34,444 bases of DNA from Candidatus Hermodarchaeota archaeon. Lineage in GTDB: Archaea > Asgardarchaeota > Hermodarchaeia > Hermodarchaeales > Hermodarchaeaceae. The DNA lies in assembly GCA_016840135.1 (NCBI GenBank), contig JAEOSX010000144.1:1-34444 (forward strand), given 5' to 3'. Both the position numbers and the translations under genes were made by a program. Position 1 is the stretch's first letter. Every line of letters begins with the position of its first letter. Shown here piece after piece: positions 1-34,444 of this stretch. Under the pieces are notes generated by a model, which saw only the letters and a program-made list of their open reading frames with translations, was not told where the DNA came from and ran no database searches.

Positions 1-122
1 GGGTTCAAATCTCCCTCTTCGAACTTTCGAACAATGCTGTCGAGGGTTGCAATGCTACCGTATAAATCAGCTTTAAGTTCTTGGACCCGCCTTCGTCCCC
101 GCCGCCGTTCTCGTACAGCCAT
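1..122 (-). CDS. N-terminus of a protein running off the window (MAVRERRRGRRRVQELKADLYGSIATLDSIVRKFEEGDLNP...); possibly an ESCRT-I/Vps28-like or helical protein
   Basis: Own translation of the minus strand: ATG at 122, SD-like GAGG upstream, 23 nt downstream of the Vps23-like stop. The helical 'LDSIVRKFEEGDLNP' is only suggestive of ESCRT-I helical domains. Confidence 0.45.
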   Translation of the reverse strand, partial: MAVRERRRGRRRVQELKADLYGSIATLDSIVRKFEEGDLN

Positions 123-145
123 AGAATCACGCCTCAGCCTATACT

Positions 146-916
146 TTACTTACCTAGCTTCTGAAGAGCCTTCTCGATTTGGTAGAGACGACGCTTATAT
201 CGCTTATAGAGTTTGGTGTACTCAGTAGCAGTGATTTCAGCGTTTTCGAACTTCTCCTCTAAGTTTTGCAGCAAATCCTCTATTGCTAGTCTTTCACTTT
301 CCAGTTCGAGTTTTTGACGTTCCAGCGGATCACTTGGTAGGATTAGTGCGTCGAGTTCTTCCTCTCCTGATGTCTCACTCGCTGGAATTCGATGGGTATC
401 TCTCTGAGCAGACATCCGAGCAATCTGCTCATCGCGCTCTTGAATCTTCCTAGTGAGCTGGGTAACTTCTCGTTCCAATCCTTGGTATCGTCGCTGCAGG
501 AGCTCCTCACTCTCTGGCATCTCAACTTTGGGAGGCTCTTGGCTTTCATCTACTTTGGGAGGTTCTCGCGCGAAGAGTCCCTTGATACTATTAACAACTT
601 GGTAAATATGGTAGTGAGGTTGCCATTGAGTTACGATTCGTAGATGAATAGCACCAGACTCACTATCTACCCGAGGATGTTTCGTTGGCGTCAACATGCG
701 AGCAACTGGCGGCTGAGCCGGAAAGTTAGGCGGTACGATTATTTCAACGAGGAACTCCTTTCTACCTCGTGGACCACCCTTGATTTTTCCGCGCCAACGG
801 CGTAAATTATTCCCGACTGGAGTGAATGTTGGGGCCCGACGGAACATCAACTGGGCTTCGCGAGCAATCGCCATTTCAGTTTTCCTTCGCACTGCTTGAG
901 CCATTGGAATCACCAT
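146..916 (-). CDS. Vps23/TSG101-like ESCRT-I subunit: UEV (E2-like, no catalytic Cys) + coiled coil + C-terminal steadiness-box-like domain
   Basis: UBC-fold signature 'FLVEIIVPPNFPAQPPVARM..KHPRVDSESGAIHLRIVTQWQPHYHIYQVVNSIKGLF' with His at the E2 Cys position. The C-terminus 'AIEDLLQNLEEKFENAEITATEYTKLYKRYKRRLYQIEKAL' resembles the Vps23 steadiness box. Confidence 0.85.
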   Translation of the reverse strand: MVIPMAQAVRRKTEMAIAREAQLMFRRAPTFTPVGNNLRRWRGKIKGGPRGRKEFLVEIIVPPNFPAQPPVARMLTPTKHPRVDSESGAIHLRIVTQWQPHYHIYQVVNSIKGLFAREPPKVDESQEPPKVEMPESEELLQRRYQGLEREVTQLTRKIQERDEQIARMSAQRDTHRIPASETSGEEELDALILPSDPLERQKLELESERLAIEDLLQNLEEKFENAEITATEYTKLYKRYKRRLYQIEKALQKLGK

Positions 917-986
917 AACGTTTGAGTTTGAATCTTGTTAGGGAGAGCGGGAATTTAATCTTTAGCAAGTGAGGTAATAAGACTAG

Positions 987-1514
987 TTAGGTGCTCCTGG
1001 AACGCCTTCTTGAAGTGGGCTTTGGAGAGGAGGATGTAGAGGTGGCTTGCCGAACCGTGAGGAGTATACTGCTTTTCAGTTCACGGAGAAATTCGTCAAG
1101 GCGTCGTTCAAAAAGTGTTAATGTTTGTTCCAAACGCTTCGCAGTTTTTGTCAAGGTAGGAGTGATTTCCTGCTTCAGCGCCTTTAAGGATGCAGCTGTT
1201 GTGTCGCCGGCAGGTGCTGTCTTTTGTTTTCGAAGGTTCTTTTCTAGCGAGTCCATACGTTCCACAAGGATGCCAAGTCTTTCCACTGACGACTCAGATG
1301 CTATTGTGTCATCTGCAACTAGCTTCTGAAGTGTTTTTACCTCTCGTAGAAGCGCGCGGATATTTGCCTCCATTTTCAGATTCATCCGATTAAAATCTGC
1401 GTCCAGTACATTGAGCGCTTTGACAATACGCCTCAGAGATTCAACAGTAGGCACTAGCCCCTTGGGTGTTTTAATTGCTTCAATCTCAATTTTAAACTTT
1501 GGTGCCTCTGACAA
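987..1514 (-). CDS. Coiled-coil protein with basic Ser/Arg-rich C-terminal tail
   Basis: Long ORF with heptad-like helices and tail SSPKPTSRRRSRST; TTG start with GGAG about 11 nt upstream. Confidence 0.65.
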   Translation of the reverse strand: MSEAPKFKIEIEAIKTPKGLVPTVESLRRIVKALNVLDADFNRMNLKMEANIRALLREVKTLQKLVADDTIASESSVERLGILVERMDSLEKNLRKQKTAPAGDTTAASLKALKQEITPTLTKTAKRLEQTLTLFERRLDEFLRELKSSILLTVRQATSTSSSPKPTSRRRSRST

Positions 1515-1678
1515 AGCAAGATTCGCTCCTGAAGCGCATGTTCAAGGTAACTCGCCCCATCCTTAAAAGCTTTGATTAATCGCTCCACAGATTTCCACAA
1601 TTCATCTATTCTATTTGCATAGGTTTTTATGAATGCGCTTAGTAGAGGAGGCAAGCGGAAACGACAAGGAATGCTACA

Positions 1679-1924
1679 ATGACTGAGGATAGATTCGTAA
1701 TCACGCGTGTCAAAGAAATTGGAACGTGGGATTGGACCACTCCTCAGCAACAATGTAGCGTTTGTGGACTCCCAATCCGCGAAGGCCAGCAGAAGGTCTT
1801 CTGCCCGAAATGCGGAAACCCTGCTCATTACGCGCACCTCGCAGAATGGATCAAGGTGAAAGGCGTATGCCCGATTTGTCGTTCTCGCATCCCACTAAGA
1901 AAATTGAAACCTGTCAGAAAATAG
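1679..1924 (+). CDS. Small RING-like zinc-finger protein (candidate E3)
   Basis: C-x2-C-x12-C-x2-C-x4-H-x2-H-x11-C-x2-C with 'HLAEWIKVKGVCPICR', typical of RING C-termini; directly upstream of the Ub-like gene. Confidence 0.8.
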   Translation: MTEDRFVITRVKEIGTWDWTTPQQQCSVCGLPIREGQQKVFCPKCGNPAHYAHLAEWIKVKGVCPICRSRIPLRKLKPVRK

Positions 1925-1928
1925 GCTG

Positions 1929-2177
1929 GTGAATAAAAAAATGCGTATTGAAATCCGACCTGCAATCGGTGGTGGCGATTCAGTCTTCCTAGAGGTTGAG
2001 CCAAACACGACAATTGGCGAAATCCGACGGAAGGTTGCTCAGATGCGACGCATCCCCCCGAACATCGTCGTCCTTAGCTATCGTGGCCATCAGATGAACG
2101 ATGAGCAAACAATCAAAGGCGAAGGCATTACACACTCAGACGTTTTGTACCTCATCACTCGAACAGAAGGAGGCTGA
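1929..2177 (+). CDS. Ubiquitin-like modifier ending in Gly-Gly
   Basis: Aligns with ubiquitin: 'FLEVEPNTTIGEIRRKVAQMRRIPPN...YRGHQMNDEQTI...ITHSDVLYLITRTEGG'. GTG at 1929; the ATG at 1941 (preceded by GGTGA) gives a 78-aa protein and is the likelier start. Confidence 0.92.
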   Translation: MNKKMRIEIRPAIGGGDSVFLEVEPNTTIGEIRRKVAQMRRIPPNIVVLSYRGHQMNDEQTIKGEGITHSDVLYLITRTEGG

Positions 2178-2194
2178 GAATCTATCGGAATGGT

Positions 2195-2220
2195 GCGCCC
2201 CTGGGCGCGTCTCCCTCCTT
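2195..2220 (+). terminator. GC hairpin followed by a pyrimidine/T-rich run downstream of the Ub-like gene
   Basis: GCGCCC-CT-GGGCGC at 2195-2208 followed by GTCTCCCTCCTTTTATT, just after the Ub stop. Confidence 0.45.
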
Positions 2221-2364
2221 TTATTATGGAACAATAGCCGAGAGGTTATGCTAAATAAACCAAAGATGATGGTAATCTAGATATAACCGAAAAAATATTC
2301 AAGGCAAATGCCTACTCTTTTATTCTGAACCAGGGAACGTTTTTCCCACCGAGGCGTATCACAT

Positions 2365-2826
2365 ATGCTGTCAGAAGAGGATTTTTGGGCAAGACTTGCC
2401 CTAGAAGCAAAGAGCATGGAAACTGAGGAGCCCTCATTCCAGCCAATCAATGGTGATCTCAGACGTTGGCAAGGCTTCATCCTTGGTACTGGTATTTATG
2501 ACGGCGGAGTCTTTGTTATTCAGATTATTGTACCTAGAGCGTTCCCATACGAGCCGCCGAAAGTTCGATTCGTCACGAAAATCTGGCATCCAAACATTCA
2601 TAGAGAGAGAGTATGTGTTGGGATTATTGGAAAGGATTGGCTGCCTAGTACTTCGCTAACAGGTCTTGTAGAGACCTTACGTAATCTTCTGAACTTCCCC
2701 AATCCCGATGACCCACTAAATCAGAGTGCTGCACGCCAAGTCAAACAGAATCCGTCAAAGTTCGAACAAACTGTCCGAGAGTGGATACGCCGCCACGCTG
2801 GATGGGATCAAATCCAGAGGTCTTAA
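2365..2826 (+). CDS. Ubiquitin-conjugating enzyme E2
   Basis: UBC signature 'PYEPPKVRFVTKIWHPNIHRERVCVGIIGKDWLPSTSLTGLVETLRNLLNFPNPDDPLN' with HPN motif and catalytic Cys. Confidence 0.93.
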   Translation: MLSEEDFWARLALEAKSMETEEPSFQPINGDLRRWQGFILGTGIYDGGVFVIQIIVPRAFPYEPPKVRFVTKIWHPNIHRERVCVGIIGKDWLPSTSLTGLVETLRNLLNFPNPDDPLNQSAARQVKQNPSKFEQTVREWIRRHAGWDQIQRS

Positions 2827-2828
2827 CT

Positions 2829-3863
2829 GTGGCAGACCAAGCAAAACCAGAGGAAAAGCGCCCTCCAATCTATCACACCTTCGATCGCTATGCCCGGCAG
2901 CTTCTAATGGATGGCTGGGACCAGGAAAAACTTGCACGTTCCTCTGTGCTAGTAGCTGGAGTGGGTGCACTAGGAACCATAACTGCACTTGATCTAGTTC
3001 TTACTGGTATCGGTAAGGTAGTTGTTGTAGATTTTGACACTATTGAAATGTCTAATCTAAGCCGACAATTTCTTTATACAGACCAGGATATCGGAGAGCC
3101 CAAGGCTGTTGTGGCAGGTCAAAGACTCCGTGCGGCAAATCCTGATGTCCAGGTCTTGTCACTAAACCGCTCCATTCAGCAGGTCCCTAACACTGTTTGG
3201 GACGAAATAGATCTCATAGTAGATGGTCTTGACAACTTCGAGGCACGCCGCTGGCTCAACTCCCTCTGTGTACAAAAAAAGAAGCCATTAATACATGGTG
3301 GCATGTTCGGTTGGTGGGGCAACGTTCAACGAGTTATTCCATTCCAGACTCCCTGCTTAGAATGCCAGCCTCTTATTCCTCAAGAAAGATTACAAAAGGC
3401 CTGCACCCCACCAGGGCAACGTCGTAAGACGGAGGAGGAACCACCACCCAAGTTTCCTGCATTATTAAGCGTCGCCACAGTCATCGCTGGCATCCAGTTC
3501 CAAGAGGCGCTAAAGCATTTGTTAGGTATTGGTAAAGCCCTTGATAACTTCCTTTTCTATGATGGACTATACCAGCGCTTTACTACTCTCAAGCTAGCCA
3601 TGAACCCTAATTGTTTTCTTTGCAGCGACCGGTTCCGGATAAAGGGCGAGATATTCACAATAGGTCGAGGAGAATCTATCACCGAGTTGAAGAACCGGCT
3701 CATAATGACCTTCGGACTTCTAGATCCCAAGATAATGTTCCGGGGGCGATTATTATCCGATGATAAAATTCTCGGGCGAATGCGCGTGAAGAAGAAGGAG
3801 CCTATATTCGTCAATGACGACAGCCTTGCCCAACCTCTGAAGCTTCTTATTGTCATTAAATGA
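2829..3863 (+). CDS. E1-like ubiquitin-activating enzyme (ThiF/MoeB/UBA family) with C-terminal ubiquitin-fold-like domain
   Basis: 'VLVAGVGALGT..DLVLTGIGKVVVVDFDTIEMSNLSRQFL', 'DGLDNFEARRWLNSLC', CxxC...CxxC pair, candidate catalytic Cys in 'KACTPPGQ'. The listed ORF starts at GTG 2781 inside E2; GTG 2829 with AGAGGT upstream is the likelier start. Confidence 0.92.
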   Translation: MADQAKPEEKRPPIYHTFDRYARQLLMDGWDQEKLARSSVLVAGVGALGTITALDLVLTGIGKVVVVDFDTIEMSNLSRQFLYTDQDIGEPKAVVAGQRLRAANPDVQVLSLNRSIQQVPNTVWDEIDLIVDGLDNFEARRWLNSLCVQKKKPLIHGGMFGWWGNVQRVIPFQTPCLECQPLIPQERLQKACTPPGQRRKTEEEPPPKFPALLSVATVIAGIQFQEALKHLLGIGKALDNFLFYDGLYQRFTTLKLAMNPNCFLCSDRFRIKGEIFTIGRGESITELKNRLIMTFGLLDPKIMFRGRLLSDDKILGRMRVKKKEPIFVNDDSLAQPLKLLIVIK

Positions 3864-4614
3864 TTGGGATTGTAAGCCTAGCAAACAATCCTAGAATCAC
3901 TACAATTACTGTTACTGTAAAGGTTGCCATAAACGCTACACTAGTTGACATATGATAGCGCTCACGGATTCCCAATGCTAGAAGAAAAGCCCCCCACAGT
4001 GATGCTACAGCTGTGAGAATATAGACAACAAGCCAGACGGACTGGTAAGGAAAGACCAAGAACATTAATTCAGTAACTGCAACTGAAGGTAAGAGCAATA
4101 CAAGAACTACTAGCGATAGTAGGTTAGCTAGGAGTAGAGGCAAAGAAGAGTATTGGCCAAGAATAAAGGTATCCCAGAAACCTCCTTTTCTTCCTGAAAG
4201 GCGGATAATTATGTGGATTATCCCATATAAGAAGAAATTGTAAATGGTGAAGAAAATGAAGAAGATTAGAAAGACCACCAGAAAGCCAAGAAAAAGACTA
4301 GCTGTGCCGGTGGTTTTCAAGATTATCAGGATGTAGAATAAGGAAATGGAAAGGATATTTCCAAGGAAGATTAGGAACGGCCCTGCCCTGTCAGGTTCCC
4401 GGGCGATGTCCCAAAAAGCAATACTAGGAACTGTTAGCGTTGACCAAAGCCGTTGACGGAGAGAGAGGCGTCCCTCCCAGCGACGCTCCGGTCGCCTCAT
4501 AAAAGGAAGGACCCTCTCAAAGCGATCATATCTAAATCGGAAGCCGCAGAACCCACAAGTTGAATCCTCTTGGTGGATTCTGTGGTGACATTGGGGACAG
4601 CGAAGAGCAGACAT
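3856..4614 (-). CDS. Yip1-like multi-pass membrane protein with N-terminal zinc ribbon
   Basis: N-terminal CPQC...CGFCG, then 'PSIAFWDIAREPDRAGPFLIFLGNI' and about five hydrophobic helices, as in the Yip1 domain family. Confidence 0.7.
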   Translation of the reverse strand: MSALRCPQCHHRIHQEDSTCGFCGFRFRYDRFERVLPFMRRPERRWEGRLSLRQRLWSTLTVPSIAFWDIAREPDRAGPFLIFLGNILSISLFYILIILKTTGTASLFLGFLVVFLIFFIFFTIYNFFLYGIIHIIIRLSGRKGGFWDTFILGQYSSLPLLLANLLSLVVLVLLLPSVAVTELMFLVFPYQSVWLVVYILTAVASLWGAFLLALGIRERYHMSTSVAFMATFTVTVIVVILGLFARLTIPII

Positions 4615-4847
4615 TCTGTATTAAGTTAAAGCGGATTAGGCTTTTCTTCTTTCTGTTTCTGGGAGAGTAACAATAACCTGATAGGAAAGTTTTTAGTTAG
4701 AGGTGAATATTGCTTCTCTTGGTGTTATGTAATGAGGGATAGCGTTCTCACGAACACCGTGTTTCTTTTGTAGATATTATGCCAAATCCCTCTGCTATTG
4801 TAAGAAATTGAAGCAGAACATTATTCAAATTATACATAAGAAAGGTA

Positions 4848-7757
4848 ATGGAGGCCCACACAATTATTGACTTCAAGGATATTGAGCTGAAGTGGCAGAT
4901 GCGTTGGCGAGAAGCCCAAGCGTTCCAAGCAAATCCCGATACACAGCGACCCAAGTTTTACATAACTGTCCCATATCCCTATGCTAACGCACCTTTGCAT
5001 GTAGGTCATGGACGCACATATACTGTTGGTGATATTATTGCACGCTACAAACGTATGCGAGGCTTTAACGTTCTATGGCCAATGGCAGCCCATGTTACAG
5101 GTACTCCTGTATTCGGCGTCGCAAGACGTATCCAAGACAAAGATACTAAAATTATGAAAGAGTATCGTGCCCACATTAGGCTCTACCGACCCAAGAAAGA
5201 AGTTGAAACAATTCTAGGTTCGTTCACTGATCCTATGTCAATCGCACGATTTTTCAGTGGAAACATTGAGAGAGACTTCCGCAAGGTGGGCTATTCGGTT
5301 GATTGGCGGAGAAAATTTACAACTAACGATCCGGAATATCATTCCTTCATAACTTGGCAGTTCCACAAGTTGAAGAAGCGAGGATACATCACCAAAGGTG
5401 CCTACCCAATACTCTATTGCCCCTCATGTAACAACGCTGTAGGTGAAGATGACCTTTTAGAAGGCGAGCACGCCAAGATATCCGAGTTCGTAGCTATCAA
5501 ATTTCCCTTTAACGATGGTTACTTGATAGCTGCCACCCTTCGCCCAGAAACGGTTTTTGGTTTAACCAACGTATGGGTGAACCCGAAAAGTACCTACGTA
5601 AAGATTAAGGTTGGAGAAGAGTACTGGTATATTGCTAAACCTGCAATAACAAAGCTAAGAAAGCAGGGTCACAAAGCAATACACGTAACTGAACATTCAG
5701 GACACAAGTTCATCGGGAAAACTTGCACATCTCCTATCGAAGACCGAGATATTTTGATTCTTCCTGCCGACTTTGTAGACCCTGAGAACGCCACAGGCGT
5801 GGTGTACAGTGTCCCTTCACATGCTCCATTCGATTGGGCGGCGCTCCGTGACTTTCAAGGAGATGCTAAGAGGATACGCAGTTACAATCTTGGCACTTAC
5901 GCAACTAGGTCGATTAAGCCAATCTCTATCATTGCTATTGAAGGTTACGGTGATCATCCTGCAATAGAAATCGTAGAGCAGCTGAAAATTACTAGCCAGA
6001 AAGAAGTAGAGAAACTGGAAGAAGCCACAGAGACACTATACAAAGCTGAATTCTACGGAGGCATCATGAAGGACAACTGTGGACCCTTCGCAGGACGCCG
6101 AATAAACGAAGTCAAGGAGGAGGTCATCGCACATTTAGAAGAGCGGAATCGAGCCTTTCGATTTTACCAGCCTGACCGTAAACCAGTAATCTGTCGCTGC
6201 GGCACCGACGTGCTTGTTGCTGTACTCCCAGATCAATGGTTCATTAATTACGGTAATCCCGAATGGAAGGCGCAGGCGACTTCAGCCTTAAAACAAATTA
6301 CCATCTTTCCTGAAAGCTATAGGCGTCTTTTCGAGACAACATTCGAGTGGCTTAGAGAACGTCCGTGCGCTCGTCGACGCGGACTAGGTACTCCATTACC
6401 CTTCGATAAGAACTGGATAATTGAATCCCTCTCTGACTCGACCATCTACATGAGCTTCTACCTCATCATTAACCATATACGAAAACACAAAATCAAGCCA
6501 GACCAGCTAACCCCGAGTTTCTTCGACTTTGTTTTATTGGGAGAAGGAGAAATTGATAAAGTTGCCAAACAAACAAAAATACCACGCTCTCTGCTCGAAG
6601 AAATTCGTAATGAAGTCGAATACTGGTATCCAAATGACTTGCGCCATACCGCATATGACCACATAACCAACCATCTCTCCTTCTTCATCTTCCACCATGT
6701 TGCTATCTTCCCTGAACGCCACTGGCCAAAGACGATAACTTTGAACGAATTCGTAATTCTCGAAGGCAGAAAGATGAGTAAAAGCAAGGGGAATGTCATA
6801 CCCATGGCAGAGATTCCCAAACGTTATGGCGCTGACCTTTTTCGATTATATATCAGTCAAATCGGTGACTTAGCAACACTCATTGATTGGCGAGATAAGG
6901 AAGTGGTTACTATTCGTCGGAGGCTTAACCGGCTAGTTCGTGTCCTTGTCTCCAGTACCAAAACCGAATTCACTCCGCTAGAGCCTTCAAGCTTGAAACT
7001 GATGAGCCGATGGCTTATATCCAAGGTCAATACCATAATCAATACGGCTACAGAAGCTTTAGAACAATTCCGATTTCGAGCTTACATACTAGATGCGTTT
7101 TTCAAGCTCCAAAATCATATCGAGTTTTACCAACGCCGTATGAAGAACAACGAATCTGAGAGCAACAAAGTGCTTCGCTATGTAGCAGAAAGATGGGTAA
7201 AATTACTTTCACCTGTTACTCCACATCTTAGCGAAGAAATCTGGGAAAGAATGGGTCATATCTCTTTTGTGTCACTAGAGTCATGGCCAAGAATCGAAGA
7301 ACATTTCCAAGACGAAAAAGTGGAGAAAGCCATCGAGGTAGTATTACAAACAATTGCTGACATCAAGGAAGTCAAAGGCCTACTCAGAAGCAAACAGCCA
7401 AAAACTGTACACATCTACGTTAGCCCAAGCTGGAAGTTTGACGCTCTTTCCAAACTTCGCGCCTCTCAAGAAGCCTTAACCATCAAGGATCTGATGCCAG
7501 TGTTGATGGCAGATCCAACTCATCGTAAGAGAGGTAAGGATGTGAGTGAACTTGTCAAAGTAGTCGCCAAAGCTGGAGGCTTCTGGACCTTCGCGGACAA
7601 AGCCACAGAGCTACAAGCACTTTCCGATAGTATTGACCTCATCCAATCCGGAACGGGACTTACTGTAATCATTCAAGATTCGGATAATCCATCGGAAGAT
7701 CCAGGGAATCGGGCATCTAGAGCACTACCTGGACGCCCGGCACTTTACCTTATCTAA
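4848..7757 (+). CDS. leuS: Leucyl-tRNA synthetase (archaeal type)
   Basis: HIGH-like 'PYPYANAPLHVGHGRTYTVGD', 'GRKMSKSKGNV', class Ia organisation, 969 aa. Confidence 0.96.
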   Translation: MEAHTIIDFKDIELKWQMRWREAQAFQANPDTQRPKFYITVPYPYANAPLHVGHGRTYTVGDIIARYKRMRGFNVLWPMAAHVTGTPVFGVARRIQDKDTKIMKEYRAHIRLYRPKKEVETILGSFTDPMSIARFFSGNIERDFRKVGYSVDWRRKFTTNDPEYHSFITWQFHKLKKRGYITKGAYPILYCPSCNNAVGEDDLLEGEHAKISEFVAIKFPFNDGYLIAATLRPETVFGLTNVWVNPKSTYVKIKVGEEYWYIAKPAITKLRKQGHKAIHVTEHSGHKFIGKTCTSPIEDRDILILPADFVDPENATGVVYSVPSHAPFDWAALRDFQGDAKRIRSYNLGTYATRSIKPISIIAIEGYGDHPAIEIVEQLKITSQKEVEKLEEATETLYKAEFYGGIMKDNCGPFAGRRINEVKEEVIAHLEERNRAFRFYQPDRKPVICRCGTDVLVAVLPDQWFINYGNPEWKAQATSALKQITIFPESYRRLFETTFEWLRERPCARRRGLGTPLPFDKNWIIESLSDSTIYMSFYLIINHIRKHKIKPDQLTPSFFDFVLLGEGEIDKVAKQTKIPRSLLEEIRNEVEYWYPNDLRHTAYDHITNHLSFFIFHHVAIFPERHWPKTITLNEFVILEGRKMSKSKGNVIPMAEIPKRYGADLFRLYISQIGDLATLIDWRDKEVVTIRRRLNRLVRVLVSSTKTEFTPLEPSSLKLMSRWLISKVNTIINTATEALEQFRFRAYILDAFFKLQNHIEFYQRRMKNNESESNKVLRYVAERWVKLLSPVTPHLSEEIWERMGHISFVSLESWPRIEEHFQDEKVEKAIEVVLQTIADIKEVKGLLRSKQPKTVHIYVSPSWKFDALSKLRASQEALTIKDLMPVLMADPTHRKRGKDVSELVKVVAKAGGFWTFADKATELQALSDSIDLIQSGTGLTVIIQDSDNPSEDPGNRASRALPGRPALYLI

Positions 7758-7777
7758 AGAAGAAAAGTGAAGGCATG

Positions 7778-7966
7778 TCACGTGACGCGGCGCCCATATG
7801 TTGTTCCTTCTAATTGTGAATTTAGTGGGAATTCGTGTTGGCATTTTGGACATTTGGCATGACCGCAGTTGCCCAACGAGGCTGATGGGCAGCCTCCACA
7901 GGCAATAGCCCTACCGTAGGTAGTATCAAATCGGAATTGGCATTCCGGACACGTTACGATTGTCAT
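7778..7966 (-). CDS. Small Cys-rich zinc-binding protein
   Basis: CPEC...CGGC...CGHAKCPKCQHEFP spacing; 62 aa. Confidence 0.65.
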   Translation of the reverse strand: MTIVTCPECQFRFDTTYGRAIACGGCPSASLGNCGHAKCPKCQHEFPLNSQLEGTTYGRRVT

Positions 7967-8136
7967 TTCTTTATCACCACGAGTTTTTGCCCTTTATTTT
8001 AAAGGTTTTCTGTAATAAAAGGGCGCCCAACTCGACGAAACGGTGATATTCGATGTATCTGTATATCTAAAACGGTGTTTCAGAGGTTCTACCCTTATAT
8101 TAACGCTAGGAAAGAAATAAGAATTAAGTCGGCTTT

Positions 8137-8946
8137 TTGAAAGCGGAGGTTCTAATAATATCGGGACAGAATCAGCGGCGAGGACTCGTAATCATCAATG
8201 GACAAGCCTATTCTGCTAGAGAGGTGATCAGTGCTCTAGAACAGCAGGCTATGACACAAGTGCGCGATGTTAGTGGCGTACTCTTCATCGGGAATCATCG
8301 TATTCGCCCCCTTACAAAAATATCAGCTGCTCAAGCTATGGCAGTCACATGTTTCGGGAGTCTTGCCTTTTGCTGCGACCTCTCTCGAGAGTGCCGCCTT
8401 AGGGATGATGCAATCCAGCTATTAGGCATGAGTAAGGAAGAATACAGTTCGATTCAACAGGAGTGTCACCAGCGCTTTTTACATTCTACGGAGCAGAGAT
8501 GGCCCCACGAAATACTTATTCAACCAGCACCCCCACCAACATCCTATCCGTCAGCGGTCGCAACAGGAGAGAGAGTGTCTGAATCTAGACAAGTATGGCC
8601 AGCACAAGTTACCCGCCAAGAAAGGGGTAGCACTCACTCCACCTCTCTTCACTCATCTACAACGCCAGACTCTATAGTTGATATAGGCGGTCTTTTTGAG
8701 AGCAGCCCCACCGGCTACAAGAGCCATTCCGAAGATGCTAGCCCCTCCCGGGTCAGAACTACCCCTCAAGCACCATTCACTTTGAAGCGAAGATACGCTA
8801 AAGAGGACAGAGGACACGGAAGCCCTACACATTCAGCGCAACCTAGCCTTACTCCTAGTGCTTCTCGCCGTTTTTGTGTATACTGTGGACAGGATCTACG
8901 AGAAGGTGTTGATTTCTGCAGTCGTTGCAGAAGAAGCCAGAAATAA
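8137..8946 (+). CDS. Protein with conserved-looking N-terminal Cys-containing domain, Ser/Pro-rich linker and C-terminal zinc ribbon
   Basis: C-terminal 'FCVYCGQDLREGVDFCSRC' zinc ribbon; low-complexity middle; TTG start. Confidence 0.6.
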   Translation: MKAEVLIISGQNQRRGLVIINGQAYSAREVISALEQQAMTQVRDVSGVLFIGNHRIRPLTKISAAQAMAVTCFGSLAFCCDLSRECRLRDDAIQLLGMSKEEYSSIQQECHQRFLHSTEQRWPHEILIQPAPPPTSYPSAVATGERVSESRQVWPAQVTRQERGSTHSTSLHSSTTPDSIVDIGGLFESSPTGYKSHSEDASPSRVRTTPQAPFTLKRRYAKEDRGHGSPTHSAQPSLTPSASRRFCVYCGQDLREGVDFCSRCRRSQK

Positions 8947-8978
8947 CGGCTGTTTAAGAAACAATCAGCCAGTCGTTA
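8944..8978. terminator. Imperfect inverted repeat between convergent genes (possible bidirectional terminator)
   Basis: TAAC-GGCTG ... CAGCC-AGTC-GTTA between convergent stops at 8946 and 8990. Confidence 0.3.
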
Positions 8979-8989
8979 AAATAAATGGC

Positions 8990-9628
8990 TTACCTGGTTC
9001 GTAGTGCTAGTTTACGTAGTGCTGTAATTTGATTATTCAGTTTCTGAAACCCCTCCTTCCATTTTGCGATTCTCGCCCTATCCGCTTCAGATTTTGGAGC
9101 ATCTGTTGTTTCGAATTCCGATATGCGCCGCTCTAACTCGTTAGCACGGCTAGATAATCCTACGATTCGTTTGTAAAGCTGCCATTGTTCATCAGTTGGA
9201 GAAATAATTTCACGAAGAATCTTCATCGTTCCCTGAAGCTCCTCTAAACGAGCAGCCATCTGAGTTACAGTTTGGCGCATTGATTCTAGACTCTCAGTAA
9301 CTAATGCGGATTGGTTTGAGGAAGAACCTTGTTGCCTAATCAACATAAGACGGACCTTGGAGAGGAGTTCAAAGAAGATTTGTCCAATGACTTCATCATC
9401 ACGGAACCACGCGGTCAGAGGGTTCCATTTGGTAATATGGTCATGGAGTTTTTCAAATTTCTCAGCCATCTGTCTTGCTTCAGGTGTATCTTCTGAGTGA
9501 ATCGCAGCTTTAACCTGGGGAAGAAGAGAAATGATTTCAGCTTTTGCTGCCATTTCCTGTTTTGTAGTTACTTCTGCACTAATTAACCAGCGATAGAGTT
9601 CTTCGAGTCGCGAAATTGCTTCTGTCAT
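8990..9628 (-). CDS. Helical/coiled-coil protein
   Basis: 212-aa ORF, strongly helical with 'LEELQGTMKILREI' and 'ANELERRISEFE'. Confidence 0.6.
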   Translation of the reverse strand: MTEAISRLEELYRWLISAEVTTKQEMAAKAEIISLLPQVKAAIHSEDTPEARQMAEKFEKLHDHITKWNPLTAWFRDDEVIGQIFFELLSKVRLMLIRQQGSSSNQSALVTESLESMRQTVTQMAARLEELQGTMKILREIISPTDEQWQLYKRIVGLSSRANELERRISEFETTDAPKSEADRARIAKWKEGFQKLNNQITALRKLALRTR

Positions 9629-9656
9629 TTTATCTCGCCCTAAAATTCGGGTTTAT

Positions 9657-10775
9657 TCAGCGGAGCCCTAGCCTTTCCTCACGGAGCGTTCGGAACCCAG
9701 GAGGATAAGTTATCTGAGTATAGAACTGTTTGATGCCAACCGCTTCAGCGAGGGCTTTTGCATGACTATAGTCTTCCTCATTTTCGATGACACCATGAAT
9801 CATCGAGAATTCAACACCATCACTACGAAGGTCTGAAATTAGACATAGATTATCGACGAATTTATTGAACTCAGAGCTATCAGGGTTGGGAAGAATTGGA
9901 GTATAGGGGTTTATTTCTAGAGCTATATGATTAGCAGCTCTTGCAATAGTTTGAATATCAATACCAAACCCCTCCTTAAAGTTCCTAAAGAACCCTAATT
10001 CAGGATCAACAGGAAAGATAGGAATGACATCTATATCACTATTCACATCCTTTGCTGCCTCGATAAGGCGTTGTACAATATCATTAATCTTCATCAGACG
10101 CCAGAAAACCCACTTCTGATATTGTTCGACCTCCAGCGAGTCTGGTCCTTTGAATGAGTACCGAAGACCAAGATAATTCGAAAACTCGGCACGACAATCT
10201 TCACATACACAACAGTCTTTTCTAGCATAACCTAGATTCCCTAGGAAAAGCCTTGGAACCTTGAACTTTGCTACTTCTTTCACGACGGTGACCATATGCC
10301 TGTGGAATTCGGGCTTATTCGGGCACACAAACACTTCGAGGCCTTTACCATTACCTTGCTGAGTTTCAAACCTTGAATCTGCAGCATAAAAGGAATCAGC
10401 GAAAACATTAACATAAGCACTAACTCCAAAACCGATTGACTCGGCTGCTTCTAGAAGATCAGTGAAGAATGAGGGATGCTCCTCATCAGCAGGCGCCATT
10501 TGGCTCAGATAATAAGTTCGCCCTGTGATGTCTTTCACGATTGAAGTTATATTCTTCAGGTATCCACCCCCGTAGACCGAAAGAAACTCGTCAAGACTAG
10601 AATTCAACCCATGAGGATTAATAATGGGGTTTACGCCGCGTACTAACAAATCCCGGAGCTCCAACGAAACAACAACTCCTACATAATCTACTAGAAAGAA
10701 GTATACAAGATTGCCGATAAAGTTTCCTACCAAGAGATTAGCGACGATTGATGTTTGTTGGAATTCCAAGGTCAC
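9657..10775 (-). CDS. Uncharacterized protein, possibly TIM-barrel glycosidase-like, with a CxxC-type Cys cluster
   Basis: 372-aa ORF; 'GVSAYVNVFADSFYA', 'VCPNKPEFHRHM', 'DCCVCEDCRAEFSNYLG' resemble GH-type TIM barrels; ATGA overlap with the polB stop. Confidence 0.55.
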   Translation of the reverse strand: MTLEFQQTSIVANLLVGNFIGNLVYFFLVDYVGVVVSLELRDLLVRGVNPIINPHGLNSSLDEFLSVYGGGYLKNITSIVKDITGRTYYLSQMAPADEEHPSFFTDLLEAAESIGFGVSAYVNVFADSFYAADSRFETQQGNGKGLEVFVCPNKPEFHRHMVTVVKEVAKFKVPRLFLGNLGYARKDCCVCEDCRAEFSNYLGLRYSFKGPDSLEVEQYQKWVFWRLMKINDIVQRLIEAAKDVNSDIDVIPIFPVDPELGFFRNFKEGFGIDIQTIARAANHIALEINPYTPILPNPDSSEFNKFVDNLCLISDLRSDGVEFSMIHGVIENEEDYSHAKALAEAVGIKQFYTQITYPPGFRTLREERLGLR

Positions 10776-13441
10776 CCGAAGAAGGTGTCGAGTGTACGAA
10801 TACCGATAGTTTCATTCCATTCGATACCAAGCGCATCTAGAACTTGCTCAAAGGTACTCTTCACCAAGTCTTTGTATTTTGATATATCAATATCTTGAAT
10901 GGAGGCATGTTCTACTGGCTTCACGCCATCGGTTGTTTTTATGAAGGCGATAATGTCACCTGCGGAAACATCACGCCCAGCACGAATGAGTTGTCGCGCA
11001 GCCTTAACATGCTGAGGAGTGGTTTTAACATAGCTATCTGGAGGTTTTGTGATTTGCATGCGGATTGCCAGCTCCTCGACTGGATAATCCCTACGATCCA
11101 GTTTTGCGAGATGCTCACGGGCAAGGCGAAGAATACGTTCTTTCGCTGCTGCGAAATCGCCAGGCGACTGAACTTGGCGGAGAATTTCAACCATCTGCAT
11201 GAACGCTCTCTGAAGAAAAAGAGGTGTATTCCGCTTCTTCCCTGTCAAACCCTTGATATCCACATGACCAGACTTGGTCACCCCTAGATAGTTCTTCTTG
11301 CGACTGGATAGCGCAACATAACGATATTCCTTCTCAACATCCAGTTCAACACGAAGCTCTCGTTCACTGTACTCGATTAGCTTGCGCAGCTGCTCCTTCC
11401 CTGGATTAGACAAGAACAAACTGTCCGTGTCCCCATAGAGCACTGTCACCCCTAGTGCCTCTGCTTGCTTAATAGTCTCTGTGATAGCGTAACGACCCAG
11501 AGCCGTTATTGATTCTGCCGCAGGAGCACAGTAGAGGGGGAAATGAACAGCCCCAACGACTCCATATGATGCGTTCAGAAAGACCTTGAGAGCTTGTTCT
11601 ACGACGCTATACCAGCTCCTTTGTGTTTCTGAGAGAGTTTTGTCTTTGGAGCGGGGTTTGAAGTGTTCAACACGTACGTCACGGATGACCCCGATGATGA
11701 GGCTTGTGAGGCCTTTTCGCTTGGTGCAAATCCAGTGGGGGGTTTCAGGTACTGTGTTGCCTTTGCACTCGGGATGACTGCAACGTACTGTTTCGTAGCT
11801 GATGTTGTACGCTTTCATGATGCTTGGGTAGAGTGAGGCAAAATCAACAACTGTAACGTTAAAGTGTACACCTGCTTGTGGTTCAACGACGATAGCGCCT
11901 AGGTACTTTCTGCCTTTAATCACTGCTTCGGTTTTTGCTTTACCTTTGAGAGATTCTATTTCTTCTTTATGTGGAATTAGGTAGTTGCGTTGGCGATGAG
12001 CGTAGTAAAGGAGACTGCGGATCCAATTGGATACTGCTGAACGTGTGAGATCGTGCATTCCTTGATGCGATACTCGCATTAGAAGTAGAATAAGGCTGAG
12101 AACTAGATTATTATCAAATTGGGTGAGTTTCATGGTTAGGCGCGTGTCTTGCCAGCAGTATTCTGCGAGAATATCAGGAGGAATGCGACTAATCAAATCA
12201 GGGAGTTCGCGTTTCCCCTCGCCAAGTAAGGCTTGACTGATATCCTCTAGACGAAATTCGCGATAGCGGTTTCGAAAAGCGTAGATTTGGATTGATCGGT
12301 TGTGAAAGAACCTATACAAGTCAATATGCACGCCATATTTCAGGTGAGCTTCAAAATTACTGCCTAATCCTTGGCGTAAACGAATAGGGATGTCAGGTGA
12401 GGGGATGCCCAGTTTTTTCGCACGGTTTGCTAGATACCGGAGATCGAAATTATCTCCATTAAACGTTAGTAGAATAGGAGTCCGCCAGAGGATATGAAAA
12501 ACCGCCTCAAGGAGCTGGCGCTCTTCTGTGAAATATTGGTGGGCGACTCTTTCTGGTAGCTGTGGTTCTTTGGCATCTTGTTCATTGCTTCGGTGGAGGA
12601 TAAACACTATGCCAGTTTCGGTGTCATCTGATAGGGCCACTGCAGTGACTGGATGTTCTGCTGTCACTGGGTCAGGAATTCTATCGATATGAGGAGATCC
12701 AACTTCAATGTCAAGAGATATTCGTGGTAGATAGGCGGCCGGTGATAAGAAGAGGGGTAAGTATTCTTCTATTAGTGTGAATTCCTCAGATTCTGTTTTA
12801 AAGAGCCCTCTGATTTTTGCAGCGTCTTGTACAGAGAACTTCTGAGGAACTGGAAGGAGGTTGCCTTCCTTTATCTTATAATAAAGACCAGGTGTCAAGG
12901 CCCTGTCATAGGTATAGCATTTCGTGTATCTGATATCTGCCTCCCAACTGTGCTCTCTCCCCAGCGCCTCACGGATTGAATCCCGACGTCCACCAATCGC
13001 TAGTGGATCGCTTGCTACAATAGAGACTAGTTGTTGCTCTTTATCGAGGAGCAAATAGAACTTTGACGTTTCCTCTATCTTCAGGAATCCCTTGTGTTCA
13101 ACTACACCCTTGATCTTTTCGATTTCACTCCTACTGTAATCTGTGAGACAGTAGGGATGATGTTCCGAGTTGTCAAGCCATTCATAGACCTTCATAGAAC
13201 TTGGATTGTATAGTTTGAGCTTAGCTAGGGCTTTCTGTCCATCATACTCGATGTTAAGTAGAACACCCGGAAGCGCAGATTTCGGGGTTCGTGGATACCA
13301 TTCAGGGCGGATTGATTCGTTTGAACTGGCCACGATAGTCTGGAGTAAAGAGCGTCTGCTAGCAGGACTTGCTCCTGAACCGGCAGGTTTTGTTTTTACA
13401 GGTTTAGTTCCCTGCATCCATGACGTGAGCTTATCTCGCAC
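10772..13441 (-). CDS. polB: Family B DNA polymerase
   Basis: Exo I 'DIEVGSPH', Exo II 'FNGDNFDLRYL', Exo III 'YCWQD', polymerase motifs 'DFASLYPSIM', 'LNASYGVVG', 'YGDTDSLF', 'KKNY'. Confidence 0.96.
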   Translation of the reverse strand: MRDKLTSWMQGTKPVKTKPAGSGASPASRRSLLQTIVASSNESIRPEWYPRTPKSALPGVLLNIEYDGQKALAKLKLYNPSSMKVYEWLDNSEHHPYCLTDYSRSEIEKIKGVVEHKGFLKIEETSKFYLLLDKEQQLVSIVASDPLAIGGRRDSIREALGREHSWEADIRYTKCYTYDRALTPGLYYKIKEGNLLPVPQKFSVQDAAKIRGLFKTESEEFTLIEEYLPLFLSPAAYLPRISLDIEVGSPHIDRIPDPVTAEHPVTAVALSDDTETGIVFILHRSNEQDAKEPQLPERVAHQYFTEERQLLEAVFHILWRTPILLTFNGDNFDLRYLANRAKKLGIPSPDIPIRLRQGLGSNFEAHLKYGVHIDLYRFFHNRSIQIYAFRNRYREFRLEDISQALLGEGKRELPDLISRIPPDILAEYCWQDTRLTMKLTQFDNNLVLSLILLLMRVSHQGMHDLTRSAVSNWIRSLLYYAHRQRNYLIPHKEEIESLKGKAKTEAVIKGRKYLGAIVVEPQAGVHFNVTVVDFASLYPSIMKAYNISYETVRCSHPECKGNTVPETPHWICTKRKGLTSLIIGVIRDVRVEHFKPRSKDKTLSETQRSWYSVVEQALKVFLNASYGVVGAVHFPLYCAPAAESITALGRYAITETIKQAEALGVTVLYGDTDSLFLSNPGKEQLRKLIEYSERELRVELDVEKEYRYVALSSRKKNYLGVTKSGHVDIKGLTGKKRNTPLFLQRAFMQMVEILRQVQSPGDFAAAKERILRLAREHLAKLDRRDYPVEELAIRMQITKPPDSYVKTTPQHVKAARQLIRAGRDVSAGDIIAFIKTTDGVKPVEHASIQDIDISKYKDLVKSTFEQVLDALGIEWNETIGIRTLDTFFG

Positions 13442-13527
13442 GGACTATCGCTTCCACACTCGACATAGAACATCAGTGTTTTTAGCCTTTAGGCTCTATT
13501 CTAAATCTAATTCTAACCGTGATATAG

Positions 13528-13983
13528 GTGAGTATTCTGCGAAGTTGTAGTTTCCCTATTACTGAAATGATTGTTGCACGACTGGATGCTGGTGAAGACA
13601 TATTATTCAGCATCAAAGCAGTAGCAGAAGAATACAAGGTAACTGCAGGCACATTCAATTTGATTGGTGCTCTTGAATCCATGAAAGTTGGGTTCTACGA
13701 CCCAGCAAAGCGAACCTATCGCATACAAAAATACAAACCTGGTTGGGGGGCCGTTCGCGCCATGGAGATTCTTTCTTGTATGGGTAATATTGCTCATCGT
13801 GAGGGAGAGGTAGTAGTTCATGGACACATCATCTTGAAAGGCTATCAGGGATACACACTAGGTGGACACCTTCTAGAGGGATGTAGAGTGTACCCTACAG
13901 CCGAGCTAACCCTCCTCAAAGCCAAAGGGACCTTGAAGAGGATTCAGGACAACGCTTTCAACCTCGCGCTCCTTCATTTCTAG
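13528..13983 (+). CDS. PPC/DUF296 domain protein
   Basis: 'FPITEMIVARLDAGEDILFSIKAVAEEY..AGTFNLIGALESMKVGFYD' and 'HGHIILKGYQGYTLGGHLLEGCRVYPTAEL'. Confidence 0.85.
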   Translation: MSILRSCSFPITEMIVARLDAGEDILFSIKAVAEEYKVTAGTFNLIGALESMKVGFYDPAKRTYRIQKYKPGWGAVRAMEILSCMGNIAHREGEVVVHGHIILKGYQGYTLGGHLLEGCRVYPTAELTLLKAKGTLKRIQDNAFNLALLHF

Positions 13984-14058
13984 TTCATTTCTTAATGATA
14001 AACTATTCCAGAAAGACATTAATCTATCAGAAACCTACTAGTAGCGAGTGGGTGATTC

Positions 14059-15819
14059 GTGATGGGTGCGGCGGATAAATCGACTGGACTAGTTATTCAG
14101 ATAAAGGAACATGAACACACTGCCTTAAACGCGGATAACACGATTGCTAGATTCGATCCAAGAGGGAGAATAATTATACGCAACAGGTCGCGCCGAGTAG
14201 CGATATGGGACGCAGAAATGCAGCCCAATAGCCCAAATAGATCCACTCTCGGAACTGACTCTTTTCAAATCGGTCAGCTTGGTCCACTTGAAGAATGGGA
14301 AAAGGAGTTCATTGTAAAAGATTTGGACGTACCGATGCTCTCGGTTTCCGAGGTGGTTGATACATGCTTTGAGCGGTCAGGGATAAACAAAGCATTTGTT
14401 TTCGGACATACGATGCCAGTCGAGTTTACCATCACACTCCGTAACCGCTCAGGAGGAACCATCTCAGATATAGTAGTAACAAAAGTTATTCCCCCTTCCT
14501 TCAAACGGGTTGAACCACAGAACATACCTATTGGAAAAATGGAGTATAATCCAAGAACTGGTAAAGCCATTTGGACCATCAGGGAATTAGAACCTGAGCG
14601 TGTAGCAATTTTACTGGTTCGGGCGACACTAACCGCTGATGACTCAACTCCTATTCACACAGGAAAACTCAATGCCACTTACAGGATACCGAATATGAGT
14701 CGTAGCCGGCTAATGCCAATAATGCGAGGAGTTACTGATTGCGAGGTAAATATTGAAAAGACAGAGGACCCTTCAAGAAGAGGGATTTGGCACTGTAATG
14801 CTACACTCAGAAATATTAGTGATTTTCCAATTAGAATAGAACGTATACAAGTTATCATGACTGCTCCAAATAGTAGAATACTCTTCGAGGGAAAACCTGA
14901 TCACAAGCTAGACCCAGGAGAGTTTTGGAGCTACGAGTTTGACACAAAGGAAGAGAATCCTGAATTTGATGTTATAGCACTCTATAGAGTAGAGGCCCTT
15001 ATTGTTCAGGATTTAGTTGGAACAGTTGAGAAAGAAGAGGATGCGCTCCCAGTTTTAAGAATTGAGTGTAATAAAACCGTAAAACCATTGGAATTGCTTG
15101 CTTGGGAGCCGAGTCCAGTAGCCGTTTCGCTAGAGGCGAGAAATATAGGAACCTCCGACTTTGACGAGGTTTCATTCTTTGATACAATTCCTGCTGATTT
15201 TGATGCACCAGATAAGGTTCAAGTCCAAGTCTGGGTAGAGGAAAAGCCAATCACTCAGAAAATCAAAGTCACAGTTCGCCCTAAGAAGAAAGATTCTACT
15301 ACAGAGCGCGTTGTTACTGTCCAAGTTTATGATTTAGAAGAAAGGCAGGTAGCAGTTAAACCAGGAGAGCTGATGACAGTAAAATATACAACAATAGCTC
15401 GAACGCCAATACCAGAACAGGAACACATCCTCCCCTTGAAGGTGGAAGCGAATACCTTCCCACCAGGTCCTGCGGCTAGCGCTGCTTTACTAGCATTAAC
15501 TGCACCTAAAATTAAGGTAGAAAAAGCGTTCCGTAAACTTCGAAAAACACGCACTGTCTCACCCGGTCCCCAAACAGGAGAGTTCACAGTTACTTTAACA
15601 TTCATCAATGTAAGCGATTCCAGCCTCGCTAGACCCAAACTTTGGGACCTAATTCCACCCAGTTTCGAGTTTGTAGCAGTTCCTAGGGGCATTCCAGAAC
15701 CAATTATCAGTGAAGCAGAAAATGGAACAATAGTCTCTTGGTCTTTACCAACTATGAAGAGTGGAGACCGGTTTCTTGGAAAGTACATCTACAAACATAA
15801 ATCTCAAACAGCTCGTTAG
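14059..15819 (+). CDS. Ig/DUF11-like repeat protein without evident signal peptide or TM segment
   Basis: Repeated beta-rich modules 'VEFTITLRNRSGGTISDIVVTKVIPPSF', 'SLEARNIGTSDFDEVSFFDTIPADF', 'FTVTLTFINVSDSSLARPKLWDLIPPSF'; charged N-terminus. Confidence 0.75.
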   Translation: MMGAADKSTGLVIQIKEHEHTALNADNTIARFDPRGRIIIRNRSRRVAIWDAEMQPNSPNRSTLGTDSFQIGQLGPLEEWEKEFIVKDLDVPMLSVSEVVDTCFERSGINKAFVFGHTMPVEFTITLRNRSGGTISDIVVTKVIPPSFKRVEPQNIPIGKMEYNPRTGKAIWTIRELEPERVAILLVRATLTADDSTPIHTGKLNATYRIPNMSRSRLMPIMRGVTDCEVNIEKTEDPSRRGIWHCNATLRNISDFPIRIERIQVIMTAPNSRILFEGKPDHKLDPGEFWSYEFDTKEENPEFDVIALYRVEALIVQDLVGTVEKEEDALPVLRIECNKTVKPLELLAWEPSPVAVSLEARNIGTSDFDEVSFFDTIPADFDAPDKVQVQVWVEEKPITQKIKVTVRPKKKDSTTERVVTVQVYDLEERQVAVKPGELMTVKYTTIARTPIPEQEHILPLKVEANTFPPGPAASAALLALTAPKIKVEKAFRKLRKTRTVSPGPQTGEFTVTLTFINVSDSSLARPKLWDLIPPSFEFVAVPRGIPEPIISEAENGTIVSWSLPTMKSGDRFLGKYIYKHKSQTAR

Positions 15820-15820
15820 T

Positions 15821-16849
15821 CTAGTAGTACAAAGTGTCGAGTTTAGGCTCCTTTAGCTCGCGGTAACGGACTTCTGAATAAGCAGTACAAGATTCTCTGA
15901 GGGGACATTGAAGGTCACAGGAAAAAGGAAGCAAGTCGGTAGCAACAAAACATTGAGTAGTGCACCCCTCATAACAGATTGGTGAATCTGCCTTACAGCA
16001 GAGCCTTCCAAAATGCCAAAGGAAATCGTCTAGTTCAAGAACTGGAAGTTTAGCGTACCTGACCACTTCTACAAATGCATCAGATATGACTTCACGTAGA
16101 GCAATATCATCAGCGATTGTGATTACCCGTCCATCACGTAATACTGCTTCAAAAGATGGGGATACTTTGACTATGCCTGTGCGAAGCGCAATTCGAATCA
16201 GATGATTATCTACTGGAATTCGAAGATTCTCTGGGTCATCTAAAGTCCAAAGCCGCCGCCTTAACAAAAACTTCAGTAATAGAAAACTCTTCTTTCGCGC
16301 GGGGTCTTCATAAGCTTTGAATCGAGCAAGGTGGTCTAGAAGCCCTACGTGATTGCAGCTAGAAGAGACTGATAACCTGTTTCCTGCTTGGTCAAGGAGC
16401 GTGAGCACAGACCCATTATAGAATTTTGCTAGTTTCTGCCCGCAGTCCCTGAGCAATTCAGCGCGCTGTTTTGGATTACGAATCGTGACCTGAACTGGCT
16501 GCTTTACCGTTAGCCACTGTTTAACATCTTTTACAGTAATGCGAGCCATTCGGTGTGCCTTAAAGAATCCTAGATTCTCACGGTACTTTCGAAAAGCAAG
16601 ATGCCACAGGAGATCAGCGCCTTGGAAGTACTCCTCCTCAATAAACCCTTCAAAGCTTTGACCTGTTGGACTAGTACGGTGATCAATTCCTGTAATGAAA
16701 AAGAAGAACCGAGTTACATCTTCAGGGTCTTCCTCTAGGGCTGGGAAGAATCGAGTATCCAGAAAGTCTTCCGCTTTGGGTTGAAGTCTTCTAAAGTGGA
16801 GTCCTAGTTTTCGTGTCTTATCAGATGAAATATTCGCCGAGAAACCCAT
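15821..16849 (-). CDS. Putative HhH-GPD-like protein with C-terminal Cys cluster (possible Fe-S)
   Basis: 'LRIPVDNHLIRIALRTGIV' resembles the HhH-GPD VP(V/L)D.H.RR region; C-terminal 'LCCKADSPICYEGCTTQC...CDLQCPLRESC'. Confidence 0.5.
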   Translation of the reverse strand: MGFSANISSDKTRKLGLHFRRLQPKAEDFLDTRFFPALEEDPEDVTRFFFFITGIDHRTSPTGQSFEGFIEEEYFQGADLLWHLAFRKYRENLGFFKAHRMARITVKDVKQWLTVKQPVQVTIRNPKQRAELLRDCGQKLAKFYNGSVLTLLDQAGNRLSVSSSCNHVGLLDHLARFKAYEDPARKKSFLLLKFLLRRRLWTLDDPENLRIPVDNHLIRIALRTGIVKVSPSFEAVLRDGRVITIADDIALREVISDAFVEVVRYAKLPVLELDDFLWHFGRLCCKADSPICYEGCTTQCFVATDLLPFSCDLQCPLRESCTAYSEVRYRELKEPKLDTLYY

Positions 16850-16919
16850 AGAACGCCCTTTTCTTGCGTTGATAACGGAATCATTAAAAGTCTTCGTCTA
16901 GACACTATCATTGAGAGTA

Positions 16920-17465
16920 ATGTCCCAGTCACAACCGCAAGATATCGCCGAGGTCTTTCGGCAACTTATGGATGTCCTGAAGAAAACTCTAGCCAAGATG
17001 ACAGAGCTAGAAGAGAAGCTCACAGCCCAGATCGCTAATCTCACCAAACAGGTCAAGAGTCTTAGCCAGAGTAAATCTCAGTCAAGCCCGCAAGCGTTAA
17101 AGGAAATTACCCAACGCCTGTCCCGCGCTATAACTCAAATCGATCAGAGGGTATCAATGTTTACAATAACAGAGATGCTGGCTCAGCTAGAGCGTAGCAC
17201 CGCTCCTGCACCTGTCGCGGCGATTGGTTCGCCTTCAAGGGTCGTTGTTGCACCAAGACGCTTATCCTCAACTGGATCTTCTGCAGCACGTACAAAAAGA
17301 GCGAAAGCAGGGACCTCTACAAGCGAAAAGCCCGAGGAGGCGACTGGCACCGAAGAGGCGCCCAGTGAGCCAGAAGTCGTCTCGGGAGATCAAGTTGGAG
17401 GGGACTGGCGAGAAAAAATGAAGAGAAAATATGGTCTGAAGGAAGAGCCAGGAAGCCTTCTATGA
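16920..17465 (+). CDS. Coiled-coil protein with low-complexity basic/acidic tail
   Basis: 'DVLKKTLAKMTELEEKLTAQIANLTKQVKSL' heptads; ATG at 16920 preferred over TTG at 16911. Confidence 0.65.
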   Translation: MSQSQPQDIAEVFRQLMDVLKKTLAKMTELEEKLTAQIANLTKQVKSLSQSKSQSSPQALKEITQRLSRAITQIDQRVSMFTITEMLAQLERSTAPAPVAAIGSPSRVVVAPRRLSSTGSSAARTKRAKAGTSTSEKPEEATGTEEAPSEPEVVSGDQVGGDWREKMKRKYGLKEEPGSLL

Positions 17466-17948
17466 GCTTTCTTCCTTTACCGCTTTCTCTTTCGGTCGGG
17501 TCATTTCCAGCTTCATTTCCAAGATTCTTCTGATGAAGCCCTCCAAGCGAAGGCAATAAAGGGCCTGTTGAGTGGAATGAAGTGTTTTAGCTAGAAGAGA
17601 TAGAACTCGCTGATCCACACTTGCAGAGCGAGTTTCATTAAGTGTTTCAAACTCCTGAGTGATTGTTTCAGCTAGCCGAGAGAGATGGGTTACACTACTC
17701 CGACGTTGTTTTTGAATATTAAGAAGTATTTCCTCGAATTTTGGCACTACACTTGCAAGGGCTGACTTGTTCATTTCGTCAATCTTCTCAATCGTTACTT
17801 TCAATAGGGATAACTCGTCCGTTAAAGCAGAAATACGGTTGAAAAGATTGGTAAAGGCTTGAGTGAGAAAGGGAATTAATGTGGCATCCTCAGGTTGCTG
17901 AGAGGGTGAGGGTTTACCAGGTTTTGGTTTCTCCGTCATTATTGACAC
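17460..17948 (-). CDS. Coiled-coil/helical protein
   Basis: 162-aa helical ORF directly downstream of 17954-18346 on the same strand. Confidence 0.65.
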   Translation of the reverse strand: MSIMTEKPKPGKPSPSQQPEDATLIPFLTQAFTNLFNRISALTDELSLLKVTIEKIDEMNKSALASVVPKFEEILLNIQKQRRSSVTHLSRLAETITQEFETLNETRSASVDQRVLSLLAKTLHSTQQALYCLRLEGFIRRILEMKLEMTRPKEKAVKEESS

Positions 17949-17953
17949 CCTAC

Positions 17954-18346
17954 CTACTCTGAATCATTGCCCTGTTTTGCTTCTAGCTGCTGAACAGCCT
18001 CAAGCACCTTATCTAGGTCGATTTTGTTTACTACTTCATCGACGATATCTGATATAGTGTGGACCGCATCTTCTAAATCACTCAATTGCGTTATCCTTTT
18101 CACTCTATCCAACTCAGCCGTAATCTGAGACTCTAGGAGATGGCGTTGTTCTTCGAAGGTGGAAACCTCCTGCTGAAGCAGCTGTATCAACGTTTCCGAT
18201 TGTTCAAGAACTTTTTTCAAACGGTTGGCAGACTCTTCGGCTAGTTTCTCCATAGCCACACGAAGAGCTTTCATTTCCTCAGATAATGAATCGAGGCGTT
18301 GCCCAATTTTTTCAACGATATTTTTTACACTTGTAGCTACTGACAC
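17954..18346 (-). CDS. Coiled-coil protein
   Basis: 'IVEKIGQRLDSLSEEMKALRVAMEKLAEESANRLKKVLEQSETLIQLLQQEV' heptads; 5-nt gap to the next ORF. Confidence 0.65.
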   Translation of the reverse strand: MSVATSVKNIVEKIGQRLDSLSEEMKALRVAMEKLAEESANRLKKVLEQSETLIQLLQQEVSTFEEQRHLLESQITAELDRVKRITQLSDLEDAVHTISDIVDEVVNKIDLDKVLEAVQQLEAKQGNDSE

Positions 18347-18455
18347 ACTATATCCCCCAAGAGTTAATCATTAACAGCACGCGAGCACACAGTATTATAG
18401 CCTTTTCTGCTTGAAAACAGTTGCTGAAATATACACCTAGGCAGATTCACATATT

Positions 18456-19490
18456 TTATTGAGTCCTCATTCGGGCTAGATTCACTGCACTAGTCCAAAC
18501 ACGTTCAAATGGGTTATCAAGGACATGGACATTCATTGGGAGATTTGGAAACTTCCCTCTAAGTTCAGCGTGAAAACGTTCTCCAAGACCAGGGAAAATC
18601 GAGCCCCCTCCTGTTAAAATTACGTTCTGAGCTAGTTCGGGTTTCATTGACACATCTACTCGCTGCAGCACTTCAGCTACCAAGTCAGTGAGCCCCTTAT
18701 CGCTGATGTCGATTAGAGCTGGGTCAAATAAGATTTCAGGTGCTTGCCAAACTGACTCACCCAATGGGAAGTCAATCTCCCCCTGCTGGAATCGAACCTC
18801 GCTCATTATTTTCTCCTTTTCTGCGGGTTTGAAAGCGACATGACACAGGTTTCTCTTGATGAATTCGATGGCATCCAAGTTCTTTGAAAGGCTTTCGTAA
18901 GACATCGCTTCCGATTTTGGTACGGTTTCAGCCATTAAGAAAAGCAGGTGGGAGAGGGCTGCGGATACGAAGAAGGCGCCGGTTGCGGAGGTCATAACCT
19001 TATCATGGAGCAGAAAGCCTTGAAAGATTGGCGCAACGATTGAAACCGAGTAGCCAATGTCAACTACGATTCCTGTAGCCCGGTCGAGATCCATTAAGGT
19101 TGTTACTTGCTGTAGCGAAGCTGTCACATTACGAAACTTCAAAATTTCCTCAAGGTCCTCGCAGATACCATCTACCTTCTCAACGTCGCTTGATGCGAAC
19201 ACCTGTAGTTCTAAATCTGTTTTTCCAAAATGAGAAGCTTTCATCCCAATTTCATCGAAGATAATTTCAAGGAGAGGAGCGACTCTTTTACAATCAGTTA
19301 TTGTACCATTCTCTAGGGGGAAAACCCAACCCCTCCTACCAGAGTCGAAGGCGACTAAAGATGATGGGTCTGATTCTTCATCTGGTGCAGCGTAACAGGC
19401 TGGAAGAACTTTCGGCGAAGAATGATTTACATAACCAAACTTCAGATAGCCACTACCCAAATCAATGATTAACGTCGGTGGTATACCCAT
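18456..19490 (-). CDS. Actin-family protein (divergent actin-related protein)
   Basis: Phosphate-1 'IIDLGSGYLKFGYVN', phosphate-2 'GIVVDIGYSVSIVAPIFQGFLL', adenosine motif 'NVILTGGGSIFPGLGERFHAEL'; 344 aa. Confidence 0.85.
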   Translation of the reverse strand: MGIPPTLIIDLGSGYLKFGYVNHSSPKVLPACYAAPDEESDPSSLVAFDSGRRGWVFPLENGTITDCKRVAPLLEIIFDEIGMKASHFGKTDLELQVFASSDVEKVDGICEDLEEILKFRNVTASLQQVTTLMDLDRATGIVVDIGYSVSIVAPIFQGFLLHDKVMTSATGAFFVSAALSHLLFLMAETVPKSEAMSYESLSKNLDAIEFIKRNLCHVAFKPAEKEKIMSEVRFQQGEIDFPLGESVWQAPEILFDPALIDISDKGLTDLVAEVLQRVDVSMKPELAQNVILTGGGSIFPGLGERFHAELRGKFPNLPMNVHVLDNPFERVWTSAVNLARMRTQ

Positions 19491-19544
19491 TTCCTTTCCT
19501 CAATTACTAGCTAATTTCGTTGTGTTCATTTGATAGAACGTACG

Positions 19545-20354
19545 CTACGTTATGAAAGTCGAATAAGGGATTGACGGTTCAATAAAGGTGAAGTTTGTTC
19601 TGGGGTGCTTTACACGAAGGATTTGAGTAAGCCGCCTCATCCCTGGTGTCTCGGTTGCAGCTTGTGGAACTGCAACGATTTTCACTTTAAGCTGCCTTGC
19701 TTGCGTGGCCAACTTGTGGTTCAGTGTTCCAGTGAGATAGGTGTCATAACCCTTTTCCCATGCGAGATTGAGCCACTCTGGAGTTAACCCGTCTCCTGCA
19801 ACCAGCGCAAGACGTTCGACTTCATCATTCGGATTCCCAGTGTAGGTGAGAAAGGGTACATCTAATCGTTTGGCAACATATTGACTGAAGGCTTTCAGTG
19901 TAGTCTCTTTAGGCACTTGACAGATTCGACCAAGTGGTATGTTCTTTCCATTGATTCTTGTCTCAAAAATCCCTGAAACACTGAAGCCTAAAACTTCGGC
20001 GAGTGTATCGTTAAGCCCTCCTTCAACTGCTGCCCAATTGTAGTGAAGTACGCAAACGCTGATTTTTCTTTTCACTAATTGTTGGAACAAAAGATATGGA
20101 TATCCAGTTAGTTTTGTAGTTGATTGACTGAAAGGAGAACGGTGAGCAATAAGGAGTGACGAGCCTGATTCGCTTGCTTTCACAATTACTGGAATTGTTA
20201 CGTCAAGGCAAACCGCTGCCGCTGAAATCTTGAATCGTTTCTGCCCAGCTTCATCTCCAATTCCCACTTGGATTCCGTCAGCATCACCAGGCGGTCTGAA
20301 GGTGTCAGGGGCTAGTTTTGAGAGGGAAGAAAGTAAAGACCAAAGAGTTGTCAT
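19545..20354 (-). CDS. NIF3-family (dinuclear-metal-center fold) protein
   Basis: 'DADGIQVG', 'VCVLHYNWAAVEGGLNDTLAEVLGF', 'LALVAGDG', 'YDTYLTGTLNHKLATQARQLKVKIVAVPQAATETPGMRRL'. Confidence 0.82.
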   Translation of the reverse strand: MTTLWSLLSSLSKLAPDTFRPPGDADGIQVGIGDEAGQKRFKISAAAVCLDVTIPVIVKASESGSSLLIAHRSPFSQSTTKLTGYPYLLFQQLVKRKISVCVLHYNWAAVEGGLNDTLAEVLGFSVSGIFETRINGKNIPLGRICQVPKETTLKAFSQYVAKRLDVPFLTYTGNPNDEVERLALVAGDGLTPEWLNLAWEKGYDTYLTGTLNHKLATQARQLKVKIVAVPQAATETPGMRRLTQILRVKHPRTNFTFIEPSIPYSTFIT

Positions 20355-20536
20355 AGAATCACTCCTACAGAAGATTAGTCCATTTTAAAGAGAGGAGATA
20401 ACCACTTAAGATTTTATGGTCATGAAATAGGAATGAGATATCAAAATCCTTTTGTTTGCGGCGAGATACCTTGCATCTGTTGTGACTCGAAAATTCATTG
20501 TATTGCAGAAAGAAAATTTGAATAGATGTGACTTAA

Positions 20537-21907
20537 TTGGTAGCCTCTATCAGTCGAGAAGAAGCTGCAGCTGATGTACTTGTTCTTTGGGAGGAGGAAT
20601 ATCCCTCTCTCAGAAAGGCACTCAATCGATTCTCTGAAAATCAAGGTATCACTGACTGGAAAATTCGCACAGCTATTCATAGCCTTGTTTTCGAAACCAT
20701 TCGACGGTTGAACACTCTTGACTGGATTCTCGACAATGTACTCAGTCGAAGTAAATTAGCTGATTTAGATGTCTTCACACGAAACTTACTTCGAGTAGCA
20801 ACTTACTTGATCTATTCCGGAAAGGCGTTAGCTGCACTAGCTACCAATGAATCAGTGGCGATTATAAAGCGCAGAAGAAGCAAGAGGCTGGGTGGCTTCG
20901 TAAATGCAGTGCTCAGAAGAGTACAGCATTTCAAAACCGAGGAATTATTCAAGTTATTACCAGAAGCTCAGCATACGGCGTTGAAATTCAGCTCTCCCCT
21001 CTGGTTAGTGGAGTACACAGAGCGCCTGCTCGGGAGAGAAGAAGCACATGCCTTCCTTGCTGCTGGACTAGAGAACCCCTTTGTTTATGTTCGTGTTAAT
21101 ACCTTAATCAGCTCTATACCAGATGTAATAGATGAACTAGTGGGTGAAGGCTTCGAGTGTCTACCCTCACCAGAAATTCCTGAAATATTTAGACTAAAGA
21201 AAGGGTCCAGACCTGTCACAAATACTCCAGCATATCGACGAAATGCCATATACTTACAGAATCTGGCTAGTGGAATCGTGGGGCGCGTTCTTAGCCCATT
21301 TCCACAGGCACTTATTGTTGATCTTTGTGCTGCTCCTGGAAGTAAAACATCACATCTGGCACAACTGATGAAAAACAGAGGAAATATAATTGCATTAGAT
21401 TGGTCTATACAACGGCTACGTGAACTAAACAAAATCTTGACTAGGCTAGGTGTACTGAATACACACATTGTCCTTGCCGATAGCCAGAAACTCCCCTTCC
21501 GGAAGAAATTCCGTTCAGACTATGTTTTAGTTGATCCTCCTTGTAGTAATACAGGAGTAATTCAAACTCGACCTGAGGTCAAATGGAGTATAACCCCAGA
21601 AACTATATCACAAATGCGCAAGATTCAACTCGCATTACTTGAGCAAAGCAGTAAACTCATCGCATCTAATGGGCAAATTGTATACTCTACATGTTCTATC
21701 TCCTTAGAAGAGAACGAATATGTAATCAGGGACTTCCTCGCGAACCACTCTGAATTTGAGACTGTTTCAACTGAACCTTGGATTGGTATCCCAGCTTTTG
21801 AGGGATTCACTAATTGTCAACGCCTATTTCCTCACAGAAATGACACGGAAGGATTCTTCATAGCAAAGCTAGTTCGAAAGCAAACATCTGTGGGAGAGGA
21901 GGATTGA
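20537..21907 (+). CDS. NOL1/NOP2/Sun (RsmB-like) RNA m5C methyltransferase with N-terminal NusB-like domain
   Basis: 'VDLCAAPGSKTSHLAQLM', 'VDPPCSNTGV', 'YSTCSISLEENE'; helical NusB-like N-terminus; TTG start. Confidence 0.9.
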   Translation: MVASISREEAAADVLVLWEEEYPSLRKALNRFSENQGITDWKIRTAIHSLVFETIRRLNTLDWILDNVLSRSKLADLDVFTRNLLRVATYLIYSGKALAALATNESVAIIKRRRSKRLGGFVNAVLRRVQHFKTEELFKLLPEAQHTALKFSSPLWLVEYTERLLGREEAHAFLAAGLENPFVYVRVNTLISSIPDVIDELVGEGFECLPSPEIPEIFRLKKGSRPVTNTPAYRRNAIYLQNLASGIVGRVLSPFPQALIVDLCAAPGSKTSHLAQLMKNRGNIIALDWSIQRLRELNKILTRLGVLNTHIVLADSQKLPFRKKFRSDYVLVDPPCSNTGVIQTRPEVKWSITPETISQMRKIQLALLEQSSKLIASNGQIVYSTCSISLEENEYVIRDFLANHSEFETVSTEPWIGIPAFEGFTNCQRLFPHRNDTEGFFIAKLVRKQTSVGEED

Positions 21908-21925
21908 ACACTGAAAATTTCTCAG

Positions 21926-23347
21926 TTATATGAAAATCGGCCACTTGGAGATTCGTTCAGGCATTGAAAGTTGTTGAAATGGTTTACCCTCACAGGCTGA
22001 CTTGATCGATTTCACCAATGAGGACATCTTCATAGCCTCAGTTTTAGACTGTTTTAGGGTTGATTTTTCCCTAATTGTTACTGCCAAGGTCTTTGCCTTC
22101 ACCTCTTTGTCGCCTATCACTGCAACAAAAGGTACCCATTGCTTTCCAGCGTTACGGATTTTCCAACCGACCGTCTTACCCCTATCATCGAGTACTGCAC
22201 GTACTTGTTTGGCTCGTAATTGTGATACAATTTTTTCGGCATGTTTCTGGTGTTTTTCTGTTACTGGAATCACGACAACTTGTACTGGAGCGAGCCAAGT
22301 TGGAAGTGAGGGCAGTTGCCCTTCTTGCTGACGCTTAACAGCGCTCTCCAAGAGACCATAAATAAGACGTTCAATACTGCCGATACTCGTGTGCACTATT
22401 ATGCAACCGACTTCTTCCCCCTCGTCGTTGGTGTAGGTAATTCCGTATCGTTCAGCGTCAGTGACATCGAGTTGAACTGTACTAAGCTGACCAGTTCCCT
22501 CAGTGGCATCTACAAACTGGAACTCGTTTTTAACATTCCAATAATGAGTCATCTCGGGGAGGAATTCGATTAATATTGGGCGCTCAAGATTCTTAGCCAG
22601 TTGGATAAGCAAATCCTTCGTTTGCTCGTAATACTCTTCTACAATACGAAACACGAGTACGTAGTCGATGCCTAAGGCCCGAACTAGCTTATCATAGTGC
22701 TTCGTTATCATAGCAACCTCTTCCTTTCCCTGTTCGTAATCCCGACAGAAACAGTGTATATCTGGCATTGTAAATGCTCTAAGTCTGCGAAGTCCAACAC
22801 ACTCTCCACGTTTCTCTAGGCGGAAAGATGGAGACAATTCAAACACACGAATAGGAAGCTGCCGTTGGGACATCTGTACATTCTTCATGATTGAGAATAA
22901 GCCGAAATCACCTGCGAATCTGAGGAGGAGTTCTTTGGTTTCGCTCACCTTGATTCTGTAATCTTTCTCAAGAAATTTCGCAGCTTGTTCTGCAATATCC
23001 TTTTGGCTTAGACGATACATCAGCGGCGTTTCAATCCGCATTGCACCTATCAGATCTACCGCTATTTTATGACAATACTCCTCTAACAGTTCCTTGACTA
23101 ATGCACCTTTCGGGTAGAAGCGAAAGTGCCCAACATCCGACGCTGGCTCGTAGTCAAGCAGCTCTAATTGGCGCATCACCTTTATGTGAGGGGGCTGACC
23201 ACGCGCGCCTCGACCTAGCTCCTCAACTTCAACGAACGTACGTAAATCGCCTACTAAAGGCTCACAACTGTCTATATCATCTAAATCAAGGGAGTGCTCG
23301 ATGCCCTGTGGGTCAATAATCAGAAATTTTGACATTGTATGCGCCAA
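21926..23347 (-). CDS. thrS: Threonyl-tRNA synthetase, catalytic + anticodon-binding domains only
   Basis: 'YEPASDVGHFRFYPKG', motif 2 'SPSFRLEKRGECVGLRRLRAFTMPDIHCFC', motif 3 'HTSIGSIERLIYGLLE'; no N-terminal editing domain in 473 aa. Confidence 0.92.
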   Translation of the reverse strand: MAHTMSKFLIIDPQGIEHSLDLDDIDSCEPLVGDLRTFVEVEELGRGARGQPPHIKVMRQLELLDYEPASDVGHFRFYPKGALVKELLEEYCHKIAVDLIGAMRIETPLMYRLSQKDIAEQAAKFLEKDYRIKVSETKELLLRFAGDFGLFSIMKNVQMSQRQLPIRVFELSPSFRLEKRGECVGLRRLRAFTMPDIHCFCRDYEQGKEEVAMITKHYDKLVRALGIDYVLVFRIVEEYYEQTKDLLIQLAKNLERPILIEFLPEMTHYWNVKNEFQFVDATEGTGQLSTVQLDVTDAERYGITYTNDEGEEVGCIIVHTSIGSIERLIYGLLESAVKRQQEGQLPSLPTWLAPVQVVVIPVTEKHQKHAEKIVSQLRAKQVRAVLDDRGKTVGWKIRNAGKQWVPFVAVIGDKEVKAKTLAVTIREKSTLKQSKTEAMKMSSLVKSIKSACEGKPFQQLSMPERISKWPIFI

Positions 23348-23428
23348 CTTGTATTATGAATTCGCTTCCAATTCCATGCGCCCTAAAGGATAAAAGTTTC
23401 CATCGACACTTAGACGGAATTGTTGATA

Positions 23429-24622
23429 ATGACACGAAATCTAGAACGACGAAAAGGGAAACAAGCCTGTGAAATTCTCCAAGAATTAGACCTTGATGCG
23501 TGGCTAATCTGGGTTCGTGAGACTGCTCAGATGGCGGATCCTGTTCTAAAGGTAATTCTGGGTAGCGACCTTGTGTGGCAGTCAGCGCTCATCTTCACAA
23601 AACAAGGTGAAAAACTTGCTATCGTAGGTAATTTTGACGCCGACGGTATTGAAGAGCTTAATCTCTTCGACCGGATAATCCCCTACACACAAAGCATTCG
23701 AAAAACACTTCTCGGTGAGCTTGAACGCATAAACCCACGCCATATCGCCCTTAATTATAGCCAAAATGATGTCGCATCAGATGGTCTCACTGTAGGTATG
23801 CGGACACTCCTCAAGGAGTACCTTAAGGATACTCCTTATTTCGAGAGATTCGTTAGTGCTGAGTCCCTAATCAGCCGACTTCGGGGGCGGAAAATACCTG
23901 CTGAGACCTCTCGCGTTCAGAAAGCTGTTAAGATTACTGAACAAATCTTCTCCGATGCTGTAGATTTTCTGCGAGTCGGGCTGACCGAACACCAAATACA
24001 CGGATTCTTCCACCAGAGAATGAAGGAATACGGTGTCACATCTGCATGGGAAGCAGAGAGAAATCCAGCAGTCGATGCAGGTCCAAATAAGCAGTTCGGA
24101 CATGCTGGACCCACTGATAATAGAACTAAAACAGGTCACCTTCTGCACTTCGATTTTGGTGTTCGCTATCAAGGGTTTTGTTCCGATATTCAACGGATGT
24201 TCTTTTTTGGTGAAAAAAAGGAAATTCCTGAGGAGGTTCAGGCCGCCTTTGAAACTGTCCGTGATGCTATCACAGCTGCCGCCCGATTCGTCAAAGCCGG
24301 CAGAATAGGTCACGAAGTTGACAATGTTGCCCGCAGCTTCATCCAAGAGCGTGGATTCGAGGAATACCAACACGCATTAGGACACCAAGTCGGAAGGAAC
24401 GTTCATGATGGCGGCACACTCCTAGCACCCCTATGGGATCGCTACAGAGAAAGCCCCAGAGGAGAGGTTGAAGCGGGTAATGTCTTTACTCTCGAACTGT
24501 ACGTTACAACAAAGAACTATGGACAAGTCAGCCTTGAAGAAAACATCGTAATAACGAAGACAGGTTGCCGATTCCTTTCAAACCCTCAACAAGAACTCAT
24601 TTGCATTACACCAAAGAGATAG
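23429..24622 (+). CDS. M24 family metallopeptidase (Xaa-Pro aminopeptidase-like)
   Basis: Ligands present: 'HFDFGVRYQGFCSDIQR', 'ALGHQVGRNVHDGG', 'FTLELYV', 'VSLEENIVIT'. ATG 23429; listed TTG 23420. Confidence 0.9.
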   Translation: MTRNLERRKGKQACEILQELDLDAWLIWVRETAQMADPVLKVILGSDLVWQSALIFTKQGEKLAIVGNFDADGIEELNLFDRIIPYTQSIRKTLLGELERINPRHIALNYSQNDVASDGLTVGMRTLLKEYLKDTPYFERFVSAESLISRLRGRKIPAETSRVQKAVKITEQIFSDAVDFLRVGLTEHQIHGFFHQRMKEYGVTSAWEAERNPAVDAGPNKQFGHAGPTDNRTKTGHLLHFDFGVRYQGFCSDIQRMFFFGEKKEIPEEVQAAFETVRDAITAAARFVKAGRIGHEVDNVARSFIQERGFEEYQHALGHQVGRNVHDGGTLLAPLWDRYRESPRGEVEAGNVFTLELYVTTKNYGQVSLEENIVITKTGCRFLSNPQQELICITPKR

Positions 24623-24656
24623 CAGTAAATCTGCTAGGGGTTCAGGAAAAGGATGG

Positions 24657-24729
24657 CGGGCCCACTGGGGATTGAACCCAGGATCTCCAGGTTCGGAGCC
24701 TGGCGCCGTATCCACTTGGCCATGGGCCC
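24657..24729 (-). tRNA. tRNA-Arg (CCG anticodon), CCA encoded at 24654-24656
   Basis: Cloverleaf read by hand: acceptor GGGCCCA/TGGGCCC, anticodon stem CCAGG-CTCCGAA-CCTGG, T-arm CTGGG-TTCAATC-CCCAG, discriminator G. Confidence 0.95.
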
Positions 24730-24760
24730 AAAGGCATGTGAGCGAAAATTTTACTAGTCA

Positions 24761-24776
24761 CTAATTTAAGGTCTTT
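24761..24776 (-). promoter_or_regulatory. BRE/TATA-like element upstream of tRNA-Arg(CCG)
   Basis: Minus-strand AAAGACCTTAAATTAG about 33-40 nt upstream of the mature 5' end; similar to the element upstream of the other tRNA. Confidence 0.5.
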
Positions 24777-24850
24777 GGGTGCATTTGAGCATGAGGTAGT
24801 ATTGTAGAAGGAATTTTAATGTCTATAGGAATTGGTGATGTAGAGGTCTT

Positions 24851-25960
24851 GTGATGCGGTTGAGCCGAATTAGGCGAATCATGACACGTGAAGAAGTTGA
24901 AGGTGTTCTCCTCTTTAATCCCTTTAATATCAAGTATTTAACAGGGAACAAGCCTACAGAAGGACTTGGCGCCTCTGTATTGGTTCTAACACAGGATGAG
25001 GCTCCTTGGCTTATCGTTCCGCAGCTCGAATTGGAACTAGCCAAATCGTCTAGGATTCAAAATATCCGAACTTACTATTCGAATCCTCAATCATCTAAGG
25101 ATGAGCTGCCTAAATTTGAGGATTGCATCCGGGAAGCCGTTGAAAGTCTCAACCTTTCTTCACAAGTTATGGGTGTCGAACTGGACTTCATTACAGCTCG
25201 GAGGTTTGAGGAGCTAAAGCATCTTTTTCCTGACGCAGGTTTCAAGGATATCTCTCCAATGCTCAACGAGCTACGTATGGTTAAGGATGAAGCAGAGATT
25301 GAGCGTTTGATGACAGCCCTCAAAATTGCCGAGTGTGGTGTTCGTACAGCTATTGAAGTTATTCAACCAGGAATCACGGAGATCGAAGTTGTTGCTGAAG
25401 TTGAACATACCTTACGAAAGGCTGGAGCCACGGGAACCGGGTATCCTACGGTCATTGCTTCAGGTCCGAATGCTAGATGTCCCTATGCTAGGGCAAGCAA
25501 TCGTGAAATCCGAGGTAGTGAGTTCGTAGTTATCGCAATATCTGCTATTTACCAAGAATACTGTTCTGATGTGGCGCGTACGGTAATCACTGGGCAACCA
25601 AACAAAAGTCAACGACAACTCTTTGAATGCGCCCGCAGCAGCATAGAAGTAGCTATTGAACAACTGACACCAGGGATTAATTGTCGCGACGTTGCACTCT
25701 CAGTGTTCGGCAATGTCGAAGAGCAAGGATATTCTGAAGACCTCTTCGGAGCCATGGGTCACAGCATTGGACTTCAGCCAAGGGAACAGCCTATATTTAC
25801 ATTCGATAATGACACATTAATTATCCCAGGTCAAGTTTTTTGCATTGAAACAGGTCTTCATCGCCCTAAACTGGGCGGCGTTTATCTATGCGAAACAGTA
25901 GTACACCAAAGAGGCGATAGCTTCACAGTGCTCAACGAAATTCCATTAACCACGGTATAA
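24851..25960 (+). CDS. M24 (creatinase/Xaa-Pro dipeptidase fold) paralog with degenerate metal site
   Basis: Pita-bread-fold motifs 'ATGTGYPTVIASGPNARCPYA', 'GAMGHSIGLQPREQP', 'GQVFCIETGLHRPKLGGVYLCETVV'. GTG 24851 or ATG 24854. Confidence 0.85.
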   Translation: MMRLSRIRRIMTREEVEGVLLFNPFNIKYLTGNKPTEGLGASVLVLTQDEAPWLIVPQLELELAKSSRIQNIRTYYSNPQSSKDELPKFEDCIREAVESLNLSSQVMGVELDFITARRFEELKHLFPDAGFKDISPMLNELRMVKDEAEIERLMTALKIAECGVRTAIEVIQPGITEIEVVAEVEHTLRKAGATGTGYPTVIASGPNARCPYARASNREIRGSEFVVIAISAIYQEYCSDVARTVITGQPNKSQRQLFECARSSIEVAIEQLTPGINCRDVALSVFGNVEEQGYSEDLFGAMGHSIGLQPREQPIFTFDNDTLIIPGQVFCIETGLHRPKLGGVYLCETVVHQRGDSFTVLNEIPLTTV

Positions 25961-26084
25961 GCATTAGAAACCGTATCTAGACAGACGAGCCCACCTCTTC
26001 TAGTGGTTGTGAAAACATTTTTACTCCTACCTGAGTATAATTGTCTAAACCTTGGTCTCTCTTTTCAGGAAGGTTTAGCTATAG

Positions 26085-26591
26085 ATGTCATTTGAGAAAC
26101 AGGTTCGCGCACATAAACAGGTCTTGGAGACCCTCCTAACAGAGTGCAAGTCCACCTTGGAGCAGCCCCCTAATGTTGTTGCACAGAACAAGATTGTTGT
26201 TCTTTCAGCTATAATCGAAAAAGCCACAAGGATGTGCGACGAAGCTCTTCGAGCTGCTCAGCTACCCACACCGCAAGTTGAAGCGATACTAGAACAGCAG
26301 GCAGTTCGTTCAGCTCAATACGGAACAAACCCTGTTCTAGACGAAGTGGACGCAATGCGTAGCGAAATCGAACGACTAGCTAGAGCGGTAGACGTGTTAC
26401 AAGCGATGCGCAAGAGAAGGGAATTATCTCACAGACTAGTCGGATTTGACCCACGGCTTATGGGACCCTGGGCGCGTTGGATTCGCACTCTCGAACAGTA
26501 CAAAATTAACCAAAACCTTTCCGAAAAACATCGGGAAGGATTACTCTCCGAGATTGATAATTGGCGCAGTATCTTGGCACAAGAAGCATAA
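26085..26591 (+). CDS. Helical hypothetical protein
   Basis: 168-aa ORF, helical composition, ATG start; no recognised family. Confidence 0.6.
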   Translation: MSFEKQVRAHKQVLETLLTECKSTLEQPPNVVAQNKIVVLSAIIEKATRMCDEALRAAQLPTPQVEAILEQQAVRSAQYGTNPVLDEVDAMRSEIERLARAVDVLQAMRKRRELSHRLVGFDPRLMGPWARWIRTLEQYKINQNLSEKHREGLLSEIDNWRSILAQEA

Positions 26592-26710
26592 CTGCAAGAC
26601 AATAGCTGGAGCACACCTGCATTGGCTTGCATAACGTCAGATGTTCTGCCACATCAGCTAACAGGGGAACAGAAATCCTAGGAATTTCTTAATTTTTCAC
26701 GACAAGAAGG

Positions 26711-26723
26711 AAAGTCTTTAAAT
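26711..26723 (+). promoter_or_regulatory. BRE/TATA-like element upstream of tRNA-Arg(GCG)
   Basis: AAAGTCTTTAAAT, 38 nt upstream of the mature 5' end. Confidence 0.5.
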
Positions 26724-26760
26724 GCGTTCCACTCAACCTCCTCGCACACCAACAATTATG

Positions 26761-26833
26761 GGCCCGTGGCCTAGTGGTTAAGGCGCTAGTTTGCGGAATT
26801 AGAGATCCCGCGTTCAAGTCGCGGCGGGCCCGC
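26761..26833 (+). tRNA. tRNA-Arg (GCG anticodon), CCA encoded at 26834-26836
   Basis: Acceptor GGGCCCG/CGGGCCC, anticodon stem-loop CTAGT-TTGCGGA-ATTAG, T-arm CCGCG-TTCAAGT-CGCGG, discriminator G. Confidence 0.95.
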
Positions 26834-26933
26834 CACTACATCTATTTTTGGTCTGAATCTTGGGTAGTTTGAGTAAAAGGCTTATAGGCGGATTGACCGG
26901 TAATTTTCTTTCTCACTACGGAGGTGTTGGACT

Positions 26934-27860
26934 GTGCAAATGAATAGTCAGTGTGTGAGTTGTCTTCTGCAACGTGGTTTTGAAGAAGCACAACTAGCGA
27001 CCTCTGATCTTGATTTGCAGCTTCGCGTAATGACCAAGTTGGTGAAGATTATGAACAACGCACTAACTAGGGGGAAGGGCGTTGGAAGGATTCCAGCTTA
27101 TGTTGGAACCATCAGAGATCAGACAGTACAGAAAATGACTGGCTGCTCTGATCCCTACTTAATTCTTAAGCGAGAGTCTAACGAGGCAGCGCTTCGGTTG
27201 CTTCCGAGAATCGAAGGATTTATTGAGACTGCAGAGACTCAAGAAGAACAGTTCCAACGTGCATGTCTTGCAGCCTCGCTTGGGAATGTGATAGAGTACG
27301 GTGTGTCGGGTCACGAAATACCATGGAACAATCTCGACAAATTAGTAACTCGAGCGCAAGAGGAAATGGCTATTGATGAACACCTCCAACTCTGGCAACT
27401 TCTTCAGAATGTCAAATCGGTCCTTTTCTTAACAGATAATGCTGGTGAAATCATTTTTGACCGCCCTCTATTGAAGATATTAACCAAGCTAGGAATTGAA
27501 GTCACTGTAGCTGTGAAGGGCTCTCCCGTTCTGAATGACGCAATGTTGGAAGATGCTTCTGCAGCTCGATTAGAGGAATTTTCAAAGGTAATTACCACTG
27601 GTGGTGGTGCTGTTGGTGTTATTCCCCGTTGGTGTTCCAAGAGCTTCCTTCGCCTATTCGATGAAGTAGATCTTGTTGTAGCAAAGGGAATGGGGCATTG
27701 GGAGACTCTACCCGAGTTTTCAGTTCCTAAGCCAACTGCACACTTGCTTCGTACAAAATGTGAACCAGTTGCTCGATCTCTTGGCGTCCCTAAAGGGCGT
27801 AACATAGTGAAAATCCTGAAACCTCATAAAGGACGCTTCGGACCACTTACAGCGGAATAA
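26934..27860 (+). CDS. DUF89/ARMT1-like metal-dependent phosphatase family protein
   Basis: N-terminal 'CVSCLLQRGFE', 'VLFLTDNAGEIIFDRPLLKIL', 'VKGSPVLNDAMLEDA', 'DLVVAKGMGHWETL'. Confidence 0.9.
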   Translation: MQMNSQCVSCLLQRGFEEAQLATSDLDLQLRVMTKLVKIMNNALTRGKGVGRIPAYVGTIRDQTVQKMTGCSDPYLILKRESNEAALRLLPRIEGFIETAETQEEQFQRACLAASLGNVIEYGVSGHEIPWNNLDKLVTRAQEEMAIDEHLQLWQLLQNVKSVLFLTDNAGEIIFDRPLLKILTKLGIEVTVAVKGSPVLNDAMLEDASAARLEEFSKVITTGGGAVGVIPRWCSKSFLRLFDEVDLVVAKGMGHWETLPEFSVPKPTAHLLRTKCEPVARSLGVPKGRNIVKILKPHKGRFGPLTAE

Positions 27861-27922
27861 GTGACATTCGATTATTCGAGGGGAATAGCCGCCCGTTTTA
27901 GCAATTATTAGCGCTTTTCGAT

Positions 27923-29740
27923 TCACGCGACGTAGTAGAATTCTCCACGTTGCTTCTGTTCTCTATCCAATCTGCTATCTTGTTTGTTCACTCTTGGTCT
28001 CCCAGTAGCATGGTCGCGGCGAAAGGTTACATTCATTTCTTTTAGAAAGGAATTCATACCAGTTCTTATGTCGACTGGTGAATGGCTTGTTCCCTCAATC
28101 CCAGGCTGTCCGCTGAAGACAGCTATAGTATCTGCGAAAGCAGAAATTGAAACCATATCATGTTCTACTATTAGCGCTGCTTTGCCCTGATCATGAACGA
28201 GATGGCGTATGACTTTAGCTGTAGCGAGGCGCTGTTCTATATCTAGAAACGCAGAGGGCTCGTCGACGAGATAGAGATCAGCTTTTCTAGCAAGGCAAGC
28301 GGCGATTGCTACACGTTGGAGTTCACCGCCGCTTAATTCGGTGAGCTGACGATCTTCCATCTCTGTAAGTTCAAGAGGACGGAGTACGTCCGATTTGAAG
28401 ACACTTGTGAGTACGACAGCGCCGCCTGCTGCTTGGAGCGCTTCAGTCACTGTAATGTCTTCTTCCGCCTTGATGTATTGAGGTTTATAACTGACCTTGA
28501 TCTCGGTCTCGGGTAATACACCTTCATCAGGCTCAAGTTCTTTTGCAAGTAAGCGAACGAAGGTTGTCTTTCCAATGCCATTTGCGCCTAGGATTCCAAC
28601 CACTTCACCTCGGTGTATTTGACCTGGTTCAACGGTAAGTTTGAAGTCCTCAAAGCGTTTGGTCATCCCTTCATATTCAAGAAGTAGTTCCACTGAATCC
28701 CAATATTCTGCTGTGGGCGGCCTTGTAGAGAAGCGGATTTCCTCTTCGCGGAATCGTACATTGCTGTCTGGTAAATATCCGTTTAAGTATATGTTGATGC
28801 CTTCTCGCACGCCATGCGGGTGTGATACGATACCGTAAACTCCAGCCTTACCATAGAAAATACAAACATAATCTGAGATGTAGTCAGCTACCGCTAGGTC
28901 GTGGACTACGCTAATCACGGTTTTGCCTTCAGTTGCCAAGGAGCGTATAGCTCTTGCAGTCCTGACGCGCTGATAAACATCAAGGTATGATGTTGGTTCA
29001 TCGATTAGGTACACATCAGCTTCGCGAGCCATAACAGCAGCAATAGCTACTCGTTGAAGCTCACCTCCACTGAGGACCTTGATATCTCGCTGCAGAACGC
29101 CTTGTAGTTCCAGCTGCTCCACAATCTCTGGGAGCATTCCTCTTTCATCTGTAGCGGCGAGCAGTTTTTCCACTGAGCCATCGTAGGTTTCTGGGATGGC
29201 AGAGATACTCTGGGGCTTGTAGGCAATCTTCAGTTCACCCCGAGCTGCCCTTTCGAAATAAGGCTGAAGACCAGATCCACGGTAATAGCGAATGATTTCT
29301 GCCCACTCTGGTGGCTGCTCAAACTCGCCTAAATTCGGCTTTAACTGTAAGGCAAGTATTTTGAGCGCAGTAGACTTACCAGTGCCATTAGCGCCAACAA
29401 GCCCTGTTACAGCACCAGGCGCAGGAATTGGTAACCTGAATAGTTGAAAACTATTAGGCCCGTAGCGATGCGAGGTATCCTTCTCTAGTTCATCAGCGAT
29501 ATTAACGATGCTAATCGCCTTAAAGGGACATTTGCGCGTACATATACCACATCCCGTGCAGAGCAGCTCTACTATACGTGGTTGGCTGTCTTCTTTCTCG
29601 AAGACCACTGCTTCTTCACCCATTCGGACTGGTGGGCAGAAGCGGCGGCATTCCTTTGAGCATTTGGGGGGATTACAGGATTTCGGGTCCAGTACAGCAA
29701 CACGCAAGGCAGTATCACTCCAACTTTTCGACTGTTGCAC
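27923..29740 (-). CDS. ABCE1/Rli1 ribosome-recycling ATPase
   Basis: N-terminal Fe-S domain 'CNPPKCSKECRRFCPP...CTGCGICTRKCPFKAI', two ABC domains with 'GANGTGKST', 'GANGIGKTT' and LSGGELQRVAIAA twice. Confidence 0.96.
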   Translation of the reverse strand: MQQSKSWSDTALRVAVLDPKSCNPPKCSKECRRFCPPVRMGEEAVVFEKEDSQPRIVELLCTGCGICTRKCPFKAISIVNIADELEKDTSHRYGPNSFQLFRLPIPAPGAVTGLVGANGTGKSTALKILALQLKPNLGEFEQPPEWAEIIRYYRGSGLQPYFERAARGELKIAYKPQSISAIPETYDGSVEKLLAATDERGMLPEIVEQLELQGVLQRDIKVLSGGELQRVAIAAVMAREADVYLIDEPTSYLDVYQRVRTARAIRSLATEGKTVISVVHDLAVADYISDYVCIFYGKAGVYGIVSHPHGVREGINIYLNGYLPDSNVRFREEEIRFSTRPPTAEYWDSVELLLEYEGMTKRFEDFKLTVEPGQIHRGEVVGILGANGIGKTTFVRLLAKELEPDEGVLPETEIKVSYKPQYIKAEEDITVTEALQAAGGAVVLTSVFKSDVLRPLELTEMEDRQLTELSGGELQRVAIAACLARKADLYLVDEPSAFLDIEQRLATAKVIRHLVHDQGKAALIVEHDMVSISAFADTIAVFSGQPGIEGTSHSPVDIRTGMNSFLKEMNVTFRRDHATGRPRVNKQDSRLDREQKQRGEFYYVA

Positions 29741-29793
29741 ACTTCTTTAGTCTTGTGGGCTTAATTGCCACTCGATTGACTGTGGTCAAATTT

Positions 29794-31197
29794 TTATTGG
29801 TTATTGAGCCATTTTGCTCGCTGAACCAAGAAGGAAAGAGCTGTAGCCGCACGCTGTGGTGTTGGGAAGTTGGGGATTGATGCCTTCTCAAGCAGTGGCA
29901 AGCTCTCTGCCACAATATCTCCTGCCATCCAGCAAGTGACGAGAGGCTTTGAGGTGCAAGTTCTTTTTGCCGCAATAACTGCTTTTGTGATTGCCCTGAT
30001 ATCACTGAAGGCCGGAGGGACGCAGACCACTAGCACGATGTCAACATCCCTGTTGGCTAGTAGGAGTTGTACGATCTGCTGATATGTTCCTTCATTACCT
30101 TCAGGCCCCACATCAACTGGATTATCTACAGAGCAAGATGGTGGTATGGTGGTTCTCAGGTGCTGCATGAAGGCTGAATCAAATTTAGGAACTGCCAGTC
30201 CGGCACGAGCGCAGGCATCAACAGCTAGCACACCTGGCCCTCCACTATTCGTCATAATAGCTACTCTGTCACCTGCCGGTAATGGTAACGTAGTCAGTGT
30301 CTTGCATGCATCAATGAATTCATACAATGTTTTTGCCTGAAGGATACCGGCTTGACGAAACGCGCCAGAATAGATTGCTTGCTCACCTGCTAAAGCGCCA
30401 GTATGGCTAGCTATAGCACGTGCTCCCGCGCTAGTATTTCCAGGCTTTAAAACCAGTATTGGTTTATGAGGGGAAATCGAGCGAGCTGCGGAGAGAAACT
30501 GTCGAGCTTGTCGAGCAACAAGCCCCTCAAGATAACCAGCGATCAGAAGACTGGGCTCATGTGTATTGAGATATTTGAGTAATTCATCTGGACCAACATC
30601 AGCAGCGTTACCATAGCTGACGAACATGCTCAACCCTAAGCCTTCAGCACGTGCCAGCGCGAGAAACACAGCACACATAGCTCCACTTTGCGAGATGAAA
30701 CCAAGATTTCCTTGTTGAACACGGTTTTCGAAGCTAGCATAAACGCTTTCCCAAGGCGCCGCATATCCAGCGCAATTAGGTCCTAGGAATCGAATTCCGT
30801 AATGACGAGCTTTAGCGGTTAGCTCCTCTTCTGCCTTTTCATCACCGAGTTCACTGAATCCTGAACTCATCACAATCACTGCCTTGACACCCTTTCGCCC
30901 ACAATCCTCCATCGCTTGCAACACAAGTTCCTTTCGCAGAACAATAATTGCCAAGTCCACTTCATTTGGAACGTCCTTTATGGATGGATAGACTGGCATA
31001 TCTAACAAGCGGGTCAGCCGGGGATTTACAGGAAAAATAGGACCAGAAAACCCTCCTTGGACCAAACTGTTTACCACTACAAAGCCGATTCTACCTGTCT
31101 TGTCTGACGCACCAATTACGGCTACAGATGTAGGATTGAGAAGTGGGTCTAACGGAGACAAAGGCGACCGTGAACGCCCCAATTCATCACCAGCCAT
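29794..31197 (-). CDS. ADP-forming acyl/acetyl-CoA synthetase alpha-type subunit (CoA-binding)
   Basis: 'PTSVAVIGASDKTGRIGFVVVNSLVQGGFSGPIFPVNP', 'FLGPNCAGY', 'GFISQSGAM', 'ASHTGALAG'; no ATP-grasp beta domain in the ORF. Confidence 0.88.
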   Translation of the reverse strand: MAGDELGRSRSPLSPLDPLLNPTSVAVIGASDKTGRIGFVVVNSLVQGGFSGPIFPVNPRLTRLLDMPVYPSIKDVPNEVDLAIIVLRKELVLQAMEDCGRKGVKAVIVMSSGFSELGDEKAEEELTAKARHYGIRFLGPNCAGYAAPWESVYASFENRVQQGNLGFISQSGAMCAVFLALARAEGLGLSMFVSYGNAADVGPDELLKYLNTHEPSLLIAGYLEGLVARQARQFLSAARSISPHKPILVLKPGNTSAGARAIASHTGALAGEQAIYSGAFRQAGILQAKTLYEFIDACKTLTTLPLPAGDRVAIMTNSGGPGVLAVDACARAGLAVPKFDSAFMQHLRTTIPPSCSVDNPVDVGPEGNEGTYQQIVQLLLANRDVDIVLVVCVPPAFSDIRAITKAVIAAKRTCTSKPLVTCWMAGDIVAESLPLLEKASIPNFPTPQRAATALSFLVQRAKWLNNQ

Positions 31198-31273
31198 AGA
31201 GCCGAGCTCATGGTGTCCTCGGAGTCTTCAAGACGCCTATAAGGCTTACTCCACAACTGTAGGGTGACTTGTT

Positions 31274-32203
31274 TTACACGCCTTCTACTAGTTTGGCGAT
31301 TTCTCGGAAGCGGGAACGTAGGGTCACTTCAGTGATGCCGAGAGCTGAGGCAACAGTCTGCTGCGATCTGGGTTCTCCGAGAAGTTTAGCTGCGAGATAT
31401 ATGGCGGCAGCGACATAACCCTTCGGATCCTTTCCGGATAACCGAAGTTTCTCTGTTGCCAAAGCTAGGATTTTCTTTGCCTTTTGTTCGACTTGAATGG
31501 AAAGCCCTAAGATACTAGCGAAACGGGGAACAATCTCTGCGAGATTCTGTCTTTTAGGCTTCAAATCGAGCGTCTTGACAAGAAGGACATAGCATCGTTT
31601 GATGACTCGATCCTCTTCTTCTGACGAATTTAGAACACTATCCATAGTGATTGGGAAGCCACAGGTCTTGCAAGCTGCAAATATACAGGCGGCAACCATT
31701 GCTTTGATGCTATGACCACGGAGAAGATCGTTTTTGTAGGCCTTCCTATAGTAGATAGCCGATGTCTCTCGTATATGCCCAGGCAAACTTAGCTTCTCAG
31801 CTAATCGCCTAACTTCTGTGAATGCAATGGTAAAGTTTCTTCGCCGCCACGACGAGCGGGAATTCCATCGCATAATACGTTCTAACCGACTTTGACGTTC
31901 GGCAGATATGCCGGAACCATTAACTCTGTGAGAAACGGTAGTAGAGAGACCGAAATCGGGTAGCATCTGCGTCAGAGGAAGTCCGTTTGAAGTCCTCCGC
32001 GCCTTTTCCTCTGGGGTAAATGCACGCATTCCTGGACGATGATCAATTAAGCTTTCGGAGAGAACCACTCCACAACCTGCGCAGATAAGTTCTCCTCGTT
32101 GCGGATCATGTACAATATCTAGTGAACTGCAGTCAGGACACTTTTGGACATTTGCGTGCTTTGCGATTGCTCTGTCTGGAGCATCTTCGACTTCATATGT
32201 CAA
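31274..32203 (-). CDS. tfb: Transcription initiation factor B (TFB/TFIIB)
   Basis: Zinc ribbon 'CPDCSSLDIVHDPQRGELICAGCGVVL', B-reader 'RAFTPEEKARRTSNGLPLTQMLPDFGLSTTV', two cyclin repeats. Confidence 0.95.
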   Translation of the reverse strand: MTYEVEDAPDRAIAKHANVQKCPDCSSLDIVHDPQRGELICAGCGVVLSESLIDHRPGMRAFTPEEKARRTSNGLPLTQMLPDFGLSTTVSHRVNGSGISAERQSRLERIMRWNSRSSWRRRNFTIAFTEVRRLAEKLSLPGHIRETSAIYYRKAYKNDLLRGHSIKAMVAACIFAACKTCGFPITMDSVLNSSEEEDRVIKRCYVLLVKTLDLKPKRQNLAEIVPRFASILGLSIQVEQKAKKILALATEKLRLSGKDPKGYVAAAIYLAAKLLGEPRSQQTVASALGITEVTLRSRFREIAKLVEGV

Positions 32204-32388
32204 AGGAATTTTAACCTCACTAGAAATATGTGTTCAATGTGGCTTTTTATAGCACCGCCACAATAGCAATAGAAACATCAGTTTTTTCTTAAAAAGTCCA
32301 ACAGTTTATGTATTTTAAGGGCTATCCTGCGGTAAGCTGGCTTGTTTTTTGGAGTATTTTTCCCTGCTTAATATTGACACAGGATAGA

Positions 32389-33732
32389 TTATTGCAACTG
32401 TATCTTCCCGATTTTCCATAGAGCGTCTGGGAGGAGATTTGTTGTATCGATAAGACGATTCTGCACGGCTTTTAACTTAGCTAAGGATTCCCGATAGATT
32501 TTGTGTGCAGCGATAAGAACCACGCATTCAGCACCTAATATTTCAGTGAGTGTCGCGGGGGTGAAGCCTAGTTGGCGAATTTCATCTTTAGAAAAGTGGG
32601 GATCATGAGCTAGGATTGCTGCAGGTTGATATTCGCGTAGGATATTTCTTATTTCTAGGCTGGAGGCAAAACGTGTTTCCTTTACATCGGAGCGGAAAGA
32701 GAGGCCGAGAAGACCAATACGGGAGCCCTTCACAGGCTTTCCTTGGGCATTCAAGCACCGAATGACAAGTTCTACTGTGTGTTGTGGCATAGTATCGTTG
32801 ATATGTCTAGCTTGACGGAGGAGAGTCGCGTCAATTCCAAGTTCCTTCGCCTTGTTAATGAGAAACCAAGGATAGACGGGTATACAGTGTCCCCCCACTC
32901 CGCTACTTGGACGATGAATCATACAATGCTCTCTAGTATCTTTGTTTGCAGCGTGTATTACTTCCCAAGCATCCACTCCCAAGGGCTCGCATATCTTGGC
33001 TAGGAGATTAGCGTAGGCAATGTTGAAGTCGCGGAAGGTTCCTTCAATTACTTTCGCTAATTCAGCAGCTAGTAGTGAAGATGTCCGAAGGACCTCACCG
33101 AAGACACTGTACATACCTGCTGCGGCTTCGCAGCTTGCCTTATCTAGGCCGCCAACAATCTTTGGGAATTTGTGAAGGTTACGTATCACTCGACCAACCA
33201 TCAATCTTTCAGGACTATGAGCTAATCCGAAATCTTTCCCCGCCACAAGACCGCTCTCTTCCTCTAGGATTGGCCGGACAATCTTTTCAGTCGCACCAGG
33301 CGGCATGGTCGTAGAAGTGATAACTAAATGACCCTTTTCTAGCCCTTTACCTATTTGTCGTATGGCACTACGAATTATACTATAGTCTTCTCTGCCCAGA
33401 TTATCGACAAGAAGGGGTACGAGTATAATAATGACATCAGAATCACGAGCAGCCGCTTCTCCGTCAGTCGTCGCTCGGAGTTTTCCTGCTTTGACCATTT
33501 TTTGAAGAAGTTCAGGGATTTCAGGTTCATTGATGAGAGGGCATTCGCCTTTGTTAATCAAGTCGACAATATCCTGTTTTGTACGGACACCGATTACCTT
33601 TGCGCCCTCTTTTGCAAAGGCTACTGCTACCGGGAGCCCCATGTTGCCGATACCTACAACATCTACTGTTATCTTGGATTCGCGTAGGAGCTGCGTTACA
33701 TCCTTTGCTGAGCGCCCATAAATTTTGACCAC
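32389..33732 (-). CDS. Nucleotide-sugar (UDP-ManNAc/UDP-Glc type) dehydrogenase
   Basis: 'VDVVGIGNMGLPVAVAFAKEG', 'SPERLMVG', 'GVGGHCIPVYPWFL' with catalytic Cys. Confidence 0.93.
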   Translation of the reverse strand: MVKIYGRSAKDVTQLLRESKITVDVVGIGNMGLPVAVAFAKEGAKVIGVRTKQDIVDLINKGECPLINEPEIPELLQKMVKAGKLRATTDGEAAARDSDVIIILVPLLVDNLGREDYSIIRSAIRQIGKGLEKGHLVITSTTMPPGATEKIVRPILEEESGLVAGKDFGLAHSPERLMVGRVIRNLHKFPKIVGGLDKASCEAAAGMYSVFGEVLRTSSLLAAELAKVIEGTFRDFNIAYANLLAKICEPLGVDAWEVIHAANKDTREHCMIHRPSSGVGGHCIPVYPWFLINKAKELGIDATLLRQARHINDTMPQHTVELVIRCLNAQGKPVKGSRIGLLGLSFRSDVKETRFASSLEIRNILREYQPAAILAHDPHFSKDEIRQLGFTPATLTEILGAECVVLIAAHKIYRESLAKLKAVQNRLIDTTNLLPDALWKIGKIQLQ

Positions 33733-33854
33733 AGTCTGAACCTCACCTTGATACTTTGACCATAGCCCGAACCCCCTATTCTTAAGGATTATTATTCAAC
33801 TCTTACAACGAGTGACACCGATTCGGGGAGAATAGTTTGCCATCGATTTAGGGT

Positions 33855-34444
33855 TCAAATATTGTCTGTTAGAAACGCGAAAATTCTGTGAACTACTTCA
33901 TCCAAGTATTTATGGTAGAAATGATCAGCCCCTTTGATTATTCGGATGAATTTTCTACGTGTTCGCAGTTGAGCGTGGATGGCTTCTGCTTCTGCTAAAG
34001 GAACTGTGACATCATCGCTTCCATGAATGATGTAAGTAGGGCAACTGATGTAGCGGAGAGCTTCAGTAACAATGGTTGGATCGGCTTGATCAAGACGAAT
34101 AGGGGCACTCAGAGTGACAAGGGCTGCTGGACTCGTATGGAATGCTGCAGCAATGGCGATGCTTCCTCCGAAGCTGTAACCTATTAGAATGATGCGAGAA
34201 CCATCTACGTGAGGATGCTGACCAAGGAACTCGATTGCGGCAACAACATCCTGAACCTCCCCGACACCATTGCTATAGGTGCCTTGGCTGCGGCCGACCC
34301 CCCTGAAGTTAAAACGAAGAACATTAAAACCAAGAGCCCCGGCAGCTTGAGTGATTGCGCGTCCACGCTCATCATCCATTGAACCTCCAAAGAGGGGATG
34401 AGGGTGGCAGAAAACTATACTGGGTTGTCCGGCCGTACCAACTA
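33855..34444 (-). CDS. Alpha/beta hydrolase, 5' end beyond window
   Basis: 'GYSFGG' nucleophile elbow, 'HGSDDVTVP', 'GADHFYH'. The frame continues open to the window edge (VGTAGQPSIVFCHPHPLFGGSMDDERG...), so the listed start at 34379 is internal. Confidence 0.88.
   Translation of the reverse strand, partial: VGTAGQPSIVFCHPHPLFGGSMDDERGRAITQAAGALGFNVLRFNFRGVGRSQGTYSNGVGEVQDVVAAIEFLGQHPHVDGSRIILIGYSFGGSIAIAAAFHTSPAALVTLSAPIRLDQADPTIVTEALRYISCPTYIIHGSDDVTVPLAEAEAIHAQLRTRRKFIRIIKGADHFYHKYLDEVVHRIFAFLTDNI

Follow-up and report, generated by a model that had tools for sequence, protein, structure and literature searches.

A Hermodarchaeial ubiquitylation locus divergent from an ESCRT-I gene, and a putative coiled-coil partner of its RING ligase

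The ubiquitylation cascade of Caldiarchaeum has been reconstituted (James et al. 2017, PMC5654768), and Ub-UEV binding and the ESCRT machinery have been studied in Asgard archaea (Hatano et al. 2022, PMC9192718). According to a 2024 survey, of the diverse ESCRT protein families Hermodarchaeia "have none", it being ambiguous there whether core or accessory families were meant (PMC11188069). The DNA analysed here (the window, 34,444 nucleotides) is a whole contig of a 1.8 Mb Hermodarchaeial draft genome that is 81% complete. There is good support for its encoding a eukaryote-type E1-E2-RING-ubiquitin cascade, and the locus very probably supplies the whole ubiquitylation half of a Ub-ESCRT system in this Hermodarchaeon, as a left-truncated arm of the known Asgard cluster. 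The locus is of an already known kind and its gene order is not new; it brings the Ub-ESCRT cluster to Hermodarchaeia at gene-level detail. Its features are the following:

146..916, minus strand: ESCRT-I Vps23-like protein with a UBC/UEV domain, a coiled coil and a Vps23 core (PF00179, 2.7e-15; PF09454, 1.2e-7)
987..1514, minus strand: cc1, coiled-coil protein with a TTG start and the N-terminal motif IEIEAIKTPKGLVPTV (dN/dS 0.073)
1515..1678, no strand: divergent intergenic region of 164 bp, the gap between the starts of cc1 and RING
1679..1924, plus strand: small RING-finger E3, 81 aa (PF14446, 8e-7; PF13639, 4e-6; zinc ligands; fold model)
1941..2177, plus strand: ubiquitin, 78 aa, ending in GG without a pro-peptide (PF00240, 9.1e-12)
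2365..2826, plus strand: E2 conjugating enzyme, 153 aa, with HPN at 75-77 and catalytic Cys84 (PF00179, 7.5e-33)
2829..3863, plus strand: E1, 344 aa, with an adenylation domain and a C-terminal ubiquitin-fold domain (PF00899, 7.5e-65)
3856..4614, minus strand: Yip1-domain membrane protein at the border of the cluster, with synteny in several Asgard classes (PF04893, 4.8e-15)

An earlier note, made from the sequence alone, had read the genes at 1679-3863 as RING, ubiquitin, E2 and E1, all on one strand, and this was confirmed (on the plus strand) by Pfam, by signature residues in each protein and by purifying selection. In the HMM searches all four proteins matched the corresponding families (RING PF14446/PF13639, ubiquitin PF00240, E2 PF00179, E1 PF00899), both RING scores being barely above the curated cut-off. 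The eight zinc ligands of the RING protein (C26, C29, C42, C45, H50, H53, C64 and C67) were all conserved among aligned relatives, and its predicted structure matched RING and U-box E3 folds. Its N-terminus carries an IGTWDW motif, which the alignment columns of its relatives give as GxW[DNSK][WP] with an invariant W17. For the E2, Ubc4/UBE2D relatives were found in the PDB (about 1e-27), and Cys84 aligned with the catalytic cysteine of Ubc4. In the E1, Cys192 within CTPPG was invariant among aligned relatives, as were the two CxxC pairs formed by the zinc cysteines C176/C179 and C262/C265. This protein most likely starts at GTG 2829, 3 bp past the E2 stop, rather than at 2781; it was 94% and 92% identical to the E1s of the closest named Candidatus Hermodarchaeota MAGs, and about 39-54% identical to those of other classes. 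Compared with a congener (L058), dN/dS was 0.091 for RING, 0.057 for ubiquitin, 0.018 for E2 and 0.026 for E1, which indicates purifying selection. A further ORF (1454-1837, minus strand) was rejected as spurious, with stops in both congeners compared.

The best single-copy PDB matches of the ubiquitin were entries for archaeal ubiquitin-like proteins (6fj7, 2mqj and 5zew). Its start would most likely be ATG 1941, not GTG 1929 where the ORF opens, because its relatives begin with MRIE. The GG was the exact end of ubiquitin in five of the five Hermodarchaeial sequences compared, whereas in Odin, Heimdall and Caldarchaeum it is followed by a tail. In the alignment, this ubiquitin lacked equivalents of K6, K11, K48 and K63, unlike most Asgard ubiquitins. 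With no counterpart of K48 or K63, it would be expected to act as mono-ubiquitin or through K29-type links. Position 44 was Ser in the genus of the window and Ala or Val in many Asgards, and it is therefore uncertain whether the UEV binds by way of the usual patch.

ThiF-family enzymes are common to ubiquitylation and sulfur transfer, and in the profile search of the PDB, which placed UBA1 first for the E1 (1e-53), ThiF and MoeB scored closely behind; the C-terminal region matched ubiquitin chains. It might thus be argued that the E1-like protein and the modifier work in a MoeB/Urm1-like manner, either in sulfur transfer or in a SAMP-type modification, with the E2 and RING incidental, a reading that we regard as highly improbable. 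The enzyme has the invariant cysteine and a ubiquitin-fold C-terminus and is co-directional with RING and with an E2 whose active site is intact, and the genome encodes a separate ThiF/MoeB-like protein (L002, contig C135), whose best PDB matches were ThiF, MoeB and Uba4. A closer affinity to MoeB/SAMP-type systems, named by the earlier note as what would count against a ubiquitin pathway, was not what the phylogeny gave: a branch with a support of 99/100 parted the archaeal ubiquitin E1s from MoeB, ThiF and Uba4, and the E1 of the window grouped with those of Asgards and Caldiarchaeum. Long branches confounded a tree of every ThiF type, and this support comes from the tree rebuilt without those branches. 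A placement of Hermodarchaeial E1s as the first branch nearest the MoeB group was not rejected by an AU test (p 0.10), which makes the deep order within the E1 clade uncertain.

The locus had also been described as a compact conjugation locus with a possibly new gene order, and neither point survived the synteny comparison. Rather than standing alone, the four genes are part of the Asgard Ub-ESCRT cluster, with a divergent UEV-Vps23 gene at 146-916, and the order RING>Ub>E2>E1, divergent from cc1 (and Vps23), is already found in Odinarchaeum and in Baldr-, Jord/Frey- and Njordarchaeia. Both UEV-Vps23 (146-916) and the coiled-coil gene (987-1514) were absent from the earlier note. The PF00179 and Vps23_core (PF09454) matches of the Vps23-like protein were above the cut-off and its dN/dS was 0.029; in the alignment its UEV domain was catalytically dead, with His at the position of the E2 catalytic Cys (IHL versus VCV of the E2). 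Judging from the gene layout, the 164-bp intergenic region presumably serves both the ESCRT-I arm and the ubiquitin arm as a bidirectional promoter.

Of the ESCRT part of this genome only Vps23 was seen, since the contig ends at base 1. In congeners G070 and G071, ESCRT-II, ESCRT-III and Vps4 lie in the same neighbourhood (L036/L035 and L058/L057). Beyond Vps23, the cluster continues there (L035/L057) with Vps28 (PF03997), a 98-aa gene and EAP30/Vps22 (PF04157), followed by Vps25 (PF05871), a Vps4 with AAA and Vps4_C domains, and two ESCRT-III genes of the Snf7 family. The conserved 98-aa gene in the Vps28-EAP30 interval (L035:13944-14237) has no Pfam family and is perhaps the separate Vps28 C-terminal domain of PMC11188069. 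Further along the window, an actin-family-like protein of 344 aa (18456-19490, minus strand), with small coiled-coil ORFs alongside (17460-18346), was recognised by eye only.

That no JAMM is encoded at the locus held for the window, where none was found, and not for the genome, in which JAMM proteins lie on other contigs. The genome-wide search that had been proposed found a membrane-anchored JAMM protein outside the window, and each of the eight Hermodarchaeia has one (8/8). In the best JAMM protein (contig C84, L004) the JAMM residues are intact (HTHPGMGAHFMSGTD), and by eye it has a C-terminal hydrophobic segment. Since this ubiquitin does not have to be trimmed, its maturation does not require a linked JAMM. 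Elsewhere in the genome (L003:1348-2836, G000:C176), a second ThiF E1-like gene overlaps a Prok-JAB JAMM gene, with helicase and transglutaminase-like genes adjoining, and this pair is possibly another modifier system.

Besides the UEV, the genome has one Ub-type E2, and 12 RING-profile matches were detected. About nine further RING proteins (L158-L168; contigs C52, C194, C38, C93, C75, C143, C158 and C11) included LRR-RING, membrane-RING, zinc-ribbon-RING and metalloprotease-like-RING types, their domains being assigned by eye. This layout, a single E1 and a single E2 alongside many RING ligases, is eukaryote-like. At least 24 RING-profile matches were found in congener G071.

The coiled-coil protein cc1, for which the Pfam search found no family, belongs to a conserved family with the N-terminal consensus IxIxxIxTPxGxVPT. 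Its AlphaFold2 model (mean pLDDT 78.5, pTM 0.33) has a hairpin at 13-22 over the motif and helices at 24-98 and 106-162, and Foldseek found no match to this model in the PDB with an E-value below 6. A chance coiled-coil similarity was rejected as the origin of the family: among the ORFs of the loci scanned, the TP motif was confined to cc1 proteins, and the new genomes found by the profile repeated the adjacency to RING. In phylum-wide searches (228 genomes each), cc1 lay 13-560 bp from RING in 43 of the 51 RING matches listed that include the N-terminal WDW region. The two genes are divergent in Hermodarchaeia and most other lineages, cc1 precedes RING in Hodarchaea (L106), and RING precedes cc1 in f11 Heimdall-type genomes, Pelearchaeum and Caldarchaeum SZUA-1515. 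A natural cc1-RING fusion was sought among the ORFs of the fetched loci and none was found.

From this genomic association, we consider it about as likely as not that cc1 contacts the RING ligase and serves it as a scaffold or partner. Much of the adjacency count is explained by shared ancestry, and cc1 is absent or separate from RING in some lineages (G002 and Jordarchaeum, the two genes being far apart in the latter), so that the link might reflect inherited gene order only, with an unrelated function of cc1. That the adjacency holds in three relative orientations argues against this, as does the recurrence of the TP motif, fused to an AAA ATPase, beside WDW-bearing proteins of a second ubiquitin system and of a UFC1-containing system, and we find this reading rather unlikely. 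Still less likely is that cc1 belongs to ESCRT-I as a subunit that partners Vps23, and not RING, in the stalk, in the manner of a divergent Vps37 or Mvb12. Asgards were reported to be without Vps37 (PMC9192718), cc1 is directly upstream of and co-directional with Vps23 in Hermod-, Baldr-, Odinarchaea and others, and its model is a long coiled coil. However, cc1 had no Pfam match to Vps37/Mod(r), and its association is with RING and not with Vps23, since cc1 has RING beside it and no adjacent Vps23 in Hodarchaea, f11 Heimdall-type genomes, Pelearchaeum and Caldarchaeum.

The evidence from other clusters bears on the RING-partner reading. In Jordarchaeia, a second, Caldiarchaeum-like ubiquitin cluster is present besides the Ub-ESCRT cluster (L118:1436-8809 and L119:7279-14793), with genes for JAMM, Ub, E1, E2 and an E2-like protein, for two RINGs, and for an AAA ATPase to which the TP domain is fused; this fusion and a RING that carries GKWKW occur in L118, L119 and L152. 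In Helarchaeia, a UFM1-like cluster (L150:2744-8459 and L151:1273-7094) encodes a UBA5-like E1, UFC1, a JAMM-like protein, a short Ubl whose last residue is G, and a TP-AAA fusion; the UFC1 of L150 (L151 is similar) has an N-terminal VGHWDW and a PF08694 match above the cut-off. In Njordarchaeia-type genomes, cc1 adjoins a UBA5-like E1, and no WDW protein was visible there. The simplest reading would be that the TP and WDW peptides dock and that cc1 scaffolds the E3 (the E2 in the case of UFC1), sometimes tying in an ATPase. Taken in full, this would make cc1 an undescribed, dedicated RING-ligase partner present from Caldarchaeum to most Asgard classes, with a TPxGxVPT hairpin that pairs with GxWDW, and with the pair reused in second ubiquitin and UFM1-like (UBA5/UFC1) clusters where the TP element is fused to an AAA ATPase; we hold the chances for and against it to be about equal.

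If so, cc1 would have been missing whenever the cascade was reconstituted in published work. A true RING partner would also be a pre-eukaryotic E3 subunit, and the AAA ATPase fusion would mean that tagging was coupled to machines for unfolding or extraction already before eukaryotes. In this role cc1 is apparently undescribed: no description was found in the open-access literature covered, and on this basis its novelty is provisional.

Gene identities, residues, synteny, selection and distribution are established for the locus; all biochemical steps of the Hermodarchaeial cascade we infer from homology, on the model of the cascade reconstituted for Caldiarchaeum (PMC5654768) and of the Asgard work on Ub-UEV binding and ESCRT (PMC9192718). 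The E1 would adenylate the ready-made, GG-ended ubiquitin and then load Cys192, and its C-terminal ubiquitin-fold domain would pass ubiquitin to the sole E2 (Cys84). Substrates would be chosen by the RING E3s, namely the small RING of this locus and the about nine other RING proteins of the genome, with cc1 perhaps acting as a scaffold or dimeriser that docks on RING via the paired TP and WDW peptides. The divergently transcribed UEV-Vps23 would recognise the ubiquitin tag, and tagged membrane cargo would go from Vps23 through Vps28 and Vps22/Vps25 to ESCRT-III/Vps4. Ubiquitin would probably be removed by the membrane-anchored JAMM protease encoded elsewhere in the genome.

Among described systems, the Asgard Ub-ESCRT cluster of Odinarchaeum LCB_4, Helarchaeia and Heimdallarchaeia (Hatano et al. 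2022, PMC9192718) likewise holds Ub, E1, E2, RING, UEV-Vps23, Vps28, Vps22, Vps25, Vps4 and two ESCRT-III genes as one neighbourhood, the likeness being drawn from the congeners for the part beyond Vps23. In G174, taken as Odinarchaeum LCB_4, the exact RING>Ub>E2>E1 block is divergent from cc1-Vps23 (L053), as it is here. The present locus differs in its Hermodarchaeial sequences, in a ubiquitin without a C-terminal extension and in a contig that stops after Vps23.

The operon of Caldiarchaeum subterraneum (James et al. 2017, PMC5654768; Fuchs et al. 2018, PMC6043591) shares with this locus an E1 with a C-terminal UBL, an E2, a small RING and ubiquitin, and in the Caldarchaeum isolate SZUA-1515 a cc1 relative directly follows RING. 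Caldiarchaeum has a pro-ubiquitin and an adjacent Rpn11/JAMM, whereas the Hermodarchaeon has a mature ubiquitin and an unlinked JAMM.

The MoeB/ThiF/Uba4 and SAMP systems have in common with the Hermodarchaeon the ThiF adenylation domain and CxxC zinc pairs; unlike them, the Hermodarchaeon has an E2, a RING, the conserved Cys192 and a UFD, and its E1 is placed elsewhere in the tree. Finally, the UFM1-like system of Helarchaeia (L150 and L151) resembles the present one in its AAA-fused TP-motif domain and its WDW-motif protein, but uses other E1 and E2 families (UBA5-like and UFC1) and lies outside the window.
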